Source of the DNA: Acidimicrobiia bacterium
GTDB lineage: Bacteria; Actinomycetota; Acidimicrobiia; Spongiisociales; Spongiisociaceae
Direction: 5' to 3'
NCBI GenBank assembly: GCA_009841105.1
Contig: VXMM01000037.1
Location: forward strand, 1 to 64,000
DNA length: 64,000 nt
This document shows, in pieces, positions 1-64,000 of the stretch; within the stretch, counting starts at the first letter, position 1; each line of letters opens with the position of its first letter. The notes beneath the pieces are model-generated. The model was not told where the DNA came from. It saw only the letters and a list, made by a program, of their open reading frames with translations, and did no database searches. A program made the position numbers and the translations under genes.

Positions 1-12
1 GCCCTCCCCACC

Positions 13-98
13 GAGAACGCGAAAATCGCCCAAAACGGCGCTCCGCACCGGGCCCTCCCCCACCACCACCGTTCCGAGGGACCGGACGCGGCCCGCTA
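13..98 (+). repeat. Dispersed imperfect repeat, copy 1
   Basis: Bases 13-29 are identical (17 of 17) to the reverse complement of 16396-16412. After the exact core the resemblance continues imperfectly to about base 98, with shared ACCGGGC and CCACCACCG blocks. The copy lies about 150 bp before the YgfK-like gene and may extend off the left edge of the window. Function is unknown: it could be an untranslated-leader element, a small dispersed repeat or an island boundary. Only the 17-base core is certain. Confidence 0.5.
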
Positions 99-249
99 AG
101 CCCCTGGCGGGGTGGCCTTCCGGTCTGATGAACCCGATCCGGCCGGAGGGACGTCCTGTTCCGGCCGCCGGTGCCTTGGCGTCCACCAACGTATCCGGGG
201 GGTGTGACACGATCCGCCCGTTCGATCGGGCCGAGTCGGGTGGGGCCGT

Positions 250-2073
250 ATGACCGAGGCCCACGAGCCCCTCACGCCTTTCAGCATGGCCGACCTGCTG
301 GCCCGGATCAGCCACGAGTGGGAGAGCCGGCACCGTATCTACGACCTGCCCACGGCCCGCTTCTTCAACGTGTCGAAGGGCCCCGACATCTCGATCGACT
401 TCCTGGGGCGGCCGGTGGCGACCCCGGTCGGTCCGGCCGCGGGGCCGCACAGCCAGATGGCCCAGAACATCGTGCTGTCCTGGCTGGGAGGCTCCCGGCT
501 GATGGAGCTCAAGACCGTCCAGATCATGGACGAACTCGAGATCGGGCGGCCATGCATAGATATGGAGACCATCGGTTACAACATCGAGTGGAGCCAGGAG
601 CTCAAGATCCCCCAGTCGCTCGAGGAGTACGTCAAAGCCTGGATGATCATCGAGATGCTGCGCCGCTGGGACGAGGTCACCCCCCTCCTGGGCACGGACA
701 CCGGACCGCTCATCTTCGACCTGTCGGTCGGTTACGACCTGGCCGGTATCTCCACCGACCGGGTGGCCTGGTTCATCGACTCGATGATGGACGCCCGAGA
801 GGAGATCGAACGGCTGCGACCCCAGATCGGAGGGGAGTTCGCCCGGTTCCGCGACATGGACTTCCCGACCCGGATCGCCGACACCGTCACCCTCTCCACC
901 TTCCACGGCTGCCCGCCCGACGAGATCGAGTCGATCACCAAGCACCTGATCACCCGCCACGGGCTGGACGTCATCGTCAAGCTCAACCCCACCCTCCTGG
1001 GCTTCGAACGCGTCAAGGAGATCGTCATCGGGACCCTCGGGTACGACACGACGGTGCTCCGCAAGGAGGATTTCGACAACGATCTGCAGTTCCCCAGGGC
1101 GCTGGAGTTGATCGACGAGCTCAACACCTTCGCTGCCGATCACGGGCGCCGTTTCGGGATCAAGCTCACCAACACGCTGGTGGTCGAGAACACCAAGGGT
1201 TTCATGCCCGACAACACCATGTACCTGTCGGGACCTCCCCTCCACGTGGTCTCCACCACCCTCCTGGGTGAAATCCACAGGGCTTTGCCGGGAATGCTGC
1301 GGGTGGACGGCCAGGACGGCCCGGTGCAGGTGTCGTTCTCGGCCGGAATCACCAAGGACAACCTGCCCGCGGCGGCCGGACTGGGCCTGGCGCCCTTGAC
1401 CGTGTGCTCCGACCTGCTCAAGCCGGGCGGGTACGGGCGCCTTGCCCCGATGCTGAAGGCCCTCTGGAAGGCCATGGACCGGGTCGGCGCCGGGTCACTG
1501 CGGGAATGGCAGGCGCACCAGGCCGAACTCGCCGATGGCCACGGAGCGGTCTCCGCCTACGTCGCCACCCTCCACAACCCTGCCACCAACCGCCGCTACA
1601 CCCTGGCCGGCAACTCCAAGCTGCCCCGCGCGGTGGACCACGAGCTCCAGATGTGGGGGTGCGTGGCCTGCAACTTCTGCGTCACCGTCTGCCCCAACGA
1701 CGCCTTCTTCCGCATTCCCACCCCGGATGAGCTGGACGCCACCGGCCTCCAGCAGTACCTGGTGCTCACCGAGCTCTGCAACGAGTGCGGAAACTGCATG
1801 GTGTTCTGTCCTGAGATCGGCGACCCGGCGGTGATCAAGCCACGGCTGTTCATCGACCCGGACCGCTTCGAGGCCGAGACCGACCAGGCGTTTCTCATCC
1901 ACCAGGACCCGGACGGGTATTGGGTGCAGCCAAACGCGGCCGGCGCCGATCACACCGGGGATCTGCTCCTCCTGCTCAACGGCGAGGAAGGGTTCGTGCT
2001 TCCACCCTCCGCCAAGCCATGGACGGAGGACCCGGATCGGACCGACCTCTACCAGACCGAGCAGCCGGCATGA
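250..2073 (+). CDS. ygfK: Short YgfK-like iron-sulfur oxidoreductase
   Basis: A 607-residue cytoplasmic protein. The N-terminal half closely resembles E. coli YgfK (called a putative selenate reductase subunit, now linked to anaerobic purine breakdown), with the typical ATPVGPAAGPH and IELKTVQ-like segments of a dihydroorotate-dehydrogenase-type barrel. Two ferredoxin-like 4Fe-4S motifs follow: CVACNFCVTVCP at about residues 471-482 and CNECGNC...CP from about 510. E. coli YgfK is about 1030 residues with a central GltD-like FAD/NAD(P) domain. That domain is absent here, so electrons probably come from or go to a separate partner. The ATG at 250 follows a G-rich stretch. The stop overlaps the next gene in an ATGA arrangement, so the two are likely co-transcribed. 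The substrate is not shown by the sequence. Confidence 0.8.
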   Translation: MTEAHEPLTPFSMADLLARISHEWESRHRIYDLPTARFFNVSKGPDISIDFLGRPVATPVGPAAGPHSQMAQNIVLSWLGGSRLMELKTVQIMDELEIGRPCIDMETIGYNIEWSQELKIPQSLEEYVKAWMIIEMLRRWDEVTPLLGTDTGPLIFDLSVGYDLAGISTDRVAWFIDSMMDAREEIERLRPQIGGEFARFRDMDFPTRIADTVTLSTFHGCPPDEIESITKHLITRHGLDVIVKLNPTLLGFERVKEIVIGTLGYDTTVLRKEDFDNDLQFPRALELIDELNTFAADHGRRFGIKLTNTLVVENTKGFMPDNTMYLSGPPLHVVSTTLLGEIHRALPGMLRVDGQDGPVQVSFSAGITKDNLPAAAGLGLAPLTVCSDLLKPGGYGRLAPMLKALWKAMDRVGAGSLREWQAHQAELADGHGAVSAYVATLHNPATNRRYTLAGNSKLPRAVDHELQMWGCVACNFCVTVCPNDAFFRIPTPDELDATGLQQYLVLTELCNECGNCMVFCPEIGDPAVIKPRLFIDPDRFEAETDQAFLIHQDPDGYWVQPNAAGADHTGDLLLLLNGEEGFVLPPSAKPWTEDPDRTDLYQTEQPA

Positions 2074-2516
2074 CACTCTCTATGGATGACGTCCGCCGCT
2101 TCGTCAGGGCCGATCAAGGTCTGGCCGTGGTCTCCTTCGCCCGACCGGACGGCTCGGTGCACTCGTCCCTGGTGAACGCAGGCGTGATGGAACACCCGGT
2201 CACCGGAGCGGAGTCGGTGGCCCTGGTGGTGCGGGGCAACACCATCAAACTCCGCCACTGGCGCCACACCCCGAGGGCCACCATCCTGTTCAAATCGGGG
2301 TGGTCATGGATCGGCGTGGAAGGCGCCACCAGCATCATCGGCCCTGACGATGATCTCGCCGGCTTCGACCCGGTGGGTGTTCCCCAGCTCCTCCGGGATG
2401 TGTTCACCTCCGCCGGCGGCACCCACGAGGACTGGGATGAGTACGACCGGGTGATGACCGCCGAACACCGCACCGCCGTCTTCATCGAACCCACCCGGAT
2501 AACCGGGTCGGGCTGA
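2070..2516 (+). CDS. PPOX-class (pyridoxamine-phosphate-oxidase fold) protein
   Basis: A 148-residue protein starting at the ATG that overlaps the YgfK-like stop codon. It resembles the small split-barrel flavin/F420-binding PPOX family: an N-terminal helix, then a strand with GLAVVSFARPDGSVHSSLV, a central VVRGNTIKLRHWRHTPRATILFKS-type strand pair (residues about 50-75) and a C-terminal RTAVFIEPTRI strand. Many actinobacterial relatives use F420 or FMN to reduce small substrates or bind haem. A longer reading frame starts at 1920, inside the upstream gene, but only the part from 2070 looks like the family. The substrate is unknown. Confidence 0.75.
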   Translation: MTLSMDDVRRFVRADQGLAVVSFARPDGSVHSSLVNAGVMEHPVTGAESVALVVRGNTIKLRHWRHTPRATILFKSGWSWIGVEGATSIIGPDDDLAGFDPVGVPQLLRDVFTSAGGTHEDWDEYDRVMTAEHRTAVFIEPTRITGSG

Positions 2517-2547
2517 ACACATCAACCCATACCAAGGAGCTCGAACG

Positions 2548-3597
2548 ATGAACCTGCTGCCGGGTGTGGAAGCCGACTCGATCACCACCAGCCGGCTCCG
2601 GACCCATTACTACCGATCCGGCCCGTCCGACGGCATCCCGGTGGTGATGATCCACGGGAACCTGTCGACCGGGCGCTTCTACGAGCACCTCTGGCAAAAT
2701 GCACCCGACCGGTACCATTTCATCGCCCCCGACATGCGCTCTTTCGGACGGTCCGATCCGGCCCCCATCGATGCCACCCTCGGGCTGGACGACTGGGCCG
2801 ACGACACCCTGGCCCTTATCGAGGCCCTCGGGATCGACACCCCTCCCCACCTGGTGGGATGGTCGACCGGCGGCGCCGCCATCGCTTCCTACGCGATGCG
2901 CCACCCGGCCGCCTCCCTGACCCTCATCGACCCGGTATCCCCCTTCGGCTTCGGCGGCACCCACCGGGACGGCACCCCCTGCCAGCCGGACTGGGCCGGC
3001 ACGGGCGGCGGGACCGCCAACCCCGACTACTCCCAGCGGCTGGCTTCCGGCGATCGTTCCTCCGAGGCACCGGTCACGCCCCGCAACGTGATGAACTCCG
3101 CCTACTGGTCAACGGAGTTCCGGCTCCCGGAGGAACGGGAGGAGATCCTGCTGGACGAGGTGCTGCTGACCGTCTCCGGAGACGACGGTTATCCCGGAGA
3201 CCTGACGCCCTCCGACAACTGGCCGATGATCGCACCCGGCACCCGGGGAATACTCAACGCGCTGTCCGGCAAGTACTGCAACTGGGCGGACCTGCCCGAC
3301 CTGGAACCCAAGCCACCGGTGCTCTGGACCCATGGGTCCAACGACCTGGTGGTGGCGGACGGTTCCATGTGGGAGATGGGCACCCTCGGCTAGATGGAGT
3401 TCATCCCCGGCTGGCCCGGCCAGGATGTCTTCCCGCCCCAGCCCATGGTCTCCCAGATCAGGGACGTACTGGAACGCTACGCCGCCAACGGAGGACGGGT
3501 CGAGATGGAGATGCTGGAAGGCTCCGGCCACGGCCCCCACATCGACGCGGCCGATCGCTGGTCGGAGATCTTCTTCGACTTCCTCGGATCTATCTAG
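2548..3597 (+). pseudogene. Alpha/beta hydrolase interrupted by in-frame TAG
   Basis: Codons 1-281 and 283-349 form one continuous alpha/beta hydrolase, separated only by a TAG at 3391-3393 in the same frame. The first part has the oxyanion-region IHGN motif and the nucleophile elbow GWSTGG (Ser about 106). The part after the TAG carries the IPGWPG and PPQPM blocks and the catalytic-histidine segment GSGHGPH (His about 328). Without read-through the protein loses its catalytic histidine. An AAG or CAG codon changed to TAG would explain it. The ATG right after the TAG is probably a chance start. The gene begins 31 bp after the PPOX gene and may share its transcript. It may be a real pseudogene, a suppressed stop or a sequencing error. 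Confidence 0.8.
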
Positions 3598-4036
3598 CGC
3601 GGCCCAGAGCCACCTAGCCGTAACCTTCCGATCGGTCAGGTTCCGACGGTCGGCAGGACGGACTCAGAGTCACCGGAGCTGACAGACACGGTAGCTACTC
3701 GACGGATGCGAGCACCAGATCGCAAGATGAGGCTTAAGCGACGAGCATACGATCAAAGGGATTCCAGATTCTGCTCGGGCAGCATGGCCGGGCGTGCGCG
3801 CCGTCGTCAACAGTCACCGAAAGCTCATCTCAACCTGGCAGGGTACGGCCCCGGCGACGTCGCTCGCCAGCAGAGCAAGAGCGCCGCAACGTACCCAATC
3901 GAAACTTGGTCCTGATGCCCCAAGCCGATACAGCGCCGACCAGCCTCCGGTTCGACTCGTAGCCTACGGCACGGCGGGCAGCCACTGGTAAGACCCACCG
4001 TGACGACAGGCCTGACTCCCAAACGCGGCGCGGCCC
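3598..4036. other. Non-coding stretch, no gene recognised
   Basis: About 440 bp with no reading frame that looks like a protein. Small frames at 3706-3915 and 3794-3991 have no recognisable motifs and read as chance. No tRNA cloverleaf was seen. Composition falls from the high GC of the upstream genes, marking the left side of the accessory island. Confidence 0.5.
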
Positions 4037-4062
4037 AGTGAATACGCCGTGGTGTATTCACT
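4037..4062 (+). promoter_or_regulatory. 26-bp dyad upstream of HEPN/MNT genes, candidate operator
   Basis: A perfect inverted repeat with 9-bp arms AGTGAATAC (4037-4045) and GTATTCACT (4054-4062), separated by 8 bp. It lies 49-95 bp before the two candidate starts of the HEPN gene. A possible -10 element, TACACT at 4089-4094, follows. The geometry (9-8-9) matches the dyad at 12748-12773 in front of another toxin-antitoxin operon, although the arm sequences differ. Binding by the antitoxin or toxin-antitoxin complex is inferred. Confidence 0.5.
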
Positions 4063-4131
4063 TTGCAGCCGTCGGTGACGATTCCTACTACACTCAGCAT
4101 GATTTAGGACGTGCTTGGACGGCCTACCTGT

Positions 4132-4518
4132 ATGACACAGACGGCGGACGAATCCCTGGAGTTGGCACTACGCCACCTTGAGCGCGTCCGGGCGTCTTGG
4201 GACCCGCCGGACGGGACTGATCTGGCGCTCTACGGCTTCTATTGCTTGGAGGCCTCCGTCGTCGCGGCAGCTTTACATGTCGGATGGCAACGACCTTCGG
4301 GACACCGCGACAAGGAGAAGGCGGCTCGGCGTCTGATCACTGCGCACGGCCTACCCGATATATCGGGCCTGCTCGTCGAACTCAATGAAATGCGAAAGTA
4401 CGAAGCATATGGAGACATAGTACGGCCCGATGAAATGGATCCGGAAGACACGGCTCACGAGATCGAGAACTACGTCGAATCTGTAAAGGCACTTATCGGA
4501 TGGCGACACAAGGACTAA
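4132..4518 (+). CDS. HEPN-domain protein, likely toxin of HEPN/MNT pair
   Basis: A 128-residue, mostly helical protein resembling HEPN-domain proteins: LALYGFYCLEASVVAAAL, then a charged helix with ARRLITAH (an R-x4-H arrangement, the HEPN RNase signature, although it lies a little early), LPDISGLLVELNEM and RKYEAYGD. HEPN partners of minimal nucleotidyltransferases are often RNases that act on tRNA or mRNA. The gene overlaps the nucleotidyltransferase by 19 bp, which suggests coupled translation. The ATG at 4132 is chosen. A GTG at 4111 in the same frame would add seven residues. GC is lower than in neighbouring housekeeping genes. Toxicity is inferred from the pairing only. Confidence 0.7.
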   Translation: MTQTADESLELALRHLERVRASWDPPDGTDLALYGFYCLEASVVAAALHVGWQRPSGHRDKEKAARRLITAHGLPDISGLLVELNEMRKYEAYGDIVRPDEMDPEDTAHEIENYVESVKALIGWRHKD

Positions 4519-5171
4519 CCATCGAGCCGGTGTCCGGTCCGGACCAAGCGTCGCGCGCCTCGCTCGCGTCTGTTCGGTCGTGGCCGAGCGATGCCGCCAG
4601 GTCTTGGACACTCAACGCGATTTGGCACTCGAAGCGAAGTTCTAGTGTTAAGGCAGTCGTGGCCTCCGGCTCGGCAGTGCGTGACGTCGAACGCAGCGAT
4701 GATCTCGACCTGGTGATCATCCACCGGGCGAGATACCCCGAGTTGCCGAGACCCTCGATCGATGTTGACGTGCGGTACTACGAAGAGACAGATGTCTTAC
4801 GGAGGCTGGCGAGTGGCCACGACTACCTGTCATGGACCGTTAGGTACGGGCGCGTGCTGTTCGAGCGAGACGGATGGTGGACTCGACTGGCAGCGGATTG
4901 GCGACACCGCCTACTGCTACCATCCGCCGCCGAGGCGCGGGAGCGCGCTGACAGGGCCCGCCGCATCTACGACGACCTCATGGTGATCGGCGACTATGAC
5001 GCCGCTGCGGAGATTCGGCTGTCGATGCTGACCTTCCTCGCTCGCGCAGCACTCAGCAGCGCAGGCGTATTCCCGAGATCACGTCCGGAACTCCCCGACC
5101 AACTACGCGAAATCGATGACCACGATGCCGCAGACCGCTTGTCCAATGCCTTGGCTCACCGATACGGATAG
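4500..5171 (+). CDS. MNT-type nucleotidyltransferase, likely antitoxin
   Basis: A 223-residue protein with the nucleotidyltransferase signature GSAVRDVERSDDLDL (GS, then D-x-D) at about residues 57-71, followed by a second acidic strand SIDVDVRYYE. A helical C-terminal half with repeated Arg/Ala segments follows. Small MNT proteins next to HEPN proteins can neutralise them by adding AMP. Here the order is HEPN first, MNT second, with a 19-bp overlap. The first 50 residues are less conserved-looking, so a later start is possible. It lies in the low-GC island. Confidence 0.75.
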   Translation: MATQGLTIEPVSGPDQASRASLASVRSWPSDAARSWTLNAIWHSKRSSSVKAVVASGSAVRDVERSDDLDLVIIHRARYPELPRPSIDVDVRYYEETDVLRRLASGHDYLSWTVRYGRVLFERDGWWTRLAADWRHRLLLPSAAEARERADRARRIYDDLMVIGDYDAAAEIRLSMLTFLARAALSSAGVFPRSRPELPDQLREIDDHDAADRLSNALAHRYG

Positions 5172-5488
5172 AGGCCTATCCATCGGCTGATTGCTTGAGG
5201 CGTCCCCGCAAACAGGCAGGCCCGGGATCTGGCTAGGAGCCCTTGGTCCACATTGCATTCCTATGAAGGGCGAGTTGAACAGGACAGCCGACTACGAGCA
5301 GATTATCCCTGTTTGGTGAGTGAGCGACTGAACTCTGTAGCTCCACATAAGATCGCCTTGCCCGGTCACGACATGTGTGTTGTTTGGGTACTGCCAAGCG
5401 GACAGGTATTGTATATAGTTTCTGCCTAATGAGCACGCTCGACGGGCATTAACTGATAGTTTAGACAGAGGGAAACGGGACGGCTCCA
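5172..5488. other. Intergenic region between convergent genes
   Basis: About 315 bp between the MNT gene (plus strand) and the hypothetical gene (minus strand), which converge here. Base composition is noticeably AT-richer than the window average. Overlapping small minus-strand frames at 5233-5531 show no recognisable protein features. No clear hairpin terminator with a T-run was found. Confidence 0.4.
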
Positions 5489-6139
5489 TCAACCTTCTGG
5501 TGGCTCCATGCCCATATACCAGAGGATCCACTCGGGGATCGCACTTCCCTCACTCCGGTGTAGTATTTTCCCATCACAGTCGATGAGGTAGAGCCAAGAT
5601 CGTGTGTTCTCAGAGTCGATAAACAACACAGTAAACATGTCTAAGCCTGTGTGGTTAGTCTCGGATGGCTGACCGGGCGGAGAGGCCTCCGTCACAATTA
5701 CAGCACGAACATTGTTTGGATCCAGAGTCGCATCAAATTGGAGTAGATCGGCGAGACAAATGTATTTGGCAGTCCCCAAGCTCACGGTTGGAGCGTTATT
5801 GCTGGCTACAAGCTGATCATATACTTTCTTGACTAGGAGGACAGTAGCGGCTATTCCACCAGGTGCGCTCAACACGTCCACCGCGATCCCAAGTGCATCT
5901 GCCTCCGCACCTCGCCCAAAGCTGGTATCAAACGTTTCTACTGGCAAGCTAGGGATCGCTTCGGTAAGGTCCGTCGTCACTCTATCTGAGAAGTGTCGGT
6001 AGCCTACTTCCCATTCGACCTCTTCTTCTCCCTCTACGACAGAACCGAAGTCTCCGACACCGATTACGAATTCAACTCTGTGATTGAAGCGACTCCCAGG
6101 AGAGTGGGAATCCCATGGGTCATACTCTAGTTGGGCCAC
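5489..6139 (-). CDS. Hypothetical island protein
   Basis: A 216-residue protein I do not recognise. It has a polar N-terminus (EFVIGVGDFGSVVEG, then an acidic run), a glycine/alanine-rich hydrophobic middle segment around residues 78-105 (ALGIAVDVLSAPGGIAATVLLVKK) that could be buried or membrane-associated, and a C-terminal half of alternating strands ending in IPEWILWYMGMEPPEG. There is no signal peptide. GC is clearly lower than in the metabolic genes. It stands alone between the HEPN/MNT pair and the restriction-modification genes, so it may be an island passenger or an unrecognised defence gene. Confidence 0.5.
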   Translation of the reverse strand: MAQLEYDPWDSHSPGSRFNHRVEFVIGVGDFGSVVEGEEEVEWEVGYRHFSDRVTTDLTEAIPSLPVETFDTSFGRGAEADALGIAVDVLSAPGGIAATVLLVKKVYDQLVASNNAPTVSLGTAKYICLADLLQFDATLDPNNVRAVIVTEASPPGQPSETNHTGLDMFTVLFIDSENTRSWLYLIDCDGKILHRSEGSAIPEWILWYMGMEPPEG

Positions 6140-6362
6140 AACAGTTTCTCCTGTGTTAGTGATATTCCATAACGATACCAGAAACCCTAGCCAGATTCTC
6201 CCTCATTATTCACCCAGCCAATCTGAATCGATGGTTAAAGTTTTCTCGTGCTTTCCACAAACTACCAATCCATTCAACAGTGCCTCTTGACAGACAAGCG
6301 AGTGACGGCATGAAGGGGTGAGATACGGCCCATAGGACCGGGTGAAACGACAACTCATTAAC

Positions 6363-8900
6363 CTAACCGCCTGGGCCTCTGCTTAGTTCCCGAGTCACGG
6401 TCATTTCTATGCCGGTTTCGGTGATGATCTTTATGGCGATCTGGCCGGACTGTGGTGGTGGGAAGGGGGCGGACTTGGTGGAGAACGTGGCATCCCAGCG
6501 GAGCTGGTCGATGCCTCGGCCTAGGGCTCTCTTGAGGCGTTTGATTTGGCGGTCGTCGGCCGCGTTGGGGAAGTGGATGCGGCGGGCGAAGAAGCTGTAG
6601 CCGTCGTGGTCAGTGTCGATCATCCAGCACGCCACGTCCTGGGCGGTGCCGCTGTCCAAGCCTCCGGTTCGGGGGTTGAAGGTGTCGAAGCCGCGCAGTT
6701 CCACGTGAATCTGGCCTTCGGCGTCGGTGGTGATCTCGAGGTCGGGTTCGGCGAGCATGACGAATGCCTCGGAGTGTCGGTCGGGATCTAGCTCGCCGAT
6801 CTGGAGATCGCGATTCATCATGACCCGTAGCACGCGGACCCGGCCGATCTGGGAGTCGTCCGTGGTGGCCGGGTCGAACGAGAACGCGGCGGCGATCAGC
6901 ACCTGCGCGCCATGGATCTGGCGGGGGGCCTCTGTGGCTGCGGCGGTGAGCATGGCTGGCGTAACCGTCACATCCTCGGCGGCGATCATCACAGCGGCGT
7001 CTTGTTCGGACAACCCCCTAGCCGAGCAACGGGCCTTGTGTGTGACGAGGCTGCCGGGCTTACCGGGCCACGACTCGATCTCGTGGATCTCAATGGTCGA
7101 GGCGGAAAGCGTGTTGTTGATTCCGGTCTGGAGCAGAGTCTCGATCACTCGCTCGATGAAAACACCGGATGCGGTGGCCTTATGTACCTGGGAGTCTTGG
7201 CCGGGACCGGCATCGACTTGGGAAAGCGGGACGTAGGCGTAGGGGGTCTCCGACTCGACGGTGAACGGTGAACACACTCGGATGACGCCACTGGTTGCCT
7301 GCGGACGGTCGACCAGTTCGGTGTGTTTGGGCGGGCGGTCATAGGCGAGGTGAGCGGCCGACACGTACGGCACGCGCTCATATACGAAACCTCCAGCCGG
7401 GTCAAAGCTGACTCGATCTGATCGCTCCTGATCACCGACTGTCCAGAACGGATACGTGGCGGTCGCGAGGCGTTGGCGGGCAACAGCGACAGCCACCGTG
7501 GAGGTGTCGCATGTGATCCAGCGCCGGCCCCAATTCTCTGCCACCTGCGCTGTGGTGCCGGCACCACAAGTCGGATCGAAGACCAGGTCACCGGGGTCTG
7601 TAGACATAAGTATGCAGCGATCTATCACGCTGTCCGAAGTTTGCACTATGTACCGTTTGTCCGAGGTAGACATAGGGCGATGCCAAATGTTGTTGATCCG
7701 ACGACCTGGAACTTCGTCCTCATACCATCGCCACCGCAGGGCTGAACCTGGGCCGGCGCCGTCCAGCCGATCCAACTCAGCCAACCGATCCATACCCTCC
7801 ATCGAGACTCTCCAATGCTGTGTGTCGAGACACTTGTAGCTGACACCTCTCCACACGTAGGGCTCCGAGCGGCCTGTAGTCGACCAGCCTTGTGACAGAA
7901 GGGGAGTGCGACTATAGAGTCGAGTTCCGTCAGGCAACATGTCTGGGTCGATACGCTCGGCCTTGCTTAGCTTTCTGGTCGTGCCGTCGGACTCCTCGAC
8001 CATCACGTACGATGACATGTATTCGATCTTCTCAGCCCGAGTCAGATGTTCATACAACTGGCGGTACTTGATCTGTGGACGATCCTTGGCATACCACAGC
8101 AAGAAGTCGGCCACACTCGGTAACGTTTTCGACGAAGATGCGCCTGATGTGGCGAAGGGGATTGTCGCTACTCGGTTCTCGTGGCCGAAAACTTCGTCGA
8201 GTAGGACAGCCATACGGTGGACGTTCTCGTCGCCGATCTGGACGAAGATCGAGCCAGACTCGCTCAGGAGGTCGCGGGCCAGGGTCAGCTTTTCGAGCAT
8301 CTGGTCCAGGTAGCTGTCTATGCCTCGCTCGTAGGTATCGCGAAACGCACGGATCATCTTGGGGTCGGCGGGCAGGCCCTTGCGGTTCTCGTCAGTCTCC
8401 CGCTTCCTCACCGCTACCTGGAAGTTCGATTTGAAGCCGATCCCGTATGGGGGATCGAAGAAGATCATCTGTACCTGTCCCGCCAAGCCCTCACGCTGCG
8501 CCAACGAGGCCATGACTCGGGCGGATTCGCCATGGATGAGGCGGTTCTGCCAGTTGCCTGTGTGGCGATACCACTCGTATGAGGCGTCGGGGGGTAGACC
8601 GTTGAAGTCTTCGAACAGGCCCATCTGGTCGGAGCCAGCCGACTGGAGCGACTCTACGAACGCGCCCGGATGGACCTTCTCCCGGATATACAGCGGGTAA
8701 GCGTCGAACTCCTCGGGATTGCGATGACGGTCCCAGGCCAGGGTGGGCGGCTCCCCCTTGCGGACCTGCGTGGTCCAGGTCTGTGGTTGCTGGTCCTGAT
8801 CAGGCAGGAGCGCCTGTGTCTCCGAAGTAGGGATGTTGGTCCGCTCGGCGCTGTCGTGGGTGTAGTGGGCGGTGGACGCCGGCATCTTCTTCTTGGCCAT
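6363..8900 (-). CDS. Type III-like site-specific DNA methyltransferase (Mod)
   Basis: An 845-residue N6-adenine-type DNA methyltransferase. The catalytic motif DPPYG (about residues 149-153, within MIFFDPPYGIGFKSNFQ) comes before the SAM-binding motif FDPTCGAGTT (about residue 440). This order is that of beta-class enzymes such as type III Mod subunits. The central region probably holds target recognition and the long C-terminal part (about 500-845) is less conserved. The start chosen is the ATG giving MAKKKMP at 8900, one base after the helicase-nuclease stop. A longer frame to 8993 would overlap that gene. It should protect self DNA from the nuclease encoded directly upstream. Confidence 0.88.
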   Translation of the reverse strand: MAKKKMPASTAHYTHDSAERTNIPTSETQALLPDQDQQPQTWTTQVRKGEPPTLAWDRHRNPEEFDAYPLYIREKVHPGAFVESLQSAGSDQMGLFEDFNGLPPDASYEWYRHTGNWQNRLIHGESARVMASLAQREGLAGQVQMIFFDPPYGIGFKSNFQVAVRKRETDENRKGLPADPKMIRAFRDTYERGIDSYLDQMLEKLTLARDLLSESGSIFVQIGDENVHRMAVLLDEVFGHENRVATIPFATSGASSSKTLPSVADFLLWYAKDRPQIKYRQLYEHLTRAEKIEYMSSYVMVEESDGTTRKLSKAERIDPDMLPDGTRLYSRTPLLSQGWSTTGRSEPYVWRGVSYKCLDTQHWRVSMEGMDRLAELDRLDGAGPGSALRWRWYEDEVPGRRINNIWHRPMSTSDKRYIVQTSDSVIDRCILMSTDPGDLVFDPTCGAGTTAQVAENWGRRWITCDTSTVAVAVARQRLATATYPFWTVGDQERSDRVSFDPAGGFVYERVPYVSAAHLAYDRPPKHTELVDRPQATSGVIRVCSPFTVESETPYAYVPLSQVDAGPGQDSQVHKATASGVFIERVIETLLQTGINNTLSASTIEIHEIESWPGKPGSLVTHKARCSARGLSEQDAAVMIAAEDVTVTPAMLTAAATEAPRQIHGAQVLIAAAFSFDPATTDDSQIGRVRVLRVMMNRDLQIGELDPDRHSEAFVMLAEPDLEITTDAEGQIHVELRGFDTFNPRTGGLDSGTAQDVACWMIDTDHDGYSFFARRIHFPNAADDRQIKRLKRALGRGIDQLRWDATFSTKSAPFPPPQSGQIAIKIITETGIEMTVTRELSRGPGG

Positions 8901-8901
8901 G

Positions 8902-11900
8902 TCAGGTGCTCTCCGTCGGGGGGCTTGTAGTGGAGCGCGATCGTGCGATCCGCTTGATCTCATCCGCCAGGAGGTGGTATCCGAGCGCGGCATCGGCGAT
9001 CTCGAGGAACCTCCATCTGCGGAGGCGGTCAGGGATCTGGGGTGAGTTGGCCACGGCCGGGATCCACCAATCCGTCACGTAACGTGCTTTGGTTTCCGAC
9101 TCCTCATCGGGACGACCTTTACACTCGACGATCAGGTGAACCGGATCACCATCCCGGTTGCTGATGCGGGCGACGAAGTCCGGCTCGTAGATGTGCCAGA
9201 CCCCGTCCTGCAGGTAGGGAATGTCCCATCCCAGACGGAAATTCCGCACCCACGCCTCCACATCGTCGAAGTCCGTATCGAGCATCTTGGCAATGGTGGC
9301 TTCGAGGCCGCTGTGACAGGCGGCGATGTTGAGTTCCGACCGTTCGGACACTCCGTGGCCGCTGCCACCGTCTGCCGGGTAGCGGTCAGCCAGCGTGGTC
9401 TCGAAGTCAATGGCAGACGTGTCGAGGGTTATCGGTCCGTCCGAATCGAACATGCCTACGAGCACGGGACCCTGCATGTTGTCAGAGCAGGCGTCCAGCA
9501 CCTGGCCGACCACTTCTTCGAGGTGGGGTCTCTGCAGTACGACTCGCGGGTCCGGACAATGGACATTCGGATGCTGCAACCAGTCCGACACAGCCTGCCG
9601 GAGATCCGCGAATAGCTGCCCCTTACCCGTGGATGGCTGGCCGTTGCTGGTGCCGATCACACGACGGACACACGCTGCCGCTAGCCGCCAGGTCGCCCGC
9701 TGGAGACGCACGTCATCTATGCCGACCAGTTCAGCCTCCCCGGTCACGCCCTCCAGTTCGACAACCGTGGGACGGTCGAGAGGCGACACCTCGTAGGGCC
9801 TTACCTTGGAGAGATCAAGGCTTATCCGGTTCGCACCCGGTTGCCACGCATAGCCCGCCAGCCGTGGTAACTCGATCCGCCGCTCAGCCCGGTCGGGCAA
9901 GGTCCGGACCGTGTAGGGCGCGTTGGGAGTAGAGCGCCCTCCCGAGTCGCCGGTCGGCATGAAGTCGAACGGTATTCCCAGCACTTGGGAGTACTCCGGC
10001 GTGAGTCGATCCTGGGGATCGAAGCTCTCGTAGTCGGTCCGCCGGAGGGCGCGCCCAGTGACCTGTTCGCACAGCAACTGGGTACTGAAGGCGCGATAGC
10101 CCAACACGTGGGTGACTGTGCGGGTGTCCCAACCCTCGGTAAGCATCGATACCGAGATCACGCAGCGGATGTGCTCTCCTGGCTCGCCCTCGCGTCCCAC
10201 GGTGTTCAAGACTTTTCGCAGCAGCGAGACGTCATCCGTTGACCCGGCCCTGTGACGAACAGCAGACAGCCGGGTGGCCTGCGCCTTGATCAACTGGGCA
10301 AGGGCTCCGGTTATCTTGTCTTCGCTGTCCAGCTTGGAGTGCATGAGAAGCGTCACCGGCGTCTCCTTCCAGCCGGTTCCCCTCGTCCGGACGTTGGAAA
10401 AGTCCTCCAAAGCGCCGCGCACGTACTCTGTCCGGCCCGACTCGTCCGATCGCTCGTATCCGCCGATGTAGTCGTACAGGGCCCGGGCGTTGGAGATGCT
10501 GTTGGCCACCACGATGAACACCGGAGGGGTGCGCCGGCCCGCCCTCCGCCACCTGTCCCATTCCAGCACCCAGTCGGCGTAGAGGGAGGTGAGTGCATCC
10601 TCCAAGAGTCCCGGCAACTCCTCGCGGGTGACCTTCTTGGGTTTGGCGTTGGCATAGATGGCCCGCCACTTGACGTCGAAGCTCTCTGCGTCATCGTCGA
10701 CCGGGAGCCGGGGTATCTTGACCAGCCCGGATTCGATAGCCTCCAATAGCGGGAAATCCGACACCACCCACGGGAATAACTCGCCGCCGTGCCTCCTCGC
10801 CGCGGTGCTGATGAACATGGGCGTAGCCGAGAAGTCGTAGGTCGCGAGCAGGCGATTCTGGCTTTGTAGGTCCCGGATTGCGTTGAACCAAACGCCCGCT
10901 ACCTTGTCGTCCTCCCTGCTGCCTTTCGCGAGCGACGGGTTGTAGCAATGGTGCGCCTCGTCGTTGAGCACGAGCAGCCGATGCCGCCCCTTCAGGCTCC
11001 GCAACACCCGGTCGAGCATCACGGCCGCGTCTTCGACTCCGGATTCGCCACCCGGGTCGAGAATCCTCCGACCGTCGCCCGACACGCCGGAGAGGAGGTC
11101 ACGGCGCTGGAACGCCTGGAAGTTGACCACGGCAACGGAGGCTCGGTTAAGCCGGGCCCTCAGGTTGGGTGGCACCAGGTCCATACGGTCGTAGACGTTG
11201 CCCGGATGCGAGGGCGCCAATTCCCCAAGCCGTTCCCGCACGGTGTGACCGGGAGTAATGGCGAGAAAGGCGCTGGTGTAGGGATTTCGCGCCCCACGCT
11301 TGGTCGAGGAGCGGCGGATGTCGTTCAGTGTGTGCCAGACGATCAACATACCCATGACCATGGTCTTGCCGGTGCCGGTGGCCATCTTGATCGCCCAACG
11401 GACCAGACCATCGTTCTTCTCCCGGGATAGGGGGGCGATCCGGTCCCTGGCGTAGCGGCGCCCTGGGGCGGTCTCGGTGAGCCAGATCACGGTCTCGACC
11501 GCTTCCATCTGGGCGAAGAAGGGCCGGATGTGACGGCCTTCACGTGTCCAGTAGGCAAGCAAGCGGCGGGTCACGGCGGTGGCGCCCTTCCAGCGGTCGC
11601 GGCGCCAGTTGCGTAGATGGACCCGGATCTCCTCGACGATCTCGTTGATGTCGTCGCGACTCAGCTCCAGCACGCCCTGCCCCGGCTCCATTTTTTTCGG
11701 CTTGGGAACCGGGAGGATCCCGTGGGGCGGGCGGCGGCCCGCCTTGGGCGGCCGTCCTTCGGCAGCGCGCCCGTGGGCATCAAGCTCCCAATGGCGCTGA
11801 GGCTCCTCGTAGGGGGTGTTGATCACTGGATGCGTCCGGGCATCCAGCATCGGAGAATCGTCGGTGGGCTCAGTGACGGAGCGGGTCACGATCTCGCCTA

Positions 11901-11910
11901 ACGAACTCAT
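8902..11910 (-). CDS. DEAD/DEAH helicase-type restriction endonuclease (Res-like)
   Basis: A 1002-residue superfamily 2 helicase with a C-terminal nuclease. Visible motifs are Walker A MATGTGKT (about 175-182), DEAH in LNDEAHHCYN (about 317), SATP (motif III), and motif VI QVTGRALRR (about 615). A PD-(D/E)xK-type site near the C-terminus is formed by EPDFVARI (about 908) and IVECKGR (about 927). The fusion resembles restriction subunits found beside type III-like Mod proteins (for example the BPTD_3080 family). ATP-driven translocation with cleavage is the expected role. The ATG at 11910 (MSSLGEI) has no Shine-Dalgarno but has TACCCT six bases upstream. The frame continues to 12009 without an obvious start signal. 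The methyltransferase follows after one base. Confidence 0.85.
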   Translation of the reverse strand: MSSLGEIVTRSVTEPTDDSPMLDARTHPVINTPYEEPQRHWELDAHGRAAEGRPPKAGRRPPHGILPVPKPKKMEPGQGVLELSRDDINEIVEEIRVHLRNWRRDRWKGATAVTRRLLAYWTREGRHIRPFFAQMEAVETVIWLTETAPGRRYARDRIAPLSREKNDGLVRWAIKMATGTGKTMVMGMLIVWHTLNDIRRSSTKRGARNPYTSAFLAITPGHTVRERLGELAPSHPGNVYDRMDLVPPNLRARLNRASVAVVNFQAFQRRDLLSGVSGDGRRILDPGGESGVEDAAVMLDRVLRSLKGRHRLLVLNDEAHHCYNPSLAKGSREDDKVAGVWFNAIRDLQSQNRLLATYDFSATPMFISTAARRHGGELFPWVVSDFPLLEAIESGLVKIPRLPVDDDAESFDVKWRAIYANAKPKKVTREELPGLLEDALTSLYADWVLEWDRWRRAGRRTPPVFIVVANSISNARALYDYIGGYERSDESGRTEYVRGALEDFSNVRTRGTGWKETPVTLLMHSKLDSEDKITGALAQLIKAQATRLSAVRHRAGSTDDVSLLRKVLNTVGREGEPGEHIRCVISVSMLTEGWDTRTVTHVLGYRAFSTQLLCEQVTGRALRRTDYESFDPQDRLTPEYSQVLGIPFDFMPTGDSGGRSTPNAPYTVRTLPDRAERRIELPRLAGYAWQPGANRISLDLSKVRPYEVSPLDRPTVVELEGVTGEAELVGIDDVRLQRATWRLAAACVRRVIGTSNGQPSTGKGQLFADLRQAVSDWLQHPNVHCPDPRVVLQRPHLEEVVGQVLDACSDNMQGPVLVGMFDSDGPITLDTSAIDFETTLADRYPADGGSGHGVSERSELNIAACHSGLEATIAKMLDTDFDDVEAWVRNFRLGWDIPYLQDGVWHIYEPDFVARISNRDGDPVHLIVECKGRPDEESETKARYVTDWWIPAVANSPQIPDRLRRWRFLEIADAALGYHLLADEIKRIARSRSTTSPPTEST

Positions 11911-11916
11911 CGTGCC

Positions 11917-11922
11917 AGGGTA
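11917..11922 (-). promoter_or_regulatory. Candidate -10 element for leaderless restriction operon
   Basis: On the minus strand TACCCT lies six bases before the ATG at 11910. This TANNNT-N6-start spacing is typical of leaderless actinobacterial transcripts. No Shine-Dalgarno is present and no convincing -35 was seen. Confidence 0.35.
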
Positions 11923-12040
11923 CCGCGAGGGTATGACAGAAAACGGATTTCGGTTACTCGGCCCAGACCGGCTGCCTGAGGTGGATTGGTAGGGCTTGCA
12001 GGGGGTCACGTCGCGTGGTAGTGCGCGCGATCTTCGTGAT

Positions 12041-12454
12041 CTAGGGTTCCACCCTCGCTACTTCGGGAAGCCGGTCGAAGTCTCTGTCGTAGCTGACAAT
12101 CTCGGCGATCCCCCTGGCCGCCATGTGGGCCACCCCTAGAGCATCTGCGAAGTCGAGGAACGAGTACTGGGCATACACGTCCAGCGCTCGGATACACACC
12201 CGCTTGTCAGGCATCACCAGGCCTCGTAGCGACACGATGGGATGGAGCCTCGCCGCGATCTCGTCCGGCTGCAGCCGGTAGGGGCCACGCTGGGAGGACA
12301 GCACGTAGGTGGCCTCGGCGATGGTGGCCACGGAGGTGGTCAGTTCCTCATCTCCATTGCTCACCCGCTCGAACAGCCGGTAGCAGGCGGCCGCCTTCCT
12401 CTCGTCGTCCCTGGTCAGGTACCGGATGATGACGTTGGTGTCCAGGTACCTCAC
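12041..12454 (-). CDS. vapC: PIN-domain toxin (VapC family)
   Basis: A 137-residue PIN-domain ribonuclease. The first acidic residue is in MRYLDTNVIIRYL, a conserved glutamate lies in TIAEATYVL, and C-terminal acidic residues lie in FLDFADALG and VSYDRDFDRL. These make the expected metal-binding cluster. VapC toxins cleave tRNA or rRNA and are blocked by a co-expressed antitoxin. The start is a GTG overlapping the antitoxin stop (GTGA), so translation is coupled. Its antitoxin is the AbrB-type protein just upstream. Confidence 0.88.
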   Translation of the reverse strand: MRYLDTNVIIRYLTRDDERKAAACYRLFERVSNGDEELTTSVATIAEATYVLSSQRGPYRLQPDEIAARLHPIVSLRGLVMPDKRVCIRALDVYAQYSFLDFADALGVAHMAARGIAEIVSYDRDFDRLPEVARVEP

Positions 12455-12720
12455 AACTCGTTCATCTCGTTGACCAGTTCGGCCGCCTTCTCTTCCTTGG
12501 CCATCCGGATGATGTCCTCGAGGTCCCCATGGTCATCCAGGGCCTTGACCGATCCGTATGCCGTCTCCAGCGTGAACGGCGCCTTGCGCAGCCGGACGGC
12601 ACCGTTGTCCTCGATAGTGAAGGAGACCTTGTCTCTCGGCTCGATGCCGAGATGGTGTCGTACCTCGCCGGGTATCGTCACCTGATTGCGTTGTGTGGTG
12701 GACATGGTGAAACTCCGCAT
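12451..12720 (-). CDS. vapB: AbrB/MazE/SpoVT-fold antitoxin
   Basis: An 89-residue antitoxin with a swapped-hairpin AbrB DNA-binding domain (NQVTIPGEVRHHLGIEPRDKV, about residues 12-32) and an acidic, flexible C-terminal tail (DLEDIIRMAKEEKAAELVNEMNEL) likely to occupy the PIN toxin's active site. The start at 12720 is chosen because GGAGG sits five bases before it. A TTG at 12732 and an ATG at 12705 are alternatives. The first gene of a two-gene operon, it has a strong dyad 28 bp upstream that may be its own operator. Confidence 0.85.
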   Translation of the reverse strand: MRSFTMSTTQRNQVTIPGEVRHHLGIEPRDKVSFTIEDNGAVRLRKAPFTLETAYGSVKALDDHGDLEDIIRMAKEEKAAELVNEMNEL

Positions 12721-12747
12721 CCTGTCCTCCAATGGTCTGTGATGCAG

Positions 12748-12773
12748 ACAATGAGATACCGCCTTCTCATTGT
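12748..12773 (-). promoter_or_regulatory. 26-bp dyad upstream of vapBC, candidate operator
   Basis: A perfect inverted repeat with arms ACAATGAGA (12748-12756) and TCTCATTGT (12765-12773) and an 8-bp centre, lying 28-53 bp before the antitoxin start. AbrB-type antitoxins usually repress their own promoters, so this is a natural operator candidate. Its 9-8-9 layout is the same as that of the dyad at 4037-4062. Confidence 0.55.
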
Positions 12774-12855
12774 AGTGATCCTGATGTCGGCAAGCTAGTG
12801 GTGTGTATTGGGCAAGTCAACCATGTCGGCTGTCAGCCTCGCCGGCACCGCACCG

Positions 12856-13023
12856 TCAACCGCGGCCCTTGATGCCGGCGAGGAAGAATCCCACTCCGAC
12901 CAGCCAGGTGATGGAGCCCCACAGCAGGAGCGCGTCACCGGCGCGCAGGGCGGCGACCAGGAACATAACCCCCGAGACCGTGAACAGGCACCAACCGGCG
13001 AACTCGAACCTGCCGCCGGACAT
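12856..13023 (-). CDS. Small two-segment membrane protein (55 aa)
   Basis: A 55-residue frame from ATG at 13023 to TGA at 12856. It begins MSGGRFEFAGWCLFTVSG. There are two hydrophobic stretches, about residues 10-27 (WCLFTVSGVMFLVAAL) and 31-50 (ALLLWGSITWLVGVGFFLAG), separated by RAGD, and it ends in KGRG. The composition fits a helical hairpin in the cytoplasmic membrane with basic ends inside. It lies downstream of the orphan antitoxin gene and before the vapBC dyad. No named family is recognised. It could be a toxin-like small membrane peptide or an ordinary accessory protein. Confidence 0.6.
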   Translation of the reverse strand: MSGGRFEFAGWCLFTVSGVMFLVAALRAGDALLLWGSITWLVGVGFFLAGIKGRG

Positions 13024-13071
13024 CAGCCCAGGCCGAGTGGGACGCGAATCCCTCTTTCGACGTCGGCGAGA

Positions 13072-13302
13072 TCAGGATCGCGGTTGATCTGCGACATCGT
13101 GTATCAGACCCTCGGACCACTCCACCGCCTCGGCCTCGCGGGCCTCGTCGGCTGCCATCTGCCGGTAGGCGGCATCGAGGTCGGCGTCCACGACATGCGG
13201 CCGGGCAAGACCTTCCAGGAACCGGCTGATCTTCCTCTTTCCGACCCTGCGGTAGAGGCCCTCGTACACCTCGTCATCGATCGTGATGGTCAGTTTCTTC
13301 AT
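13072..13302 (-). CDS. Orphan antitoxin-like protein
   Basis: A 76-residue protein beginning MKKLTITIDDEVYEGLYRRVGKR. It has a ribbon-helix-helix-like N-terminal strand and helix followed by KISRFLEGLARPHVV and an acidic helix (AYRQMAADEAREAEAVEWSEGLI) typical of toxin-binding tails. The RHH family assignment is by pattern only. Such antitoxins normally precede a MazF/PemK or PIN toxin gene. Here only about 48 bp follow before the small membrane gene and no toxin frame is visible. It starts five bases after the PLP-enzyme stop and may be carried on that transcript. Confidence 0.65.
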   Translation of the reverse strand: MKKLTITIDDEVYEGLYRRVGKRKISRFLEGLARPHVVDADLDAAYRQMAADEAREAEAVEWSEGLIHDVADQPRS

Positions 13303-13307
13303 GGGTC

Positions 13308-14768
13308 TCAGCCCAGGCCGGTCAGCGAGTTGAACTCCGCGATCAGCCGGTCGATGGGGTCGGCTAGGGCCTGGATGCCGGTCCAGTAGTCGTCGTCGTA
13401 CCACTGGGCCTGGATCTCGTCGTAGGTCTTGCCCTGCTGCTCCACCCAGGTGTAGTACTTGAGGTTGTGGATGCGTTTCCGGTCGTAGTAGCCGAGCTCG
13501 TGGACGTGTTCGGTGGAGGTCCCCAACAGGTGACGGTGGTAGGCGGCCACTGCGTCGTGGGTGGTGAACGTGCCCCGGTCCTCGCTCAACTCGTGGAGCC
13601 GGCTCTGGTACATGTCCATCGAGTCGGTGGCGATGGTCACCACGATGTCCCGGCCGGTCATCTCGTAGTACTTGGCGAGCTTGATGGCGGACAGCAGGTT
13701 GGCGGCGCCGGAGATACCGAGCAGGGGGAGGCCTTCGATGACGTCGGGATCGACTCCTCGGGACACCAGGTAATCCTGGCCGGCCGCCTCGTTGAACAGC
13801 CGAGTCAGCGACACGGCCGCCTCGTCATCCAGTCCGATGGCGAAGTCGGTGTTCTTGACGTTGTGGACCCAGGGGATGTGCTTGTCACCGATGCCTTCGA
13901 TCCGGTGCTCCCCGAAGCCGTTGAGCAGCATGGTCGGGCACTGGATGGCCTCCCCACCGGCGATGACCGAGCCGGGAAAGCGTTGTTTGAGGTAGTCGCC
14001 TGCGGCGATGGTCCCCGCCGATCCGGTGGTCACCGCGAAGCCGCGGTACCGATCCCCCTCCCCCATCACCTCGGCCAGCACCTCCTCCACGGCGGGACCG
14101 GTCACCGAAACGTGCCACAGGTAGTTGCCGAACTCGTCGAACTGGTTGAAGATCACCAGGTCCTCGCCGGAGGCGGCCAACTCGTTGCACTTGTCGAAGA
14201 TCTCCTTGACGTTGGATTCGGAACCGGGCGTCTTGATGATCTCCCCGGCCACCGTCGCCAGCCACTCGAAGCGCTCCCGGCTCATGCCCTCCGGGAGGAT
14301 GGCGATCGACTCGCAGCCGAGGAGGTTGGAGTCGTACGCGCCTCCCCGGCAGTAGTTGCCCGTGGAGGGCCAGACCGCTTTCTGCGATCCGGGATCGAAC
14401 TGTCCAGTGACCAGGCGGGGCACGAGACATCCGAAGGCCGCACCCACCTTGTGCGCACCGGTGGGGAACCACTTGCCGATAAGGGAGATGATCCGGGCGT
14501 CCACTCCGGTCAGCTCGGAGGGCCACTCCACGTAGTTCACGCCGCCGAAGCCACCACCGCGGGACACGGGTTGGTTGTGCCAGGTGATCCGGAAGAGGTT
14601 GAGCGGGTGGAGATCCCACAGACCGATGTCCTCGAGCCCTTTGCGCACGTCGGCCGGGATCAGGCCCGGATCCCGCATCTGGGCGAAGGTGGGAACGCGC
14701 ACCCCGCGTTCCCGCGTGTGGACAGCCACGGCCTCGAGGGTGGCCCTGTCAACTGTCAGATCGATCAT
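13308..14768 (-). CDS. PLP-dependent fold-type II enzyme (beta-type)
   Basis: A 486-residue cytoplasmic enzyme of the tryptophan-synthase-beta/cysteine-synthase fold. Visible features are the PLP-lysine segment WFPTGAHKVGAAFG (about 98-111), the substrate loop STGNYCRGGAYDSNLLG, a glycine-rich phosphate-binding TTGSAGTIAAGDYL, and GISGAANLLSAIK. The reaction cannot be read from the sequence. Relatives are annotated as cysteine-synthase-like or diaminopropionate-lyase-like. It overlaps the threonine-synthase-like gene upstream in an ATGA arrangement, so the two probably act in one pathway. The start at 14768 (MIDLTVD) is set by that overlap. It lies next to carbamoylase genes, suggesting amino-acid or nitrogen catabolism. 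Confidence 0.75.
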   Translation of the reverse strand: MIDLTVDRATLEAVAVHTRERGVRVPTFAQMRDPGLIPADVRKGLEDIGLWDLHPLNLFRITWHNQPVSRGGGFGGVNYVEWPSELTGVDARIISLIGKWFPTGAHKVGAAFGCLVPRLVTGQFDPGSQKAVWPSTGNYCRGGAYDSNLLGCESIAILPEGMSRERFEWLATVAGEIIKTPGSESNVKEIFDKCNELAASGEDLVIFNQFDEFGNYLWHVSVTGPAVEEVLAEVMGEGDRYRGFAVTTGSAGTIAAGDYLKQRFPGSVIAGGEAIQCPTMLLNGFGEHRIEGIGDKHIPWVHNVKNTDFAIGLDDEAAVSLTRLFNEAAGQDYLVSRGVDPDVIEGLPLLGISGAANLLSAIKLAKYYEMTGRDIVVTIATDSMDMYQSRLHELSEDRGTFTTHDAVAAYHRHLLGTSTEHVHELGYYDRKRIHNLKYYTWVEQQGKTYDEIQAQWYDDDYWTGIQALADPIDRLIAEFNSLTGLG

Positions 14769-16072
14769 GCCTTGCTCCTTAGGCTCTCGCGCCACTGTTC
14801 CATTCTGTCGGATATCTCGACCGGATCCAGTCCGTCCGGACCCGGCCGGACGGGCAGCGGAACGGCACCGATCCGGTCGATCCCGCGCATTACCCCGCGA
14901 ATGTCCTTCAAACCCGATCCGGTGGAGATGACCACCACCCGCTCGGAGGCTCCCACCGTAGGGACGCCTCCCTGTGTTCCGGCCACCGCTTCGGCCAGCC
15001 CGGCGAATGCCGCGGCCGCGGCCGGCTCGGGAAAGATACCGGAGTCTCCCGACACCGTCGGGATCATCTCCAGGATGGCATCGTCATCGACCGATACCCA
15101 GCCACCGCCCGTGTCGGTGACCGCAGCCATCGCCTTGACCCGATCGCGGGGCAGGTCCGCGCTGATCGAGTCGGCGGCGGTGCGGGCGCTGACCGGTGGT
15201 TTCGTGACCACGTCCTCCCCGCTTCGCCAAGCGTCGACCATGTACGAGCTACCGGCGGCCTGCACCCCGTAGATACGAGGCATGCAGTCGATCCAGCCCA
15301 ACTCCAGAGCATCCCGGAAGCCCTTGTGCACCCCTCCGATGATCGACCCGTCACCCACGCTCACGAAGACCGCATCAGGCGCCTCCCAACCCAGTTGCTC
15401 GGCGATCTCCAGGGCCACCGTCTTCTTGCCCTCGCCCACGAACGGATTGATCCCCGTGTTGCGGTTGTACCAACCGAAGCGGTCAACCGCCTCCTGGCAC
15501 AGCCGGATAGCGTCGTCGTAGGTACCTTCGACCAACATCACGAAGGCCCCATAGGCCAGCAGCTGGGCCACCTTGGCCTCCGGAGCCGTCTCCGGGACGA
15601 AGATGACCGCGGTCTGGCCGGTTCCGGCCGCCAGACCTGCCAGAGCCGCGGCAGCGTTACCGGTGGATGCGGTAGTCACCGTCTCGGCCCCTTCTTCAGC
15701 CGCCCTGGCCAGAGCCACCGCCGAGGCCCGGTCCTTGAGGGAACCCGTCGGTTGGCGGCCCTCGTCCTTGATCCACAGCCGCTGCACCCCCCAACGATCG
15801 GCCAGTCTCTCCGCCTCGACGAGCGGTGTTCCCCCCACTCCGAGGGCCGACACTGCCACGTCGGATCCGACCGGAAGCAGGGGCCGGTAACGCCAGATGG
15901 ATCCCTCCGGGTCGGCAGCCAGGCTGTCGGGGCTCAGCACCTTGCTGATGGCCGCGTAGTCGTACTGAGCGTCGAGCGTGCCCGCCTCCCCGCATCGGTC
16001 GCATGTGTACCGACCCGGCGCTGGCTGGTAGGTGTCGGAGCAGATGGTGCACCTCAGACCGGTTAGGAACAT
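14765..16072 (-). CDS. Threonine-synthase-like PLP enzyme with zinc ribbon
   Basis: A 435-residue PLP enzyme. The N-terminus has two Cys-x2-Cys knuckles (CTIC and CDRC, about residues 9-30), a zinc ribbon common in threonine-synthase homologues. The PLP lysine is in QPTGSLKDRASAVALA. STGNAAAALAGLAAG is the phosphate/substrate loop, and VSVGDGSIIGGVHKG is the C-terminal PLP phosphate loop. The ATG at 16072 (MFLTGLRC) is preferred. An extension from TTG at 16174 adds 34 residues with no family resemblance. No homoserine genes are nearby, so its role may be catabolic (an ammonia-lyase-like reaction) rather than threonine synthesis. It overlaps the second PLP gene. Confidence 0.75.
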   Translation of the reverse strand: MFLTGLRCTICSDTYQPAPGRYTCDRCGEAGTLDAQYDYAAISKVLSPDSLAADPEGSIWRYRPLLPVGSDVAVSALGVGGTPLVEAERLADRWGVQRLWIKDEGRQPTGSLKDRASAVALARAAEEGAETVTTASTGNAAAALAGLAAGTGQTAVIFVPETAPEAKVAQLLAYGAFVMLVEGTYDDAIRLCQEAVDRFGWYNRNTGINPFVGEGKKTVALEIAEQLGWEAPDAVFVSVGDGSIIGGVHKGFRDALELGWIDCMPRIYGVQAAGSSYMVDAWRSGEDVVTKPPVSARTAADSISADLPRDRVKAMAAVTDTGGGWVSVDDDAILEMIPTVSGDSGIFPEPAAAAAFAGLAEAVAGTQGGVPTVGASERVVVISTGSGLKDIRGVMRGIDRIGAVPLPVRPGPDGLDPVEISDRMEQWRESLRSKA

Positions 16073-16151
16073 TTCACAGGGCTCCGGCACCGGCGCGGAT
16101 CGTACGGAGACCTCCGGTTTGAGACCGCGAAAATATAGGGGTTGAATTTGC

Positions 16152-16178
16152 TGCCGATTATCGGCATATTCCAATATG
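16152..16178. promoter_or_regulatory. Two adjacent palindromes upstream of the PLP operon
   Basis: Arms TGCCGAT (16152-16158) and ATCGGCA (16160-16166) form a near-perfect 15-bp palindrome. CATATT (16165-16170) and AATATG (16173-16178) form a second, overlapping it by two bases. They sit 80-106 bp before the ATG at 16072 in an AT-rich pocket, where a promoter is expected. A regulator-binding site is inferred. If the TTG start at 16174 were used, the first palindrome would be coding. Confidence 0.4.
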
Positions 16179-16317
16179 TCTCAACAAACATCACCGGGTC
16201 CGGACCTGGTGATCATCCGGACTGCGCCGGACGGGTGAACGCTCCACACGGGTTAGCAACGCGGGTCTCCATGGGAGGAGCGGGCGGCTCTCCGCTCTCG
16301 ATGAGAGTTCCATTCCG

Positions 16318-16412
16318 CCCATCCGCCGGCGCGGCCGGACCTGGATCGGTGGTGGCGGGGGTGGGCAGCCCGGTAGGGCTCGGGGCGCGTTCGGAGCGAT
16401 TTTCGCGTTCTC
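16318..16412 (-). repeat. Dispersed imperfect repeat, copy 2
   Basis: Inverted copy of the element at 13-98. The exact 17-base core is at 16396-16412. Reading down the minus strand, the similarity resumes after a short gap with ACCGGGC and CCACCACCG blocks. It lies in the 430-bp gap between the carbamoylase stop and the PLP operon, about 90 bp after the former and 250 bp before the latter. The rest of this gap shows no gene. Confidence 0.5.
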
Positions 16413-16501
16413 AGGCCTGGCGGGAGCGAGCGAACAGCTCGGCCACCGCGAAGTCACTAGTACGCAGGCTTGGTCGATCGAGCCCCCGAGAAGGCGCTCC
16501 A

Positions 16502-17449
16502 TCAGTCGTTGGCGAGGGGCGCCACCGCGCCTCGCCGCTCGGTTACCAGGCCGTAGTGCTCGGGCATCCGGTAGTAGTCGAAGTTGAACAGGGTGCCCTT
16601 GTAAGTCTCGCAGAAGTCGAGATCGATGGTGGCCGTGATGAGCTCGTCCTCCAGGGTGATGGCCTGGGCGATGATCTGGCCTGACGGGGCGATGATCACG
16701 CTCTGGGACAGGCTCTCCACCCCCTCCTCGAAGCCCCCCTTTGCCACACCTACCACGTAGGCGCCGTTCTGGTAGGCGCCGGCCTGCATGACCAGGTGGT
16801 TGTGGAACCCCGACAGGGCGTTCTGGGTGGGGTCGGGCGAGTAGTAGAGGGGCGTGTTGTACCCGATGAGGATCAACTCCGCGCCCTGCAGGCCGAGCAC
16901 CCGGTAGGTCTCGGGCCAGCGGCGATCGTTGCAGATGGCCATCCCCACCACGCCTTCGAAGGCCTGCCACGCGCCGAAGCCGTTCGGGCCGGGCTCGAAG
17001 TAGTGGCGCTCGGCGTGCTGGAACGGGCGCGACGGCTCGTAGTCGGCATGGCCCGGAATGTGGATCTTGCGGAACTTGGACACCACGGCGCCGTCCCGCT
17101 CCACAAGGATGTAGGTGTTGTAACGGTGCTCGACGCCCTCTTCGTCAGTGTGGAGCTCGGCGTAGCCGAGGGCGAAGCCGATGCCAAGCCGCCTAGCCTC
17201 GTCGAACAGCGGCTTGGTGTGCCGGTCGGGCATCTCCCGGTGGTAGTAGTGATCGAACTCGGCGGGGTCCTCCACGAACCACCTGGGGAAGAAAGTGGTC
17301 ATGGCCAGTTCCGGGTAGACCAGCAGGTCCACCCCCTGTTCCCCGGCCTCATGGAGGAGCACCATCAGGCGATCTACAACCTCGTCCTTCGACTCGTCGC
17401 GGGCTATCGCTCCCATCTGGCCTGCTCCGACCGTGATACGTCTTGGCAT
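16502..17449 (-). CDS. N-carbamoyl-D-amino-acid hydrolase (D-carbamoylase)
   Basis: A 315-residue nitrilase-superfamily amidase. It closely follows the Agrobacterium D-carbamoylase pattern from the N-terminus (RITVGAGQMGAIARDESK) to the end. The Glu-Lys-Cys triad is visible: Glu in VYPELAMTTFFPRW, Lys in KFRKIHIPGH, Cys in MAICNDRRWPETYR. The reaction releases a D-amino acid, CO2 and ammonia from N-carbamoyl-D-amino acids, usually the product of a hydantoinase. No hydantoinase gene is in the window. The ATG at 17449 has GGAG nine bases upstream. It is divergent from the ureidopropionase-like gene and shares a palindromic control region. Confidence 0.88.
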   Translation of the reverse strand: MPRRITVGAGQMGAIARDESKDEVVDRLMVLLHEAGEQGVDLLVYPELAMTTFFPRWFVEDPAEFDHYYHREMPDRHTKPLFDEARRLGIGFALGYAELHTDEEGVEHRYNTYILVERDGAVVSKFRKIHIPGHADYEPSRPFQHAERHYFEPGPNGFGAWQAFEGVVGMAICNDRRWPETYRVLGLQGAELILIGYNTPLYYSPDPTQNALSGFHNHLVMQAGAYQNGAYVVGVAKGGFEEGVESLSQSVIIAPSGQIIAQAITLEDELITATIDLDFCETYKGTLFNFDYYRMPEHYGLVTERRGAVAPLAND

Positions 17450-17471
17450 CCGTGCTCCTCTGTTTGGCTCA

Positions 17472-17496
17472 CCCATTTTACAGTTTGTAAAGTGGG
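17472..17496. promoter_or_regulatory. 25-bp palindrome between divergent amidase genes
   Basis: Arms CCCATTTTACA (17472-17482) and TGTAAAGTGGG (17486-17496) around GTT match at 10 of 11 positions. It lies midway in the 98-bp gap between the D-carbamoylase start (17449) and the ureidopropionase start (17548), 23 bp and 52 bp from them. This is the expected place for one repressor or activator to control both. The inner TTTACA-N3-TGTAAA resembles sites of GntR- or TetR-type regulators, but no regulator gene lies nearby. Confidence 0.6.
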
Positions 17497-17547
17497 ATGA
17501 CACTCCCCGTTCGTGGGGATGCCTGGGGTGGCAAGGGAGGCCAAGCA

Positions 17548-18390
17548 ATGCCGAACGTAGTGAGGGCTGCTCTCGTTCAGAGCGAGTGGACCGGCGACAA
17601 GGAATCGATGGTCGCGAAGAACATTGACTACGCCCGCCAGGCCGCCGCCCAGGGCGCCCAGATCCTCTGCTTCCAGGAGATCTTCAGCGGCCCCTACTTC
17701 TGCACCGAGCAGCGCAACGAGCACTTCGACACCGCGGAGCCGATCCCGGACGGACCCACCATCACCAAGATGATCGATCTCGCCAGGGAGACCGGGATGG
17801 TACTGGTCGTCCCCATCTTCGAGGTCGAGGACACAGGCCACTACTACAACACCGCCGCCGTTATCGACTCTGACGGCACCTTTCTGGGCAAGTACCGCAA
17901 GACCCATATCCCGCAGGTGGTGGGGTTCTGGGAGAAGTTCTACTTCCGTCCCGGCAACCTCGGCTTCCCCGTGTTCGACACCGCGGTGGGCCGGGTCGGG
18001 GTGTACATCTGCTACGACCGCCACTTCCCGGAGGGATGGCGCGAGTTGGGGCTGGCCGGCGCCAAGATCGTCTTCAACCCCTCGGCGACCACCCGCGGAC
18101 ACTCCAAGTACCTTTGGGAGTTGGAGCAACCGGCGGCAGCCGTGGCCAACGAGTACTTCGTCGGCGCCATCAACCGGGTTGGGAGCGAGGACTTGGAGGA
18201 CACTGACTACTACGGAAGCTCTTATTTCGCATCGCCACGCGGCGAGGTCATCGGCGGCACAGGCTCCGACACCGCCGACGACGTGATAGTCCGCGACCTG
18301 GACCTCGACCTGATCGAGGAGGTGCGCCATCACTGGGCCTTCTACCGGGACCGCCGCCCGGAGACCTACGACCGGATCTCGTCTCCCTGA
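17548..18390 (+). CDS. Beta-ureidopropionase-like carbon-nitrogen hydrolase
   Basis: A 280-residue nitrilase-superfamily amidase with Glu in CFQEIFSGPYF, Lys in YRKTHIPQV and Cys in VGVYICYDRHFPEGWR. The ICYDRHFPE and NPSATTRG blocks are typical of beta-ureidopropionase (N-carbamoyl-beta-alanine amidohydrolase) relatives that finish reductive pyrimidine breakdown. Plant-type N-carbamoylputrescine amidases are a close alternative. AGGGAGG at 17534-17540 precedes the ATG by seven bases and decides the start over an upstream frame to 17497. Divergent from the D-carbamoylase. Confidence 0.85.
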   Translation: MPNVVRAALVQSEWTGDKESMVAKNIDYARQAAAQGAQILCFQEIFSGPYFCTEQRNEHFDTAEPIPDGPTITKMIDLARETGMVLVVPIFEVEDTGHYYNTAAVIDSDGTFLGKYRKTHIPQVVGFWEKFYFRPGNLGFPVFDTAVGRVGVYICYDRHFPEGWRELGLAGAKIVFNPSATTRGHSKYLWELEQPAAAVANEYFVGAINRVGSEDLEDTDYYGSSYFASPRGEVIGGTGSDTADDVIVRDLDLDLIEEVRHHWAFYRDRRPETYDRISSP

Positions 18391-18430
18391 GCCGGGCGAT
18401 CCGCGCGTCGCTCCTTAGTCGGTGGTACGA

Positions 18431-18715
18431 CTAGCTTTTCTCTGTGGTCGGGTCGATGATCTTGCCGACCTCGGTGACGACCGTGGCCGGAAACCCGCTG
18501 CGTTCGGCGTGCTCGTCGATCAACTCCGGGCTATCGCAGACGTAGATGCAGAAGGTCTTCTCGCCGGCTACGTAGCTGTGCTCCCACTGGATGGGCTTGC
18601 CCTCGGACTGCATCGCTCGTAGAACCGAGTTGGACTGCTCGGCTGCGGCGCGCAACTGCTCGCGCTCGGCCGAACCGATGTCAGGAATGTCCCGTTCGAT
18701 GACGAAGCGTCGCAT
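18431..18715 (-). CDS. DUF4242 domain protein
   Basis: A 94-residue small alpha/beta protein starting MRRFVIERDIPDIG. It has GSAEREQLRAAAEQSN, a central IQWEHSYVAGEKTFCIYVCDSPELIDEHAERSGFP and a C-terminal VTEVGKIIDP. This pattern matches DUF4242, a ferredoxin-like fold family often found beside regulators or metal-related genes, with no settled function. It converges with the ureidopropionase gene, ending 40 bp from it. The 200 bp on its upstream side show no gene. Confidence 0.75.
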   Translation of the reverse strand: MRRFVIERDIPDIGSAEREQLRAAAEQSNSVLRAMQSEGKPIQWEHSYVAGEKTFCIYVCDSPELIDEHAERSGFPATVVTEVGKIIDPTTEKS

Positions 18716-18918
18716 GGTCCTCCCTTGGTATCTCCTGCCCCGACTCTAACCCGGCGGGCCTCGGGTGTGTGGCCTGGCAGGGCCGGGATGTGGGGCGTCA
18801 CCCCTGTAACGCCTTGACATGGAGAGCCCCGGCCTCGACCTCCGCGGCCGTGAGGACTACCGACTTGCAATGTTCCAGGTCGCGATCGGAATCCGTTACT
18901 TCGACTGCCGCCTGGCGG

Positions 18919-19860
18919 TCAGCCAGCTCGCCGGTGGACCCAGGCGCTGAAACCCACCACCAGGAGGGCGGAGGCGGCGGCCAGTCCCACCGGCACGACC
19001 AGGTCCGGGCCCGGCGGTCCCAGGACGGTGGCGCCGGCGCCGGTCTCGTCGCCGAGCCCGGCGGGCCAGGGCCAGAGGATGCGGAACGAGCCGAGCATCA
19101 GGCCGATCATGGCGGCCACCACCACATCGTGGTGGCGATGCAGCAACCAATGGAGGAAACGGGAGAAGAAGCCCAGCCCCACGGCTGCTCCGATGGCGAA
19201 GCCGGTTAGGTGGACGAGGCGGGCATCATTGACGGTCGCCAGCACATGCTGGTACATGCCTATCGCCAGCAACAGGAACGATCCGCTCACGCCGGGAAGA
19301 ATGAACGCGCAGATGGCCAGGGCGCCGGAGCCCACGAAGACGTACCAGCCAGGGTCGGCTATCACCGACGACCGCAACCCGAACAGGACGAACGATCCGA
19401 TGCCGACCAGCCCTGCCAAGACGCCGTGAAGAACACGGGGCTCGCGGATGATCCGGCCCGCCACCCAGACGGACCCGGCGATGAGACCGAAGAAGACGGC
19501 GGCTGTCCGGACGGGATGGTCCCGCAGCAGATCCTCCACCACCCGGGCCAGCGAGACCACCGCGAGAGCCGCTCCCGCCACAACCGGGGCCAGAAACCAC
19601 CAGTCGAGCCGTCCCGCAGCCCGCAGGGCGCCCCTGAAATCGCCCTTCAATGCTCTCCCGGCCGCGAGGGCGCCGGAATCGACCGCGGACACCAGGCGCG
19701 GGTAGATGCCGGTCACCAGCGCCACCGTACCGCCCGATACTCCGGGGACCAGATCGGCCGATCCGATCGCGAAACCCCTGAGAGCCAGCAGGAGAACGCT
19801 GGCACCGGACGGACGGACGCGACCGGTCACGGGCGCCGATCCGGAAGGTTGGACAGCCAC
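18919..19860 (-). CDS. DUF368 (PopT-type) membrane protein
   Basis: A 313-residue polytopic membrane protein with the duplicated DUF368 signature: GSADLVPGVSGGTVALVTGIY near the N-terminus and ILPGVSGSFLLLAIGMYQ in the second half. Eight or more hydrophobic segments can be counted. DUF368 proteins were shown in other bacteria to recycle undecaprenyl phosphate across the cytoplasmic membrane for cell-wall synthesis. The start is a GTG at 19860. The gene ends WVHRRAG. It follows the YchF-like gene with a 10-bp gap, so the pair may form an operon. Confidence 0.82.
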   Translation of the reverse strand: MAVQPSGSAPVTGRVRPSGASVLLLALRGFAIGSADLVPGVSGGTVALVTGIYPRLVSAVDSGALAAGRALKGDFRGALRAAGRLDWWFLAPVVAGAALAVVSLARVVEDLLRDHPVRTAAVFFGLIAGSVWVAGRIIREPRVLHGVLAGLVGIGSFVLFGLRSSVIADPGWYVFVGSGALAICAFILPGVSGSFLLLAIGMYQHVLATVNDARLVHLTGFAIGAAVGLGFFSRFLHWLLHRHHDVVVAAMIGLMLGSFRILWPWPAGLGDETGAGATVLGPPGPDLVVPVGLAAASALLVVGFSAWVHRRAG

Positions 19861-19870
19861 GGGATCGCCC

Positions 19871-20932
19871 TCATACCGAGAACCGCACCATCATCACGTC
19901 CCCGTCACGGACCTCGTAGTCCCTGCCTTCGACCCGAACGGAGCCGTCCGCCCTGGCTCTCGCCCAACCACCCGACCGGATCACCTCCCGGATCGTGGCC
20001 ACCTCGGCCCGGATGAACCCCCGCTCCATGTCCGAGTGGATGCGGCCGGCCGCGTCCCGTGCCCCGGTCCCGGCGTGCACTGTCCATGCCCTGGCGTCTC
20101 TCCGGTTGACCGTGTAGAAGGTGACCAGCCCGAGGGCGTCGTAGACGGTCCGCACCACCCTGGCCGGCGCGCCCTCCCCCAGGCCGAGCCCCTCGTAGAC
20201 CTCGGCCCGCTGCGATGCCTCCAGGCCGGCTACCTCCTCTTCGATGAGGGCCGAGACCGCCAGCACCGGATCGGTGGAGGGCACGGCCTCCCGAACCCGT
20301 TCGACCGCCATGCCGGTCCCGTCATCGTCATCGGCGACATTGACCACCCACACGCAGGGCAGCAGGCTGAGCGGGGCCATGTCGCGAAAGGCCCGGAGTT
20401 CGATATCCGACAAGGCAGCCTGCCGGAGCGGGATCCCCTCCCCCAGCCGCTCGGCCGCCCTGGTCACCGCCTCGGCCACCGGGCGCAGGCGCGGGTCGGC
20501 AGCGGCTTCCTTCGTGAGGCGCTCGTTGCGGCGCTCGAACATCTCGAAGTCCGACAGGGCCATCTCCATCAGCAAGTCGTCGGCCTGGCCGACCGGATCG
20601 GTTCCGTGCTCGTCGACCGGCACCGCCTCCGAGGCGTGAGTCCTCAGCACCGCCAGGAGAAGGTCCGGCTCCCGCCCGGCTCCGAGACCCCGGATAGAAC
20701 CGGACCGGACCGCCGGAAGGTCGACCAGGTCGAGACCGGCATGGGTGACCTTGCGGGACTGCTCCAGGGCCGCCAGCCGGTCGAGGGTGCGGTCCTGCAT
20801 CTTCACCGTACCTACCCTCGGTTGGGTGGTGGTGTAGGGGTGCGGTGCGGTGAACGCCTCCAGACCGGTCAACGCGTTGAACAGCGTGGTCTTACCGACG
20901 TTGGGATAACCGAGGAGGCCGGCGCGGGTCAT
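19871..20932 (-). CDS. ychF: Divergent YchF/OLA1-family GTPase
   Basis: A 353-residue P-loop protein with Walker A GYPNVGKTTLFNALTG at residues 8-23, a coiled-coil-like middle (about 120-170), and a C-terminal TGS-type domain (VNRRDARAWTVHAGTGARDAAGRIH through DGDVMMVRFSV). Length and order fit YchF, an ATPase/GTPase that associates with ribosomes. The G3 region reads VDLPAVRSGS instead of the usual DIAGLVKGAS, and the G4 position reads NVAD rather than the family's NxxE. Nucleotide preference may therefore differ. The ATG at 20932 starts 22 codons before FTAPHPYTTTQP. It is divergent from gpsA. Confidence 0.8.
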   Translation of the reverse strand: MTRAGLLGYPNVGKTTLFNALTGLEAFTAPHPYTTTQPRVGTVKMQDRTLDRLAALEQSRKVTHAGLDLVDLPAVRSGSIRGLGAGREPDLLLAVLRTHASEAVPVDEHGTDPVGQADDLLMEMALSDFEMFERRNERLTKEAAADPRLRPVAEAVTRAAERLGEGIPLRQAALSDIELRAFRDMAPLSLLPCVWVVNVADDDDGTGMAVERVREAVPSTDPVLAVSALIEEEVAGLEASQRAEVYEGLGLGEGAPARVVRTVYDALGLVTFYTVNRRDARAWTVHAGTGARDAAGRIHSDMERGFIRAEVATIREVIRSGGWARARADGSVRVEGRDYEVRDGDVMMVRFSV

Positions 20933-21004
20933 GAACCGCTGAGCGTACCCCACAAAAGGGTCGGGTTCGGAGGTCTGGCGCCGCCAAGCGGGTGGCGAAC
21001 CATC

Positions 21005-21010
21005 TACGAT
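21005..21010 (+). promoter_or_regulatory. Candidate -10 element for gpsA
   Basis: TACGAT lies eight bases before the gpsA ATG at 21019. No Shine-Dalgarno is present, so a leaderless transcript is likely. The -35 region is unclear. Confidence 0.35.
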
Positions 21011-21018
21011 TGCCTGTC

Positions 21019-22026
21019 ATGCGCATTGCGGTAATCGGGGCTGGATCGTGGGGAACGGCCATGGCGAGGCTCTCCTCCGCCAACGCCTCCGTGGGGTTGT
21101 GGACCCGCCGAGCCGAGTTGGCCACAGCCATCAACACCGACCGGGAGAATGCCGAGTACCTTCCCGGGGTTCGCCTGCCCGACCGGATCACCGCCACCAC
21201 CGACTTCACCCGGGCCGTTAGCGGAGCGGCGGCAGTACTGGTCGCGGTTCCGTCACACGGCTACCGCAACGTCCTCGAGAAGGCGAGGGGCATCATGCCG
21301 ACCTCCATACCGGTGATCAGCCTCGCCAAGGGCATCGAGGTGTCCACCGGCCTGCGCATGTCGGAGATCACTCTGGACGTCCTCGCCGGCCACGATCCGA
21401 GCCGGGTCGGCGCTCTTTCCGGCCCGAACTTGTCGGAAGAGATCATGCAAGGCCAACCCGCCGCCACGGTCCTGTCCATGGCCGACCGGCGGGTCGGCCG
21501 GGAGATCCAATCCATCCTCGGCACGCCCCGGTTCCGGGTGTACACCAACCAGGACCTGATCGGGGTGGAGGTGGCCGGCGCCACCAAGAACGTCATCGCA
21601 CTAGCGGCGGGGGTGTCGCGAGGCCTGGGATTCGGCATGAACACCATGGCCGGCTTGGCAACGCGCGGGTTGGCGGAAATGACCCGCCTGGGCGTCGTTC
21701 TCGGCGGTGACGCTCTCACCTTCGGAGGTCTCGCCGGCGTGGGAGATCTGTTGGCGACCTGCGGAAGCCCGAGCAGTCGCAACTACCAGGTGGGATACCA
21801 GTTGGGCAAGGGACGCAAGATCGCTGATGTCACCTCGGGGATGAGAACGATCGCCGAGTCGGTTCGGACCACCGAGGCCGTACTCCAGCTCGCAGCCCGG
21901 CACGGGGTGGAGATGCCGATCGCCGAGGCGGTAGGCAGGATCCTCTACGAGGGGGAGACCGTCCAGGATGCGATGAAGAGGCTCATGGACCGGACGCCGC
22001 GGCACGAAGGCCACGGTATCGCCTGA
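21019..22026 (+). CDS. gpsA: NAD(P)-dependent glycerol-3-phosphate dehydrogenase
   Basis: A 335-residue enzyme that reduces dihydroxyacetone phosphate to sn-glycerol 3-phosphate for phospholipid synthesis. The Rossmann motif GAGSWGTAMA starts at residue 7. The family blocks VSLAKGIE, LSGPNLSEEIMQGQPAA, the catalytic-lysine region GATKNVIALAAG, and GVGDLLATCGSPSSRNYQVG are all present, and length is normal. The C-terminus has the usual MPIAEAV and L-x-EG helix region. It is divergent from the YchF-like gene, with only 86 bp between starts. Confidence 0.93.
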   Translation: MRIAVIGAGSWGTAMARLSSANASVGLWTRRAELATAINTDRENAEYLPGVRLPDRITATTDFTRAVSGAAAVLVAVPSHGYRNVLEKARGIMPTSIPVISLAKGIEVSTGLRMSEITLDVLAGHDPSRVGALSGPNLSEEIMQGQPAATVLSMADRRVGREIQSILGTPRFRVYTNQDLIGVEVAGATKNVIALAAGVSRGLGFGMNTMAGLATRGLAEMTRLGVVLGGDALTFGGLAGVGDLLATCGSPSSRNYQVGYQLGKGRKIADVTSGMRTIAESVRTTEAVLQLAARHGVEMPIAEAVGRILYEGETVQDAMKRLMDRTPRHEGHGIA

Positions 22027-22083
22027 GGACCGTCACCGGTTCGCACATCCCGACCTGCCCGTAGCGGACCGTAAGCACTGCTG

Positions 22084-22089
22084 TACGAT
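22084..22089 (+). promoter_or_regulatory. Candidate -10 element, leaderless start
   Basis: TACGAT lies seven bases before the ATG at 22097, the same arrangement as upstream of gpsA. GGGGGAT between them could also act as a weak ribosome site for the start. Confidence 0.3.
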
Positions 22090-22096
22090 GGGGGAT

Positions 22097-22387
22097 ATGA
22101 GCGCCCAACTCCGCAACTATGACATCAAGCCGGGAACGATGGAAGAGTTCGCCACGAAAGTCGACGAAGAGCTCCTACCCATCCGCCTGGACCACGGCTT
22201 CCGGCGTAGCGGCCCGTGGATCGTCGAAGAGTCCTACCAGTACGTGTGGATCGTCCACTACGACGGTGAGGAACCCTTCGAGGAAGTCGACAAGCGCTAC
22301 TACGCCGATCCTCGTCGCGACGAGATGTCGTTCAACCCGATGGACTACATCACCAGGCTCGACACCAGGATGCTGACCCCGATCTAG
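22097..22387 (+). CDS. NIPSNAP-like small dimeric alpha/beta-barrel protein
   Basis: A 96-residue protein beginning MSAQLRNYDIKPGTMEEFATK. A first beta strand, then a helix with an evenly spaced LLPIRLDHGFRRSGPWIVEES hairpin, and YVWIVHYDG followed by EEPFEEVDKRYYADPRRDEM fit the NIPSNAP or antibiotic-monooxygenase-like dimeric barrel fold. No catalytic role can be assigned. A start three codons earlier (22088) is possible. It converges on purN, whose stop is 20 bp away. Confidence 0.65.
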   Translation: MSAQLRNYDIKPGTMEEFATKVDEELLPIRLDHGFRRSGPWIVEESYQYVWIVHYDGEEPFEEVDKRYYADPRRDEMSFNPMDYITRLDTRMLTPI

Positions 22388-22407
22388 GAGCGCAGGGCGC
22401 TGCCCCG

Positions 22408-23025
22408 TCAGCGCCCTTCCAGCAGGGTCGCCACCGAGTCGACCAGCAGCCGGTGCTCCACCCGATGGATCCGTTCGGTGAGGGTGTGGATCGTGTCGTC
22501 TTGGAGGATCGGTACCTCCTCGGCGGCGATGACCGGGCCGTCGTCCACCCCCTCGTCCACCACGTAGTGAACCATCACCCCCGCCGAGGCGACTACTCCG
22601 GCGCGATATGCCCTCCACGTGTCCTCGATGGCGTTGGCGCCGGGAAACATCCCGGGTAGCGCCGGGTGGAGGTTGACCACCCTCTCCGGGAATCGGTCGA
22701 GGAACACCGTGGACAGTACGTGCATCCATCCGGCCAGCACGACCAGGTCGGGCTGGCCGGCCGCCACCGCGCCAGCCAGGTCGGCGTCGTAGAGACGGCG
22801 GGCGGCCACGCGATCGGGGGCGCCTTGGAGATACGGTCCGAGCAGGCGGCATTCCTCGCGGATGCCGGCCTGGCGGGCCCGGCTGCGAGCCAGCGCACCA
22901 CGGCGGTTGACGATCACCCTGGTCACCTCGGCTCCGATCCGACCCGCCTCGACGGCATCGATCAGTGCTTGAAGGTTGGTGCCCGATCCGGATGCCAGGA
23001 CGACGAGCCGGGGGGTCACCGCCAC
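22408..23025 (-). CDS. purN: Phosphoribosylglycinamide formyltransferase
   Basis: A 205-residue GAR transformylase, step 3 of purine synthesis, using 10-formyl-tetrahydrofolate. Visible are the phosphate loop ASGSGTNLQALID (residues 11-23), the catalytic segment NLHPALPGMFPG with the conserved His, and VMVHYVVDEGVDDGPVI with the second His and Asp. The usual Asn before the HPALPG block is kept in VVNLHPAL. Last gene of the purine operon. Its ATG overlaps the purM stop by 10 bp. Confidence 0.93.
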   Translation of the reverse strand: MAVTPRLVVLASGSGTNLQALIDAVEAGRIGAEVTRVIVNRRGALARSRARQAGIREECRLLGPYLQGAPDRVAARRLYDADLAGAVAAGQPDLVVLAGWMHVLSTVFLDRFPERVVNLHPALPGMFPGANAIEDTWRAYRAGVVASAGVMVHYVVDEGVDDGPVIAAEEVPILQDDTIHTLTERIHRVEHRLLVDSVATLLEGR

Positions 23026-24017
23026 GACCCGGCGAACACCACCCGCTCATCCCCGTCCGCGACGGCTACGACCGATCCGATCTCCAGGCAGCCCAGTTCG
23101 ACGGCCCGCGAACCTAGGCCGTGGTCGATAACCACCGCCATGCCGATACCCATGTTCCACGTCCGGAACGCCTCGCCGTCGTCGATCCCGCTCCAGGACA
23201 CCAGCGTGCCGAAGGGTTCCGGCACCTCCCACGATCCCAGCTCGACCGTCGCGCCCAGGCCGGTCGGCAACACCCTCGGGAGGTTGTCGACCAGCCCGCC
23301 GCCGGTTATGTGCGCCAGAGCCTTCGGGGCCACTCCTCCGGCTTGTAAGGAACGCACCATCGGCAGGTAGCTGCGGTGGGGCGCCAGCAGGCCGTCGAGC
23401 AGGTCCGGCGCCGGCTCCCGGCCGTCCAGCAGGCGACGGATCAGCGAGTACCCGTTGGTGTGCGGCCCGCTGCTGGGCAGGCCGACCACCAGGTCCCCCT
23501 CCCCGATCTCGTCCAAGCGGGGCCAGAGGTCGTCGCGGTCCGCCATCCCGACGATCGTGCCGGCGATGTCCACCGCGCCCGGCCGGTAGACGCCCGGCAT
23601 CTCCGCCGTCTCGCCTCCCAGCAGGGCGCAGCCCGCCTCGCGGCAGGCCTCGGCGATGCCGGCCACGATGTCCGCAGCCACTTCGGGGACCAGCCGCGAT
23701 GTGGCTATGTAGTCGAGGAAGAACAACGGCTCGGCACCGACCACCAGGATGTCGTTGACGCAGTGGTTCACCACATCGATCCCCACGCCGCGCCATCGCC
23801 CGTGGCGTCCGGCCAACTCGGCCTTCGTGCCGACCCCGTCGGTGGAGGCCACGAGCACCTTGCCCGGTCCGAGCCGGTCGGCCGCGTAGATGCCGCCGAA
23901 TCCGCCTCCGCCGTCCAGCACTTCGTCGGTTGCGGTGGAGGCGACCGACGAGGCCAGCAGGTCGACGGTCCGGTTACCTGCGTCTATGTCGACCCCGGAG
24001 TCGCGATAGGTGATCAT
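23016..24017 (-). CDS. purM: Phosphoribosylformylglycinamidine cyclo-ligase
   Basis: A 333-residue AIR synthase, step 5 of purine synthesis, converting FGAM to AIR with ATP. Family blocks are GFGGIYAADRL, ASTDGVGTKAELA, GIDVVNHCVNDILVVGAEPLFFLDYIA (first 20 residues diagnostic), LLGGETAEMPG, GLPSSGPHTNGYSL, and the C-terminal HITGGGLVDNLPRVLP and WNMGIGMAVV. The ATG at 24017 ([12 protein letters not shown]) is chosen because the purD stop overlaps it (ATGA). The longer frame to 24356 lies inside purD and is not coding. Directly followed by purN. Confidence 0.93.
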   Translation of the reverse strand: MITYRDSGVDIDAGNRTVDLLASSVASTATDEVLDGGGGFGGIYAADRLGPGKVLVASTDGVGTKAELAGRHGRWRGVGIDVVNHCVNDILVVGAEPLFFLDYIATSRLVPEVAADIVAGIAEACREAGCALLGGETAEMPGVYRPGAVDIAGTIVGMADRDDLWPRLDEIGEGDLVVGLPSSGPHTNGYSLIRRLLDGREPAPDLLDGLLAPHRSYLPMVRSLQAGGVAPKALAHITGGGLVDNLPRVLPTGLGATVELGSWEVPEPFGTLVSWSGIDDGEAFRTWNMGIGMAVVIDHGLGSRAVELGCLEIGSVVAVADGDERVVFAGSWR

Positions 24018-25330
24018 CCACCGACCGCCATCGGCGATGGAGCCGCTCCGGTAGCGGCAGCGGATGAAGGGCGGCCGATGTCCGTGCGGTAGTGGGCGCC
24101 CTCGAAGGAGATGGCCGCCACCCCTGCGTAGGCGCGCTCGGTCGCCTTCTCCAGGGTGCTTCCGAGCGCGGTGACGGCCAGCACCCGGCCACCGGTGGCG
24201 CGGGTCACGCCGCCCATGCGGTCGGTTCCGGCGTGGAACACCACGCATCCCTCCGCCGTCGCCCGATCGAGGCCCGTGATGGGCACGGGGCGGGCCGGGG
24301 CGGTCGGGTAGCCGGCGGATGCCATCACCACGGTGGCGCAGGCCGCCGGCGACCACTCGACGGGAAGGCCACCCAGCGAGCCGGTTGCGCAGGCAAGCAT
24401 GATCTCGAACAGATCCTCCTCCAGGAGGGGTAGGACGGCCTGGGTCTCGGGATCGCCCAGGCGGCAGTTGATCTCCAGCACCTTCGGGCCGGCGGCCGTG
24501 AGCATCAGCCCGAAGTAGATGACGCCCCGGTAGGGCGTGCCTGCCTCGCCGAGGGCCTCGATGGTGGGGCGGATGAACCGGTCGCCGACTCCGGCCAGCA
24601 GTTCACCGGTGGCGACCGGCGACGGGACGAAGGCGCCCATCCCGCCGGTGTTCGGTCCGGCATCCCCGTCGAGCAGCCTCTTGTGGTCCTGGGCCGCCGG
24701 CATGACGGCGAAGTCGGCGCCGTCGCAGAACGCGAGCACCGACACCTCGACACCGCGCAGGCGTTCCTCCACCACCACCTCGCGGCCCGCTTCCCCGTAC
24801 CGTCCCTCCACCAGCATGGCGCGGATTGCCGCCGCCGCCTCGCCACGGGTCTCGGCGACCACCACACCCTTGCCTCCCGCCAGACCGCTCGCCTTGATGA
24901 CGGGGACCGAGGGAAGCTGGTCGAGGTAATCCAGGGCCGGAGTGGCCTCGCAGAAGGTAGCCGAGGCACCGGTCGGTATAGACAGCGTGTCGAGGAACGT
25001 CTTGCAGTAAGCCTTGGAGGCCTCGAGCCGGGCGCCGGCCGCGCCCGGCCCGAAGGTAGGAATGCCGACCGCCTCCAGCGCATCTGCCAGACCTGCGGCC
25101 AGCGGAGCTTCAGGACCCACCGCCACCAGATCGACCGACTCGCGCCGGGCGAGACTCACCAGGCCGGCCACGTCGCCGGCGCCAACCGCCACGTTCTCGC
25201 AGCGTTCCTCCTGGCCGGTGCCGGCGTTGCCGGGCGCCACCAGGATCCGTTCCACCCGGGCGGAACGGGCCAGGGAACGGCACATCGCATGCTCGCGGCC
25301 GCCACCACCCACCACGAGCACCGCGGTCAC
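24014..25330 (-). CDS. purD: Phosphoribosylamine-glycine ligase
   Basis: A 438-residue ATP-grasp enzyme, step 2 of purine synthesis, joining glycine to phosphoribosylamine. It starts [13 protein letters not shown], has [14 protein letters not shown], the ATP-grasp [35 protein letters not shown], and the metal-binding [12 protein letters not shown]. Length is normal. The last 15 residues are Ala/Ser/Pro-rich, an uncommon tail that overlaps purM by four bases. There are four bases between the purF stop and this start. Confidence 0.94.
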
Positions 25331-25334
25331 GAAC

Positions 25335-26768
25335 TCACTCTCCCCACACGGAGGCGAACCGATCCTTCTGACCGAACTGCAGCTGAACGAAGCGCTCCCG
25401 CTGGAACGGGTACCGGCCGGTGAAGCAGGCGTTGCAGAAGCCGTCCTCGGCGTCCAGCGCCTGCATCAGGCCTTCGAGCGAGAGGAAGGCGAGCGAGTCG
25501 GCGCCGATCTCGTCGCGTATCTCAGTCACCGACAGGCGGGAGGCGATCAGCTCATCCGGGGTGGCCATGTCAATCCCCATGTAGCAGGGACTGATGATCG
25601 GCGGACAAGCTACCCGGACATGTACCTCCGAGGCCCCGGCGTCGCGCAGCATACGCACCAACTGCCCGCCGGTCGTTCCCCGCACGATCGAGTCGTCGAC
25701 CATCACGATCCGCCGGCCGGCGAGGTTGTCGCGGAGCGGATTGAACTTCATGGCGACCCCGGCGTCGCGCAGATCCTGGGTCGGCTCGATGAAGGTCCTG
25801 CCCACATAGCGGTTCTTGATCAGCCCCTCGGTGTAGGGCAGGTTCGCCTCCTGGGCGAACCCAACCGCGTGGGGTGTCCCCGAGTCGGGAACCGACAGGA
25901 CCAGGTCGGCCTCCACCGGAGCTTCGCGGGCTAGCTGGCGGCCGAGACGCTGGCGGACGCTGTGCACCAGCTTCCCGTCATGCACGGTGTCGGGCCGGGA
26001 GAAGTAGATGTGCTCGAAGGTGCAGAAAGCGCGCGGCGGTGGCGGCGGGCCGCCTGGGCTGATGTGAAGACCGCGGGCGTCGATGCGGGCGATCTCCCCC
26101 GGTTGCAACTCCGCCACGAAGTCGGCCCTCGTTGTGGAGAAGGCGCAGGTCTCCGAAGCCAGGATGTAGCCGCCCTCGATCTCCCCGATCACCAGCGGAC
26201 GGAACCCCCAGGGGTCCCGTACTCCGTAGACGGCCTCGCGGGTCAGGATGGCCAGCGAGTAGGCCCCTTCGGCCCTCTGCATGAGCGAGCGGATCCGGTC
26301 CAGGCGGCTACCTTGCGCCGCCGCCAGGAGGTGCGCCATCAACTCGGTGTCGGAGGAGGTCTGCAGGCCGACGCCACTCTCCAGGAGCTCCCGGCGGAGC
26401 CGCGGCGCGTTCACGAGGTTGCCGTTGTGTGACACCGCCAGGGGACCGTCGATGGTCTCGATGACATAGGGCTGGGCGTTGCGGAGGGTCGATCCACCGG
26501 TGGTGCTGTAGCGGGTGTGGCCGATGGCGGCGTCGCCTCTCAGACCGGCTAGGACGTCTTCGTTGAAGACCGAGCCGACCAGGCCCTCGCCCTTGTGCAC
26601 ATGGGCGAAACGACCGTCGTAGCTGACGATCCCGGCGGCTTCCTGACCGCGATGTTGGAGGGCGAAGAGCCCGAAGAAGGCGATCCGGGCCACCTCCCGA
26701 TCCCTCGCGTAGACGCCGATCACCCCGCACTTGTCGCGGGGGCTGTCCCGGTCCGCGCCGGGAGTCAT
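25335..26768 (-). CDS. purF: Amidophosphoribosyltransferase
   Basis: A 477-residue first-step purine enzyme: glutamine plus PRPP to phosphoribosylamine. The N-terminal nucleophile Cys14 follows a 13-residue propeptide ([13 protein letters not shown]), giving CGVIGVYA. Next come [22 protein letters not shown] and SHNGNLVN of the glutaminase domain, and the PRPP-binding [12 protein letters not shown] of the transferase domain. Cysteines in [16 protein letters not shown] and FCNACF suggest the Fe-S-containing, propeptide-processed class. The ATG at 26768 overlaps the purK stop. The 541-residue longer frame starts inside purK. Confidence 0.94.
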
Positions 26769-27928
26769 GGCCGGCGCCCGAGTCTGCGCCGGGCCGCCAG
26801 AGCCCGCTCGAGGGCGCGCTCGGCGGAGGTGTCGGTACATGTGATATGGCCCATCTTGCGGCCGGCCCGCACCTCCTCCTTGCCGTAGAGGTGGATGTGG
26901 ACGCCGGGGTCGGCCAGCGCTGCCGACCAGTCGGGCGGCCGGGCGGAGCCGTCGCCCCACAGGTCCCCGAGAAGCTGGACCATGGCCGCCGGGCGGCAGG
27001 CCCCGTCACCGAGGGGCAAGCCGCATATGGCCCGCAGCTGGCGGGCGAACTGGCTGGTCCGGGCCGCCTCGATGGTGCAGTGGCCGCTGTTGTGGGGCCG
27101 GGGTGCGATCTCGTTGACGACCAGGTCCTCACCCGTCACGAACATCTCCACACAAAGTACTCCGACCAGGTCGAGGTGACGGGCGATCGCGGTAGCAAGC
27201 TCCAGCGCTGAGGCAGTCACGCCGGGAGGAACCGACAAGGCGGGGGTGACGGTCGTGTCGAGGATGCGGTTGACGTGGACGTTCTCCATGACGCCATGAT
27301 GGGCCACTTCGCCGTCGATCCCGCGAGCCACGATGACCGAGATCTCCGCATCGAAGGGAACCACTTCTTCGACCACCAGGCGCTCGCCGTCGAGCCCGCC
27401 GACCACCTGGCGCGCTGCGGCCTCATCCACTGCCGTGAGCCGTACCTGGCCTCGGCCGTCGTACCCGAACCGTGCTCGTTTGGCGATCACCGGCGGCCCA
27501 AGCTCCTCCATGGCCCGGACCAGCTCGGTCGCGGTGGTGACCTCTCGGAAGGCAGCCACCGGAGCCCCGGCCGCCATCAGGGCGCGCCGTTCGCGAACTC
27601 GGTCCTGGGCAGCCGCTACGACCCGCCCGGCCGGCCGCACGGGTACGCCCGCGCGGGTGGCCAACTCCCCCAGCAGACCTACCTCGACGTTCTCGAACTC
27701 CCAGGTGATGACGTCGCAGAGGTCGACGAAGCGCTCCAGGGCCTGGTCGTCGTCATAACCGGCCGCCACCTCGACTTCGGCGACCCGCCCGCCCGGCGTG
27801 TCCTTGGCACCTCCGGTCAGCACGGCCACGCGGTACCCGAGCCGGTGCGCCTCGAAGCAAAGCATCCTTCCGAGTTGCCCACCACCCACGATGCCGATGG
27901 TGGCGCCGGGCGCCAGGGAGCTCTTCAT
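26765..27928 (-). CDS. purK: N5-carboxyaminoimidazole ribonucleotide synthase
   Basis: A 387-residue ATP-grasp protein, forming N5-CAIR from AIR, bicarbonate and ATP. It begins with TIGIVGGGQLGRMLCFEAHRLG and has DVITWEFENVE, IAKRARFGYDGRGQ, VVEEVVPFDAEISVIVARG, and the signature NEIAPRPHNSGHCTIEA. The ATG at 27928 overlaps the purE stop by one base (TGATG). The remainder of the 535-residue frame (to 28372) is a shadow of purE. Pairs with purE. Confidence 0.94.
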   Translation of the reverse strand: MKSSLAPGATIGIVGGGQLGRMLCFEAHRLGYRVAVLTGGAKDTPGGRVAEVEVAAGYDDDQALERFVDLCDVITWEFENVEVGLLGELATRAGVPVRPAGRVVAAAQDRVRERRALMAAGAPVAAFREVTTATELVRAMEELGPPVIAKRARFGYDGRGQVRLTAVDEAAARQVVGGLDGERLVVEEVVPFDAEISVIVARGIDGEVAHHGVMENVHVNRILDTTVTPALSVPPGVTASALELATAIARHLDLVGVLCVEMFVTGEDLVVNEIAPRPHNSGHCTIEAARTSQFARQLRAICGLPLGDGACRPAAMVQLLGDLWGDGSARPPDWSAALADPGVHIHLYGKEEVRAGRKMGHITCTDTSAERALERALAARRRLGRRP

Positions 27929-28473
27929 CACAGTTCGAGCTCGATCGCGGTCACCTCCGCGGCCCGGCCGGCGCGGTAGGCGGTGAGCCGCTCCGCCAGC
28001 TGAGGATCTTTGCGGGCCAGCATGGCCACGGCGTAGAGACCGGCGTTGGTCGCCCCCGCCTCCCCGATTGCCATGGTGGCCACCGGCACGCCGGCGGGCA
28101 TCTGGACGATCGACAGGAGCGAGTCCATGCCCTTCAGGGCCCGGCTCATGATCGGAACGCCGATGACCGGGACGATGGTGTGCCCGGCCACCATCCCGGG
28201 AAGATGGGCGGCGCCGCCCGCACCGGCGATGATGGCCTGGAGCCCCCGCGCGGAAGCCGACTCGGCGTAGCTCACCATCAGGTCCGGGGTGCGGTGCGCC
28301 GAGACGACCCGGCACTCGTGCGGAACTCCGAAGTTCTCGAGCGCCTCGGCGGCGCGGCGCATGGTCGGCCAATCGGACTCGCTGCCCATGATGACCCCGA
28401 CGAGCGGTCTGCCGTTCACGCTGCCGTCACTACCCCTCTCGCTCGCGGCGCGGCCGTCAGGGGGTGCGGTCAT
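27928..28473 (-). CDS. purE: N5-CAIR mutase
   Basis: A 181-residue class I PurE that moves the carboxyl group of N5-CAIR to give CAIR. Signature blocks are [14 protein letters not shown] (from about residue 25), [26 protein letters not shown] and [33 protein letters not shown]. The first 18 residues are extra; a GTG at 28419 would give a normal-length protein. The ATG at 28473 is kept because it forms an ATGA overlap with the purC stop. Confidence 0.93.
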
Positions 28474-29462
28474 GGATAATGGTAGGCGCGCAGCGCGGCG
28501 ACAACTCGCGGTACTGCCGGATAAGAAGCCGGCGCCAGCGGCCGGCGGGTGAGAGCCTCGAACACCTCCAGATAGGCTCGGGCGGCCCTGGCAGCGAGAT
28601 CACCACCTAGCGGCGGCGGGTCGCCGTCCCCGGTGAAACCCTGGGCGGCATAGGCGAGGCGCACCAGTTCCTTGTCCAGGTTCTCGGGCTCGGCGCCGGC
28701 GGATCGGCGCTCCTCGACGGTGGCACTCCGCCAGAAGCGCGACGAGTCGGGCGTGTGCACCTCGTCGATGATGACGACACGGCCGTCCGCGTCGAGACCG
28801 AACTCGTACTTGGTGTCGACCAGCGCCAGCCCGGCTTGCTCGGCTGCCTGGCGGCCCCGTTCGAACACGGCCAGCGCCACGCTCCGCACCTCCTCCCAGA
28901 TCCCGGTCTCCACCAGGCCATCCTCCACGATGTCGCGCTCGGTGATCGGCCGGTCGTGGGTGCCCGCCGCCCCCTTGGTGGTGGGCGTGATGATCGGTCG
29001 GGGCAGCGGGTCGTTCTTCCGCAGCCCGTCCGGGAGGCGGATGCCGTAGGCGTGGCGGGCGCCGGCCGCGTACATGGTCCACAGCGCGGTGTCCGTGCTG
29101 CCGGTGAGCCGGCTCCGGACCACCACCTCCACCGGCAACGGCCGGCACTTGCGGGCGATCGTAACGTTGGGATCCGGCGTCGCGACCATGTGGGTGGGAA
29201 CCAGGTCCGCGATGCGGTCGAACCACCACGCCGAGAGCTGGGTGAGCACCTGGCCTCGGTACGGGACCGTTCCCAGCACCACGTCGAACGCGGACAGGCG
29301 GTCGGTGGCGATCAGAGCCAGGTGCTCGCCCAGATCCACCACGTCGCGCACCTTGCCGCGTACCACGGGGCCGATGTCCTGGACGGAGACGGGGTCGATC
29401 CCGGTGAACGGCCGGTCCATCGCCGGGCCGAGGTCGAGGCCGGGCGCCTTACCGGGCGGCAT
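28470..29462 (-). CDS. purC: SAICAR synthase
   Basis: A 330-residue phosphoribosylaminoimidazole-succinocarboxamide synthase of the longer bacterial/yeast-like class, joining CAIR and aspartate with ATP. Visible are [112 protein letters not shown] and NLDKELVR. The frame opens at 29462, overlapping purQ by 14 bp. An ATG at 29420 (MDRPFTG) would leave the purQ stop intact and may be the true start. Confidence 0.92.
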
Positions 29463-30327
29463 CGACGAGCGCCTCGAAGAGGGCCAAGCCCCGGCCGCCG
29501 GGCGGCCCGCCCGGTCGTTGCCAGTCGACCACGTGATCCTCCGGATGCGGCATGAGCCCGACCGCCGTCCCGGTCGGGTCGCAGAGACCGGCGATGTCGG
29601 CCACCGAGCCGTTGGGGTTGGCCGGGTAGTGCCCGCCCGCCACCCGCTCCACCTCTGCGTGGCTGTCCTCCGACAGGTACCGGAAGGCGACCAGCCCCTC
29701 GTCCTCCAGGTTTCTGACGACCTCGGGGTCGGTCACGGCCACCCGGCCCTCGCCGTGGGCCACCGGGCAACGGATCAGGGCGCCCTCGATGGCGCTCAGC
29801 CAACCGGACCGGCATCCGGGCTCGACGCGCAGGTTCACCCAGCGACACTCGAAGAGCCCGTTGGCGTTGTCGGTGAGCGTCACCCGCCTCGGAGCTCCCG
29901 GTTCCCCGAGGAGGCCGGACTTGAGCAGCGCCTGGAAGCCGTTGCAGATTCCCAGGACGGGCCTCCCCGACCGTACGGCCCCGGCCAGTTCCTCGTACAG
30001 CCACGTCCGGAGCTCGAGAGCCAGGCGGGTTCCTGCGCCCAGCGCGTCGCCGTACGAGAACCCTCCGGGAAGCACCAGGGCGGCGAACCCGGATACCGAC
30101 ACCGCTCCTCCACGGAGGCCGTTCATGGAGACGATGCTCGGGTCTCCTCCCGCCAGCTTCACCGCCAGCGCGGCCTCGGCATCGCGATTGGTCCCCGGGG
30201 AGTGGAGGATGAGGATCGGTGGCGCGGTTACGGCATCCTCCTTCGGGTTGTTCTCACAGGGTCCACTCTCCTCAAGGGCGTCCGTCCGGGGCTGATCCTC
30301 GTCCGGTGAAGGCTCGCACCGCCGCAT
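29449..30327 (-). CDS. purQ: FGAM synthase glutaminase subunit; start codon unclear
   Basis: The glutaminase that feeds ammonia to PurL. Nucleophile Cys is in LGICNGFQALL and the His/Glu pair in LMPHPEDHVV. GTNRDAEAALAVKLAGG and PGGFSYGDALGAG complete the family pattern. PurQ proteins normally start close to the strand seen here as PPILILHSPG, which corresponds to codons from about 30219. The only in-frame ATG, GTG or TTG upstream of that strand is at 30327, giving 35 extra residues read across the end of purL (56-bp overlap). A strong ribosome site (AAGGAGG, 30237-30243) instead points to the GTA codon at 30229-30231. The coordinates here are the open frame; the true start may be 30231. Confidence 0.9.
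   Translation of the reverse strand: MRRCEPSPDEDQPRTDALEESGPCENNPKEDAVTAPPILILHSPGTNRDAEAALAVKLAGGDPSIVSMNGLRGGAVSVSGFAALVLPGGFSYGDALGAGTRLALELRTWLYEELAGAVRSGRPVLGICNGFQALLKSGLLGEPGAPRRVTLTDNANGLFECRWVNLRVEPGCRSGWLSAIEGALIRCPVAHGEGRVAVTDPEVVRNLEDEGLVAFRYLSEDSHAEVERVAGGHYPANPNGSVADIAGLCDPTGTAVGLMPHPEDHVVDWQRPGGPPGGRGLALFEALVDAAR
30237..30243 (-). promoter_or_regulatory. Strong Shine-Dalgarno before purQ without a standard start
   Basis: On the minus strand AAGGAGG is followed after five bases by GTA (30229-30231), where the PurQ family begins. The nearby ATG (30234-30236, partly overlapping the site's spacer) is out of frame and stops after two codons. GTG changed to GTA would explain this. 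Confidence 0.5.
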
Positions 30328-33190
30328 CGAGGTCGATCGTAACCGGCTCCCGGTGCGGGATCGGCCCGCCGGCCGGCCCGGCCACGCATATCCGGATCGA
30401 GGGCTCTGCGGTCACGGTGCCGACGCGCCGCCCGAGCGGACCGAGCCGGGCCTCTATGTGGTCACGCCGGGCGCGGGGCGACTCCAGGAGCAACCGGCCC
30501 GGCGCTTCGTTGGTGAGCGCGACCACCACGCTCTCTCCCGGAGCGGGCACGGTCACCTCGACCCCGAGCCTTCCGCCGACTGCCATCTCGGCGAGCGCCG
30601 CTGCGACACCTCCGTCGCTCACATCGTGGGCGGCGGTGACGCTGCCCTCGGCTATCAGCCGGTGCACCGCCTGGTAGCGGCGCAGGGGATCCTCCACCGC
30701 CGGCGGCACCAGCCGGTCGCCGATGCCCAGCAACTCAGCCACGAGCGAGCCCCCGAGCCGATCCGAGGGCTCCCCCACCAGCCAGAGATCGTGGCCGGCG
30801 CCGGTCAGGGCGCTGCCGAGGGTCCGGTGCAGATCGGGAACCAGTCCCAGGGCTGAGATGAGCAACGTGCCGGGGATCGCCTCCCCGGCGAACTCGTTGA
30901 ACAGGCTGTCCTTGCCCGAGATGAAGGGCATGCGGTAGCGGCGCGCCCCCTCCAGGCATCCCTCCACCGCCCTCACCAGCGACCCGAGCCGGTCCGGCTT
31001 CGTGGGGTCGCCCCAGCAGAAGTTGTCGAGCAGGGCGACCCGTCCCGGATCGGCCCCCACCGCCACGAGATTGCGTACCGCCTCGTCGATCGCATGCAAC
31101 GCCATCGCCCAGGGATCGAGCCGCCCGATACGCGGGTTGATACCCACCGCCAGCGCCACGGCCATGTCGTGGCCCCAGGTGCCCAGGGGTTTGAGCACCG
31201 CCCCGTCTCCCGGACCGTCGGCCCGGACGCCGACGAACGGCCGGCCGACGGTTCCTCCCCGAACCTCGTGGTCGTAGGTCCGGACGATGGCCTCCTTGGA
31301 GGCGACGGTCGGATGGGACAGGAGGTCGAGAACGAGCCGGGCCGGGTCGGCAGCGGGCCACCGCACGGGCTCTGGAACCGGGTCGGCCCATCGCCCTACC
31401 ATCTCCCGTCGCGGGACGCCCCCATGGAGGAAGTCCATGGGGAGATCGACCACCGGCTGCTCGCCGTACCGCACCACAAGGCGTCCGGTGCCGGTGAACG
31501 ACCCGAGATCGGTCATCTCCACGTCGTGACGGTCACACAGGTGGCGGAGTGTCTCCACCGCGCCCGGCGGCACCGCCATGACCATGCGCTCCTGGGCCTC
31601 GGACAGCCAGATCTCCCACGGCTCCAGGCCCTCGTACTTCAACGGCGCCCCTACCAGATCCACTTCGGCGCCGAGGTGCTCGCCCATCTCGCCTACCGCC
31701 GAGGAGAACCCGCCCGCGCCGCAGTCGGTGATGGCGTGGTACAGGCGCAGGTCGCGAGCCTCCTCGACCACCTCGATGCAGCCCTTCTCGGTGATCGGAT
31801 CGCCGATCTGCACCACCGTCCCGGCCTGTTCGGCAGTCGCCTCGTCCATCCCGGCGGAGGAGAAGGTGGCGCCGTGGATGCCGTCCCGGCCGGTCCGGCC
31901 CCCGATGGCGATGATCCCGTCGCCTACCTTCGGCTCGGTGGGGTGCGATCCCGACGGAAGCAGGCCTAGCGCCCCGCAGTAGACGAGCGGATTGGCTACG
32001 TATCCCTCGTCGTAGAGCACCGCGCCGTTGACGGTCGGAAGGCCCAGCTTGTTGCCATAGTCGCCGATTCCGGCCACCACTCCGTCGCGGACCCTGCGGG
32101 GATGGAGGACACCGGGCGGCAGATCCCGGTCTGCCAGATCGGGAGGCCCGAAGCAGAGGACGTTCGTGCAGGCGATCGGCCGCGCCGACACTCCCATCAC
32201 ATCCCGAACCACCCCGCCGATGCCCGTGTTGGCGCCGCCGAAAGGTTCGAGTGCCGATGGATGGTTATGGGTCTCGACCTTAAAGGCAAGGTCGAAGTCA
32301 TCGTCGAAGGCCACGATGCCGGCGTTGTCGTCGAAGGCCGAGCGGAGCCAGGGTGGATCGAGCTCCTCGGTGACCGTCCGGAGCGCCGCCAGCAGGCCGT
32401 TGTAGCGAGCAACGGTGACGGAGCCGTCCGCCCTGGTGTGCTCCAGGCGGACGCGAGCCCGGAACGTCTTGTGCAAGCAGTGCTCTGACCAGGTCTGGGC
32501 GAGCGTCTCCAACTCGGCGTCCGTCGGTTCCCTCCCCTCACGCCCGAAGTGTTCCTGGATGGCCCGCATCTCGGCCAGATCCAGCGAGAGGAGGCGTTCC
32601 CGGCTGAGACTCAGGAGATCGGCGTCCGCCAGACCGGACAGCGTGACGGATTCGACCCTTGCGCCCGCGGTGGCCGGCGCGTCGAAGGACGGAGGTATGG
32701 GACCGAGCGAATGCTGCTCGATCGTGTCGTTGGCCAGTAACCGACTGCTTATGGCCGAAACCGCGGCCGTGTCGAGGTCGCCGATCAGCTCGTACCGGCG
32801 GGCCGTGGAAGCCAGCACGGGGGGCAGGCCCAGGGCCGCCGCGGCCCGCTCGAGCTCCCGGGCCTCGGTGTCCGTGACGCCCGGGCGCGGCGCAACCTCC
32901 ACTGCCGGATGGGGGGTGGTGGCCGGGGAACCCACCACCAGCTCGTCCACCACCGGGTCGACTAGGACCTCGCGGCAGAGCCGTTCAACGTCGGCTGCCG
33001 ACAGATCTCCCTGGAGATAGTGGACCCTGCTGACCCGGCAGGCGACCAGGCCGGATACACCAAGGAGGCGAGCGCCCTCCACGATCCGGCCCGCTCTCGG
33101 GTCATCGGAGGATGTCACCTGGATGCGTACCGGCACGCCGCTGCCTACCCCAGACCCCTTGCCTGCGTGGGTGGTCGGCAACTCGGACAA
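30272..33190 (-). CDS. purL: FGAM synthase with fused duplicated PurS-like domain
   Basis: A 972-residue synthetase subunit. The first 165 residues look like two PurS-type repeats: about 20-90 (VRIQVTSSDDPRAGRIVEG..., ending CREVLVDPVVDELVV) and about 104-165 (PGVTDTEARELERAAAALG..., ending RLLANDTIEQHSL). The PurL core follows: TWSEHCLHKTF, ETHNHPSALEPFGGANTG, GGRTGRDGIHGATFSSAG, AGGFSSAVGEMGEHLG and HDVSDGGVAAALAEMA. There is no C-terminal glutaminase, which is separate as PurQ. This lies between small PurL (with free PurS) and the E. coli large PurL. The start is TTG at 33190. First gene of the nine-gene purine operon. No free purS gene is present. Confidence 0.9.
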   Translation of the reverse strand: MSELPTTHAGKGSGVGSGVPVRIQVTSSDDPRAGRIVEGARLLGVSGLVACRVSRVHYLQGDLSAADVERLCREVLVDPVVDELVVGSPATTPHPAVEVAPRPGVTDTEARELERAAAALGLPPVLASTARRYELIGDLDTAAVSAISSRLLANDTIEQHSLGPIPPSFDAPATAGARVESVTLSGLADADLLSLSRERLLSLDLAEMRAIQEHFGREGREPTDAELETLAQTWSEHCLHKTFRARVRLEHTRADGSVTVARYNGLLAALRTVTEELDPPWLRSAFDDNAGIVAFDDDFDLAFKVETHNHPSALEPFGGANTGIGGVVRDVMGVSARPIACTNVLCFGPPDLADRDLPPGVLHPRRVRDGVVAGIGDYGNKLGLPTVNGAVLYDEGYVANPLVYCGALGLLPSGSHPTEPKVGDGIIAIGGRTGRDGIHGATFSSAGMDEATAEQAGTVVQIGDPITEKGCIEVVEEARDLRLYHAITDCGAGGFSSAVGEMGEHLGAEVDLVGAPLKYEGLEPWEIWLSEAQERMVMAVPPGAVETLRHLCDRHDVEMTDLGSFTGTGRLVVRYGEQPVVDLPMDFLHGGVPRREMVGRWADPVPEPVRWPAADPARLVLDLLSHPTVASKEAIVRTYDHEVRGGTVGRPFVGVRADGPGDGAVLKPLGTWGHDMAVALAVGINPRIGRLDPWAMALHAIDEAVRNLVAVGADPGRVALLDNFCWGDPTKPDRLGSLVRAVEGCLEGARRYRMPFISGKDSLFNEFAGEAIPGTLLISALGLVPDLHRTLGSALTGAGHDLWLVGEPSDRLGGSLVAELLGIGDRLVPPAVEDPLRRYQAVHRLIAEGSVTAAHDVSDGGVAAALAEMAVGGRLGVEVTVPAPGESVVVALTNEAPGRLLLESPRARRDHIEARLGPLGRRVGTVTAEPSIRICVAGPAGGPIPHREPVTIDLDAAVRAFTGRGSAPDGRP

Positions 33191-33210
33191 ACCTCAAATG
33201 GCCGTTCGGC

Positions 33211-34158
33211 TTACGGCTGCCGGGAGACCTCGTCCAGCGCGGCGATCTGACCCTCAGTGAGCGTCAGCGTCGCGGACTCGATCAGCGGTTCAAGTTGCTC
33301 AGGGTTGCGGACACCGGCCAGCGGCGCCGCTACCCCCGGTTGGGCGGCTACCCATGCCAGAGCGACGGAGGCCAGGCCGACCCGGTGCGACTCGGATACT
33401 TCCTCCATCACGGCGAGGACGCGCCTTCCCTGGTCGGTCAGGTAGGCGGAGGCGGCGCCGGCCCGGGGGCTGTCGACCTGCTGCCCCGACGTGTACTTGC
33501 CGGTCAGGAAACCGAGCGCCAGCGCGTAGTAGGGCAGGAAAGCCCATCCCTCCCGCCGGGCGATGGGGAGGGTGGTCTGCTCGACGCCCCGCTCCACCAG
33601 ACTGTATTGCTGCTGCAGTGCGACGGGGCGGTGGAAACCTCCGGCCCGCGTGACCTGCATCCACTCCTCCAGGCGTTCCGCCGAGTAGTTGGAGAGGCCC
33701 AGGTACCGTACCTTGCCCTCGTCCACCAGTTCCGACAGGGTCCCGATACTCTCTTCGACCGGCGTGTCGGGGTCGTCGTAGTGGGCGTAGTAGAGGTCGA
33801 TGACATCGACGTCCAGACGTCGGAGAGAGGCTTCGATACCGGCCCTGATAGTGGCGGGAGCCAGACCCTTGTAGTCGGGATGGTGGCTGACTTTGGTGGC
33901 GATCACCATGTCGTCGCGGTTGCCCCGGTCCTTCATCCAGCGGCCGATGATGGTCTCGGACTCCCCTCCCACGTTTCCGGGGACCCAGGCCGAGTACGAG
34001 TCGGCCGTGTCGATAAAGTTGCCGCCGGCCGCGCAGTAGTCGTCCAGGACGGCGCGGGACGTGGGCTCGTCGGCCGTCCAGCCGAAGGTGTTGGTTCCCA
34101 AGCCCAGCGGGAATATCTCGAGTTCGGAGCCGTTGAGCGTTCGGCGCGGTGGGGTCAT
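33211..34158 (-). CDS. Aldo/keto reductase
   Basis: A 315-residue NADPH-dependent oxidoreductase of the AKR superfamily. The catalytic tetrad can be seen: Asp and Tyr in NFIDTADSYSAW, Lys in MVIATKVSHH, His in YYAHYDDP. LGLSNYSAERLEEW and the C-terminal VAAPLAGVRNPEQLEPL cofactor segment fit YajO/Tas-like bacterial AKRs. The ATG at 34158 is preceded by GAGGAGG (34172-34178). A 66-bp longer frame upstream has no ribosome site. The substrate cannot be told. It lies 20 bp upstream of purL on the same strand and could be co-transcribed, but its role in purine synthesis is not expected. Confidence 0.87.
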   Translation of the reverse strand: MTPPRRTLNGSELEIFPLGLGTNTFGWTADEPTSRAVLDDYCAAGGNFIDTADSYSAWVPGNVGGESETIIGRWMKDRGNRDDMVIATKVSHHPDYKGLAPATIRAGIEASLRRLDVDVIDLYYAHYDDPDTPVEESIGTLSELVDEGKVRYLGLSNYSAERLEEWMQVTRAGGFHRPVALQQQYSLVERGVEQTTLPIARREGWAFLPYYALALGFLTGKYTSGQQVDSPRAGAASAYLTDQGRRVLAVMEEVSESHRVGLASVALAWVAAQPGVAAPLAGVRNPEQLEPLIESATLTLTEGQIAALDEVSRQP

Positions 34159-34234
34159 GGCTAGGGCAACCTCCTCATGTGGTGTCCCGTATTCAAGCAA
34201 CCGGCGGCCGTCCATCCGTGTCACGGCCGCATGT

Positions 34235-34240
34235 CATAAT
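34235..34240 (+). promoter_or_regulatory. Candidate -10 element for the herA/sbcDC/nurA operon
   Basis: CATAAT lies six bases before GTG at 34247, suggesting a leaderless transcript from the divergent region shared with the aldo/keto reductase. Confidence 0.35.
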
Positions 34241-34246
34241 CGCCTG

Positions 34247-35950
34247 GTGGTGAACCAGACCGTCGGAAGGGTGCTCGGCACCGATGATTCGACCCCGCTC
34301 GAGTTCTGGGTCGCGGTCGCCAGCGGTCAGCATCTGCAGCTTGACGACATCATCGCGCTCGACCGGGTCCTACCGACCGGCGATAAGGTCTCGATCTACG
34401 GAATCGTGGGGCAGGTCCGGGCGCGCCATGAAGGCGCCCGGTTCGACTCCGACGTGTTCCTGATCGCCGACGGTGTCCTGCCTGCCGACGTGTCGGAGGC
34501 GGCGCAGATCCAGGTCACCCGGGTCGTACCGGAAACGTTCGTCCCGCCGCTGCCGGGCGCCGAAGTGCGCAAGGCCGAGGGCTCTGAACGCGACGAGGCG
34601 CTCGACATGGTCGAAGTCGAACATAGGTTGCCCGCCGGCCTCACCCGCGACGGCCAGCCGGTGATGCTCGACCTCGAGTTCATCGACGGCACCAAGGGCG
34701 CCCACGTCAACATCTCGGGAATCTCCGGTGTGGCCACCAAGACCAGCTACGCGACGTTTCTCCTGTACTCCATGTTCAACTCCGGTGTACTCGGCGCGGC
34801 CGCCACGAACACAAAGGGACTCGTCTTCAACGTGAAGGGCGAGGATCTGCTCTTCCTCGACCATGCCAACACCCGGATAGACGAAGCGGAGCGGGCGCGC
34901 TACGCCGCGCTCGGACTCGAAGCAGGACCGTTCCGGTCGATGCGGGTGCTTGCTCCGCCGCGCAAGGGTGATCCCAACGGAACACCGGCCACCGGGGCGC
35001 GCACTACCGGCGTTCGGCCGCTGTACTGGACGGTGGCCCAGTTCTGCGAGCAGGGCCTGTTGCCGTTCCTGTTCGCCGATGCCGAGGACGAGCGCCAGCA
35101 GTACACGATCGTGGTGCAGTCGGTCACAGCGCAGCTGCAGCGCTGCGCCCAGCAGTCCTATACCGCTGATGGCGCCGTGCGGATCGACGGGAGAACGGCA
35201 CGCACCTTCACCGATCTCGTCAGGATCATCTGCGACAAGCTGCTTCCGGAGGACCCGGACGAGGACGCCGATCCCCAGTGGACCGGCCGGTCGATCTACA
35301 CCGGGACGATCAACGCGTTCGTGCGCCGTCTCTCCTCCTCGGAGCGGCATGTCGCGCATCTCATACGGGCCGACATCGACGACGCCGAGACACATGCCAT
35401 CGACCTCGACTCCCAGCAGGTGACGGTGGTCGACCTGCACATGCTCCACGACCGGGCGAAGCGCTTCGTGGTGGGCGTCGTGCTCCGGCAGGCATTCGAG
35501 GCGAAGGAAGCCGCCGGCACCGCCGAGCCCTTGCAGTTCGTGGTCCTGGACGAGCTGAACAAGTACGCGCCCCGCGACTCGTCGAGTCCGATCAAGGAGA
35601 TCCTGCTCGACGTGGCGGAGCGGGGCCGCAGCCTGGGGATGATCCTCATCGGCGCCCAGCAGACGGCCAGCGAGGTGGAACGGCGGGTGGTCTCGAACTC
35701 GGCCGTGCGGGTGGTCGGCCGGCTGGACGCGGCGGAGGCCGGGCGCGAGCAGTACGGGTTCCTGCCCGCGGTCCAGCGCCAGCGGGCCACGATCCTCAAG
35801 CCCGGTTCGATGTTCGTATCCCAACCGCGCCTCCCGGTGCCGGTGCTGCTTGAGTTCCCGTTCCCGGCCTGGGCCACCCGCGTGGCGGAGGCTGACCTTG
35901 GTGGAGAGCGGACCGATCAACCTGCCGACCCCTTCGACGGGCTGACCTGA
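34247..35950 (+). CDS. HerA-like (DUF87) ATPase
   Basis: A 567-residue FtsK/HerA-type ATPase. The N-terminal part (about 1-140) contains a HAS-barrel-like segment (VGRVLGTDDSTPLEFWVAV). An altered Walker A, GISGVATKTS (about 158-167), has Thr where most P-loops have Gly before Lys. Walker B is VVLDELNKYAP (about 432), followed by LIGAQQTASEVERRVVSNSAVRVVGRL. HerA hexamers push DNA for the NurA nuclease during double-strand-break end resection, with Mre11/Rad50. Here the order is herA, sbcD, sbcC, nurA. Start GTG 34247 or 34250. It is divergent from the aldo/keto reductase. Confidence 0.82.
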   Translation: MVNQTVGRVLGTDDSTPLEFWVAVASGQHLQLDDIIALDRVLPTGDKVSIYGIVGQVRARHEGARFDSDVFLIADGVLPADVSEAAQIQVTRVVPETFVPPLPGAEVRKAEGSERDEALDMVEVEHRLPAGLTRDGQPVMLDLEFIDGTKGAHVNISGISGVATKTSYATFLLYSMFNSGVLGAAATNTKGLVFNVKGEDLLFLDHANTRIDEAERARYAALGLEAGPFRSMRVLAPPRKGDPNGTPATGARTTGVRPLYWTVAQFCEQGLLPFLFADAEDERQQYTIVVQSVTAQLQRCAQQSYTADGAVRIDGRTARTFTDLVRIICDKLLPEDPDEDADPQWTGRSIYTGTINAFVRRLSSSERHVAHLIRADIDDAETHAIDLDSQQVTVVDLHMLHDRAKRFVVGVVLRQAFEAKEAAGTAEPLQFVVLDELNKYAPRDSSSPIKEILLDVAERGRSLGMILIGAQQTASEVERRVVSNSAVRVVGRLDAAEAGREQYGFLPAVQRQRATILKPGSMFVSQPRLPVPVLLEFPFPAWATRVAEADLGGERTDQPADPFDGLT

Positions 35951-35959
35951 GCCCGGGCC

Positions 35960-37117
35960 TTGAGACTTCTCCACACCTCGGACTGGCACGTAGGAAAGAC
36001 GATCCGGGGGGCATCGCGGGCGGATGAGCACACCGCCGTCCTGGCCGAGATCGCGCAGATCGCGGCGCGTGAGGAGGTCGATCTGGTCATCGTGGCCGGC
36101 GACCTATTCGACTCGGCCGCTCCGTCCGCCGAGGCGGAGAGCATCGTCTACCGCGCCCTTCTGGACCTGGCGGACACCGGCGCCGACGTGGCCGTGATCG
36201 CCGGCAACCACGACAACCCCCGCCGGCTCCGGGCGGTCGCGCCCCTGCTGCGGCTCGGGCAGGTCCATGTGGTTGCCGAGCCGACCCGCCCCGACGATGG
36301 CGGCGTCATCGAGTTGCGCGCCCGTGACGGATCGGACGTGCGGCTGGCGATGCTTCCGTTCGTGTCCAAGCGCGGCATCGTGCGTGCCAAGCACCTGATG
36401 ACGAGCCAGGCCTTCGAGAACGCCCAGTACTACAGCGACCGGCTGCGGCTCCTGATCGAGCGACTGTGCGAGCCGTTCGGCGCCGGCACCGTGAACCTGT
36501 TCGCGACCCACGCCTACGTGCGGGGCGGCCAGACCGGAGGGGGTGAACGTCCGGCCCACCTGGTCGAGGAGTACGCCATCACGGCACAGTCCTTCCCGGT
36601 GACGATCGGCTACGGCGCGCTCGGCCACCTCCACCGTCCGCAGAGCGTCAGACACCCGCTCCACTACTGCGGTTCCCCGCTGCAGCTCGACTTCGGCGAA
36701 GCGGAGCAGGTCAAGCAGGTGAATGTGGTCACGATCGAACCGGGCACGCCGGCCGATGTCGAACCGGTGCTCCTCACGGCCGGCCGCCCGCTGCGGACCC
36801 TGACGGGCACCCTCGAGGAACTGGGTGAGATGAGCGCGGAGGACGACGCCTGGCTCAAGGTGGTCGTCCGGGGCCCCGGCCGGGCCGGGCTGGCGCAGAG
36901 GGTGCGAGAACTCCTCGGCCCGGGCGTGGTGGACGTACGGGTCGAGACACCCGCCTCGGACGCCCGGAGGAGGAACCTCGATCATCGCAGCCGGTCGCCG
37001 CAGGAGCTATTCGGCGAGTACCTGAAGCACGAGAACATCGAGGACCGCCGGGTCCGCGACCTGTTCGGTGAACTGCTCGATGAGCAGAGCGACGCATCGG
37101 CCGGGCTCGGCTTATGA
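35960..37117 (+). CDS. sbcD: SbcD/Mre11-type exonuclease subunit
   Basis: A 385-residue calcineurin-fold phosphoesterase. Metal-binding motifs appear in order: LLHTSDWHVGKT (D, H), VIVAGDLFDSA (D), VIAGNHDNPRRL (N, H), FATHAYV (H) and GYGALGHLHRPQ (H-x-H). The C-terminal capping and SbcC-binding region ends with FGEYLKHENIEDRRVRDLFGELLDE. Together with SbcC it trims blocked DNA ends and hairpins. The start is a TTG at 35960, nine bases after the HerA stop. The stop overlaps sbcC in ATGA. Confidence 0.92.
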   Translation: MRLLHTSDWHVGKTIRGASRADEHTAVLAEIAQIAAREEVDLVIVAGDLFDSAAPSAEAESIVYRALLDLADTGADVAVIAGNHDNPRRLRAVAPLLRLGQVHVVAEPTRPDDGGVIELRARDGSDVRLAMLPFVSKRGIVRAKHLMTSQAFENAQYYSDRLRLLIERLCEPFGAGTVNLFATHAYVRGGQTGGGERPAHLVEEYAITAQSFPVTIGYGALGHLHRPQSVRHPLHYCGSPLQLDFGEAEQVKQVNVVTIEPGTPADVEPVLLTAGRPLRTLTGTLEELGEMSAEDDAWLKVVVRGPGRAGLAQRVRELLGPGVVDVRVETPASDARRRNLDHRSRSPQELFGEYLKHENIEDRRVRDLFGELLDEQSDASAGLGL

Positions 37118-39981
37118 GACCGTTGCGGATCTCGATGAAGGGCTTCGGGGCGTTCCGCGAGCGAACTGACATCGATCTCGCCGACGTCGACCTGGTCGCG
37201 CTGGTAGGACCGACCGGGTCGGGCAAGTCGACGATCATCGACGCCATCACCTTCGCCCTCTACGGAACCGTCGCCCGCTACGAGGACAACCGGCTGGTGG
37301 CGCCGGTGATCAACCAGACGAGCAACGAAGCTCGGGTGTCCCTCGACTTCGAACTCGACGGGCAGGTCCTGACGGCTGCCCGCATCGTACGGCGGACCAC
37401 TAGCGGCGGAGCAACCACGAGGGAAGCGCGCCTGGAGCGGGGCGGCAATGTCCTCGCCAGCGACGCCACTTCCATGTCTCAGGAAGTCGAGGGCCTTCTC
37501 GGGCTGGACGTGGAGCAGTTCAACCGGACGGTCGTGCTCCCGCAGGGCAAGTTCGCCACCTTCCTCCACGACAAACCTGGCGACCGTCAAGACACTCTCG
37601 TCCGTCTACTAGGTATGGAGTTGTACGGACGGATAGGCCGGACAGCACGCCAGCGAGCCGCCCAGGCCCGCAACCACGTCGAAGCGCTACGGCCGGATTT
37701 CGAGAGGGAGACCGGAGAACTCACCGACCGGCGACGTGCCGCCATCGAGAGTCGCATCCAAGAACTCGACTCGGCTCATAGCCGGCTCAAGGCTGATCGG
37801 ACGACAATCACCGCGCTCGACACCGAACTGCGCGACCTCAAAGCCCAGATAGAACGGCTTGATGGGCAACTTGACCGGATGGGAACGATCGAGAAACCCG
37901 ACGGCCTCGCGGAGCTATCCGATCAGATCACGACAGCGACCGAGGCCCGGATCAAGGCGGAAGAGAAACGAAGAGAACTAAGTGCGAGGAGACTCGCATC
38001 CAAACAAGCCCTCGAGAACGGCCCCGAGGAAGCCATCGTCAAGCTGGGCCTAGAGAAACACGCCGGACTAGAGCAGCGACACTCGGAGCACGCAGAGGTA
38101 GTGGCCCAGCACGAGGCGGCAACCCGAACGCACGAGTCGGCGAAGAAAACGGCCGACCGAGCCCGCGCGAAGCAAGCCGAACTAGAAGGGTCACTTGAGC
38201 AGGCCAGGGAGTCGGAAAAGAGCGCGCAAGCCGCCCTCGCATCGGGCGTGACGACCCGCCAGGTTGAAGCATGGGCCGAGGCACACGGCCGCCGTGAGGC
38301 CTCTGCGAAGGAAGCTTGCCGGGCCACGCTTGCCGCGCGGTCTGCAGAGGAGTCAGCTCGTCCACTCCTGGTCGCTTTCGAAGACGCCCGGGCCGCGGCC
38401 GAGAAGAGCTCGGGTCGGCTTGCCGAACTACGCCGCCGCGCCGGTGTGCTCGGCCTGGTGGACCTGCTGGAAGTGGGATCGGCCTGTCCTCTCTGCAGTC
38501 AAGAGGTCCACGAGCTGCCCGTACACGACCTTGACGTCCACCTCGAACAAGCGCAGACAGACAACGAACTCACCCAAAGCCGATGCGAAGAGGCCAAGCA
38601 AGCATACGAGAGTGCGGAGACGGAACGGATCACAGCAGGCGCGGCTGTCTCGGCCGCTCTGAAGAGTCTGGCGGACCGTGAGGCCGAAATCTCTTCGATC
38701 CCGCAAGCCGAGCATCTCGATGCCCTGCGGTCCGAGGCCGAAGGGCTGAGCGAGGCGGTGGCCCGCGCGGAAGAGGCTGCGCAGCACGCCGACACCGCTG
38801 CCAAACACCACCGGGAGTCGTCCGCTTACGGCGAGGCGCTAAGAATTGAGCAGGATGCGGAACAGCAAGTCGCCGGGTTGGCCGCGTCCGAGAGGCTTTT
38901 GAGCAGCCAGCTCGAATTGCTCCGTTCCGAAGTAGCAAGCATCCCCGGCAAGAAAGAGCTGGAGACGCAACTGGAGGAAGCCAACCGGCTGAAGGAAGAA
39001 CTAGATGTCGCCGAATCCGCATCGAGCGAGGCGGATTCGGCCTACGAGAAGGCGAGAGCCGAGTCCGAGAAGGTGAAGGGTCGGCGTGATCAGGCCATGC
39101 GGCATCTGCTCGAGAGTCGCGACCAGGTGGCCGCCTTCGGGCCACCCGCCATAGAGACATCCGACCCGGCGACGGGCTGGGAGTCACTGGAAGGATGGAT
39201 CCGGGACGAGTTGCGAATCGCCCGCGACGAGCGGAAGACCGCCCACGGAAGGCAGTCCGCTAAGACGACTCACCGAGCAGAGATCGTCGGTGCGCTCAGG
39301 GAAAGATGCGCCACAGTCCTCGGTGAGTCCGATCCCCGCGCATCGGTGGACGATTTGGGCGAGATGCTCACCACGAACCGTGCGACATCGGCTGCTGAAC
39401 TCAAAGACTTTGACCGCCGCCGTAGCAAGCTCGAAGAGCAGCGTGAACGTATCAACGCGTTAGGGGAACAGAAGGCGGTGGCCGATCATCTCGGACGGCT
39501 GCTACGGGCGGACCGGTTTGAGAGATGGCTGTTAGAAGCGGCGCTCGAACATCTAGTCGAGCGGGCGACCGGGCGCCTCTTCGAGCTGTCCGACGGCCAG
39601 TACTCGCTCACCTCGGATGACAAGAGCAATTTTGCGGTGCGCGACCACACGAACGCCGACGAGGTCCGCGGTGCCCGGACCCTCTCGGGCGGCGAGACGT
39701 TCCTGGCCTCTCTGTCGCTGGCGCTGGCCGTGGCCGACGCCACCGCGGAACTGGCCCCCGAGGGCGCACCGAGGATGGAGTCGATCTTCCTCGATGAAGG
39801 ATTCGGAACCCTCGATCCCCACACCCTCGACACCGTTGCCACCGCGGTCGAGGAGCTCGGGACCACCGGGCGCTTCGTGGGGATCGTCACTCATATCCGG
39901 GAACTCGCCGACCGCATGCCGGTCCGCCTGGAGGTCACCAAGACCGGCGGATCCGCCGCCGTCGAACGGATAGAGACCTGA
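37114..39981 (+). CDS. sbcC: SbcC/Rad50-type SMC-like ATPase
   Basis: A 955-residue ABC ATPase with long coiled coils. Walker A GPTGSGKSTIIDAI is at residues 32-45. Heptad-like Glu/Lys/Ala-rich coils flank the zinc hook CPLC (about 457-460, in ACPLCSQEVHELP). ABC signature TLSGGETFLASLSLALAVAD starts about 857, and Walker B IFLDEGFGTLD about 891. Length is normal. The hook pairs two molecules to tether DNA ends. The stop overlaps the NurA-like start by one base. Coil-region codons are less GC-biased than the ATPase ends, which is common in this family. Confidence 0.93.
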   Translation: MRPLRISMKGFGAFRERTDIDLADVDLVALVGPTGSGKSTIIDAITFALYGTVARYEDNRLVAPVINQTSNEARVSLDFELDGQVLTAARIVRRTTSGGATTREARLERGGNVLASDATSMSQEVEGLLGLDVEQFNRTVVLPQGKFATFLHDKPGDRQDTLVRLLGMELYGRIGRTARQRAAQARNHVEALRPDFERETGELTDRRRAAIESRIQELDSAHSRLKADRTTITALDTELRDLKAQIERLDGQLDRMGTIEKPDGLAELSDQITTATEARIKAEEKRRELSARRLASKQALENGPEEAIVKLGLEKHAGLEQRHSEHAEVVAQHEAATRTHESAKKTADRARAKQAELEGSLEQARESEKSAQAALASGVTTRQVEAWAEAHGRREASAKEACRATLAARSAEESARPLLVAFEDARAAAEKSSGRLAELRRRAGVLGLVDLLEVGSACPLCSQEVHELPVHDLDVHLEQAQTDNELTQSRCEEAKQAYESAETERITAGAAVSAALKSLADREAEISSIPQAEHLDALRSEAEGLSEAVARAEEAAQHADTAAKHHRESSAYGEALRIEQDAEQQVAGLAASERLLSSQLELLRSEVASIPGKKELETQLEEANRLKEELDVAESASSEADSAYEKARAESEKVKGRRDQAMRHLLESRDQVAAFGPPAIETSDPATGWESLEGWIRDELRIARDERKTAHGRQSAKTTHRAEIVGALRERCATVLGESDPRASVDDLGEMLTTNRATSAAELKDFDRRRSKLEEQRERINALGEQKAVADHLGRLLRADRFERWLLEAALEHLVERATGRLFELSDGQYSLTSDDKSNFAVRDHTNADEVRGARTLSGGETFLASLSLALAVADATAELAPEGAPRMESIFLDEGFGTLDPHTLDTVATAVEELGTTGRFVGIVTHIRELADRMPVRLEVTKTGGSAAVERIET

Positions 39982-40907
39982 TGGAGTTCAGCGTCGAGTC
40001 GTGGGCGCCCGAGTACGGGTCATCCCTCAACCTGCCGTCTGTCGAAGACACCGACGACCGGGCCGATGCCACCGTCGAGCGGGCGCTCGAAGAGTGGACT
40101 CCGATCGACCCCGTAGGTACGAGCAGGCCCGATGAGATCGCCTTCATCGATGGCATCCAGCGCATCGACGCGCGCATCTGGATACACGAGAACGGCATCT
40201 CCACCCCCGCCGTATGCGTGTCGGTGGCTGCCGGCGCAACGGTCTGCACGCCCGGAACGGCCACCACGCATGGCGTGCAGGTCGCCCGTGCACTCATCGC
40301 TCCCGCCTCCTCGACGGCAGGACCGATCGGGACCCGCCACGCCACCTACGATTTCGTGCCCGCTCAAGACGCGACGCCCGAAGCCACCTACCTCGCCATT
40401 CACGGTCGCCGGACCGAACTCGAGGTCGGCGTGGCCCGCTCCGTGTCCTGCGGTCTCGTAGTGTTCGACGGCCCGCTGCGTGGCCCCACCGACCAGCGAG
40501 GCGTCGGCTACATCAAGACCCACCACAAGGTCTACCTTCCGCCTCCCGTCCAGGCGATCCTCGGCGACCTGGGCGATGGGCAGCGAACGCCCCTCTTCTT
40601 CCTCAGCGGCGGCCCGGGAGGCGGCCGCTGGTCCTGGTACCTGCGCCTGCCCGGCCCACGGGTCCACCCGATGTCAGGGATCGTCCGGCTCGAACTCCCG
40701 GGGACGGGTACCGCGGCCGAGGCTGTCCAACGTGCCGAGTACGTCAGCGCCTGCCTTCCTCGATTCGCCAGCGAACCCCACAAGGAGTCGAGGGCGCCAC
40801 AGAACCTGTACCCGATAAGTGGCATCGAGCGAGAACTGCGCAGGCGACTCGGCGATGCCCACCTGCTTGAACGCTCTCTAAGAATCGCCGCAGGACACGG
40901 AACTTGA
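39981..40907 (+). CDS. NurA-domain nuclease
   Basis: A 308-residue protein with the acidic residues of a NurA domain: first in EIAFIDGIQRIDARIWI (about 50-66), second in CGLVVFDGPLRGPTD (about 156-170), then GYIKTHHKVYLPP with the conserved Lys. NurA is a toroidal 5'-3' nuclease that works with HerA in archaea. Here the two genes bracket sbcDC in one operon, supporting function as a pair. The ATG overlaps the sbcC stop (TGATG). The family is sequence-diverse, so the assignment depends partly on context. Confidence 0.8.
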   Translation: MEFSVESWAPEYGSSLNLPSVEDTDDRADATVERALEEWTPIDPVGTSRPDEIAFIDGIQRIDARIWIHENGISTPAVCVSVAAGATVCTPGTATTHGVQVARALIAPASSTAGPIGTRHATYDFVPAQDATPEATYLAIHGRRTELEVGVARSVSCGLVVFDGPLRGPTDQRGVGYIKTHHKVYLPPPVQAILGDLGDGQRTPLFFLSGGPGGGRWSWYLRLPGPRVHPMSGIVRLELPGTGTAAEAVQRAEYVSACLPRFASEPHKESRAPQNLYPISGIERELRRRLGDAHLLERSLRIAAGHGT

Positions 40908-40958
40908 GCAGCACTCCCGGAATATCCTGAGGTCACTCGAGGAGCGAGGGAGGATGCG

Positions 40959-41219
40959 ATGGAACGAACATGGCAAGTGCGGGAAGCGAAGGCCCGGTTC
41001 AGCGAACTGCTCCGGAAGAGCCTTGCCGAGGGTCCTCAGATCGTCACCTACCGCGGCGTGGAGACAGCGGTCGTAGTCCCGATCGAGCAGTGGCGCGGGA
41101 TGCAGCGCTCCACGCGACGGAACATCAAGGAGTGGTTGATCGCGCCTGAGGCACGCACTGAGACGCTGGTCCCACCAAGAGAGCAATCCGCCCGTCGCCT
41201 ACTGCCGACATTCGACTAG
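40959..41219 (+). CDS. Phd/YefM-type antitoxin without partner
   Basis: An 86-residue protein beginning RTWQVREAKARFSELLRKSLAEGPQIVTYRGVETAVVVPIEQW, the Phd/YefM fold that dimerises to bind its own operator. The C-terminal half (about 50-86) is Arg/Pro-rich and would normally bind a toxin. An AGGAGCGAGGGAGG-like purine run precedes the start. No PIN, Doc or RelE frame follows on the plus strand. The next 360 bp hold only a small minus-strand frame. Possibly a solitary antitoxin left after toxin loss. Confidence 0.78.
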   Translation: MERTWQVREAKARFSELLRKSLAEGPQIVTYRGVETAVVVPIEQWRGMQRSTRRNIKEWLIAPEARTETLVPPREQSARRLLPTFD

Positions 41220-41293
41220 CCCACTGACCACTGCTCCGATGCGAGGATCGTTCGGTGGAGCGCCAGCGCGGCCGCCGCGAGACGCCGGACGGG

Positions 41294-41443
41294 TCAACCC
41301 CAGGATCCGCCGCTCCACGCTCGTGTCGATCCCGGTGACTCTTTCCACTCCAGTCTCTTCCGGACGTCACGGACATGGATACCGCGTTCGGCGAGGCGCT
41401 TCCGACCCTCGTCCATCCGGGCCTTGACGTCGGAGATTGTCAT
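41294..41443 (-). CDS. Possible small or degraded gene (49 aa)
   Basis: A minus-strand frame starts MTISDVKARMDEGRKRL and continues AERGIHVRDVRKRLEWKES, an amphipathic helix pattern that looks coding, then ends WSGGSWG. In another frame the same DNA continues GIDTSVERRILGLTRPASRGG, which also looks protein-like, so an original longer gene with a frameshift is possible. No family is recognised. The rest of 41220-41582 shows nothing else. Confidence 0.3.
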   Translation of the reverse strand: MTISDVKARMDEGRKRLAERGIHVRDVRKRLEWKESPGSTRAWSGGSWG

Positions 41444-41582
41444 CACAACAGGTGTAGACAGCGTTGGTTTCACCGGTCCTCCAAGGCTGTGCGAAAGCCG
41501 AACCTCGGTGTACAGGGACGACCTGGATCGGTCCGATCAAGCATGTGTCGGCGTGGTTCCTGCGGGGTATGTCACCAGCAGG

Positions 41583-41996
41583 TCAGTCGACGCTTCCTCG
41601 CGGTACTACCCACCGGCTCGCTTGTCCGGTGACGGAGGCGATGAGATCGAAGTCGCTGTCATAGTGGAGCACGGTGTGACCCGCCTCCTCCGCCGCAGCA
41701 GCGACCAGCAAGTCGGGAATCTTGCGACCTCTCTGACTCCTGACTGCCAGCAGTCGCTGCACTTGGAGTGCTCGATGGAGATGCTCGGCGGTGGTCTCGA
41801 CCAAGGGAAACGCATCGAGTGCGTTCATGAGATCGTCCCACTCGACGTCGTTTCGCGCCGAGAATCCGACTTCGAGATCGCTTATCCGGGCACGCGCGGC
41901 CCGGCCCTGGCTAGCGAGTGGGCGGACCACCTCCATCACTGCCATCTCGCCGAGGCGGGTCAAGACGCTCGTATCGAGCAGGTAACTCACCGCCAT
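41583..41996 (-). CDS. vapC: PIN-domain toxin (VapC family)
   Basis: A 137-residue PIN nuclease: first Asp in SYLLDTSVLTRL, Glu in ISDLEVGFSARND, Asp in RKIPDLLVAAAAEEAGHTVLHYDSDFDLIA. This is the Mycobacterium-like VapC pattern (tRNA/rRNA cleavage). It overlaps vapB by 10 bp. Its frame is in line with normal family length (about 135). The C-terminal QASRWVVPRGSVD is typical. Confidence 0.9.
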   Translation of the reverse strand: MAVSYLLDTSVLTRLGEMAVMEVVRPLASQGRAARARISDLEVGFSARNDVEWDDLMNALDAFPLVETTAEHLHRALQVQRLLAVRSQRGRKIPDLLVAAAAEEAGHTVLHYDSDFDLIASVTGQASRWVVPRGSVD

Positions 41997-42181
41997 GCTT
42001 CGCCGCGATCCACGAGGTCGGCCTCCGCCAGGATGTCCAGCGCCCTCGTTACCCGAGGATCGCGGTCTGCCGCCGCAAGGCGAAGCGCCCGGTTCACAGT
42101 TTCCTTGATAGTCACCGTACCGAGTTCCGCTCGCGCTGCGGTCAAAGCCTCCTCGTCGACATCGATCAAGCGTTTTGCCAT
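41987..42181 (-). CDS. vapB: VapB-family antitoxin
   Basis: A 64-residue antitoxin. The N-terminal half has the ribbon-helix-helix-like KRLIDVDEEALTAARAELGTVTIKETVNRALRLA pattern of VapB proteins. The short C-terminal helix (ALDILAEADLVDRGEAWR) would clamp VapC. No Shine-Dalgarno is seen. TATACT lies six bases upstream of the ATG, so the mRNA is probably leaderless. An AT-rich palindrome overlaps that element. Confidence 0.88.
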   Translation of the reverse strand: MAKRLIDVDEEALTAARAELGTVTIKETVNRALRLAAADRDPRVTRALDILAEADLVDRGEAWR

Positions 42182-42187
42182 GACACG

Positions 42188-42218
42188 AGTATATATACGT
42201 TCAACGGATGATATATAC
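42188..42218 (-). promoter_or_regulatory. vapBC promoter with overlapping palindrome
   Basis: On the minus strand TATACT (42188-42193) is a good -10 element six bases before the vapB ATG. GTATATATAC at 42189-42198 is a 10-bp perfect palindrome overlapping it. A second near copy, GATATATAC on the plus strand, lies at 42210-42218. Such paired sites fit autoregulation by the VapBC complex. Confidence 0.5.
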
Positions 42219-42283
42219 CGAATCAGAGGGCGTTGCTCGAGTTGGCCGAGCCTCGGTGTCCCACCGGTCTAGAACTGTTGCGG

Positions 42284-43612
42284 TCATCCGCGTTCGGCTT
42301 CCAGGCGGAGGACCGAACCGGAGGCGGTTAGTACGTACACCTCTCCGGCGTGGTCCGTGCCGAAGGCGACCACCTGGCCGGCGTTGCCCACCTGCTCGGT
42401 CCAGTCGTGCGGTTCGTCGAACGGTTCCCCGATCGGGAAGCTGCGCAGGTATCCGCCGCAGTAGTCGGAGAACAGGTAGTGCCCGTACAACTCGGGGATC
42501 TCCTCACCCCGGTAAACCACTCCCCCGGTGATCGAGCAGGTCCCGGAGTCGGCGTGCGAGATTTCCAACACCGGGAGGGTCAGGCCCGAGGCATCGCAGT
42601 CCGAGGGGGGATCGAAGCAGTGGAGCCCCTCAGTGATCGGCCAGCCGTAGTTCAACCCGCCGGCGGCGACCGGCGCCACCGAGACCTCCTCGAAGTGGTT
42701 CTGGCCCACGTCGGCGATGACGATCAGACCGGACACATGGTCGATCACGAACCGCCACGGGTTGCGAAGGCCGATCGACCAAAGGTCCGGACCAGGGAAG
42801 GGATTGCCGGGCGCAGGTGACGCCACACCGGGGACGGACACATCGAACCGGAGCAGAGCGCCTAGGGGGGAAAGGTCGTTCTGGCCGTGGCCGAACTGAT
42901 CGTTCGCCCCTCCGCCGTCGCCGAGGCCCATGTAGAGGTAGCCGTCGGGGCCAAAGGTGATCGTCCCACCGTTGTGGTTGGGCGCCGGCTGGGCGAGGCG
43001 GAACAGCACGGTTCCCTCCGGGTCCACCGCACCCTCAGCGACCGTGTATTCCGCCAGGACGGTGTCCCCGTTGAGCGCTGAGAAGTGGACGAAGAGGCGG
43101 CCGGAATCCGGGTAGTCGGGATGGAAGGCGAAACCCAGCAGGCCCTGCTCGCCCCGGTTACGGACCCGATCGCTGATGTCGAGAAACGGTGCGCCGGCCA
43201 GCCCGCCGTCCCCGTACATCCACAGCCTGCCTTCCTTCGAGGCGACTGCCAGCAATGGGGTTCCGGGCACCGGCGCCAGATCGATCGGGAACGGTACGTT
43301 CGCCACCTCGCGATAGGCCAAAGACCGGAGCGGCGGGAGGGTCGTGGTGGTCACAACCTCCGAGACCGCCACCGTTGACGGAGGCGAGGTCGTGACGGTT
43401 GGCTCGGGTACCTCCTCCGACATCCGCTCCGTGGTGTCTACTTCGGCCACCGCCGCGGAGGTCGTAGTGCTAGCCAGAACGGGCGCCGCCGTGGTCGAGG
43501 TGGGGGTGGACGTCGTGGTGGTCGGCGCCGTGACCACATCGGGCTGCTCGGGCGCGCCGCAAGCCACCAGCGTCAACACGAGAACGATCGGTGCCGTGGC
43601 CCATGTGCGCAT
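42284..43612 (-). CDS. PQQ-type sugar dehydrogenase lipoprotein
   Basis: A 442-residue exported protein. The N-terminus is a lipoprotein signal (VLVLTLVAC, lipobox Cys about 18). A low-complexity Thr/Ser/Pro linker follows to about residue 95, then a six-bladed beta propeller of the glucose/sorbosone dehydrogenase (GSDH) type. NRGEQGLLGFAFHPDY, NHNGGTITFGPDGYLYMGLGDGGG, GLRNPWRFVID, DVGQNHFEEV and YLFSDYCGGY support this. The catalytic His (NHNGG) and PQQ-binding residues are expected here. It probably oxidises sugars at the outside of the cell. TACTGT lies six bases before the ATG. Confidence 0.85.
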   Translation of the reverse strand: MRTWATAPIVLVLTLVACGAPEQPDVVTAPTTTTSTPTSTTAAPVLASTTTSAAVAEVDTTERMSEEVPEPTVTTSPPSTVAVSEVVTTTTLPPLRSLAYREVANVPFPIDLAPVPGTPLLAVASKEGRLWMYGDGGLAGAPFLDISDRVRNRGEQGLLGFAFHPDYPDSGRLFVHFSALNGDTVLAEYTVAEGAVDPEGTVLFRLAQPAPNHNGGTITFGPDGYLYMGLGDGGGANDQFGHGQNDLSPLGALLRFDVSVPGVASPAPGNPFPGPDLWSIGLRNPWRFVIDHVSGLIVIADVGQNHFEEVSVAPVAAGGLNYGWPITEGLHCFDPPSDCDASGLTLPVLEISHADSGTCSITGGVVYRGEEIPELYGHYLFSDYCGGYLRSFPIGEPFDEPHDWTEQVGNAGQVVAFGTDHAGEVYVLTASGSVLRLEAERG

Positions 43613-43618
43613 GCCGAG

Positions 43619-43624
43619 ACAGTA
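43619..43624 (-). promoter_or_regulatory. Candidate -10 element for the sugar dehydrogenase gene
   Basis: TACTGT on the minus strand, six bases before the ATG at 43612, with no Shine-Dalgarno. Fits the leaderless pattern seen at other genes. Confidence 0.3.
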
Positions 43625-43697
43625 TCGCCCTGAGACATCTAACGCCGGACCCGGCCGGTGCTACCGTCCGATAGTCCCCGATCCCGGATTTCGACCC

Positions 43698-45029
43698 TTG
43701 ACCGAACTGGTACGAAACGACCGCAAGACCATCTTCGGTTGGGCCATGTACGACTGGGCCAACTCCGCCTTCATCACCACTCTCGGCGCGGTGGTCGCCC
43801 CGTTCTTCTCCTCGGTGATCGTGCCCGAAGGCGGGTGGAACGGCTGGTCGGCCGAGACCATCTGGGCGGCCGTGGTGTCCATCGGCTCCACGGTCCTGTT
43901 CCTGAGCATGCCGATCCTCGGGGCGATCGCCGATTTCAACTCGGCCAAGCGCAGGTTCCTCCGCAACTGCGCCGTGGCGGGGGGAGTCCTGGCGCTGGTG
44001 CTGCCCTTCGTGCCCGACGGCGCGGTTCCGTTGTTCCTCGTGATAGCCGTCACCGCCCACATCGGCTTCGTGGCGTCCAACGTCTTCTACGACGCGTTCC
44101 TGCCGGGCCTGACCACGGAGGACACCATCGACCGGGTGTCCTCCAAGGGCTACGCGTTCGGCTACGTGGGCGGTGGGCTCTATCTTGCGCTGGGTCTGGC
44201 CCTGATCCTGTCCAGCGGAGACGGCGGCTTCACGGGGCTGTCGACCAGCGGTGCCGCCCGCGTGGTGATCTTCGGCTCCGGATTGTGGTGGATGGGGTTC
44301 GCCGCCTACGCCCTGCGCCGCCTGCCGGAGGTGGGCGAGGCCTCCCCGTTGCCCTCCCGCTACCGCGGGATGCGACCCTGGCGGGCATATGCGGCCATCG
44401 GCTTCGGCAGGACCATCGGTACGGCCAGGAAGCTGGTCGGGTACCCGCAACTGCTGCTATTCGTGATGGCCTTCCTCTTCTACAACGACGGTACCCAGAC
44501 AGTGATCAACATCTCCGGGTCGTACGCATCCGAGACCCTCGATCTCGAGCTAGCACAGATCTCGACGGCGTTTCTCATCGTCCAGTTCGTCGCCTTCGGG
44601 GGGGCGCTCTTCTTCGGGATGCTGGCGGACCGGATCGGCGCCAAGGGGGCCATCCTGTGGTCGCTGGTCGGCTGGTCCATCATCGTGGTGGCGGCCTACT
44701 TCCTGCCCGCCGGACAGGCCGTTCCGTTCTACATCATCGGGGTGGTGGTCGGATGGGTGCTGGGCGGTGTGCAGGCGCTCAGCCGTAGCCTGTACGCGAC
44801 GATGATCCCGGAGCAGGCCGCTGCCGAGTTCTTCGGCTTCTACAGCGTCTTCTCGAAGTTCTCGGCGATCTGGGGACCGCTCGTGTTCAGCATCGTGAGC
44901 CACAGGACCGGATCCGGGCGCCCTGCCGTTCTTTCCATCCTCGCGTTCTTCGCGATCGGAGGCTTCCTGCTGGCGAGGGTAGATGTGGACAAGGCGCGGG
45001 CCTCGACGGAGGGATGGGCCGCAGGCTGA
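43698..45029 (+). CDS. UMF1/Atg22-type MFS transporter
   Basis: A 443-residue membrane protein with about 12 hydrophobic segments. The N-terminal signature FGWAMYDWANSAFITT is diagnostic for the UMF1 (Atg22-like) group, followed by PILGAIADFNSAKRR, VSSKGYAFGYVGGGLYLALGL and GMLADRIGAKGAILWSL in the second half. Members of this group are thought to move amino acids or small solutes. The chosen start is TTG at 43698 (LTELVRNDRKT). The frame is open to 43344 but that part overlaps the divergent lipoprotein gene. Confidence 0.87.
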   Translation: MTELVRNDRKTIFGWAMYDWANSAFITTLGAVVAPFFSSVIVPEGGWNGWSAETIWAAVVSIGSTVLFLSMPILGAIADFNSAKRRFLRNCAVAGGVLALVLPFVPDGAVPLFLVIAVTAHIGFVASNVFYDAFLPGLTTEDTIDRVSSKGYAFGYVGGGLYLALGLALILSSGDGGFTGLSTSGAARVVIFGSGLWWMGFAAYALRRLPEVGEASPLPSRYRGMRPWRAYAAIGFGRTIGTARKLVGYPQLLLFVMAFLFYNDGTQTVINISGSYASETLDLELAQISTAFLIVQFVAFGGALFFGMLADRIGAKGAILWSLVGWSIIVVAAYFLPAGQAVPFYIIGVVVGWVLGGVQALSRSLYATMIPEQAAAEFFGFYSVFSKFSAIWGPLVFSIVSHRTGSGRPAVLSILAFFAIGGFLLARVDVDKARASTEGWAAG

Positions 45030-45114
45030 GACCGGCCGGAACCACCCGGCCGACCACCCCCCGGCGGCCATACCGGTCAGCGCCACTACCATTCCCGAAG
45101 CTCGGGAGGTTCAG

Positions 45115-45678
45115 ATGAAGATCACGCAAGAGTTCCAGGTAGCGGGCAGCCCCGCCAACGTGTTCGCCTTCTTCCAGGACGTGGCGTCGGTAGCCCAGTG
45201 CATGCCCGGCGCCGAGCTCACCGACGACCACGGCGACGGCAGCTATACCGGTTCGGTCTCGGTCCGGCTCGGCCCAATGACGGCTCGGTTCGAAGGCCGC
45301 GCCACGATCGCCGCCGACCCCGAGACGATGACTGGCAACATCGTCGGCAAGGGTGTGGATCGGAGGGGTGGTTCGCGAGGCAACGTGACGGTCGACTACG
45401 CGCTGGCAGCCTCGGATGGAGGGACCACAGTGGCCGTCGATGCCGACATCACAATTTCCGGCACGGCGGCGCAGTTCGGCCGTACCGGGCTCCTCAACCA
45501 GATCACCCAGCGCCTGATCCAGCAGTTCGTGGATTGCCTGGAGGCGAAGCTCGGGGCGGAGGACCCGGAGGATGCCGCCGCGATCGAGGCCGACGACGTG
45601 AAGGGCATCTCGCTGGTGGCGTCCACGGTGGGCTCCAGCGTCGCCAGGGGCGCCAAGAAGCTGCTGGGACGGGACTGA
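45115..45678 (+). CDS. CoxG-like SRPBCC protein
   Basis: A 187-residue helix-grip-fold protein: KITQEFQVAGSPANVFAFFQDVASVAQCMPGAEL, then alternating strands with GSVSVRLGPMTARFEGRATI, typical of the carbon-monoxide-dehydrogenase subunit G family. CoxG relatives recruit molybdenum hydroxylases to the membrane or bind quinones. The C-terminal 30 residues after about 155 are variable. GGGAGG lies eight bases before the ATG. The only molybdenum hydroxylase operon in the window is 3 kb away on the other strand, so a link is possible but unproven. Confidence 0.83.
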   Translation: MKITQEFQVAGSPANVFAFFQDVASVAQCMPGAELTDDHGDGSYTGSVSVRLGPMTARFEGRATIAADPETMTGNIVGKGVDRRGGSRGNVTVDYALAASDGGTTVAVDADITISGTAAQFGRTGLLNQITQRLIQQFVDCLEAKLGAEDPEDAAAIEADDVKGISLVASTVGSSVARGAKKLLGRD

Positions 45679-45705
45679 TCCCGCCAGCGCCAAGGCGCTA
45701 GTGGT

Positions 45706-46827
45706 CTAGCTGAGGATCGCTTCGATCACGTAATCCAGGCAGGCTATGAGCGCCTCCATGTCTGAGCGGGGTATGGAGGGCCAGAGCCCGATACGGAGAT
45801 GGTTGCCGTCCTTGTGATAGGGCTCGGTATCCACTATCCCGTTGGCCCGCAGGGTGGCCGCCAGTTCAGCCCACGCCAGCGGCCGGTGGAAGTCGATGGT
45901 GCCACCGACCGGCGAGCGTATGCCCGGATCGGCTACGAACGGCTGCGCCATCGGGTGTTGCTCGGCCCATCCGTAGAGCATGGCGGCGTTGGCGGCACAC
46001 CGCTCGGATGACCAGGCCAGGCCTCCCTGCGCGTTCATCCATTCCACGGTGTCGGCCAGCATGAAGATCGTGGCCAGGGCGGGGGTGTTGTAGGTCTGGT
46101 CGTTGACCGACTTGGACACCGCGGACGACAGCGACAGGAACGGGGGAACCCACCTGCCCGACCCGGCAATCCTTTCGACTCTCTCCAGCGCCCTTGGCGA
46201 GCACAGGGCCACGTACAGCCCACCGTCCGCTCCGAACGCCTTCTGCGGCGAGAAGAAGTAGACGTCGAACTGCCCGGGATCGACCAGTACCGCGCCGGCC
46301 GCGGACGTGGCATCCACCACGGTCAGGCCGTCGGCCTCGACCCGCCGGACGGGCATCGTGACCCCGGTGGAGGTCTCGTTGTGGGTCAGGGCGTAGAGAT
46401 CGATGCGGTCCGACGGAGACGGCACGGGATGCGTGCCGAGCGGCGACTCGATCACTTCGGGCGCTTCAAGGTGCGGGGCGCCGGTGACCACTTCGACAAA
46501 CTTCGAGGAGAACGCTCCGAACTTGAGGTGCTGGCTGGCCCGCTCGATCAGGCCGAAGGCGGCCGCGTCCCAGAAGGCGGAGGCGCCGCCGTTGCCGAGC
46601 ACCACCTCGTAGCCGTCGGGCAGGTCGAACAGGTCGGTGAGCCCGGACCTGACCCGCCCGACCATGTGCCGCACGGTAGGGCGGCGGTGCGAGGTGCCCA
46701 TGTAAGCCCCGCCCGATTCGGCGAGGCGGTCCAGGGTGACCTGGCGGACCCTGGTGGGGCCGCACCCGAACCGGCCGTCGGCGGGCAGCAGGTGGCGGGG
46801 TATCCGGATCGGGGTGTCTTCTGGCAT
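45706..46827 (-). CDS. serC: Phosphoserine transaminase, actinobacterial type
   Basis: A 373-residue aminotransferase class V protein making 3-phosphoserine. Early blocks are [27 protein letters not shown] and [13 protein letters not shown]. The PLP lysine is in [21 protein letters not shown], and the C-terminal [10 protein letters not shown] and [15 protein letters not shown] carry the substrate-binding part. Sequence style fits the Actinobacteria-specific SerC group. The ATG at 46827 is preceded by GGAGAGGGA. Divergent from the aspartate aminotransferase, with 40 bp between starts. Confidence 0.9.
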
Positions 46828-46867
46828 GTCTATCGTTCCCTCTCCAGTACCCGATACGGAGAACGTG

Positions 46868-48064
46868 ATGTCAGGAGTATCGCAGCGAATCGAATCGATG
46901 GCCGAATCAGCCACCATGGCGATCACCGCCAAGGCAAGGGCCTTGCGCGCCGCCGGTCACGACGTGATCGGCTACGGCGCGGGCGAGCCCGACTTCCCCA
47001 CCCCCGCCCCCATCGTGGCTGCAGCCAGGGCCGCCGCCTCCGATCCTGCCATGCACAAGTACACCCCGGCGCCCGGGCTTCCCGCCCTCCGGGAGGCGGT
47101 GGCCGCCAAGACCTACCGGGACTCGGGCTACAAGGTGACCCCGTCGCAGGTGATCGTCACCAACGGCGGCAAGCAAAGTGTCTACATGGGGATCCACTGC
47201 CTGGTCGATCCGGGGGACGAGGTGCTGCTACCGGCGCCCTACTGGGTCACGTACCCGGCGGTGGTCGAGCTCGCAGGCGGTGTCACCATCCCGCTGGAAA
47301 CCGATGAGACAAGCGGGTTCAAGGTGACCGTGGACCAGCTCGAGGCCGCCTACACCCCGCGCACCAAGCTGCTGATCTTCGTCTCCCCCTCGAACCCGAC
47401 AGGCGCCGTGTACGACGCGGCCGAGATAGCCGAGATAGGCCGCTGGGCGGTGGACCGCGGTGTCTGGGTCCTGACCGACGAGATATACGAGCACCTCGTC
47501 TACGGGGATGCTTCGTTCGCATCGTTGCCGGTGGAGGTTCCGGAACTGGCCGATCAGTGCGTGATCGTCAACGGGGTGGCTAAGACCTACGCCATGACCG
47601 GCTGGAGGGTGGGCTGGATGGTCGCGCCGGACCATGTGATCAAGGGAGCAACCAAGCTGCAGGGCCACCTGACATCCAACGTCTCCAACATCGCCCAGGC
47701 CGGCGCCATCGAGGCCGTATCCGGTTCACTCGACGACGTCCACATGATGCGGGAGGCGTTCGACCGGCGCCGACGCATCATGCACCGGATGCTCAACGAG
47801 ACCCGGGGCATCGACTGCATCGAGCCGGAAGGAGCCTTCTACTGCTTCGCCTCCGTGCGCGGGGCGCTCGGCAACCGGGTGGGAGACGCCCGGCCTGCCA
47901 CCGCCCTGGAACTGGCCGACGTCTGCATCGACCAGGCCGGCGTCGCCTTCGTACCCGGCGAGGCGTTCGGAACTCCCGGCTACGCCCGCTTCTCCTACGC
48001 CCTGGGCGACGAGGACCTGGTCACCGGACTGGAACGGCTCCAAGCGCTACTCGGCACGAAGTAG
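46868..48064 (+). CDS. aspC: Aspartate aminotransferase, class I
   Basis: A 398-residue PLP enzyme of the Ib (Thermus/Rhizobium) aspartate transaminase type: [65 protein letters not shown], the PLP lysine in [18 protein letters not shown] and [11 protein letters not shown] at the end. GGAG lies six bases upstream of the ATG. The longer frame overlaps serC. It links glutamate/2-oxoglutarate with aspartate/oxaloacetate; a broader amino-acid range is possible. Confidence 0.92.
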
Positions 48065-48094
48065 GCAGGCCTACTACGGGCTATCGCCGACCAT

Positions 48095-50323
48095 CTAGAG
48101 CGGGGCCGACGCGACGTGTTCGGGCCTCACGGGGGTGCGGTTGAGTTCCAGGCCGGTGGCGTCACGGATGGCGGCCACCACCGCGGCCGTTGACGAGACG
48201 GTGGGCGGCTCCCCCACCCCCTTGGCGCCGAACGGACCGAAGGAACTGGGCTCCTCGATCACCTCGATCTCGATGGGCGGGGCGTCAAGGAAGGTCGGCA
48301 GCAGGTAATCGGTGAAGGTGGGGTTCTTGATGACGCCCTCCTCCACGACGATCTCCTCGAGGGTGGCGAGACCGATCCCCTGCATGGTCCCACCCTCTAT
48401 CTGGCCCACCACGGACCGGGGGTTGATCATGAACCCCACATCCTGGACCGTGTCGATCTGCACCACCCGGAAGAGCCCCAGTTCCCGGTCCACATCGACG
48501 ACGGCCCGGTGCGCCGCGAAGGCGAAGTCCACATGGACGTTGCCCTGGCCGTTCTGGTCCGGCTCCTCCGTCTGTGGATGGTGGAACCGCGTGTGGTACT
48601 CGATGTTCTCCCGGCCGACCAGGTCCTTCATCGGGGTCACCAGCACGCCGTCCTTCCAAACTCCCTCGCCGTCGAGCTCGTCGCCCCCGCCCCGCTCTAG
48701 CGCGATCTGGCGCGCCATCCGGGCCGCCTCCATGACCGCTCCCCCGGACATCTGCGTCTGGCGGGAGGCCGACGTGGAGCCCGCCGATCCGATCTTGGAG
48801 GTGTCGTCGTAGTAGACCACCACATCCTCTATGCCGAGGACGGTCCGGGCGATCTGTGCGCACGACATACCGAGACCCTGGCCCACCTCGACCGCCGCGG
48901 TGTGGACCTCCACACCGAAGGGAGTGATGGCGACCCTGGCTTCCGCGTAGTCGTCGAAGCCGGCCGAGAAGCATAGGTTCTTGAGCCCGACCGCGTACCC
49001 GACCCCCCGTTCGACCATCGGGCGGGAGGTGGTCAGCCCGGTACCGCCCGGGAGCAGGCGGGGGTCGTCGCTGAGGTCCTCCGCCGGCAAGGGCATGCGG
49101 CGGAGCCTCTCAAGTATCTCCACCACCGGCGCCGACGTGTCGATCACCTGGCCGGACGTGGCCAGCACGTCGCCTCGGCCCAGGGCGTTCTTGATCCGGA
49201 GATCGACCCGATCCATGCCGAGGGCATCGGCCAGCTTGTCCATCTGAGCCTCGTGGCCGAAGCAGGCCTGCACGGCCCCGAAGCCTCGCATCGCCCCGCA
49301 AGGCGGGTTGTTGGTCCGCACGGCCACCCCGTCCACGGCCACCGAATCGCACCGATAAGGACCGGCAGCGTGGTAGACGGCGTTGCCTACCACCGAGTCG
49401 CTGGTCGAGCGGTAGGCGCCCCCGTCGATGATGACCCTCGCCTCGATACGCCGGAGGGTCCCGTCGGCGTCGGCCTCGTGGCGCATCCAGAGCTGGGCCG
49501 GATGCCGGTGGACATGGCCCACGAAGCTCTCGGCCCGGCTGTATTCCATCTTCACCGGCCGCCCCGTGTACAGAGCGAGCAGGCAGAGATGGATCTGGAG
49601 GCTGACATCTTCCCGCGCCCCGAAAGCGCCCCCGACCCCGGCGTGGTGGACGCGCACCATGTCCTCCTCCACCCCCAGGCCCGCCACGATCTGGTCGCGG
49701 TCTACGTGGGTCCACTGCGTGGCGATATGGAGATCGACACCGCCCTGCCCGTCGGGAATGGCGAGGCCGGACTCGGTGCCGAGCGGGGCCTGATCCTGCA
49801 TCCCCACCTCGTAGTAGCCCTCCACGACCACGGCGCCGGACACGTCCTGGGGGCCTCGCCGGCATCTGGCCCTGTGGAACACGGAGTCCCGGCGGTCGGC
49901 CTCCTCCGGGTCGGTGAGCGGCTCCAGCACCTCGTATTCGATCTCGATGGCCTCCACTGCCAGACGGGCCGTCTCGGGGTCGTCGGCGGCCACCAGCGCC
50001 ACCGCCTGACCCCAGTACTCGACCAGATCGGAGGCGAGGATCGGCTGGTCGGGTGTCTCGAGACCGAAGGCATTGAGGCCAGGGACATCGTCCCCGACCA
50101 GCACGGCGTGAATGCCGGTCATCGCCACGGCAGGGCCGATGTCCAGCTTGGTGATCTTCGCCTTGGGATGGGGGCTCCGGAGCGTGGCGCCGAAGAGCAT
50201 GCGGTCCATGTAGAGATCGGACGAGTAGAGGTAGGTGCCGTCCACCTTGGGGATTCCGTCCGAGCGAGCGGTCGACTCGCCGACACCATCCCGGACGGTG
50301 CGACTCCTCACCCGGGTGGTCAT
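48095..50323 (-). CDS. Molybdopterin-binding subunit of xanthine dehydrogenase-type hydroxylase
   Basis: A 742-residue large subunit of the xanthine oxidase family. It has the N-terminal a/b hammerhead (KVDGTYLYSSDLYMDRMLFGATLRSPH), GGAFGAREDVSLQ (cofactor-binding), NPPCGAMRGFGAVQACFG, VEVGQGLGMSCAQIA, and a C-terminal GPFGAKGVGEPPTVS with the catalytic Glu. Length and pattern are closer to XdhD/PucD-type enzymes than to CoxL (no CSFR loop). It would hydroxylate a purine or similar heterocycle. The ATG overlaps the iron-sulfur subunit stop by four bases. Upstream FAD and 2Fe-2S genes complete the enzyme. Confidence 0.9.
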   Translation of the reverse strand: MTTRVRSRTVRDGVGESTARSDGIPKVDGTYLYSSDLYMDRMLFGATLRSPHPKAKITKLDIGPAVAMTGIHAVLVGDDVPGLNAFGLETPDQPILASDLVEYWGQAVALVAADDPETARLAVEAIEIEYEVLEPLTDPEEADRRDSVFHRARCRRGPQDVSGAVVVEGYYEVGMQDQAPLGTESGLAIPDGQGGVDLHIATQWTHVDRDQIVAGLGVEEDMVRVHHAGVGGAFGAREDVSLQIHLCLLALYTGRPVKMEYSRAESFVGHVHRHPAQLWMRHEADADGTLRRIEARVIIDGGAYRSTSDSVVGNAVYHAAGPYRCDSVAVDGVAVRTNNPPCGAMRGFGAVQACFGHEAQMDKLADALGMDRVDLRIKNALGRGDVLATSGQVIDTSAPVVEILERLRRMPLPAEDLSDDPRLLPGGTGLTTSRPMVERGVGYAVGLKNLCFSAGFDDYAEARVAITPFGVEVHTAAVEVGQGLGMSCAQIARTVLGIEDVVVYYDDTSKIGSAGSTSASRQTQMSGGAVMEAARMARQIALERGGGDELDGEGVWKDGVLVTPMKDLVGRENIEYHTRFHHPQTEEPDQNGQGNVHVDFAFAAHRAVVDVDRELGLFRVVQIDTVQDVGFMINPRSVVGQIEGGTMQGIGLATLEEIVVEEGVIKNPTFTDYLLPTFLDAPPIEIEVIEEPSSFGPFGAKGVGEPPTVSSTAAVVAAIRDATGLELNRTPVRPEHVASAPL

Positions 50324-50775
50324 CGGCCCGCCACCAACGTCTCGAGGCCTCGGAGAATGGCGCCGTATCCGGTGCACCGGCAGATGTTGCCGGCCAAGGC
50401 CTCGCGCATCTCATCGGACGACGGCGCCGGGTTCTCCTCCAGGAGCGCCGCCGCAGCGACCACGAACCCCGGGGTGCAGTAGCCGCACTGCACCGCCCCT
50501 GAGTCCACTAAGGCCTTCTGGACAGGATGGAGTTCCGGTCCGCCTAGACCCTCGATCGTGACGATCTCCGAACCCTCTGCGTCCGCCGCCATCACCAGGC
50601 ACGAGCACACCAACTCTCCATCCAGCAGCACCGAGCACGATCCGCACTCCCCCTGCTCGCAGGCCCCCTTGGAGCCGGTCAGACGGAGGTAGTCGCGGAG
50701 GGCCGACAGCAGGCTCTCGGAACCCTTCACATCACACACCCGTGCCTCACCGTTCACGGTCATCTGAACCCTCAT
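50320..50775 (-). CDS. 2Fe-2S subunit of the molybdenum hydroxylase
   Basis: A 151-residue electron-transfer subunit with two clusters: plant-type CEQGECGSCSVLLDGELVCSC (N-terminal domain) and CGYCTPG...CRCTGYG (helical domain). Gene order FAD, 2Fe-2S, Mo with ATGA overlaps on both sides shows a single operon. The frame could start four codons earlier (50787), but the ATG at 50775 overlaps the FAD subunit stop and begins MRVQMTVNGEARV as expected. Confidence 0.94.
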   Translation of the reverse strand: MRVQMTVNGEARVCDVKGSESLLSALRDYLRLTGSKGACEQGECGSCSVLLDGELVCSCLVMAADAEGSEIVTIEGLGGPELHPVQKALVDSGAVQCGYCTPGFVVAAAALLEENPAPSSDEMREALAGNICRCTGYGAILRGLETLVAGR

Positions 50776-51575
50776 GACGACAAGCACCTTTCGAGTAGGC
50801 GACGGGCCAGTACGCCGGAGGCATGACGCCGGTAATCGTCGGTCCCCCGATGGTCCGTGATGGGATTCACCTCCCGTGCCACCAACCGGGCGAATTCCTC
50901 GAGCGCCGTCGGACCCGGATCGGTCTCCTCCGAGATCATCTCCTCCGCCCGCCGAGCCCGGATGGCGGTGGGGCCCACGGAGCCGAGCGCAACCCGGGTC
51001 CGGCCATCACGCCATCTGAAGACGCAGGCCGAGACGATCGAGATGACCATGGCGCTCCGCTGGCCGATCTTGGCGAACTCCTGGAAGTCGGGGAGGTCCT
51101 CGGGCAATACCGCCGCGGTTATCAGCTCGTCGGGCCGCCTGGCCGTCCGCTTGACACCGGTAAAGAAATCGTCCCAGCGCAACCGGCGGGTCCCGGACGT
51201 GGAGTGGAGCTCGATCTCGGCATCCAGACCGGCCAGGAACGGCAGCGAATCTCCCGCCGGACTGGCGGTCCCGATGTTCCCGCCGATGGTCCCCGCCGCC
51301 CTGATCTGGGGCGAACCGATGGTGCGAGCCAGCTGCGCGAGGGCGTTGTGGTCACCCGACTCAAGACGCCGGAAGGTCACGCCCGCGCCGATCCGTCGCC
51401 GCGAGACGTCCTGGATGTCATCTAGCCTGCGCAGCGCCACGACGACCTCCGGGCGGATCTGGTCGAAGTTGACCTCCACCATCAGGTCGGTTCCCCCCGC
51501 CAGCAGCGTGGCTCCGGGATGGGCGGCAAGCGCACCGACGGCCTCATCAAGGTCGGCCGGGTGTACTACTTCCAT
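50772..51575 (-). CDS. FAD-binding subunit of the molybdenum hydroxylase
   Basis: A 267-residue flavin subunit (CoxM/XdhB type): LLAGGTDLMVEV near the N-terminus and TIGGNIGTASPAGD, both FAD pyrophosphate-binding loops, then RRPDELITAAVLPE and the C-terminal CO-dehydrogenase flavoprotein domain. It is slightly shorter than usual (about 285). The ATG at 51575 (MEVVHPADLDEAV) is chosen; a 42-base longer frame adds no family residues. First gene of the operon. Confidence 0.9.
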   Translation of the reverse strand: MEVVHPADLDEAVGALAAHPGATLLAGGTDLMVEVNFDQIRPEVVVALRRLDDIQDVSRRRIGAGVTFRRLESGDHNALAQLARTIGSPQIRAAGTIGGNIGTASPAGDSLPFLAGLDAEIELHSTSGTRRLRWDDFFTGVKRTARRPDELITAAVLPEDLPDFQEFAKIGQRSAMVISIVSACVFRWRDGRTRVALGSVGPTAIRARRAEEMISEETDPGPTALEEFARLVAREVNPITDHRGTDDYRRHASGVLARRLLERCLSS

Positions 51576-51692
51576 GAGTGCGCGGTCCGTTCTCTGGGAT
51601 CGGGCTGTACCTCTCACGATACCAACGCGGACAGTGCAGCCGCGGTAACGAACTCCTGCCCCGGACGGACCCGGAACCAGGCGATAGGGCTT

Positions 51693-51698
51693 TAACCT
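51693..51698 (+). promoter_or_regulatory. Candidate -10 element for the lipid kinase gene
   Basis: TAACCT lies six bases before the ATG at 51705, with no Shine-Dalgarno, so the transcript is probably leaderless. Confidence 0.3.
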
Positions 51699-51704
51699 GG
51701 CCGG

Positions 51705-52661
51705 ATGGCGCGGATCCTGCTGTGTACCAATCCCTCGGCCTCCGGGTTCACCGGTGGACTACACCGATCGGTGGTGGCCCGGCTCCGGGAGAGCTACGAG
51801 GTCGAGACCGAGTGGCCCGGGACCACCGCCGAAGCCCGATCGATCAGCGCGGCTGCCGCAGCCGACCGGTTCGACGTGGTGGTCGCGATGGGCGGGGACG
51901 GCGTGGTCCACCACATCGCGAACGGCCTGGCCGGTACCGGTACCGCACTCGGAATAATTCCGGCGGGCACTACCAACGTGCTAGCCCGGATCCTGGGCCT
52001 CCCCCGCAAGTCTCGGGCCGCCACCGAGTTCATCTGCAGGCGCCCGCCGGTAGCGGCCGTTCCGACCGCCATGCTCACCCTGGACCATGGAGCATCGGGT
52101 GTCGAGAGCCGGCTGGCCACGTTCTCTTGCGGAGCCGGGTTCGACGCCGCCGTCGTGGAGCGGGCCGAGCAGGAACCCCATCGCAAGTATCACCTCTCCG
52201 GGCTCCACTACGCCCGCTCGGCCGCCTCGGTCGCCTGGGGTGGATTCTCCGATCGCTCTCCAGACCTGGCGGTGACGACACGGGACCGGTCGGCCGAGGC
52301 GGTAGCCGTGTTCATCAGCCTGTACGACCGCTACACCTACTTCGGCCGCATTCCGGTCCGCTTCGGATCGCACCAGCCGGACACACTCTCGGTGCTGGTA
52401 GCCCGTGAGCTGCCACGGCGACGCCTGTTATCCATCCTGCGCCGGGTCGTTACCGGCGCCGAGTTGTCCGGCGCGGAAGGACTCGAGGTCTGGACCGGCG
52501 TCACCTCCGTGCAGGTGTCGGCGTCCGGCGGGTTCCCGGCGCAGGCTGACGGCGAACTGCTGAAGTCCCCCCTGAGCTTCTCGGTGGCCGCTCGCCCGGA
52601 CCACCTCAGGGTACTGAGGCCGGGGCCCACGGAGCCGTCCGGGCCTGACGACATTCCCTGA
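51705..52661 (+). CDS. Diacylglycerol-kinase-family lipid kinase
   Basis: A 318-residue protein of the DAGK/YegS catalytic family: NPSASGFTGG at the N-terminus, AMGGDGVVHHIANGL (the ATP-binding GGDG at about 63-66), IIPAGTTNVLARILG, FSCGAGFDAAVVERA, and a C-terminal QADGELL. Likely phosphorylates diacylglycerol or a related lipid at the membrane. The C-terminal 15 residues are Pro/Gly-rich. It is divergent from the molybdenum hydroxylase operon. Confidence 0.88.
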   Translation: MARILLCTNPSASGFTGGLHRSVVARLRESYEVETEWPGTTAEARSISAAAAADRFDVVVAMGGDGVVHHIANGLAGTGTALGIIPAGTTNVLARILGLPRKSRAATEFICRRPPVAAVPTAMLTLDHGASGVESRLATFSCGAGFDAAVVERAEQEPHRKYHLSGLHYARSAASVAWGGFSDRSPDLAVTTRDRSAEAVAVFISLYDRYTYFGRIPVRFGSHQPDTLSVLVARELPRRRLLSILRRVVTGAELSGAEGLEVWTGVTSVQVSASGGFPAQADGELLKSPLSFSVAARPDHLRVLRPGPTEPSGPDDIP

Positions 52662-52713
52662 AATACCCCGGATGCCGGGTAACATCCGGCGCGGTGGTTT
52701 GGAATGAGTCGTC

Positions 52714-54624
52714 ATGTCCGGTTCACGCCGTCTAGTCCTTCTCCTGGGAGTGCCGATCCTCGCTCTGGGGGTCCTTGCCGTGGTGCTCACGAACCAGGAC
52801 GGCAGCACACCCCCACCCGGTAACGGTGGCGAAACCGCAACCACCCGGCTGGACCCTTCCCGCCTGGAGGCGATCTCGGCGTTGGCCGACCTGGAGAACA
52901 GCCTGGCGCTTGCCCCGATCCGGATCGAGGTAAGCGAGTCCAGCTTCAGCCTGCTCCCAGCGGCCATCGGCTTCGACCTGGACGAGAATGCCACGCTCGA
53001 CGCAGCGCTGGCGGACCGCTCGCTGGACGCGATACTCGAAGACCTCGAACGCCAGGGCGGCGACTCTCAGGCCGGCCTCCCCTGGTCGATCTCGGGAACC
53101 ATCGATGAGGCGGCTCTCGACGGACTGCTCGACCTATACGAGTCCGCTCTGGTAGCACCGGACGAGGGGGGTATCGACATCCGCGGCTCGGCGCCCGTGG
53201 CCCGCTATCCCCAGGCCGGCTTCGTGATCGATCGGGCCGTGGCCCGCAACCAGATCGTCGAAGCCCTGCTCGGCCAGCCCCGAGCCGACGCCGTGCGGTT
53301 GCCGACGATCGAGGTGCAGCCTGTCCTGCCCAGGGCCGCGGTGGACGCGGCCCTGGAAGAAGCCTCCGTGCTGCTGGCAGGACCGGTCACCCTGACCCGC
53401 ACCGATCCCGCCGCCACCCTCCACCTCGATATCAACCAGCTGGGCCGCGCCCTCACCACAGAGGTGGTCACGGACCCGGAACCCGGTCTCCGGGTCGCCT
53501 TCGATCGGGATCTGATCAACGAGTATCTCAATCCTCTGCGGTCAGGGTTCGAAGCGCCGCCGAGGAACGCCTACATCATGATCGACGACCAGGAGACGAT
53601 CACCTACATTCCCGGATATGCGGGCGCCCTCCTGGATGTCGACCTTGTAATCAGGGCGATCGAGCAGGCGGCCCGCCGGGAGACGCGCCGGTCCACACTA
53701 CCCCTCCAGATCGGCGTGGAGCCCGAGATCACCGCCGAGGAGCTGGCCGCGATGGGACCCCTTACCATGATCAGCGAATTCACCACCCGGCACAACTGCT
53801 GCCAACCGAGAGTCCAGAACATCCATCTGTTCGCCGATGTCATGGACAACGTCAACCTGTTGCCGGGGGAAACCCTCTCCCTCAACGAGACGGTGGGCGA
53901 GCGAACCCTGGAACGGGGGTTCCTCCCGGCCCCCACCATCATCCGGGGAGAGATAGAGGATCAGGTCGGGGGCGGCGTCAGCCAGTTCGCCAGCACCTTC
54001 TACAACGCGGTGTTCTGGGCCGGGCTGGAGGTCATCGACCACAAACCCCACAGCTACTACTTCTCGCGCTACCCGATGGGCATCGAGGCCACGGTCAACT
54101 GGCCCGTGCCCGACCTGGTGTTCCGCAACGACACCGACGCGCCGCTCGTCATCAAGACGTCATACACCAGAACCTCGATCACCGTCAGGTTCTACGGCAA
54201 CAACTCGGACCGGGAGGTGACGGCCTCGGTGTCGGCGCCCTTCGAACCGGTCCCCTACCCCACCGAGTACGTCCCGAACCCCGAAGTCATGCCCTGGGAC
54301 CCACCGTTGGAGGTCCAGCAAGGGGCTGACGGATGGAGCGTTACGGTGACGAGGGACATCTCCTTCACCGACGGCACCACCTCCCATGAGGAGTGGAAGG
54401 TCCGCTACCGGCCGTGGGCCCTCCAGTTCGAGGTCCATCCGTGCCAGCTGCCGGAGGATGCGGAGGACTACACCGGAGAGCCTTGTCCCGCCCATCCCGA
54501 CTTCCCGGAGGGCTACCCCACCACCCTGCCTCCCGACCCGGACGCCGAAGTGCCTGTGGAGGAAGGCGGCACTGCGGAAGACGACACTGCGGAAGACGAG
54601 ACCGTCGAGCAGCAGACTACCTAG
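52714..54624 (+). CDS. VanW-family exported protein
   Basis: A 636-residue protein with an N-terminal membrane anchor or signal (VLLLGVPILALGVLAVVL), two weakly repeated putative peptidoglycan-binding domains (about 60-330, GFDLDENATLD and GFVIDRAVARNQIVEALL), and a C-terminal VanW domain from about 360 (NLLPGETLSLNETVGERT, GGGVSQFASTFYNAVFWAGLEVIDH, SRYPMGIEATVNWP). The arrangement resembles YoaR. VanW's exact role in glycopeptide resistance clusters is unknown; cell-wall association is likely. The acidic tail (DTAEDETVEQQTT) is low-complexity. Only 53 bp separate it from the lipid kinase. Confidence 0.87.
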   Translation: MSGSRRLVLLLGVPILALGVLAVVLTNQDGSTPPPGNGGETATTRLDPSRLEAISALADLENSLALAPIRIEVSESSFSLLPAAIGFDLDENATLDAALADRSLDAILEDLERQGGDSQAGLPWSISGTIDEAALDGLLDLYESALVAPDEGGIDIRGSAPVARYPQAGFVIDRAVARNQIVEALLGQPRADAVRLPTIEVQPVLPRAAVDAALEEASVLLAGPVTLTRTDPAATLHLDINQLGRALTTEVVTDPEPGLRVAFDRDLINEYLNPLRSGFEAPPRNAYIMIDDQETITYIPGYAGALLDVDLVIRAIEQAARRETRRSTLPLQIGVEPEITAEELAAMGPLTMISEFTTRHNCCQPRVQNIHLFADVMDNVNLLPGETLSLNETVGERTLERGFLPAPTIIRGEIEDQVGGGVSQFASTFYNAVFWAGLEVIDHKPHSYYFSRYPMGIEATVNWPVPDLVFRNDTDAPLVIKTSYTRTSITVRFYGNNSDREVTASVSAPFEPVPYPTEYVPNPEVMPWDPPLEVQQGADGWSVTVTRDISFTDGTTSHEEWKVRYRPWALQFEVHPCQLPEDAEDYTGEPCPAHPDFPEGYPTTLPPDPDAEVPVEEGGTAEDDTAEDETVEQQTT

Positions 54625-54637
54625 CTGATCTGTTCTG

Positions 54638-54659
54638 AGGGGCTCTGAAAGTGGCCCCT
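54638..54659 (+). terminator. Weak hairpin after the VanW gene
   Basis: Arms AGGGGC (54638-54643) and GCCCCT (54654-54659) around 10 bases, 14 bp after the VanW stop. There is no T-run, so it is a weak or factor-assisted terminator at best. Confidence 0.4.
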
Positions 54660-54688
54660 TGACAGTGTTATCACATATAAACTAGAAT
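54659..54688 (+). promoter_or_regulatory. Orphan consensus sigma-70-like promoter
   Basis: A perfect -35 TTGACA (54659-54664), an 18-bp AT-rich spacer and a good -10 TAGAAT (54683-54688) on the plus strand, in a short AT-rich pocket. Transcription would start near 54695 and run antisense into the hypothetical gene at 54728-55030. No plus-strand gene follows until 56664. It could drive an untranslated or antisense RNA. Confidence 0.4.
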
Positions 54689-54727
54689 ATTTATGCTTAT
54701 ACTTAGTTCGTTACCACGATCAACCGG

Positions 54728-55030
54728 CTAAGAGTCGTCTCCGTAGAAGGCGAGCGAGTTGCGGATGGTGTCGGACATCGCTGCCAAGAGGTCATCGGTC
54801 CAACCTCCGAAGCGGCGGACCGAGACGGTGTTGGAGAACACGTAGACCGAGGTGAGGGACGGAGTCACCTCGAACAGCTCCGCCGCCAGGCGGGCCGGAA
54901 AGGTGTCGGCCTGCCCGGCCGCCTCGGCGCTCCGGTAGGTCTCACCCTCCTGGCCCGAGAGGCTCCGGTCGGTATCGAAGACCGCGACTTCCCCCAGCAG
55001 TAGGTGATCGACTTCGATCAGCTGACCCAA
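54728..55030 (-). CDS. Hypothetical small protein downstream of pyk
   Basis: A 100-residue protein I do not recognise. Start TTG at 55030, preceded by AGAGGAGA. Features are an N-terminal GQLIEVDHLLLGEVAVFDTDRSLSG strand pair, an acidic/alanine middle (ETYRSAEAAGQADTFPARLAAELFE), then SVYVFSNTVSVRRFGGWTDDLLAAM and a short helix. Soluble, no signal. It lies 30 bp after the pyruvate kinase stop on the same strand and may be on its transcript. Antisense promoter in front, noted separately. Confidence 0.55.
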   Translation of the reverse strand: MGQLIEVDHLLLGEVAVFDTDRSLSGQEGETYRSAEAAGQADTFPARLAAELFEVTPSLTSVYVFSNTVSVRRFGGWTDDLLAAMSDTIRNSLAFYGDDS

Positions 55031-55060
55031 CTCTCTCCTCTCACGTCAAGCCCCGGAACT

Positions 55061-56518
55061 CTAGCGCGCCGCCTTGCCGCCTCTCCACCGCGCCCTCAGC
55101 CGCTCCCCGATCACGTGCAGCTTGACCAAGTTGGTCTTGGCCTGGGTGTTGGGAGGCGTACCGGCGATCATCACCACCCCCTCGCCGCGCTCGCACACTC
55201 CCTCCTTCTCGAGGTACTTCTCGGCGGCGGCGAACATCAGGTCGGTGGACGCCCTGGGCTCGAACCGGATCGGGGTGACTCCCCAGAATAGAGCCATGCG
55301 GCGCCGGATCCGCCCGCTCGGAGCGAACACCATGATGTCCGCCGAAGGCCGGTACTTCGACAGCAGCCGGGCGGTGCCGCCCGACTCGGTGAAGGCCACG
55401 ATGGTCCTGAACCCGAGGTTGCGGGCCGCCTCGGTGGCCGCCTTGGCGGTGGCCGAGGCGAAGGTCATCGTGCTCTCCAGGAAACCTATGGCCTCGCCGC
55501 CGGTCATCTGCTGATCCCGGTAGCGCTCGGCCTCCAGGCAGATGGAGGACATAGCCTCGACCACCCGCGCCGGGTGGCGTCCCACCGCCGTCTCCGCCGA
55601 GAGCATGACGGCATCGGTACCCGAGGCAACCGCGTTGGCTACATCGGTCACCTCCGCCCGGCTGGGTCGCAACGCGGTGACCATCGACTCCAGCATCTCG
55701 GTGGCGGTGATGGAGATGAGCCCGGCCTGGTTGGTCCGATGCAGGATGTCGGCTTGCACGTTGGGGATCGTCTCCATCGGCAACTGGACGCCCAGATCAC
55801 CGCGGGCGACCATCACGCCGTCGGCCTGATCCAGTATCGAGTCGAGATTCTCGTAAGCCAGGGCCAACTCCACCTTGGCGATGATCGGGGTGCCTCCTCC
55901 GGCCAGCTCACGTACCTGCGTGATGTCCTCGCCCCGCTTGACGAACGAGGCGGCCACGTAGTCCACGCCCATCCGCCGGCCCAACTCGAGATCCAGGCGG
56001 TCCTTCTCGGTGACCGGACCGATCTCGAGGTCACTGTCGGGGAACGCTATCCCCTTCCGGTCGAGCAACTCCCCACCCCGGTCGATACGAACCGTCAGCC
56101 CCTCGCCATCCGAGCCGGTGACCCGACCTTCGATGAGGCCGTCGGACAACACCACCCGCGCGCCCGTGCTCACGTCGTCGAGCAACCGCGGATAGTCGAC
56201 CGGGATCAGGTCCGGGCCGCCCTCGTCTCCTGTCACCGCAATGCGAACTTTCGCCCCCGGTGGCAGCTCGACCGAGCCGCCGCGGAAATGGCCCACCCGC
56301 GTCTTCGGTCCCTGGATGTCCTGAAGGATGGCGATGGAACGACCCACCTCGGCGGCGGCCTGGCGTATCCACTTGATCAGCCGGATGTGGGAGTCGTGGT
56401 CGCCGTGGCTGAAGTTGAGCCGGGCAACGTCCATACCGGCCTCCACCAGGCTGCGGACCGACTCCAGGTCGGTCACCGCCGGGCCCATCGTCGCCACGAT
56501 CTTCGTCCTGCGCCGCAT
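55061..56518 (-). CDS. pyk: Pyruvate kinase
   Basis: A 485-residue glycolytic enzyme, phosphoenolpyruvate plus ADP to pyruvate plus ATP. Blocks are TKIVATMGPAV, MDVARLNFSHGDHDSH, ILQDIQGPKTRVG, ASFVKRGEDI, the catalytic IIAKVELALAYENLD, and DGVMVARGDLGVQLPMETI. At the last site most enzymes have GDLGVE and a nearby LIQK, whereas this has Gln and a different following stretch (PNVQADILHR), then ITATEMLESM instead of TATQML. The core metal and substrate residues are kept, so it is probably active. The C-terminal domain is normal. Confidence 0.88.
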   Translation of the reverse strand: MRRRTKIVATMGPAVTDLESVRSLVEAGMDVARLNFSHGDHDSHIRLIKWIRQAAAEVGRSIAILQDIQGPKTRVGHFRGGSVELPPGAKVRIAVTGDEGGPDLIPVDYPRLLDDVSTGARVVLSDGLIEGRVTGSDGEGLTVRIDRGGELLDRKGIAFPDSDLEIGPVTEKDRLDLELGRRMGVDYVAASFVKRGEDITQVRELAGGGTPIIAKVELALAYENLDSILDQADGVMVARGDLGVQLPMETIPNVQADILHRTNQAGLISITATEMLESMVTALRPSRAEVTDVANAVASGTDAVMLSAETAVGRHPARVVEAMSSICLEAERYRDQQMTGGEAIGFLESTMTFASATAKAATEAARNLGFRTIVAFTESGGTARLLSKYRPSADIMVFAPSGRIRRRMALFWGVTPIRFEPRASTDLMFAAAEKYLEKEGVCERGEGVVMIAGTPPNTQAKTNLVKLHVIGERLRARWRGGKAAR

Positions 56519-56524
56519 GGCCCC

Positions 56525-56530
56525 ACGTTA
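56525..56530 (-). promoter_or_regulatory. Candidate -10 element for pyk
   Basis: TAACGT on the minus strand, six bases before the ATG at 56518. TTGATA lies 16 bp further upstream (-35-like). Confidence 0.35.
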
Positions 56531-56663
56531 TGAAGGTGCCAGCAGGTATCAAAGCACCGACTGCCCTCTGAGGGACTCCGACGCGGCCGCCCAGCGCCGG
56601 GCACAGAGAAAGTTCAGGTTTCCGGCGTTCCTACACTGCGAAGCACGTTACGAATGGAGGACT

Positions 56664-57071
56664 GTGCTCTCACTCAGCGGACTGAACTGGCCGGCCATCA
56701 TCGTCGCGGCCATAGCGTTCTTCGGCCTGGCCGCCATCTGGTACCAACCCAAGGTCATGGGCACGAAATGGATGGAAGGCGCCGGGATCGAACCCCCATC
56801 CGACGGACCCAAGCCCATCTTCTTCGTGGTCACGTTCGTTGCGTACCTGGTGATGGCAACCGTCCTGGCCATGATCGCCCGCGCCGCAGGCGCATCCACC
56901 TTCGGCGAAGGACTGGTCCTGGGCCTGCTAACCGGATTCGCATTTGTAGCGCTCCAAGCCATGGTTAACGCCATCTACGAAGGCCGCGGACGGTGGATCG
57001 TCCGCGCCAACGGAGGCATAGGCATCATCGGCCACACCGTCATGGCCGTCATAGTCACCACCTGGGCCTGA
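56664..57071 (+). CDS. DUF1761 membrane protein
   Basis: A 135-residue protein with four hydrophobic segments: NWPAIIVAAIAFFGLAAIWY, PIFFVVTFVAYLVMATVLAMIA, FGEGLVLGLLTGFAFVALQ, and GIIGHTVMAVIVTTW, in the order of the DUF1761 family (unknown function). A short extracytoplasmic loop GTKWMEGAGIEPPS follows the first. GTG start with GGAGG directly upstream (56656-56660). A DNA fragment very like its codons 34-47 recurs at 62154-62194. Confidence 0.78.
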   Translation: MLSLSGLNWPAIIVAAIAFFGLAAIWYQPKVMGTKWMEGAGIEPPSDGPKPIFFVVTFVAYLVMATVLAMIARAAGASTFGEGLVLGLLTGFAFVALQAMVNAIYEGRGRWIVRANGGIGIIGHTVMAVIVTTWA

Positions 57072-57144
57072 CCCGACCCAGCTCGCAAAGGAAGTGAAGC
57101 CAGCAGGATGATGGCCACGCCGGACCGCAGGATGGTATTGATGA

Positions 57145-60100
57145 GTGGTACGGAGGTTGGCCCTTGAGCGAAGCCGCATTCAAGCTCTTCGACGAACCTT
57201 CAGGGATGAACAGGCCCGCTACCAGGCCAGGCGTATTCGGACGCGGGTGACAGAGGCTCGCCAAAGCATCCCATCTGCCGGGCCTCGTTGGCCATTTGAG
57301 TTGCTCCAGAACGCTCTTGACTCCGGTCCTCGGGCTGGTAACTCATCGGTAGCGATTCGCTTGAGTTGCGAGCAGACAAGAGTCGAATTCGAGCATGACG
57401 GTATCCCGTTTTCATCGAGCGACCTGACAGCGTTGCTGTCCGGTGGCTCGAACAAGGATTTCGAATCCGACGAGACGACCGGTCGTTTTGGGACGGGTTT
57501 CCTCGTTACGCACGTCTTGACCGAGAGAACAAGCCTTAACGGACTGCTACAAACTCCCAACGGGTACGAACAATTCGATCTACTATTGGATCGTGGAGGT
57601 GACGAAGAGGCAATCCTCCAAAATATGGAGGCTTGCCGGGAAGCCATCCGATCCGCAAGCCTCGTATCGGATCTGAATGGCGTCGCGTCAGCTAAGTTCG
57701 AATACCATACTGACGAGGACATTCCGCTGAATCTGGGAATTGACTCGCTAAGGTCTGCCTTACCTTACGTCTATGCTACCCGGCAAGTACTTGGCCGTGT
57801 TGAACTCCGGTATGGGCCGGGCCATAGGGAAGTTTGGACGCCTACTGAAGCTAACACTCAAGTCCTAAACGACGGCTATCTAGAACATCGTTCCCTTCAA
57901 GTACACCGCAACGGTAAGGATTGGCCCGAGCTTCGTATCTTTCGGTTCATGACAGAACGACAGGGATCGGCTTCAGCTCTAGTGTTGGTGAAGCATACAC
58001 GGGAAGGTTGGATGGTCGTTCCACCCGAAACGAACGCACCTCGGATTTACCGAGAATACCCTCTCAGTGGGTCAGGGTTCCTTCCGACCAATTTCATTCT
58101 TGACGGCAAGTTCGAGCCGGATCAAGAGCGCAGAAGGTTGCTCATGGCAGACGGAGACAAGGTTTTGCTGAAAGAAGCCTTTACCTCCGCAGGATTGGCT
58201 GTGAAGTACGCTCTTGACAACAAATGGAAGGACGGTCATGTACTTGTAGAAGCGAATGAGCCTAAGAGGGGATTCGATACAGCGGATGGAACAGAGAAGG
58301 AGTGGTGGCGAGGAGAGTTCGCAACATTTGCGAGGCGAGTGGCCGAATTACCGATAGTCGAGTGCTCATCACGTATGGTGCCTGCGATCGCCAAAGACGG
58401 TCCTCTCGCCGACTTCATTGTCCCACGCCTCCTGAAAGCATCTTCTGACAATGAGACGACCGTGGAGCGAATGTGGCCTCTTCTTGAGGCTGCGTCAGAG
58501 CTGCTGCCTGTTCGGAAGGAACTCGCAGTTGCCTGGAGTCATATAGCGGACGGATGGCACAGTCTGGGTCTATCAGTCAGTCGCATCACTGTCAGAGAGC
58601 TTCCCAGACGGGTCAGAGGCGAATCAGACAAGCTTGAAGACCTCAAGGTGGATGGCGACGCAAAGCAATGGCTAGGGCACTTCTTGGACGTTACCGGTGA
58701 GTGTTGGAAGAAACGATCTGGAGTAGATCTAGCGGTGTTAGACAGGATGGTTCCGGACCAGAATAACCGCCTTCGTTCGCCGTCAGACTTGAACCGTGAA
58801 AGCAGCATACCGGATTCTCTGAAAGACATCTGTGCCGATATCGGTCTCGACATTCGCAGTCGACTGCTCCTTCGTGAGTTTGATGAGCTGGCTGCGAAGG
58901 ATGGGATGCCCCATCTTCGCTATCTGCTTGAGAAGGCGCTGCCACACCGCATGACTGAGGAGGACGTCATCCGGGAAGCTGTAGAGTTCCTCAAGGACGC
59001 ACTTCCGGAAGACGAAGGCTGTGAGGACACGCTAACTGAAGTACGGCAAGGAGGCGTACGCCTATTGTCCTATCTTTGGGCAACCAAACAGGAACAGGCC
59101 CTTCCGATAGCTCGGCAAGTACCACTCATTACACACGGTGAAAAGGCGGTTCGCTGGAGCCACACTCGCATGTTATTGGCTCCTATTCGACGATGGCATA
59201 AAGTAGCACAGCCATTCGCAAATGCGTATCCGCCAGACCGCATCTTAGCCGAGATGTATGCAGGCTCCTCCTCCCAAGACTTACCCGAGTGTGTTAACGC
59301 ACTGGTTACATGGGGTATCGCAATCGAGGACCCGATCTATACCGATACACCGTCCGAGTTGACACCACGGCGCTTGGCAGAACTCAGTTCAATAGATACC
59401 ACCGGCGTGACTGTCCGGAACAACGATGAAGAATTCAGTCAAATCGCATTGCTCCAGCCCGAGGTACTGAATCGGTGCCGAGAGGGTACTCAGGAGGCTC
59501 GGGCGTTGCTTGGTCTAGTCTTGTGCCATGTGGCGCCACATGATCCGGCATGGCGCAAGACCCGAATCGTCAAAGCTCGGAGATCGAGGCAACCTATCGA
59601 CCTTCCAGTTACAGGCGCGCTATGGCTAGCCGACCTAAGAGTCCGAGCATGGGTGCCAATTCCCGACGAAGATGAGAAGCTTATGCCAATGCCTGCCAAC
59701 GCGAAGACTCTGAGTGAGTTACTAGACCCAGAGTGGTTGGAGCAGAACGACGCCGCAATCGACCTGTTGAGTGAATGGTTTGAGTTTGACCAGCTTGAAT
59801 TACGACTACTGGGCATTGAACCAAATGACAAGAAGCGCGAAAGGTTGCGAAATGGCTTAGCCAGACTGGTTGAGCTTGGGGGTGCTGACCCTGAATTCTA
59901 TTTGTCGTTAGCAGAAGAAGTAGAGGCACGAAGATCTAGACGTAGGGACATTGAACACTTCAGGCTAATGGGTGTCGGTGTGCAAGAAACAATCAAGTCA
60001 GCAATGGAGACCTACAAGTTGAATCTGAAGCTCTTCGACCGTGGGTTCGACTACGAGGTTACCGTACCGACCGACGATGTAGGCGGAATCGACGATTTGT

Positions 60101-60477
60101 CGAATAGGTTCACTGTTGGCCCGTACCTTCTGGAGGTTAAAGCTACGACCACTGGCAAAGCCCGTCTCACACCGTTGCAAGCGAAGACAGCAAGCAATGA
60201 CCCCGACAAGTATGTACTTTGCGTGGTCGATCTTCGTTCCTTTGACAAGAACGACCTGGCCCGTGAGTGGACCGAGGCCATCGTGAAGCCCCTTGCCAAG
60301 ATCGTCCCGGATATTGGCGTAAGGGTTAAGGGGACATATTCCTTAGTTGAACATGCAAAGTCAAGATCTATTGCCATTCAAAACGAGTCTGCTCTCAGGT
60401 ATGAAGTCCCCAGCGAGGTTTGGGAGTCTGGGATATCTATTGCTGATTGGGTTTCCACACTTTCAACTGATTGGTAA
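57145..60477 (+). CDS. Sacsin-like GHKL ATPase fused to PD-(D/E)xK domain, candidate defence protein
   Basis: A 1110-residue protein. The N-terminal region is a Bergerat (HSP90/histidine-kinase-like) ATPase: ELLQNALDS (residues 52-60, Glu and Asn of the N-box), HDGIPF (84-89), GGSNK (100-104) and TGRFGTGF (112-119), as in sacsin and NO VEIN proteins. A long, mostly helical middle has no named domain. The C-terminus has a PD-(D/E)xK-like core: GGIDDLSNRF, then YLLEVKATTTGKARLT (E-V-K about 997-999) and a following helix with Gln. Such a fusion suggests ATP-dependent sensing linked to DNA cleavage. GC is visibly lower than in the neighbours, supporting transfer. GTG start at 57145; the ribosome site is poor, so the start may be a few codons later. 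It stands alone. Confidence 0.65.
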   Translation: MVRRLALERSRIQALRRTFRDEQARYQARRIRTRVTEARQSIPSAGPRWPFELLQNALDSGPRAGNSSVAIRLSCEQTRVEFEHDGIPFSSSDLTALLSGGSNKDFESDETTGRFGTGFLVTHVLTERTSLNGLLQTPNGYEQFDLLLDRGGDEEAILQNMEACREAIRSASLVSDLNGVASAKFEYHTDEDIPLNLGIDSLRSALPYVYATRQVLGRVELRYGPGHREVWTPTEANTQVLNDGYLEHRSLQVHRNGKDWPELRIFRFMTERQGSASALVLVKHTREGWMVVPPETNAPRIYREYPLSGSGFLPTNFILDGKFEPDQERRRLLMADGDKVLLKEAFTSAGLAVKYALDNKWKDGHVLVEANEPKRGFDTADGTEKEWWRGEFATFARRVAELPIVECSSRMVPAIAKDGPLADFIVPRLLKASSDNETTVERMWPLLEAASELLPVRKELAVAWSHIADGWHSLGLSVSRITVRELPRRVRGESDKLEDLKVDGDAKQWLGHFLDVTGECWKKRSGVDLAVLDRMVPDQNNRLRSPSDLNRESSIPDSLKDICADIGLDIRSRLLLREFDELAAKDGMPHLRYLLEKALPHRMTEEDVIREAVEFLKDALPEDEGCEDTLTEVRQGGVRLLSYLWATKQEQALPIARQVPLITHGEKAVRWSHTRMLLAPIRRWHKVAQPFANAYPPDRILAEMYAGSSSQDLPECVNALVTWGIAIEDPIYTDTPSELTPRRLAELSSIDTTGVTVRNNDEEFSQIALLQPEVLNRCREGTQEARALLGLVLCHVAPHDPAWRKTRIVKARRSRQPIDLPVTGALWLADLRVRAWVPIPDEDEKLMPMPANAKTLSELLDPEWLEQNDAAIDLLSEWFEFDQLELRLLGIEPNDKKRERLRNGLARLVELGGADPEFYLSLAEEVEARRSRRRDIEHFRLMGVGVQETIKSAMETYKLNLKLFDRGFDYEVTVPTDDVGGIDDLSNRFTVGPYLLEVKATTTGKARLTPLQAKTASNDPDKYVLCVVDLRSFDKNDLAREWTEAIVKPLAKIVPDIGVRVKGTYSLVEHAKSRSIAIQNESALRYEVPSEVWESGISIADWVSTLSTDW

Positions 60478-60963
60478 TCCCGCATACTGAACCTTGAGCG
60501 ACGGGCTTAGGAGATCTGGGACGTCTCGTTCGGTACAGAGCCCAAACACATCGCTGACCCGAACCGGCGCCAACAGGCCAAACCTGCATACGGAGCGTCT
60601 CAATCGCTTCCCTGGAGGCTGGCCCTCGACATCGGGACGATCAATTCCCCACACGGAAGCCTTGAGATCGAACTCAGCGCCCAACGTGCCCTGGTTGTTA
60701 GGGGCTCCTGTGATCACGGGTGGTCCCAGCTCGTCGGATTGTGAGAGAGGCAGGGTCGGCGAAGGACCGCATGGTGGCGGCCCATCTCCCCTAGAGGCCC
60801 GCTTGCGGCGTCGGGTGGCGAGGTCCGTCGCGGCGGGTAGTCGGGGCGGTGGCCGGGCCGGTCGTCCCCGTCCTGGTCTGGGTGTTGTCCGGGCGAGGGA
60901 TGAGTCGGGCGGCATACCCGAACGGCAATGCCCCTTCGTCCGGGTGCCGCGAGGACCCAGCTG
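60478..60963. other. Intergenic region, no certain gene
   Basis: About 485 bp between the ATPase-nuclease gene (plus) and the cutinase gene (minus), which converge here. A minus-strand frame ending at 60463 contains SQSDELGPPVITGAP and later LGAEFDLKASVWGIDRPD, which could be protein-like, but it has no family match and a Pro/Arg-rich start. I do not call it. No clear terminator was seen. Confidence 0.35.
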
Positions 60964-62028
60964 TTACTTCGGCGCCTCCAGCACGCGGGCTACGGCTTCA
61001 CTCGCCGCCTCTTGGAAGTACTTGTCCGTATACACGCTGTGTATGGGTACGTGGAGGCGTCGGGTCTCCACATGGAAATGTATGCCGAGGATGAGGTCGA
61101 GGACGCTGCCGGTACAGACTCCGTCGCTCTGCTCGCACCACGACCCCACGCGGGACCCGATATCGGACGGTACGTACGGTGTCCGAGGACCGACCCTGAG
61201 GAACGCCAACCCATCGAGATTCAGGAGTCCGTTGCTGGTCGAGCACCCGACGGTTCCACGTCTCCAGGGCGACACCGCTCCCGCAATCCCCTGCCGGCAG
61301 CTTTCGACCGAATCCGTGCTTCCCCCCTCCGGAAGGTGCAGGGTCGGATCGCTGAACAACGCAACGTGGGCGACACGGTCCCGGTAACCCTTGCCGAGCA
61401 GGAACAGGCTCCGCCTGATGACTTGCGCACCCTGGGAGAACCCGCCGACCACCAACACCTCGTCAGGGCAGTCGGTCCCCCGATCCTCGAGGTACGCGGT
61501 GAACTCTCCGATGCCCTCGATAACCGAGTCCCTGTACTCCACCGCCCCCAAGCGGTTGATCTCAAGCAGATCGCTTCCTGACGACGAACTGCCCGCATCC
61601 TGACCGGACATCCGCCAGATCAAGGACCAGATGATCCTGATGATGTTGGTGCGGTACAGATCGAGGATCGCTGATATCCCGACAGCCCGATACCGGTAAC
61701 CCCCATAGTCTCGAGTCCCCAGCTCGTACTTGTTGATCGAGTAACCCGGCAGCCGGGTCTCGATGTGATCGAAATAGGCCCGGGCCATACCCCCATGACC
61801 GATGCCGGTCGCCAGTTCCTGATCCGAGCCGCGGGCGAACACGACCGTGAGGTCGGAGCATGCCGGCACCGCCACATCGTCAGTTCCTGCGGCAGAGGCA
61901 CCCACCCCGGAAGCCGAAACAGCCATAAGCAGCGCCAACAAGCCCGCCAGCAACCTGCGCGCCGACCCCGGCGCCTCCCGCACAGGCAACGAAGCGTTAC
62001 GGGTAGCCGACCGGAAAGGGGTTTCCAC
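60964..62028 (-). CDS. Secreted cutinase-family esterase
   Basis: A 354-residue exported serine esterase. The signal peptide is near residues 20-50 (RRLLAGLLALLMAVSASGVGASAAG). Catalytic elements in order are CSDLTVVFARGSDQE (first disulfide Cys), VLVVGGFSQGAQV (nucleophile Ser in G-F-S-Q-G), CEQSDGVC (Asp between Cys), and HVPIHSVYTDK (His). Cutinase-like esterases of actinobacteria act on lipid esters or cell-wall glycolipids. It is longer than classical cutinases (about 200) because of an insertion between FARGSDQ and the nucleophile (IRIIWSLIWRMSGQDAGSSSSGSD). Start GTG at 62028. Confidence 0.86.
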   Translation of the reverse strand: METPFRSATRNASLPVREAPGSARRLLAGLLALLMAVSASGVGASAAGTDDVAVPACSDLTVVFARGSDQELATGIGHGGMARAYFDHIETRLPGYSINKYELGTRDYGGYRYRAVGISAILDLYRTNIIRIIWSLIWRMSGQDAGSSSSGSDLLEINRLGAVEYRDSVIEGIGEFTAYLEDRGTDCPDEVLVVGGFSQGAQVIRRSLFLLGKGYRDRVAHVALFSDPTLHLPEGGSTDSVESCRQGIAGAVSPWRRGTVGCSTSNGLLNLDGLAFLRVGPRTPYVPSDIGSRVGSWCEQSDGVCTGSVLDLILGIHFHVETRRLHVPIHSVYTDKYFQEAASEAVARVLEAPK

Positions 62029-62153
62029 GGCAGATCACTCTAGGTCGGGCAGCGGTCTAACAACTGGCGGGTATCGCCCGACCAGCCACCTGGTTCGCAG
62101 CCACCGAGTGCCCGGCCCGCCGGGAGTGCGCGTTTGGGCCCGCTGGTAACGAG

Positions 62154-62194
62154 ACGAAGTGGATGGAAGCGGCCGGGGCCGAACCCTCATCCGA
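62154..62194 (+). pseudogene. Short DUF1761 gene remnant
   Basis: Bases 62154-62194 match 56763-56803, inside the DUF1761 gene, at 35 of 41 positions. In the same frame they encode TKWMEAAGAEPSSE, compared with TKWMEGAGIEPPSD. No start or transmembrane segments remain. The remainder of the gap 62029-62343 holds the TetR promoter region and no gene. Confidence 0.55.
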
Positions 62195-62331
62195 ACCCTT
62201 CCGCTCTATAACTAGAAACGGCTACTCGGGGACGCTAGACCCGAACGACCTCCACCTACTCAAAAAAATAAGTTGCCACTACTATATATCCTTATATATC
62301 CGGCCTCCTTGGTATCCGAATTCGCCCTCGG

Positions 62332-62337
62332 TATCAT
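62332..62337 (+). promoter_or_regulatory. Candidate -10 element for tetR
   Basis: TATCAT lies six bases before the ATG at 62344. A TTGGTA -35-like element lies 17 bp upstream. Further upstream, a direct repeat of TATATATC occurs twice (62283-62290 and 62293-62300), a possible operator. Confidence 0.4.
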
Positions 62338-62343
62338 GCGGCT

Positions 62344-63003
62344 ATGTCAACGACGGGAGACCAGGCACCTGGCCGGCCCCGCGCGCAGAGTCGAAAAAGC
62401 AAGGCAGATCGTTTAACCAAGCTGCTGTTGCAAGCCGCAGCTGAGGAGTTCATCGCACGCGGCTATGAGGGGGCCCGCGTCAGCGACATTGCCCGCCGGG
62501 TGGGCGTAACCTCGGGCGCCGTCTACGCCCGGTGGCCTCACAAAACCGACGTGATCGTCGCCGCCCTCGAGTACATGTTCGAACGGATCCTGCCCGATCA
62601 GGAACTCGAGAGCCTCGGCGGTACCGAGGGGTCGCCGGACACCATGTTGGCGATGCTGGGGACGAATCTCATGCACTTCGATCCGAACAAGGAAGTTGTG
62701 GTCCAGGTGTTCGGCGGTGCCCGTAACAACGAAGCGATCCGGGCGTCCCTTTTGGCATACCTCAACAAAGAGGCCGAACAGCTGAGCCAATACGTCGAGC
62801 AGGCCAAGAACGACGGACTGTTTGACCCCGACATCAGCACCGCCGCCGTCACCCTGCTGTGCCAGTCAATCGGTATCGGTAGCCACCTGCTCCTGTCAGC
62901 GGGCCTCGACGAGCGCCACGTACCGTCCACAGTTGAGTGGGAGTCGCTGCTCTGGACTCTCATCAGCGCCGCTATCCCCGCCGAGTCTTCCGGAGACCCG
63001 TAG
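62344..63003 (+). CDS. TetR/AcrR-family transcriptional regulator
   Basis: A 219-residue repressor. The N-terminal DNA-binding domain is LLQAAAEEFIARGYEGARVSDIARRVGVTSGAVYARWPHKTDVI (about residues 28-71), with recognition helix TSGAVYARW. The C-terminal ligand-binding/dimer domain (about 85-210) is helical. A basic N-terminal tail (GRPRAQSRKSKADR) is typical. Possible target: its own AT-rich upstream region, or the divergently oriented cutinase. The leaderless-type -10 supports this start. Confidence 0.85.
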   Translation: MSTTGDQAPGRPRAQSRKSKADRLTKLLLQAAAEEFIARGYEGARVSDIARRVGVTSGAVYARWPHKTDVIVAALEYMFERILPDQELESLGGTEGSPDTMLAMLGTNLMHFDPNKEVVVQVFGGARNNEAIRASLLAYLNKEAEQLSQYVEQAKNDGLFDPDISTAAVTLLCQSIGIGSHLLLSAGLDERHVPSTVEWESLLWTLISAAIPAESSGDP

Positions 63004-63437
63004 ACCAAGCAGCCCACGCATTCGGCTGGGGCTCGGCTTCCTGATCTGGGGTTGGCCCGCTCCCCCGTGTGTCCGTTCGAGCCCCGCCGAGGCTGCTACG
63101 ACCCGGCCTTGGCCACACCGTCGACAGCGGCCATGACGCTGACATCCACGGTGTCTTCGAGGCCCGCGTCACCGCGGGCCGCCCGCACCGATGCCCTACT
63201 GCCTCCGCGGCGAGGTGGTGGATCCCCCTCGTGATGGGCGCGAGAGTGAGGCGGCTTGTACCTCTGCATGCTGCTGTCGCCGGCGGCGAGCCTGGCTGAG
63301 GCTCAAGTAAAACACTCTCCGGCAAACCCGCGGCGGCTCAGTCTTGACTTCGGACATGTCGTCTTCAAGCCGCCCCACCTTCTCAGTCGAAACAGCGTCG
63401 GCGGTGTTGTGCTTTCCGACGACCTCTCAGACAGCTC
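63004..63437. other. Intergenic region, no certain gene
   Basis: About 430 bp between the TetR gene (plus) and the surface protein (minus), which converge here. Several small overlapping frames lack recognisable features. A GCGGGCCGCCCGC-like inverted stretch near 63174-63186 could be part of a terminator but lacks a T-run. Confidence 0.35.
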
Positions 63438-64000
63438 TCAACGAACGATTTTCACGTTGACAACTTGGCCGGTCGTCCAGGACAGGTCGACGTTTCTGAA
63501 GACGAAGTTCGAATCTCCACGTGGAAAATCAAGTGCCAGTTCGTCTATGTGCAGTGTCCAGTCTCCTGTGCCGGCAACCGGTGCCCGAAATGCCAGATAG
63601 AGCTTCCGCTGCGGCTCCAAGTACCAGAGCCACTTGATTTCGAGTTGGATGGCGCCCGTTACGTTCGAAAACAGGGTGTCGTCGTTGTAGGCGCCCAGGC
63701 TGGCGTTGCCATAGTCCATCACCGTCATCTCCCCCGACCACAACGGCTCGACCGGATTTGCGTCCACCGCAGCCGTCGCGGCGCTGGTCAGACTCTCCGC
63801 GTACCCGTCGTCGTCGGTGAACGAGACGCTCACCTTGATCGTCTTCCCCTGGTCGTCCCCTGTCAAGGTATGCGTCTGGCCGGTAGCGCCGGGGATATTC
63901 GTGTCCGAGTTACCGTCACTGCGGATCCACTGGTAGGCGTACTGCACGCTGCCGAGCCCATTGGCGTCACCGATCCCCGAGGTATCCACACGCAGCGTCT
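63438..64000 (-). CDS. Repeat-containing surface protein, C-terminal part
   Basis: The last 187 or so codons of a gene that runs off the right edge. An extracellular Ig-like repeat (QYAYQWIRSDGNSDTNIPGATGQTHTLTGDDQGKTIKVSVSFTDDDGYAESLTSAATAAV) is followed by a different, strand-rich C-terminal module from about EPLWSGEMTVMDYGNASLGAYNDDTLFSNV to WTTGQVVNVKIVR. The YQWIRSDG...GKTIKV pattern recurs in long bacterial adhesins and is usually repeated many times. It reads through the edge (TLRVDTSGI) with no start. Probably secreted; anchor unknown. Confidence 0.78.
   Translation of the reverse strand, partial: TLRVDTSGIGDANGLGSVQYAYQWIRSDGNSDTNIPGATGQTHTLTGDDQGKTIKVSVSFTDDDGYAESLTSAATAAVDANPVEPLWSGEMTVMDYGNASLGAYNDDTLFSNVTGAIQLEIKWLWYLEPQRKLYLAFRAPVAGTGDWTLHIDELALDFPRGDSNFVFRNVDLSWTTGQVVNVKIVR

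Follow-up and report, generated by a model that had tools for sequence, protein, structure and literature searches.

Tiamat (TmtA; PADLOC model PDLC03967, DefenseFinder Tiamat) consists of a single large protein with an N-terminal GHKL ATPase; it is usually chromosomal in Actinobacteria (PMC10482375), and its mechanism is given as unknown (PMC10482375, PMC12926258). VcSduA (Shedu type I-D / paraMORC3) has an N-terminal GHKL ATPase, a clamp-like middle, and a C-terminal PD-(D/E)xK nuclease, and both sites are required, as defence was abolished by either E27A (ATPase) or K557A (nuclease) (PMC12137116). Proteins with the NO VEIN C-terminal domain (DUF3883/NOV_C) carry a C-terminal GxD...ExK...Q nuclease motif, and in restriction-modification (R-M) operons DUF3883 was described as fused to SNF2 helicases (PMC3710099). 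Sacsin combines three ATPase modules with DnaJ and HEPN domains (PMC3710099).

The gene considered here lies at positions 57145–60477 (+ strand) of a 64,000-nucleotide stretch of Acidimicrobiia DNA, hereafter called the window. As assembled, it is an open reading frame (ORF) of 1110 aa with a GTG start that encodes a TmtA/Tiamat-family GHKL ATPase–PD-(D/E)xK nuclease. With Tiamat it shares the single large protein and the N-terminal GHKL ATPase, and with VcSduA the order of ATPase, clamp-like middle, and C-terminal nuclease. The nuclease of VcSduA is, however, DUF4263 (Shedu), whereas that of the window protein is of the NOV_C/DUF3883 type, and VcSduA is much shorter, as implied by the residue numbers E27 and K557; it may serve as a working analogue from another family. 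The window protein resembles NO VEIN-type proteins in its C-terminal motif, which is joined to a GHKL ATPase instead of an SNF2 helicase, and resembles sacsin in its sacsin-type GHKL module, of which it has one, together with a DNase fold.

Family assignment and domain architecture

PDLC03967 matched the window protein with an E-value of 1.7e-88 in two stretches (residues 16–582 and about 916–1107), which covered profile positions 9–567 and 874–1057 of 1063 (~70% of the model), the second stretch extending to the C-terminal end of the protein and of the model. Other TmtA models with a match covered the ATPase part only. All 31 full-length relatives in alignment A2 were also matched by PDLC03967 in the PADLOC scan, and it is solely via this model match, not via an experimentally validated TmtA sequence, that the assignment to Tiamat runs. 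Tiamat is a single-gene system, and the window insertion (see below) contained no partner gene, its flanks being the ancestral locus. Judged by the profile match, the gene is thus a further member of the catalogued TmtA/Tiamat family. The initial annotation, made from the DNA alone, had proposed an undescribed defence system; this description was dropped because the PADLOC model already covers the family, and a tested GHKL/PD-(D/E)xK analogue, VcSduA, has been published (PMC12137116).

A GHKL ATPase and S5-like transducer module was assigned to residues about 18–363 (57196–58233, +) from NCBIfam, conservation, and predicted structure. The NCBIfam sacsin N-terminal ATP-binding domain (NF047352) was found at 55.7 bits (cut-off 50); Pfam HATPase_c was below its cut-off in the window protein (0.0021) and was matched by 13 of the 31 homologues. 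The N-box residues E52 (57298–57300, +) and N56 were invariant in all 31 full-length homologues, and so were, across A2, the three glycines of the G-box within the GHKL module (G113-x2-G116-x-G118, +). In the AlphaFold2 model of the full-length protein (mean pLDDT 88.9), residues about 10–363 matched Hsp90 (Z 15.0), TopoVIB (14.8), MORC3 (13.7), and sacsin SR1 (5v44; Z 13.2, 3.5 Å over 174 residues). The middle region (residues about 364–915; 58234–59889, +), a putative sensor or clamp, was well predicted (pLDDT mostly >85) and had no known-fold match in the full-model comparison.

Residues about 934–1108 (59944–60468, +) were assigned to an Hjc-like PD-(D/E)xK nuclease domain of the NOV_C/DUF3883 type by conservation, Pfam matches of homologues, and a domain model. 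Its putative catalytic residues D969 (60049–60051, +), E997 (60133–60135, +), K999 (60139–60141, +), and Q1012 (60178–60180, +) were invariant in 30/30 homologues; all four were likewise invariant across A2, E997 and K999 in all 31 of its full-length homologues. When the C-terminal 205 residues were modelled alone (pLDDT 89.9), the ten best structure matches were Hjc-type Holliday-junction resolvases (Z 10.4–10.9; top match Z 10.9, 3.4 Å over 113 residues), below which came mostly PD-(D/E)xK endonucleases (I-Ssp6803I, SPARDA effectors, PvuII, RecU, DpnI) and, with lower Z, some tRNA-splicing endonucleases. NOV_C (PF13020) was matched by 17 of the 31 homologues (best 2.5e-6) and in the window protein reached 13.8 bits against a cut-off of 22.1 (E 0.064). 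Pfam and PADLOC scans of the window protein and its homologues gave no match to DUF4263/Shedu and found NOV_C instead; sequence searches against the PDB returned nothing informative.

The modelling thus confirmed an Hjc-like PD-(D/E)xK nuclease as the predicted fold of the C-terminus. Both ends of the protein therefore agree with the initial annotation, which had recognised a sacsin/HSP90-like ATPase and a PD-(D/E)xK-like EVK site and had named the absence of a nuclease fold as grounds for abandoning its proposal. The intervening ~850 residues that it had left without recognised domains shrank to ~550, because the predicted GHKL and S5 module extends to about residue 363. Its suggested comparison with sacsin and DUF3883 held for sacsin SR1 and, in 17 of the 31 homologues, for NOV_C; in the window protein, the NOV_C match stayed below the cut-off.

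Insertion site and horizontal transfer

By blastn, junction reading, and flank searches, the gene was located within a segment (57089–60893) that two genomes of the same genus, G003 and G008, lack. It is flanked on the left by a gene for a small membrane protein (56664–57071, +) and on the right by a gene of the cutinase family (60964–62028, −), each of them conserved in 8 of 10 genomes of the genus. These two genes are nearly adjacent in G003 and G008, where the aligned parts are 9 and 17 bases apart, and in G006 the slot is occupied by about 500 bases that include a ribbon-helix-helix-like ORF. Hence, the segment is a lineage-specific insertion, and the two flanking genes enclose a variable site in the genus. 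The right edge of the insertion falls at 60893 against G006 and at 60981 against G003 and G008. The insertion edges showed neither a target-site duplication nor an integrase or transposase, only 9-base repeats at chance level. The ORF in the G006 slot (L036:3596–3871) is small and has no evident partner, and G008 (L035) carries a second copy of the left flanking gene beyond the cutinase gene.

The gene is a recent insertion into this lineage, and its entry between two genes that lie almost side by side in sister genomes accounts for its lone appearance in the genome, as noted in the initial annotation. The deviating composition reported there was likewise recovered: the ORF has a GC content of 0.533 and a GC3 of 0.545, compared with 0.655 GC for the window and a GC3 of mostly 0.67–0.91 in its other long ORFs, one of which has 0.51. 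Across the homologous loci, gene GC was lower than that of the surroundings in 38 of 42. The genome itself has one copy, and one other genome among the 395 of the class carries the gene. The homologue in G281 (JAPPFD010000013.1), a genome of the same order but of a different family, has 79.6% DNA identity, its blastn match starting exactly at the left edge (57088). In the tree, the window gene, the G281 gene, and one Chloroflexota gene formed a fully supported group, next to which stood further Chloroflexota and Pseudomonadota. Horizontal transfer of the window gene is well supported, the tree discordance by itself being no proof of it.

Distribution and genomic neighbourhood

The window protein as a lone query gave no matches in genome contigs or viral contigs. 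A three-member alignment (the window protein and two cyanobacterial plasmid relatives) was used as the query and yielded 80 loci, ~30 of which encode full-length homologues (20–75% identical) in Chloroflexota, Pseudomonadota, Nitrospirota, Myxococcota, Acidobacteriota, Gemmatimonadota, Poribacteria, and others. Searches of phage records gave no match, and those of plasmids gave distant members only.

Roughly half of the close homologues have defence genes nearby. The G281 homologue is accompanied by Hma system genes, an HNH endonuclease, and an Avs1b-like protein, and further neighbours are AbiEi/AbiEii and DrmC (L043), a Mokosh MkoA-like protein (L044), and a TIR protein (L066); a cyanobacterial plasmid member also adjoins a TIR gene. 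In a Gemmatimonadota MAG, a PDC-S35 (TIR-like nucleotide-binding) gene (L045:1306–2190) and the start of the TmtA gene have 4 bases in common, which suggests an operon of the two. Near a Dehalococcoidia homologue, a pMORC-like GHKL ORF adjoins a C5 DNA methyltransferase gene (L048:3333–5913), an arrangement as in MORC-type R-M operons (PMC2292703). Around the close homologues L042, L049, and L038, no defence gene was in view.

In the PADLOC scan, 147 neighbour ORFs hit 73 families, compared with 40 families, including helicases and AbiEi, for 127 random ORFs. Enrichment of the homologues in defence islands is hence suggestive but not demonstrated, because the random-region control likewise gave matches. 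The neighbourhood check proposed in the initial annotation was thus answered by the presence of defence genes but not by proof of their enrichment; consistently housekeeping surroundings, named there as evidence against a defence role, were not seen, the homologues lying in no single conserved housekeeping operon.

N-terminus and alternative explanations

We regard it as likely that the gene product, a TmtA (Tiamat-family) protein, is a stand-alone anti-phage factor whose gene was recently acquired horizontally and that may work by clamp-gated DNA cleavage. Established in this explanation are the homology, both folds, the conservation of the catalytic residues, and the insertion of the gene into the lineage; the defence role itself is probable, and we infer action against phages or other foreign DNA. 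An apparent frameshift in the window copy speaks against this reading. In a nucleotide alignment with L011, L049, L043, and L037, relatives begin at a conserved TTG start (TTGAGCGA), and their N-termini follow the pattern MSxxAFKxxE. This TTG, the probable ancestral start codon, is also present in the window at 57164–57166 (+) with a GGAGG-like site upstream, but the window has one base fewer than its relatives near 57199 (~codon 12). Because of this deletion the TTG is out of frame, and the family frame runs on from the upstream GTG at 57145, the first 17 residues being unlike the family; judged from the alignment, residues 1–17 are probably not the family's true N-terminus. The window copy may have either an altered N-terminus or a wrong assembly, and the same choice between assembly error and decay applies to the closest relative, G281, whose copy is broken mid-gene into two frames by what looks like a single-base frameshift (L011, about 9205) that is absent from other members with intact frames. 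Both observations could point to a decaying or dead defence gene whose native start was killed by the deletion and whose ORF looks complete via the in-frame upstream GTG. The other 1093 codons are nevertheless intact with every catalytic residue kept, translation could still begin at the GTG with a possible ribosome site, and the window and G281 sequences are both apparently metagenome assemblies, in which single-base errors occur, so that decay is judged unlikely, though it is the strongest of the competing accounts.

Another reading takes the protein for a sacsin-like stress or proteostasis protein or a DNA-repair, resolvase-type enzyme that was transferred but does not serve defence. It would agree with the nearest folds, Hsp90 and sacsin for the ATPase module and Hjc junction resolvases for the nuclease, and with the position of several homologues alone amid housekeeping genes, e.g., L042 in Nitrospira. 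Against it stand the patchy cross-phylum spread, the low GC, and the empty site in sister genomes, which are typical of an accessory defence gene, and the classification of the whole family as TmtA by PADLOC; we consider it slightly less probable than decay. A housekeeping role as the main reading was rejected because sister genomes lack the gene. The association of GHKL-plus-nuclease proteins with restriction-type systems (PMC2292703) and the occurrence of DUF3883 as a restriction-endonuclease-fold domain of R-M operons (PMC3710099) would fit a protein that discriminates self from non-self DNA and is directed chiefly at plasmids or transforming DNA instead of phages. A modification gene is, however, absent beside the window gene and in most of the homologous loci, and this target appears the least probable of the three.

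Proposed mechanism

For the anti-phage reading, ATP-driven clamp gating of the C-terminal nuclease after phage sensing is suggested by analogy. GHKL proteins dimerise and close a clamp, driven by ATP. The GHKL and S5 module would accordingly dimerise and, with ATP, close in the manner of Hsp90, TopoVIB, and MORC, while the middle region of roughly 550 residues might respond to a phage trigger or grip DNA. Closure of the clamp would position the paired C-terminal PD-(D/E)xK domains so that DNA is cut, either phage DNA only or host DNA too (abortive infection). ATP-gated, DNA-targeting immunity by a single protein, as envisaged in the initial annotation, thereby gains plausibility from the fusion of a GHKL ATPase with a nuclease and from VcSduA. 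It is conceivable, with somewhat less than an even chance, that this subfamily offers a testable mechanism for Tiamat, namely Hsp90-type ATP clamp closure that activates an Hjc-like PD-(D/E)xK DNase, and that a Bacillota/cyanobacterial branch replaced or lost the nuclease and acts otherwise. The GHKL-plus-nuclease principle of VcSduA would then extend to a much larger sacsin-like family. Tiamat is recurrent in defence surveys, and the homologue set with its invariant residues makes the mechanism directly testable; the window copy itself is one added family member.

The Bacillota/cyanobacterial branch (L062, L065, L070, L009, L010) belongs to the same PADLOC family. Profile comparison gave no support (Prob 0.1%) to the idea that its C-terminus is a decayed version of the PD-(D/E)xK nuclease. 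The C-terminal 200 residues of these members carry a conserved "RPSDGGQVIIYY...ELWVEDG...TGINRIPL" in place of D...ExK, and the nuclease is hence not essential to everything called TmtA.
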